From Candidatus Latescibacterota bacterium (GTDB lineage Bacteria > JAAXHH01 > JABIQT01): 12,635 bases of DNA. The notes below the pieces were generated by a model. The model saw only the letters and a list, made by a program, of their open reading frames with translations. It ran no database searches and was not told the origin of the DNA. The stretch lies in contig JABIQT010000042.1 in NCBI GenBank assembly GCA_018667995.1, forward strand, positions 1-12,635, in the 5' to 3' direction. Both the position numbers and the translations under genes were made by a program. Shown here piece by piece: positions 1-12,635 of this stretch (its first letter is position 1; each line of letters opens with the position of its first letter).

Positions 1-43
1 GTATACCCCTCTGGTCCTGAATTGTCCGTGTAGATGTCGTCAC
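1..43 (-). CDS. 5' end of an unidentified gene, cut by the left edge
   Basis: A GTG codon at 43-41 is preceded by a good AAGGAG Shine-Dalgarno at 57-52 with 8 nt spacing, and its frame stays open to the window edge (14 residues, VTTSTRTIQDQRGI). It lies 84 nt downstream of the GroES-like gene on the same strand, so it may share its transcript. The peptide does not resemble a GroEL N-terminus, and I do not recognise it. A second frame from an ATG at 98-96 is also open to the edge but has no ribosome binding site, so I prefer the GTG. Only the gene start is visible. Confidence 0.35.
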   Translation of the reverse strand, partial: MTTSTRTIQDQRGI

Positions 44-127
44 GGTTGGTACTCCTTATCGTTGAACTGCTCCCGGTAAGATTGCCGGATCGATTCATCT
101 TGCAACGTATGACGCAATCGAAGTGGA

Positions 128-523
128 TCAGGTTTCATCGAAGAGGTCCTCAAGTATATGGCTGATGTCTTGTGGATCTGGGCGCGACAAGGCAAGGATG
201 GCATTGTGCTGTACGATGTAGTACGTCTTTCCCTGATAGTCAATTTCAATCGATTCATTGCGCAGGTAGTATGCAAAATCCCCGGGCTGTGCCTGGAGAG
301 GTAAATCCCTTGCGAGACTGTCCTGCCGTTCGGTCCAGGGCTCACCTTCCGAATATTCTGGATTGGGCATGACATGTCCCGGTCCCACTCGGACGACTCT
401 TCCCGTCCCGACTTTTTCTTTTTCTGTGACAGTAGCAGGAAGCAAGAGACCGGCGTCAGTCTGTTTCTCTCCGTCCTGGGCTTCTAACAGAACACGATCA
501 CCAACGATTATCAGGTCAGTCAT
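128..523 (-). CDS. GroES-like co-chaperonin (Cpn10 family), extended form
   Basis: The 131-residue product matches the Cpn10 fold. The N-terminus reads IIVGDRVLLEAQ, followed by a mobile-loop segment with DAGLLLP (about residues 23-29, the GroEL-contacting GGIxLP position), then EKEKVGTGRVVRVGPG, and at the end PGDFAYYLRNESIEIDYQGK and YYIVQHNAILAL. In canonical GroES (about 95-97 residues) these act as the lid of the GroEL folding chamber in the cytoplasm. Here about 25-30 extra residues sit between the VGPG turn (about 46-49) and the PGD strand (about 80), plus a short acidic tail. No groEL is visible next to it, which would be unusual for the housekeeping copy. It is therefore probably an accessory, divergent Cpn10. 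The ATG has only a weak GAGAG-type ribosome site upstream. A near-consensus promoter lies upstream at 590-618. Family assignment is good; partner chaperonin and role are inferred. Confidence 0.8.
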   Translation of the reverse strand: MTDLIIVGDRVLLEAQDGEKQTDAGLLLPATVTEKEKVGTGRVVRVGPGHVMPNPEYSEGEPWTERQDSLARDLPLQAQPGDFAYYLRNESIEIDYQGKTYYIVQHNAILALSRPDPQDISHILEDLFDET

Positions 524-589
524 TAGACTCTCTATTCAGGACATTTCAGTTGTTTGTGAGCTGCGATGGGTAAAATCGTAATCCAGACA

Positions 590-618
590 AATATAACGGT
601 ACAAGGATAGTGTGTCAA
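590..618 (-). promoter_or_regulatory. Sigma-70 promoter for the GroES-like gene
   Basis: On the minus strand a perfect -35 TTGACA (618-613) is separated by exactly 17 nt from a -10 TATATT (595-590). Transcription would start near 583, giving an untranslated leader of about 60 nt before the ATG at 523. Eleven of twelve consensus positions match, so this is likely a strong constitutive promoter. No heat-shock CIRCE-type inverted repeat is seen beside it. Confidence 0.75.
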
Positions 619-645
619 TCAGGCACCATGAGCAAAGGGATTTGC

Positions 646-674
646 TTGCATGTCAATCCGTATCTTGATTAATT
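646..674 (+). promoter_or_regulatory. Possible weak promoter for the selenoprotein gene
   Basis: TTGCAT (646-651) and TTAATT (669-674) are 17 nt apart and face the AhpD-like gene. The match to sigma-70 is only moderate. The -10 candidate lies inside an inverted repeat with arms CTTGA (664-668) and TCAAG (674-678), which could be an operator. Both readings are tentative. The rest of the 524-729 intergenic region shows no gene. Confidence 0.25.
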
Positions 675-729
675 CAAGCCACAGGTATCCAGCGAGACCT
701 GCACTCCTTATCTAATCAGCGAGGTAAAA

Positions 730-1302
730 ATGGCTTGGATAAAAACCGTACCCTTGGCAGAGGCGGACGATCAACTTCGAGCAGCCATGGAAGCGCAGCA
801 TGCACTGTATCCTGAGGAATATGCGGAACCGACGTCGGCGGATCGCGGTGTCGATGAGGGAATCATATCGACGCACACATTGATTCCGGACGCGTTACAT
901 CATGCATTCGCGACATTTGGCTCGCTCATGTCCCCAGACCTGCCGTTGAGCCGGCGTCAGCATGAAATGATCACCACGGTTGTTTCCGCTACAAACAGAT
1001 GTGTTTACTGACTGGAATCACACGCAGAGTTTCTGCGTCGGGTTTCGCTGGATGAAGCGCTGGTCGAGGCGCTCAAATACGACTATGAAAACGCGGAGTT
1101 GAGCGAGAAGGACCGTGCTATGCTGGATTTTTCGATTCAACTCACGAAGGATGCAACGGGCATTACCAAGGAGCATCACGACCGTCTACGAGAAGCAGGC
1201 TTTGACGATACAGGAATCCTGCAGATCACGCTGATCGCGTCCTGGTTCAACTACATCAATCGAGTTGCAGATGGGCTAGGCGTAGGACGAGAGGATAGTT
1301 AA
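730..1302 (+). CDS. AhpD-like peroxidase-related selenoprotein (CxxU), TGA read as selenocysteine
   Basis: Read through one TGA at 1009-1011, this frame gives a 190-residue protein of the carboxymuconolactone decarboxylase/AhpD superfamily, closest to the uncharacterised peroxidase-related enzymes. The C-terminal half ([12 protein letters not shown]; then [15 protein letters not shown]) is typical of that family. The core is Glu79, Cys91, Sec94, His98. This spacing equals the Glu118-Cys130-Cys133-His137 relay of mycobacterial AhpD, so the TGA falls on the peroxidatic cysteine. Family members normally read NRCxYC here. The frame continues without indel and conserved on both sides, ending at TAA. 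The start ATG at 730 has GAGG at 721-724 with 5 nt spacing. Expected role: thiol- or selenol-based reduction of peroxides or disulfides in the cytoplasm; the substrate is unknown. A matching SECIS-like hairpin follows the TGA. Alternatives are a nonsense mutation or a sequencing error. The gene is alone on its strand, divergent from the GroES-like gene. An automatic caller would split it into 730-1011 and 1099-1302. Confidence 0.88.
1009..1011 (+). other. In-frame TGA, predicted selenocysteine codon (Sec94)
   Basis: TGA sits between the codons for NRCVY and LESH, at the second cysteine position of the AhpD CxxC motif. It is followed by C, a weak termination context. Most other genes in this window (for example those ending at 128, 1342, 2574, 2870, 7149, 7579, 10089, 11198 and 12430) use TGA as their stop, so a general code change to Trp or Gly does not explain it. 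Confidence 0.87.
1022..1038 (+). promoter_or_regulatory. Bacterial SECIS element (selenocysteine insertion hairpin)
   Basis: A perfect 6-bp stem ACGCAG (1022-1027) / CTGCGT (1033-1038) closes a 5-nt loop AGUUU. The hairpin is 17 nt long, begins 10 nt after the TGA, and has G at the second loop position followed by U. This agrees with the known bacterial SECIS design, in which SelB binds a short stem-loop placed about 11 nt after UGA with a G in the first two apical loop positions. It lies within the coding region and encodes His98-Arg103. The bulged U of the E. coli fdhF element is not present, as in many other bacterial SECIS elements. Confidence 0.8.
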
Positions 1303-1307
1303 GCGGA

Positions 1308-1340
1308 TATCGCGACTGCAACTGTTCTCAGTCCGAGATA
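1308..1340. terminator. Possible bidirectional terminator hairpin between convergent genes
   Basis: TATC (1308-1311) pairs with GATA (1337-1340) and GACTG (1314-1318) pairs with CAGTC (1329-1333). The stem is imperfect, with a G-A mismatch and a one-base bulge between these parts and a 10-nt loop. It exactly fills the gap between the stop of the selenoprotein gene and the stop of the convergent Asp-box gene. No clear T run follows on either side, so intrinsic termination is uncertain. Confidence 0.35.
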
Positions 1341-1341
1341 A

Positions 1342-2577
1342 TCACAATGTGTCAACTTTAATACGGTGGCACATGAGGTCTGCTGTCCAGCCGTCTTCCG
1401 AATCTTCCGGGTGAGCATGTGCGAAAAAACGAGGATGATGAAGCAGGAGGTCACCCGATCCGTGTTCTTCCCGGGTGTAGAAGTTAGAGAGCGTAAGTCG
1501 CTCGTGTTCCCCAGGTTTACGATCATCGATGACGGTAACGCTCTCCCGATTTAGAAGCCCTGTTCCTCGATCTACTTCACCCAGCACAATAGGGTATCGG
1601 GGACTGTTACCCCTCGGATTCTCTGCGCAGATGTTCCCCATCCAAAGCAGCATGCCGCTGGAATGGGGTATTAGCTGTGAGCAGGCGCTTGGCGAGAAGA
1701 ACGGATGGCCATCTGAATATGTCCACGGTGCAGGCTTACTCCAGGACTCCCCTCCATCGACGGAACGGGCCATCCATTTGTGACCGGGTAGAGACGGTAG
1801 AGCGTCGTTGCTGCCCCGCATGACCATCAGGATCGAGCCGTCGTCGAGTTCTGCGATCGTCGGTTCGATCATACCCCTTGTTGTGCGTGCAGGGTCACCC
1901 ACGATCCTATTGGACGTGGTCCACGCCAATTCTCCGGATTTCTGCCATTTTCCCATCAGAAGCAGGCAGTCGGTGTAGGTGAAACCGGCGCCCGGATTGT
2001 TGTAGTCTCCATCGGGGCCGACCGGACTGCTTTGTACCGGGATCAGAATGACGCCATCCGATCGGGTCAGTGGCCTCTGTCCAAGATCCCCGATCATCAC
2101 ACAGTTCCTGCCTACCGATATGCCTGGAAGATGGTCTACTTCGTTGTACTGAGATCCTTCGTGCATAATCTGTCCGTTGACCAGATCGCTGACTCCACCA
2201 TCCCCGGATACCGAGTAGTGGAGCTTCCATTGACGCATACCCTCGATAGGGTCATCTGTAGGTAGCACTCCCTCAGTCCATACGCTGATATAGCGACCTG
2301 TGGCAGGATCAACGTAACCGCCACGAGGGTGACGTCGGCGTATACCAGCCTCCGTGGGGAACTGAGTAGGCCAGGTCTTCGGCTCGGCCCAGGTGGCGCC
2401 TCCATCATCGGAAAGCCTTACATAGGCCACATCGACGGTATCACTCCGCGTGGTGTAACTGTGAAAACTCACGAGGTGGTCAGCGTCGAGCGTAGTATAG
2501 TAGCTGGCCCCCATGACTCCCACTCCCGGGCGGGGAGAAGGCACAAAGATGTCGCTGGAGATTCCTTTTGCATTCAA
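1342..2577 (-). CDS. Sialidase-like Asp-box (BNR) beta-propeller protein
   Basis: The 411-residue product has at least two Asp boxes of the form SxDxGxxW: SDDGGATW at about 56-63 and SVDGGESW at about 272-279. Each is followed by a strand, as in six-bladed exo-sialidase propellers. A degenerate repeat (SVSGDGG, about 122-128) adds a further blade. Such proteins often hydrolyse or bind sugars, but no sialidase-specific FRIP motif or arginine triad can be assigned safely, so substrate is open. No signal peptide is obvious; it appears cytoplasmic or uses another export route. The start is TTG at 2577-2575, overlapping the TGA of the upstream membrane-protein gene by 4 nt (TTGA). A purine-rich GAGG sits rather far upstream, so translational coupling is likely. 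It is the last gene of the minus-strand block. A second Asp-box protein is encoded at 10080-11198. Confidence 0.8.
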   Translation of the reverse strand: MNAKGISSDIFVPSPRPGVGVMGASYYTTLDADHLVSFHSYTTRSDTVDVAYVRLSDDGGATWAEPKTWPTQFPTEAGIRRRHPRGGYVDPATGRYISVWTEGVLPTDDPIEGMRQWKLHYSVSGDGGVSDLVNGQIMHEGSQYNEVDHLPGISVGRNCVMIGDLGQRPLTRSDGVILIPVQSSPVGPDGDYNNPGAGFTYTDCLLLMGKWQKSGELAWTTSNRIVGDPARTTRGMIEPTIAELDDGSILMVMRGSNDALPSLPGHKWMARSVDGGESWSKPAPWTYSDGHPFFSPSACSQLIPHSSGMLLWMGNICAENPRGNSPRYPIVLGEVDRGTGLLNRESVTVIDDRKPGEHERLTLSNFYTREEHGSGDLLLHHPRFFAHAHPEDSEDGWTADLMCHRIKVDTL

Positions 2578-2873
2578 TGGTCAGTACCGTCCTCTTCTTT
2601 ATTCTTGATCCAGCTCCACGTTATGGCGGAGGCGACCAATGTAGATCCGAGCCAGATGGAGAGGATAATGGCAGGCAGGGGAGGAGATGTCAGCTGTGCC
2701 GCAAGCGCGAAAAGCCCGTAGAGCAACAACGTGAATAGCCACAGCATCCAGATGGTGGATGAGGACCAATTCTCTGAGGACAAAACCGCACTCCTTTGAA
2801 GAAATCTAATCAGCATTCTGTCCGACCGGCGAAAATCCCTATACTGCACTTCCAAGTCGACCTGGGGTATCAC
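2574..2873 (-). CDS. Small two-helix membrane protein of unknown function
   Basis: I do not recognise this 99-residue protein. It has a charged N-terminal stretch with several arginines (about 12-27), two hydrophobic helices (about 41-61 and 67-89) joined by a short proline-containing turn (TSPPLP), and an acidic, charged C-terminal tail. A hairpin in the inner membrane with both ends in the cytoplasm fits the positive-inside rule. The GTG start at 2873-2871 overlaps the TGA of the deacetylase gene (GTGA), and its own TGA overlaps the start of the Asp-box gene (TTGA). This placement argues that it is a real gene co-translated with both neighbours. An internal ATG at about residue 20 is a less likely start. 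Confidence 0.65.
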   Translation of the reverse strand: MIPQVDLEVQYRDFRRSDRMLIRFLQRSAVLSSENWSSSTIWMLWLFTLLLYGLFALAAQLTSPPLPAIILSIWLGSTLVASAITWSWIKNKEEDGTDH

Positions 2874-3646
2874 GTTTTTAGATCGGCACGCTTCTTTAGG
2901 ATACTGATAGCGACGTTTACGACCGTATCCGTCCAGATGCGATCTTTCTGTTCCGCCAAATGTGAAAGCAGGCCCTCAAACGCCTTGTCGTCTACGGAAA
3001 TATGATCGCCACCCACTCCGTGGAAACAGAAGACCGACCAGCGTCCCTGGTCTACTGCCTCTTCCGCATAGGATACAAGCTGCTCTGTCGTCCATCCAGA
3101 AGCATCGCATGCCCAGAGGTACTCCAGTTCACAGTGCTCCGGATGGTTTGGCCTCTCGCCTCCTCCTCTGCCGGCAGGAAAATGGCGGGCAACAACCGGA
3201 ACGATACTCTCACGTGTAGCACCCGAGCCGATCCAACTGTGATAGCATGGATAACAGTAGCTGAAGACGGTCTGGTCGGGAATGGCCTGGCGGATGTTTG
3301 CTGTTGCCTCAAGCACCTCGGCCTCGTATCGATCCATTGAAAATGATTCAATATCATTGCCCGGAGATACAAAATCGAAATTGCGGGAACAGGGATGATT
3401 CACCGAGTGGTTGCCTATCTCGTGACCTCGGGCTGCGGCATTTCGCCAGAACGGTATGTGATCAAGCCAGCCCGATCCACCAGTGGGGACATAAAAGGTA
3501 CCGGGCAGATCGTACCGATCCAGCAGCGGGATGGCTATCTCCCGATGGGTAGGTGCGGCGTCGTCAAATGATAAGGAGACAGCTCCCTCACATTTGTCGG
3601 GCCAGAAGGAACGGGCCCGTATCCCAGATAAATCCGCATCAGACAT
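2870..3646 (-). CDS. Polysaccharide deacetylase family protein (NodB domain, CE4-like)
   Basis: The 258-residue protein carries NodB motif 1 as SFDDA (Asp28, Asp29) and motif 2 as HSVNH (His80, His84). These supply the catalytic base Asp and the Asp-His-His metal site of CE4 deacetylases, which remove acetyl groups from amino sugars or related amides. The TGTFYVPTGG segment at about 49-57 is a typical strand after motif 1. Near the C-terminus, SVFCFHGVGGDH (about 205-216) supplies the late His-containing motif. No signal peptide or membrane segment is seen, so it appears cytoplasmic and acts on small sugars or amides rather than cell-wall polymer. The ATG at 3646 has a GGAGG site at 3657-3653 with 6 nt spacing. 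It follows the M24-fold gene by only 14 nt and overlaps the next gene by 4 nt. Substrate is inferred only from family. Confidence 0.85.
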   Translation of the reverse strand: MSDADLSGIRARSFWPDKCEGAVSLSFDDAAPTHREIAIPLLDRYDLPGTFYVPTGGSGWLDHIPFWRNAAARGHEIGNHSVNHPCSRNFDFVSPGNDIESFSMDRYEAEVLEATANIRQAIPDQTVFSYCYPCYHSWIGSGATRESIVPVVARHFPAGRGGGERPNHPEHCELEYLWACDASGWTTEQLVSYAEEAVDQGRWSVFCFHGVGGDHISVDDKAFEGLLSHLAEQKDRIWTDTVVNVAISILKKRADLKT

Positions 3647-3660
3647 GTCTTACCTCCAAC

Positions 3661-5061
3661 TTAAGAAACCTGAACCAGAGCTTTTTGGGGACTTAACAGA
3701 TAGGGACGCAATACTGCCGGCATGTTCGAGAATGGCAATACATCCTCGCCAAGATTGATGCCCAGGATTTCCTTCATGAAACGCCTACGAGCCTGAATTC
3801 TCGACCACATTTCGGGATGGTTGGATTCGAGTTGGCTGCGGAGATCCTGGTCTGCCAGTGCAATACCATCTTCCACGTTGGTTGTATAATACGCTTCGTT
3901 TGTGTGAACCGGGATGATATCCAGTTGGATCGCCATTCCAGAGGTAAGTTTGGCCTTGGATCCGGGTTCTATTGAGCTGTTCACCCATTCGTCCAGATGA
4001 ATCAAGTGGCCCGGATTCAATGACTGATTGAAAGGGCGACCCGTAAAATGCGATTCTATGCGTTCGTAAAGCTCGCCCCCGACGGTACCTATTCCTACCG
4101 TCTCATACCAGTCTACCGCGGCAGCGTAGTAAGGTTTGACGAAGTTCTCCACATAATCGCGGGCACCAGAAGGGAGTTCGTCTTCGTCATGTACGATGAA
4201 ACCCGCCCGGGCGCTAAGTCCTCCCCATACCCCTATTGCCATTAGCATCGGGTCGCCCACTGAGACGCTATTCAAGGTGGGGCTACCCAGCTGTGGAGAC
4301 CTGGAACCGGCGTTGACCACGGGATGACAGGATAAGGGCAGGCCGTTGAGTCGGGCGGTCTCTACGATACCGAGCTCCGTCTCTCCGGGGACCACATGTT
4401 CGGTCATGTTCCTTACGCCCTGGGATGCAAATGTAGCGCCAAATTCCAGGACCGCGAGCTGGTCGACACTATTGATCGCGCGCAGCCCGTTAGAAGCATT
4501 GGTAAAGAAATCTGTGGCATTAGTGACGCCGTGTCTGGCGCCGACGGCCTCCCTCAGTGCATCTACGATATAGGCGGGGATTTCAATGCACGTGGCGGGA
4601 TCCAAGCTTTCTCGCTCGTCATAGGATTTCCAGCCCACAGTACCTACTCGGGATCCCGGTCCAATCCCTTCTTCCTCGAGAATCTGGGAAAGAGGTATGA
4701 GCTTGTCCCTCCATTGTCCCAGGAGCGAAAAACTCTGAAACAGAGACAGCTTGTGAGCAATACCGATAATACGCTTTGCATAGTCGAATCCCTCGTTTCC
4801 GACCAGTACGTGGGGAGGGCCTTCTATACCCATGATGAGCATCCCCTCCTCGAAGCGTGGATCGAAGCCGGTCAGGAACATCAGATTTGGAAAGTGCTCC
4901 CTGTCGCCGTAAACCACGAGGTGCGTCAAGCCGCGATCCGCCATACGCTGGCGCGTCGCCAGAATACGAGACTCATACTCCTCGGTTGATATCTCAGGCT
5001 GGACACCGGGCAGTCCAAATTCCGGGACGTCTATTTCAACCAGCTGGATACGGTTTGACAT
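3661..5061 (-). CDS. M24/creatinase-fold (Xaa-Pro peptidase-like) protein with degraded metal site
   Basis: The 466-residue protein has an N-terminal creatinase-like domain (RQRMADRGLTHLVVYGDREHFPNL region, about 37-60) and a C-terminal pita-bread domain. The domain keeps signature remnants: PGHLIHLDEW (about 349-358), SGMAIQLDIIP, and VEDGIAL. In metal-dependent family members the motifs supply Asp, Asp, His, Glu, Glu. Here the two early Asp positions are lost in LMAIGVWGGLSARAGF, and the GMxFxIEPG Glu is not kept. Only a His and the VEDG Glu remain. Creatinase, which works without a metal, also lacks the metal set, so this may be a C-N hydrolase or a non-catalytic protein rather than an aminopeptidase. 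The ATG at 5061 has a GAGGGAG site at 5074-5068. It lies 14 nt after the esterase gene, clearly in one operon. The fold is secure; the reaction is not. Confidence 0.78.
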   Translation of the reverse strand: MSNRIQLVEIDVPEFGLPGVQPEISTEEYESRILATRQRMADRGLTHLVVYGDREHFPNLMFLTGFDPRFEEGMLIMGIEGPPHVLVGNEGFDYAKRIIGIAHKLSLFQSFSLLGQWRDKLIPLSQILEEEGIGPGSRVGTVGWKSYDERESLDPATCIEIPAYIVDALREAVGARHGVTNATDFFTNASNGLRAINSVDQLAVLEFGATFASQGVRNMTEHVVPGETELGIVETARLNGLPLSCHPVVNAGSRSPQLGSPTLNSVSVGDPMLMAIGVWGGLSARAGFIVHDEDELPSGARDYVENFVKPYYAAAVDWYETVGIGTVGGELYERIESHFTGRPFNQSLNPGHLIHLDEWVNSSIEPGSKAKLTSGMAIQLDIIPVHTNEAYYTTNVEDGIALADQDLRSQLESNHPEMWSRIQARRRFMKEILGINLGEDVLPFSNMPAVLRPYLLSPQKALVQVS

Positions 5062-5075
5062 ACTGAACTCCCTCT

Positions 5076-7055
5076 TTAAACGGATCCCGAGGCTCCATTA
5101 ATCGCCCAATCCACAAGCTCCGGAACAGGTGCCCGCCGGCGGGCCACACGAAGACGATCGCGCGAATCTGCGACGCGGTAGATTTCCTCCATCCATTCCG
5201 TCTGGAAAATGCCGCCTGTATTGTGGAGCAGCAGTTCGGCAGGAGCGGCCAGGGCGACTGCCGTTCGGAGATCTCCAGCGCGTCGAAGACACGGAATAAA
5301 CAATTTGTCTATGAATGCCTGATCGTCCTCCATATTGAATTTCAGGGTGTCACATGTAGCTCTAGCGATGTGCGGATCCAACGCCGCAGCTATCAGGCAC
5401 CACAGGCCTGCATCTCCGGTCCCGATGACACCAACGGTCGAGGCGCCCGTGCGCTCACGCAAGCTTGTGACGCTTGTGATGATGTCCTGAATCCGATATG
5501 CCGTCTTGGTATGGTTGTAGGTGGTGCTATACTGTCGCGCCGAGTCGCCTGCTTCCGAGATACTGTCACCCGTGCCGAAGGTGTCTATGGTCATCACGGT
5601 CTGGCCCTGCTCAAGTAGACCGCCAATGACCGGACTCGGATTCCCATCGTCATCAATCAGACGATCCGAGCCACCTGGATGTACGACCAGCACGGCGCCA
5701 CGGGATTTCTTACCCGGTTCATATACCAGGGCTGGTACCCGGTCTCCCCTGTCGCTGGTACCCACGATGATGCGGTTGACAGAATAGCCCTGTTTGCGCG
5801 TCATCCCCAAGGGTGTTTCGACGATGTCTGCCGGTGCGGGAACACTTGCTCCGATCATTGCCCGGAAGGCCGCATTGGCGGTTTTCCGAAACTTGCGCAG
5901 TTCCTTGGTAGCGTCTGGCGTGTTTTTGTCGAAACGGGCTCGGACTTTCTGTAGAATGATGTCGATTAGACCTTCTTCATCGACTGCCCCTTCGGGAAGC
6001 GGTCCCTCGCCAAATACCTTCAGATTGTCCACCGGATCCATAGCGAATGATCGCTCAGAATACGGCATCTGGACCTCCGTATCGAGCAACCATTTTGCGA
6101 AGAATGGATACATCGCATTACGCGAATCTTTGTTGTAATTGTGACCGGCATCAATCTGTACATGGCTCAGGTTCTCTTCGGCTTCGAATAGCCGATAGAC
6201 CTCTCGGATAGTCGGGTATTCCAGATTTGGCGTATTGACCGTCCAGTCGCCCGTGGCAGAAATCATAAGCATGGGGCGCGGAGCCATGAGCGCTCCAATT
6301 TCGATATTATTGGTTCCTATCCTCATTAGGGGCCCATTTTCGCAGAGACAGCCGCCCTGCATATGATTGGAGATCATATTAACGGGAGACGAGAGCATGA
6401 TCCTGTCATCAACTGCTGTGAGAATAAACGTCTGAGTCGCACCACCTGAACATCCTGTGCATGCGATTTTGCGTTTGTCGACGTCGGGCAGGGATTCCAG
6501 GAAATCGATGGACCGAATGCTATTCCACACCTGTAGGCCCATCATGCTTATGCCCCAGAGCTCGAGCCTCTGGTCACCGAAATCCCGATGGTCCAACTGG
6601 CGACTATCGTTGTACCCTATCATATCATAGGCAAAGGCCACGCATCCCATTCGGGCTAATTCTATACACCTACCTGGAATCGAGCCATCTTCGCTGTTCT
6701 CAAACCGTCCGTTCTTCCAATGTCCATGGGGGTTGAGGACACCTGGCCCCGGCTCGTCGTTGTTCAATGGACGGTACAGATTGCCAGTGACGTAGAAACC
6801 GGGAAGACTCTCAAAGTATACCTTCTCTACGGTGTAGTCCTCGTGCTCGATCCGGTCAAAAATCTGAGGGTTCAGCTGACACTTCTCCGGTGACGGAAGC
6901 AGTCCCAACCCTACCTGGATCTGTTCTCGCAGTGCTCGGGCGCGCTTCATCCACTCTTCTCTGGTCTCAGGCGGCTCAAACATGTAAGGCAGGTCTAGGT
7001 GTTGTACGTCCGTGTGGCGTCTGTCTACTGGAGGTATAGGGGTATATGCACCCAT
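5076..7055 (-). CDS. Tandem alpha/beta hydrolase, acetyl-xylan-esterase-like (active first domain, degenerate second)
   Basis: The 659-residue protein contains two alpha/beta-hydrolase domains. The first (about 80-330) has a complete triad: nucleophile Ser203 in GCSGGA, Asp270 in ATGDW, and His305 in DAGHN. An oxyanion-type NPHGHW stretch lies at about 108-113. This matches acetyl xylan esterase/cephalosporin-deacetylase-like enzymes that release acetyl groups from sugars. The second (about 400-620) keeps a strand followed by VVHPGG (about 457-462), but its nucleophile elbow reads IGTGDAG (about 544-550), with no serine or cysteine, so it is probably non-catalytic. No signal peptide is visible. 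The ATG at 7055 has AAGGAG at 7070-7065 with 9 nt spacing. It starts 93 nt after queF on the same strand and is followed closely by the M24-fold gene. With the downstream deacetylase it suggests deacetylation of sugars. Confidence 0.82.
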   Translation of the reverse strand: MGAYTPIPPVDRRHTDVQHLDLPYMFEPPETREEWMKRARALREQIQVGLGLLPSPEKCQLNPQIFDRIEHEDYTVEKVYFESLPGFYVTGNLYRPLNNDEPGPGVLNPHGHWKNGRFENSEDGSIPGRCIELARMGCVAFAYDMIGYNDSRQLDHRDFGDQRLELWGISMMGLQVWNSIRSIDFLESLPDVDKRKIACTGCSGGATQTFILTAVDDRIMLSSPVNMISNHMQGGCLCENGPLMRIGTNNIEIGALMAPRPMLMISATGDWTVNTPNLEYPTIREVYRLFEAEENLSHVQIDAGHNYNKDSRNAMYPFFAKWLLDTEVQMPYSERSFAMDPVDNLKVFGEGPLPEGAVDEEGLIDIILQKVRARFDKNTPDATKELRKFRKTANAAFRAMIGASVPAPADIVETPLGMTRKQGYSVNRIIVGTSDRGDRVPALVYEPGKKSRGAVLVVHPGGSDRLIDDDGNPSPVIGGLLEQGQTVMTIDTFGTGDSISEAGDSARQYSTTYNHTKTAYRIQDIITSVTSLRERTGASTVGVIGTGDAGLWCLIAAALDPHIARATCDTLKFNMEDDQAFIDKLFIPCLRRAGDLRTAVALAAPAELLLHNTGGIFQTEWMEEIYRVADSRDRLRVARRRAPVPELVDWAINGASGSV

Positions 7056-7148
7056 ATGGATAGGCTCCTTGAAAGATCAGGGTTGCAGAAATTCATGCCG
7101 GGGATAAGAGGGCGGATTCGTGAGGCGGAGATGGTCCTCAGGCGCCAT

Positions 7149-7562
7149 TCAGCGGGCCGCCTGACTGTGGTCGGCATATTCTGCCGTGCATGTGGTGTGA
7201 ATTCCGCCACGCACGCGATAATCAGTCTTTACAGTCATATGTATAGGTTCGACGTACGCAACCAGATCGTTCAGAATTCGGCGCGTCACATGCTCCTGTA
7301 CCATTCCCACAGAACGATACGAGAGAAGGTAAAACTTGTATGCTTTAAGCTCCAGGCATTTCTGATCGGGTGTATACGAAATACTGACGGTAGCGAAATC
7401 TGGCAAACCAGTCCAAGGGCACATTGCTGTGAACTCATCGGTATCGATGACGATATCTAGTGACTGCCCCGGAAATTCATAGGGAAATGTCTCCAGGACC
7501 TCTGGCGTGAGCGCCTCTGCGCCGAGGAACTCGAACTGTTTTGTTCTTGGTTCTAGTGTCAT
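7149..7562 (-). CDS. queF: NADPH-dependent 7-cyano-7-deazaguanine reductase (preQ0 reductase)
   Basis: QueF reduces the nitrile of preQ0 to the amine preQ1, the last step before insertion into tRNA for queuosine. From the ATG at 7562 the product has 137 residues, a short single-domain (unimodal) form. The catalytic pair is visible as Cys48 in TAMCPWTG and Asp55 in LPDFA, with the 7-residue spacing of the Bacillus enzyme (Cys55/Asp62). The family signature LELKAYKFYLLSYR follows at about 70-83. The frame is open 33 codons further upstream, but that extension lies inside queE and lacks family similarity. The ATG at 7562 has AGGA a short distance upstream and begins 16 nt after the queE stop. 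It is the third gene of the queC-queE-queF run. Confidence 0.95.
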   Translation of the reverse strand: MTLEPRTKQFEFLGAEALTPEVLETFPYEFPGQSLDIVIDTDEFTAMCPWTGLPDFATVSISYTPDQKCLELKAYKFYLLSYRSVGMVQEHVTRRILNDLVAYVEPIHMTVKTDYRVRGGIHTTCTAEYADHSQAAR

Positions 7563-7578
7563 GTTGTTTTCCTGATTT

Positions 7579-8265
7579 TCATGTGCCACGTGTATTGCCG
7601 TATAGATCCAAATGGATGCGGGTACCGAAGCGAAAGCCGTGCTGAAGGCAAAGTTCTGCAATCCAGTGCGACTTCTCGGCGAATTGTTCCTTTGATACGC
7701 TCTGCGGCATTAGTAACACACGCGATCGATCCACGTTATGCAATTGAGCCAAGAGGGCCTCGATCTCAACCATGTCATCGGCAGTGTCTATTACGAATTT
7801 CAACTGATAGGGATACCGATCCATGAATGACTGCACCACGCTCGCATTGTCTCGAAGTGATTCATGGCGGTCGGCGAATTTTCCGCCCTCTTCCTTCCAA
7901 GGTGTCGAGTTGGACAGTTTGGGACTGATGGAGGCCAGGCTACATGAAATATCCTCGAATACGGTTCCTGCCGTTTCAACAGTTATATGATAGCCCTCGC
8001 CAGCTAGTGTCTCCGTCAAGCTCTTGATATCAGGGGATATCATCGGTTCCCCACCTGTGACGACCACATGCTGGGTATCATGTTTCCTGACGGCCCTTAC
8101 GATCTCATCGACACAGATGGCAGAGCCTTCCGACCGCCACGAAGTATATGGCGTGTCACACCAACGGCAACGAAGATTGCATCCTGATGTACGCACGAAA
8201 AACGAGGGAAGTCCTGCCAGCAGACCTTCGCCCTGTATGGAGTAGAATAGCTCAGATATCTGCAT
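7579..8265 (-). CDS. queE: 7-carboxy-7-deazaguanine synthase (radical SAM)
   Basis: QueE converts 6-carboxytetrahydropterin to 7-carboxy-7-deazaguanine by radical SAM chemistry. The 228-residue product starts with the family N-terminus ISELFYSIQGEG and binds a 4Fe-4S cluster through Cys29, Cys33 and Cys36 in GCNLRCRWCDT. The CxxxCxxC order is that of ordinary radical SAM enzymes. The SAM-binding TGGEP is at about 70-74. The start ATG at 8265 is chosen from this N-terminal match, since no strong ribosome site precedes it. It follows queC by 37 nt and precedes queF by 16 nt. QueD, which makes its substrate, is not in the window. Confidence 0.95.
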   Translation of the reverse strand: MQISELFYSIQGEGLLAGLPSFFVRTSGCNLRCRWCDTPYTSWRSEGSAICVDEIVRAVRKHDTQHVVVTGGEPMISPDIKSLTETLAGEGYHITVETAGTVFEDISCSLASISPKLSNSTPWKEEGGKFADRHESLRDNASVVQSFMDRYPYQLKFVIDTADDMVEIEALLAQLHNVDRSRVLLMPQSVSKEQFAEKSHWIAELCLQHGFRFGTRIHLDLYGNTRGT

Positions 8266-8302
8266 GGATCGGAATTCTAATCACCTGGTTTCGCACGCCA
8301 CG

Positions 8303-8992
8303 TTACACGGATTGGTATCTGGTTGGATCCGCGATACCCGCGTCCTCGAAACCCTTGAGACGTAAGAGACAGGAATCGCAACGTCCACAGGCGGCGCCAT
8401 CGTCCGCTGGCGCGTAACAGCTGTAGGTGTTCCGGTAGTCGACCCCTAATGCTACGCCAGTACGGATGATGTCGGCCTTCGCAAGAAGGAGCAATGGTGC
8501 ATGCACCCGGAACTGTCCAGCTGCTTCAACGCCAGCCTTGGTTGCAAGATTTGCCAGGCTCTCGAAGGCACTGATATATTCCGGCCGACAATCGGGATAT
8601 CCGCTATAGTCAACAGCGTTGGCGCCGAAGAAGATATCAAAGGCGCCCAGCACCTCCGCCCATCCCAGGGCTATGGACAAGAAAATCGTGTTCCGAGCGG
8701 GAACATATGTGGCCGGAATGTCCTCGGCCATATCTTCTGCGTTACGATCCGTCGGTACCTCCACGTCGTCGGTTAGTGCCGAACCGCCAATACCCCGCAA
8801 ATCTACGGGTACAGTCAGGTGACGCTTTACACTCATTCGCTCGGCGACCGCGGCGGATACCTGCAATTCGTACCTGTGTCGCTGACCATAGTCGAAACTG
8901 ATGGCGTAGCATTCAAAGCCGTCCCGCTGAGCCACCGCTAGAGTCGTTGTAGAATCTACACCCCCGCTGAGGAGGATGACTGCTTTTTTCAT
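8303..8992 (-). CDS. queC: 7-cyano-7-deazaguanine synthase (preQ0 synthetase)
   Basis: QueC makes preQ0 from 7-carboxy-7-deazaguanine, ATP and ammonia. From the ATG at 8992 the product has 229 residues. It starts [16 protein letters not shown], where SGGVDS (residues 9-14) is the PP-loop that binds ATP. Near the end Cys192, Cys202, Cys205 and Cys208 ([19 protein letters not shown]) form the zinc site of the family. FDYGQRH at about 34-40 is also characteristic. An in-frame TTG at 9055 would add 21 residues, but they are unlike the family and cover the transcription start region, so I use the ATG. Its ribosome site is weak. It is the first gene of the queCEF set, behind the promoter at 9071-9099. 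I see no preQ1 riboswitch core in the leader. Confidence 0.95.
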
Positions 8993-9048
8993 GATTACCC
9001 ATGGATCTGGGCGCACTGCACAGGCAAGTGAATACTGTGCTTTACGCC

Positions 9049-9078
9049 TTGACAAGATGACAGAGCACGCAATATATA
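9049..9078 (+). promoter_or_regulatory. Promoter for the PLP enzyme gene, overlapping the queC promoter
   Basis: On the plus strand a perfect -35 TTGACA (9049-9054) is followed after 18 nt by TATATA (9073-9078). An AATATA at 9071-9076 gives 16 nt spacing instead. Transcription would start near 9085, about 48 nt before the ATG at 9133. The two opposed -10 elements overlap in the AATATATA stretch, so the two promoters probably compete or act as one symmetric unit. Confidence 0.5.
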
Positions 9079-9099
9079 GACCATCAAAGAATACGTCAA
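9071..9099 (-). promoter_or_regulatory. Sigma-70 promoter of the queC operon
   Basis: On the minus strand, -35 TTGACG (9099-9094) and -10 TATATT (9076-9071) are 17 nt apart. Transcription would start near 9064, leaving a leader of about 70 nt before the queC ATG at 8992. The -10 bases are shared with the opposite promoter described next. No preQ1 aptamer motif is recognisable in the leader. Confidence 0.65.
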
Positions 9100-9132
9100 T
9101 AAAGGACCCGCTAACAGGCTGTCGGAGTGCGG

Positions 9133-10089
9133 ATGATAACCCTCTCAGAAATCGAAGATGCCGCCCGTGAACTACCCTCCCAGGTTCTGAAGACTCCCCT
9201 ACTGCGATTCGAAGCTCTTTCCAAGAAGACCGGAGCCGACTTGCTACTGAAGGCGGAGAACCTTCAGGTTACAGGATCCTACAAATCCCGCGCCGCCTTC
9301 ACGATACTCAATAAATTGACGGACCAGCAGAAAGAACGCGGAGCAGCGATTTCCTCCTCGGGTAACTTTGCAGCTGCATTTGCCTATATGGGTACGCTCC
9401 TTGGAATACCAACTTCCGTTGTAATGATGAAAAAGACTTCGCCCTTCAAGGTAGAACGCACCAGACAATTCGGAGCGGAAGTCGTGTTCTGCGATGACCA
9501 CAATCAGGCCAGGTGGGATACTCTCGAGCAGCTTGCTGTCGATCGGGGACTGGCCACGATTAATACCTGGGAGGACGCGAACGTGCTCCGTGGGCATGGC
9601 ACGCTGGGACTGGAAATTCTGGATCAGGCACCCAATGTGGATGCTATCGTGGTTCCCGTAAGCAGCAGCGGTTTGATTGCGGGGATCGGGGCGGCCGTCA
9701 AGTCAATCCGACCCGAAGTGAAGATCATAGGTGTGCAGCCTGAAGGTTCACAGGCTCTATACCAGTCCTTCAGGCAGAAGTCGCTGTGTGAAGTCGACGA
9801 ACCCAATACAATCTGTGATGCACTTATCGCTGCCCGTCCAGGTGCCGCGCCCTTCGAGCACGTACTGGCCTATGTGGATGATGTGGTCCTCGTATCCGAT
9901 GATCAAGCAAAGAAGGCCATCCGAGAATTGGCGGGCGACGCCAAACTGGTCGCCGAACCGGGGGGCGCTGTTGCCGTGGCAGCAGTGCAGGCGGGTGTCG
10001 TTGACGTGGTGGGGAAGACGGTTGTCGCGGTGGTTAGTGGTGGGAATATCGCACAGACTCTTTTGGGAGAGATCTTAAGATGCGAGTGA
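9133..10089 (+). CDS. Fold-type II PLP enzyme, threonine dehydratase/serine racemase-like
   Basis: The 318-residue protein has the tryptophan-synthase-beta fold: the Schiff-base lysine is Lys51 in GSYKSR, the substrate loop is SSSGNF (about 74-79, commonly SAGNH), and a C-terminal SGGN binds the pyridine ring. The family uses PLP to deaminate or racemise serine and threonine. Two features are odd. The phosphate-binding loop, normally GGGGL, reads SSSGL (177-181), and His of the SAGNHAQ loop is Phe79. The substrate may therefore differ from threonine. It lacks the C-terminal ACT regulatory domain of biosynthetic IlvA. I start it at the ATG at 9133, with GGAG at 9124-9127; a GTG two codons earlier would bury that site. 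Its last 10 nt overlap the start of the next gene. Confidence 0.85.
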
Positions 10090-11198
10090 CAAGCCGTTCC
10101 ATAGTCTGTCAAAGTGAAATAGGCACTGCGAGGGCCAATCTCACATTCCCATGTCTTGCCTCTTTGTCAGACGGGCGTTTGTTGGCGACCTATCGTGCCG
10201 GATCCACCAAAGACGGTGAGGACGAGACTATTGAGATAGTGAGCTCGAACGATTCTGGGGCGACCTGGAGTGCGCCGCGTTCTCCCTTCGATAGCCCGAC
10301 AGTAGACGGCAAACATGGTACCGTAAAGATTTGCTATGTAACCGAGTTGGAGCCGGAACATCTTCTGGCTTCAGGGCTCTGGGTTGACAGACAGACGTTC
10401 CCAGGACAGCCGCTCTTTAATCCGGAGACAGAAGGGTGTCTGCCCATGGCTGTGGTCCTTGCGGATTCCTACGATGGTGGGGAGTCGTGGACTGTCTGGC
10501 GCCATGTACCCATGTCTGCCGATATTGGCCCCCCTAGTCTCACCTGCCCAATTCTGAAACTCAGGGACGGAAGACTTGCTATGAGCGTGGAGTCGAATAA
10601 GACCTATGCCGATACCAATAAATGGTATCAAAAGGCAGTGCTCCGCCATTCATGGGACCAAGGGCGCACCTGGGGAAATTCCTACATCGCGGGTTTCGAT
10701 CCAGACGGTCGGATTTTTAATTGGGACCAACGAGTTGGCGTCGCGCCCGATGGACGATTGGCCGCTTTTCTATGGACGTATGATAGGGAAACCGAATCTT
10801 ATCTGAACATACACCGGCGACTCAGTTCCGACGGAGGCGAAACCTGGTCAGAGGCCGAGGATATGGGGTTCACCGATCAAGCCTCCCATCCGGCGGTGTT
10901 GCCGGATGGGAGGATTGTACTGGCATGGGTCGACCGCTTCAACACGCAGACCATCAGAGCGCGCATGGCGCCATCGATCGATGCCTCGTTTGATGAGGAG
11001 ACGGAGGTGGTCGTCTACGAGCATCAGGATCCGTCTTCGGGAGATGTGGACCGTTCCGGTGCCCTCGGATTCTCCGTATGGTCCTTTGGTTTACCTTTTG
11101 CCGAAGGATTGCCCGATGGCAGCGTCGCAGTGATGTACTATGCCGGTACAGAAGACGCGATGGACATTCATATGGTCCGTCTGAACGCAGAGGATTGA
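10080..11198 (+). CDS. Sialidase-like protein with four Asp boxes (BNR repeats)
   Basis: The 372-residue protein has four Asp boxes of type SxDxGxxW: SNDSGATW (about 56-63), SYDGGESW (130-137), SWDQGRTW (191-198) and SSDGGETW (249-256). These mark turns of a six-bladed propeller as in exo-alpha-sialidases and related glycosidases. Blade motifs of the form PDGR (about 208-211 and 223-226) occur between them. No signal peptide is visible. Which glycosidic bond, if any, it cuts cannot be read from the sequence. The ATG at 10080 lies inside the last codons of the PLP enzyme gene with a 10-nt overlap, and a GGGAG stretch lies upstream, so the two are probably translated from one message. It is similar in plan to the gene at 1342-2577 but too different to be a recent duplicate. 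Confidence 0.8.
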   Translation: MRVTSRSIVCQSEIGTARANLTFPCLASLSDGRLLATYRAGSTKDGEDETIEIVSSNDSGATWSAPRSPFDSPTVDGKHGTVKICYVTELEPEHLLASGLWVDRQTFPGQPLFNPETEGCLPMAVVLADSYDGGESWTVWRHVPMSADIGPPSLTCPILKLRDGRLAMSVESNKTYADTNKWYQKAVLRHSWDQGRTWGNSYIAGFDPDGRIFNWDQRVGVAPDGRLAAFLWTYDRETESYLNIHRRLSSDGGETWSEAEDMGFTDQASHPAVLPDGRIVLAWVDRFNTQTIRARMAPSIDASFDEETEVVVYEHQDPSSGDVDRSGALGFSVWSFGLPFAEGLPDGSVAVMYYAGTEDAMDIHMVRLNAED

Positions 11199-11413
11199 GT
11201 CGGAATCGATCTGTGGAGCATACTTTTTCATCTGTCAAAGCGGGCTAAAGACAGTACGTTGGAGTGGGTAACCAGTATTTCTCAAGGTTTCGGATAGCTG
11301 GTTATTGCTATCCCGATTGAGAGTGATCCGCATATTGCCGCCTGCCACATTGCATCTGCGGTACCGTTGTCTTGCCCTCATTGTGCGAAAAAGAAACAGG
11401 AGAATTAGAAGAT
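11199..11413 (+). other. Intergenic leader with two competing hairpins
   Basis: This 215-nt gap holds no gene that I can support. Two perfect 7-bp inverted repeats share one base. TAACCAG (11269-11275) can pair with CTGGTTA (11298-11304) across a 22-nt loop. GGATAGC (11292-11298) can pair with GCTATCC (11307-11313) across an 8-nt loop. Forming one disrupts the other. No terminator T run and no known riboswitch core follow. A weak promoter-like TTGAGT-18-CATACT lies near the end of the upstream gene (about 11194-11223). Confidence 0.3.
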
Positions 11414-12430
11414 ATGGCATTGTATCTATATCTGTCGGTTACCGGCGAGAATCGTATCGCACGATATTCTGTGGATTTGGAAACGGGATACCTTCAGCTA
11501 AAGGAGAATACTGCGCTTGAAAGTGGCCCCGCGCCATTGGCGGTAGATCCTCAGCAGCGTTTCCTCTATGCAGGTCTCAGATCTACCCGTGAAGTTTTGA
11601 GTTTCGAAATAGATCAGGACAATGGATCCCTCAGGCAGTTTGCCTCTGTGACGATCGATTCAGACCCCTGTTGTCTCTCAACCGACAATACGGGCCGTTT
11701 CCTCTTCTCAGCCCATTACGGTGGGGGACTCATCGGAGTACATCCTATTGGGCAGGACGGCGCTGTCCATGGTCCGCCCGTAGAGTGGCGTGAGACACAA
11801 CAGTTCGCACATTATACCCAGACTGACGCATCAAACCAGTTTGTATTTCTTCCTCATGTGTCTGATTCCAACGTGATCTATCAGTTCCGATTCGATGAGT
11901 CCACCGGTAAGCTGACGCCTAATGATCCGCCGACCGTGTCGCAACCTCTGGGCACCGGACCAAGACACTACGTGCACCACCCCTCTCTCAAAGTGGTTTA
12001 CGTCGACAACGAGCAAGGCTGTAGCGTGACAGCATATCATTTCGACTCGGAAAAAGGCACGCTGGCTCCCTTTCAGACACTTTCGACACTGCCCGAAGGT
12101 TGGCAAGGTGAGAATACCTGTGCGCAGATTCATATCGACCCCACTGGTCGTTTCCTCTACGCGTCAAACAGAGGACATGAGAGCATCGCCTGCTACCGCA
12201 TAGATCAGTCCACGGGCGAGTTGGAGTCGGTTGGACAGGCTCCAACAGAGCCCATGCCTCGCGCATTCAATATCGATCCCGAAGGGCGATATCTTTTTGC
12301 TGGAGGACTCGAATCCGACAATATGGCCTCCTATTCGATCAATCAGGAGACCGGGGCACTGGATCGGTTGGAGACCTATAACGTCGGTAAGAGCCCCATG
12401 TGGATCCACCTCATGCATATCGGGTCTTGA
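11414..12430 (+). CDS. Beta-propeller lactonase, 6-phosphogluconolactonase-like
   Basis: The 338-residue protein has the repeat plan of seven-bladed propeller lactonases (the Pgl/YbhE type): recurring strands such as VDPQQRFLYAG, TDNTGRFLFSAHYGG, HHPSLKVVYVDNE, IDPTGRFLYASNRGHES and IDPEGRYLFAGG, each with SxxxGxL linkers (for example DQSTGELESV). The family hydrolyses 6-phosphogluconolactone in the pentose phosphate route or other sugar lactones; function by family only. A cytoplasmic protein is expected. The frame is open from a TTG 14 codons upstream, but the ATG at 11414 is preferred: an AGGAG site lies at 11398-11402 and the first residues MALYLYLSVTGEN fit the family N-terminus. Spacing of about 11 nt is a little long. 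It lies downstream of the Asp-box gene, with a 215-nt gap. Confidence 0.85.
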   Translation: MALYLYLSVTGENRIARYSVDLETGYLQLKENTALESGPAPLAVDPQQRFLYAGLRSTREVLSFEIDQDNGSLRQFASVTIDSDPCCLSTDNTGRFLFSAHYGGGLIGVHPIGQDGAVHGPPVEWRETQQFAHYTQTDASNQFVFLPHVSDSNVIYQFRFDESTGKLTPNDPPTVSQPLGTGPRHYVHHPSLKVVYVDNEQGCSVTAYHFDSEKGTLAPFQTLSTLPEGWQGENTCAQIHIDPTGRFLYASNRGHESIACYRIDQSTGELESVGQAPTEPMPRAFNIDPEGRYLFAGGLESDNMASYSINQETGALDRLETYNVGKSPMWIHLMHIGS

Positions 12431-12518
12431 CGTTGTCCGTTCCGGCGCGAGGGCATTCGTCCGGCGATAGGACCATCTGGTCGGGCAGGATTTCATCATT
12501 CTGGGATATGGTCTTTAG
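12431..12518 (+). other. Short intergenic gap
   Basis: This 88-nt gap between the lactonase and the formyltransferase holds a weak hairpin (GACC/GGTC near 12472-12483) and no T run, promoter or gene that I can support. Confidence 0.3.
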
Positions 12519-12635
12519 ATGAAGAATTGGAACGTAGGTTTTTTGGCCTCGCATAACGGAAGCAATATGCAGTCGGTAGTGGACGCGTGCCGCGCCGGAA
12601 CTCTTTCTGCAAATCCCGTAGTTGTAATCAGTAAC
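12519..12635 (+). CDS. purN: Phosphoribosylglycinamide formyltransferase-like protein, N-terminal part (cut by right edge)
   Basis: Thirty-nine codons are visible from the ATG at 12519. They read KNWNVGFLASHNGSNMQS, then VVDACRAGTLSANPVVVISN. This matches the first strand, the phosphate-binding HNGSN loop and the second strand ending VISN of PurN, which adds a formyl group from 10-formyl-tetrahydrofolate to glycinamide ribonucleotide in purine synthesis. An in-frame TAG just upstream (12516-12518) limits the start. The ribosome site is weak. Catalytic residues (Asn, His, Asp) lie beyond the edge, so another formyltransferase of this fold is possible. Confidence 0.72.
   Translation, partial: MKNWNVGFLASHNGSNMQSVVDACRAGTLSANPVVVISN

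Follow-up and report, generated by a model that had tools for sequence, protein, structure and literature searches.

We conclude that the gene at 730-1302 of the 12,635-nucleotide stretch of DNA analysed here (the window) is a genuine selenoprotein gene, in which UGA codon 94 is recoded to selenocysteine (Sec) and whose product is an AhpD-fold redox protein with Sec94 as the presumed attacking residue; we put the probability of this reading at about 96%. It draws on a TGA codon that is conserved among homologues, on cysteine at the equivalent position of more distant proteins, on constraint acting on an RNA hairpin just downstream, on three further TGA-bearing paralogues, and on SelA and SelD genes found in the organism's own genome. 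The features concerned are:

721-724, plus strand: possible Shine-Dalgarno sequence GAGG, 5' of the ATG at 730 (from the sequence)
730-1302, plus strand: AhpD-like (peroxidase-related, TIGR01926) selenoprotein gene, 190 amino acids from ATG to TAA with the TGA read as Sec
964-966, plus strand: codon for Glu79 of the AhpD proton relay (invariant in the alignments)
1000-1002, plus strand: codon for Cys91, the presumed resolving cysteine of CxxU (invariant in the alignments)
1009-1011, plus strand: in-frame TGA for Sec94, the second position of the CxxU motif (from the homologue alignment)
1021-1023, plus strand: codon for His98 of the AhpD proton relay (invariant in the alignments)
1022-1038, plus strand: SECIS-like apical hairpin ACGCAGA-GTT-TCTGCGT (from frozen synonymous sites, the fold and a compensatory change in paralogues)

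The TGA at residue 94 is the only in-frame stop between the ATG and the terminal TAA. A mechanical ORF finder ends the frame there, at 1011, and leaves an ORF of 93 amino acids; standard annotation would truncate the gene or label it broken. The read-through product, by comparison, keeps the relay spacing Glu79-Cys91-Sec94-His98 and matches the CMD/AhpD profile PF02627 with an E value of 2.5e-12. It also matches TIGR01926 (peroxid_rel) at 120.7 bits, against a curated cut-off of 81.8 bits, and this match extends over residues 36-187 and therefore lies on both sides of the TGA.

To place the codon in its family we scanned for homologues, taking one genome per species, and examined the best 80 of 252 confirmed relatives. 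These nearest loci share 63-77% identity with the window protein and carry the labels Acidobacteria, Latescibacterota, Gemmatimonadetes, Zixibacteriota and Pirellulales. Codon 94 is TGA in all 80, Glu79, Cys91 and His98 are kept in every one, and the protein downstream of the TGA is conserved to the TAA. The peptide patterns used in the search do not cover codon 94, and the uniform TGA is therefore not a product of ascertainment; within this best 80 of 252, the Sec form is widespread. Three more distant homologues, which are encoded on plasmids of Tsukamurella, Aminobacter and Deinococcus and are 28-32% identical, have Cys at position 94 in a CxYC motif. TGA is in ordinary use as a stop codon: it ends 8 of the 11 other genes in the window and is the terminal stop of this same gene in 25 of the 80 homologues, which indicates that it has not been reassigned.

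The gene is one of four AhpD-like genes in its own genome, each with one TGA. The other three, L202 (G000:C484), L203 (G000:C749) and L204 (G000:C496), have Glu79, Cys91, TGA94 and His98 in register and a hairpin 3' of each TGA. Across 16 genomes of the same order, 34 AhpD-like matches (these four included) contain exactly one in-frame TGA apiece. An earlier note on this DNA, made from its letters alone, had proposed Sec in a peroxidase-related AhpD-like protein, with the TGA at the second Cys of a CxxC motif, an AhpD relay around it, family sequence continuing to a TAA, TGA as the usual stop codon nearby, a gene that standard annotation would lose or call broken, and Cys at residue 94 of the Cys homologues; our results bear out each of these points, the last through the plasmid-encoded proteins.

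A hairpin lying just 3' of the TGA, with a G in its apical loop, is the mark of a bacterial SECIS element, and 1022-1038 has both properties: in the RNA (ACGCAGA-GUU-UCUGCGU) the loop opens with a G, 17 nt after the UGA. Among 76 non-redundant loci, codons +4 to +9 (CAC GCA GAG TTT CTG CGT) are used at 97, 100, 100, 100, 100 and 95%, respectively, as against a mean of 61% and a maximum of 92% for the commonest codon at 67 other conserved residues outside +1 to +14. Judged from these codon counts, protein constraint cannot explain the freezing at +4 to +9. As a single sequence the hairpin is unremarkable, its stability relative to shuffled sequences being weak (z -1.43). Orthologues show almost no variation in the stem, and we therefore looked to the paralogues for evidence of covariation. 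There, the C-G pair at positions 16 and 26 after the TGA is replaced by G-C in other paralogue groups, the G at the start of the loop is kept, and the offset of the hairpin from the TGA is identical. In the group formed by L194, L196, L197 and L203 the stem register is shifted, and only 4 of the 7 pairs are kept when these sequences are laid out in the register of the window's hairpin. With its codon-frozen hairpin, this gene is a clear-cut case on which to try out the annotation of selenoproteins.

In AhpD of Mycobacterium tuberculosis the relay consists of Glu118, Cys130, Cys133 and His137, and it is the second Cys of CxxC that attacks. The spacing 79-91-94-98 of the window protein is identical to this, and on that basis Sec94 would be the peroxidatic residue and Cys91 the resolving one. 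We envisage that UGA at codon 94 is read as Sec with the aid of the downstream hairpin, acting as a bacterial SECIS and bound by SelB carrying Sec-tRNA-Sec. In the protein, Sec94 would replace the attacking cysteine of CxxC, the Se-S bond would be resolved by Cys91, and protons would be relayed through Glu79 and His98. The product would most likely reduce organic hydroperoxides or a related electrophile, with a thiol as electron donor. That Sec is actually inserted in this organism, that the protein has this activity and where its electrons come from are what we infer from these comparisons. A predicted model of the protein (pLDDT 72) is likewise consistent with an AhpD fold: its nearest solved structures are the AhpD-like 6k40, 3c1l, 2prr, 2oyo and 2pfx, the first three being Foldseek matches at E values of about 1e-7.

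The earlier note had reasoned that the organism must carry SelA, SelB, SelC (tRNA-Sec) and SelD, and had suggested searching the genome for the four genes. Two of the four, SelA and SelD, were found in this genome. SelD (L096:1393-2442, G000:C1058) is itself a selenoprotein, MAKTCGUAAK, with an in-frame TGA for the Sec of its CGU motif and a hairpin after that TGA, and a SelA with the PLP lysine is present, selA taking an unusual two-gene form. Profile and protein searches found neither SelB nor tRNA-Sec in the genome, G000, which is a MAG of 6.06 Mb in 1165 contigs and 85% complete; a full SelB from a relative, used as query, gave nothing better. The candidates for tRNA-Sec proved to be tRNA-Ser and tRNA-Leu, and the SelB candidates that we inspected to be other GTPases, namely an EF-Tu fragment (L094) and a CysN-like protein (L090). 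Most relatives of the same order have both genes, with SelB above cut-off in 14 of 15 and tRNA-Sec in 13 of the 14 searched (anticodon TCA in the four that were checked). In these relatives tRNA-Sec usually lies beside selB, at about 170 bases or less where both ends are known, and a single assembly gap would therefore explain why both are missing. We also note G011, rated 99% complete, which has SelB and TGA-bearing AhpD genes, yet neither form of SelA and no tRNA-Sec above cut-off.

The failure to find SelB and tRNA-Sec, together with the short ORF called by machine, is what could be said for taking 730-1302 as a pseudogene, or its TGA as a sequencing or assembly error for TGC or TGT. We regard that as almost certainly wrong: the same TGA occurs in the 80 independent homologues and again in three paralogues of the same genome, the protein beyond it is conserved to its end, and conservation of the codon across phyla refutes the idea. 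It is also very improbable that UGA is read here as another amino acid, such as Trp or Cys, through reassignment or nonsense suppression. We found no point in favour of this, and it is at odds with the use of TGA as a terminator both in the window and in the homologous genes, with Cys at the site in distant homologues, with the frozen SECIS-like hairpin and with the presence of SelA and SelD.

A further alternative accepts the selenoprotein and differs from our reading in the reaction only, the product then being an AhpD-fold thiol/selenol oxidoreductase that acts on another substrate than a peroxide. The TIGR01926 name rests on similarity only, the debrominase Bmp8 is a distant structural neighbour, and the retention of four paralogues suggests different substrates. 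The full Glu-Cys-Sec-His relay at AhpD spacing argues the other way, and we consider a non-peroxidase role a serious though somewhat doubtful possibility; a Sec94 peroxidase-related protein is the reading that we retain.

The two-gene selA deserves separate description. In the window's own genome the pair consists of SelA1 (L005:1474-2667, G000:C455) and SelA2 (L006:1170-2540, G000:C499); the sequences from relatives are L112-L123 and L126-L137. SelA1 is the strong match (PF03841, 446 bits) and starts directly at the catalytic core; it matches TIGR00474 from position 71 only and is without the N-terminal tRNA-binding domain. SelA2 matches TIGR00474 weakly over its full length, N-terminal domain PF12390 included. 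Both proteins occur together in 14 genomes of the order (its own and 13 relatives), and in none of these 14 did we find a full-length SelA with its lysine beside the pair. Thirteen SelA1 sequences each retain the equivalents of Aquifex Arg86, Asp284, Lys285, Arg312 and Arg315, and SelA2 has lost Arg86 and Lys285 in 14 of 14 and Arg312 in 13 of 14, counting G001 (83% complete), which has SelA2 and lacks SelA1. SelA1 thus has the full active site, and SelA2 is without the PLP lysine and the arginines that bind selenophosphate. In a tree, SelA1 forms one clade next to canonical SelA, and SelA2 sits on long branches whose placing is unsure. Several genomes of other phyla that have the same AhpD gene carry an ordinary one-chain SelA.

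A study of Helicobacter states that the N-terminal domain of SelA binds tRNA-Sec and that two dimers hold each tRNA, and it gives the missing domain as the hallmark of SelA proteins that do not make Sec (PMC4607533). The relatives examined here have SelB, tRNA-Sec and TGA-bearing genes, yet their SelA1 is without the N-terminal domain, and a mixed SelA1-SelA2 ring is therefore the simplest reading. We think it rather probable that Sec is made in this order by such a split synthase, in which one subunit would handle the tRNA and the other the chemistry. Our literature searches, covering titles and abstracts of open-access papers, showed no report of a split SelA. If it is real, it would be an exception to the published rule (PMC4607533) by which SelA proteins lacking the N-terminal domain make no Sec, and a conserved two-part SelA would mean that tRNA binding and catalysis need not share one chain.

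As for the surroundings of the AhpD gene, three neighbours were tested, and only a BNR-repeat gene is conserved; of the 80 loci, the one of the nearest relative (L009) has it and no other does. On the minus strand at 128-523 lies a divergently placed gene for a Cpn10/GroES-like protein of 131 amino acids, whose match covers residues 7-54 only, and none of the other 80 loci showed such a gene close to AhpD. Also on the minus strand, 7149-9055 appears from sequence matches to be a queuosine pathway cluster, with QueC (PF06508) adjoining a QueE-like radical SAM protein and, at 7149-7661, an ORF that looks QueD/QueF-like by eye.

The AhpD-like CxxU selenoproteins are already a known family, and 730-1302 is a further member of it. 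Their occurrence in marine metagenomes, of which the earlier note was aware, is documented: the Sargasso Sea study of 2005 (PMC1088965) reported 27 AhpD-like CxxU selenoproteins under COG2128, together with the family's bSECIS, the GOS study counted 299 of 'AhpD-like 1' (PMC2398784), and a 2026 review (PMC13188914) has an entry for AhpD-like, TIGR01926, CxxU that refers to the Sargasso paper. The window gene resembles these TIGR01926/COG2128 selenoproteins in its TIGR01926 match, its CxxU motif and its downstream bSECIS. Compared with the catalogued family, the gene is here placed in a lineage, which the labels of same-order genomes (Candidatus Latescibacterota, some Gemmatimonadetes) suggest to be Latescibacterota, the freezing of its hairpin is measured across phyla, and four paralogues are found in one genome. 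NF041238 (AhpD_rel_CFYUT, Sargasso hypothetical protein 1) is likewise an AhpD-related CxxU selenoprotein; the window protein scores 59 bits against its cut-off of 175 and falls outside it. The Cys-type peroxidase-related enzymes 3c1l, 2prr, 2pfx and 6k40 share family and predicted fold with the window protein, but are encoded by ordinary CxxC genes (CxYC in the three plasmid homologues), whereas the window gene has CxxU.
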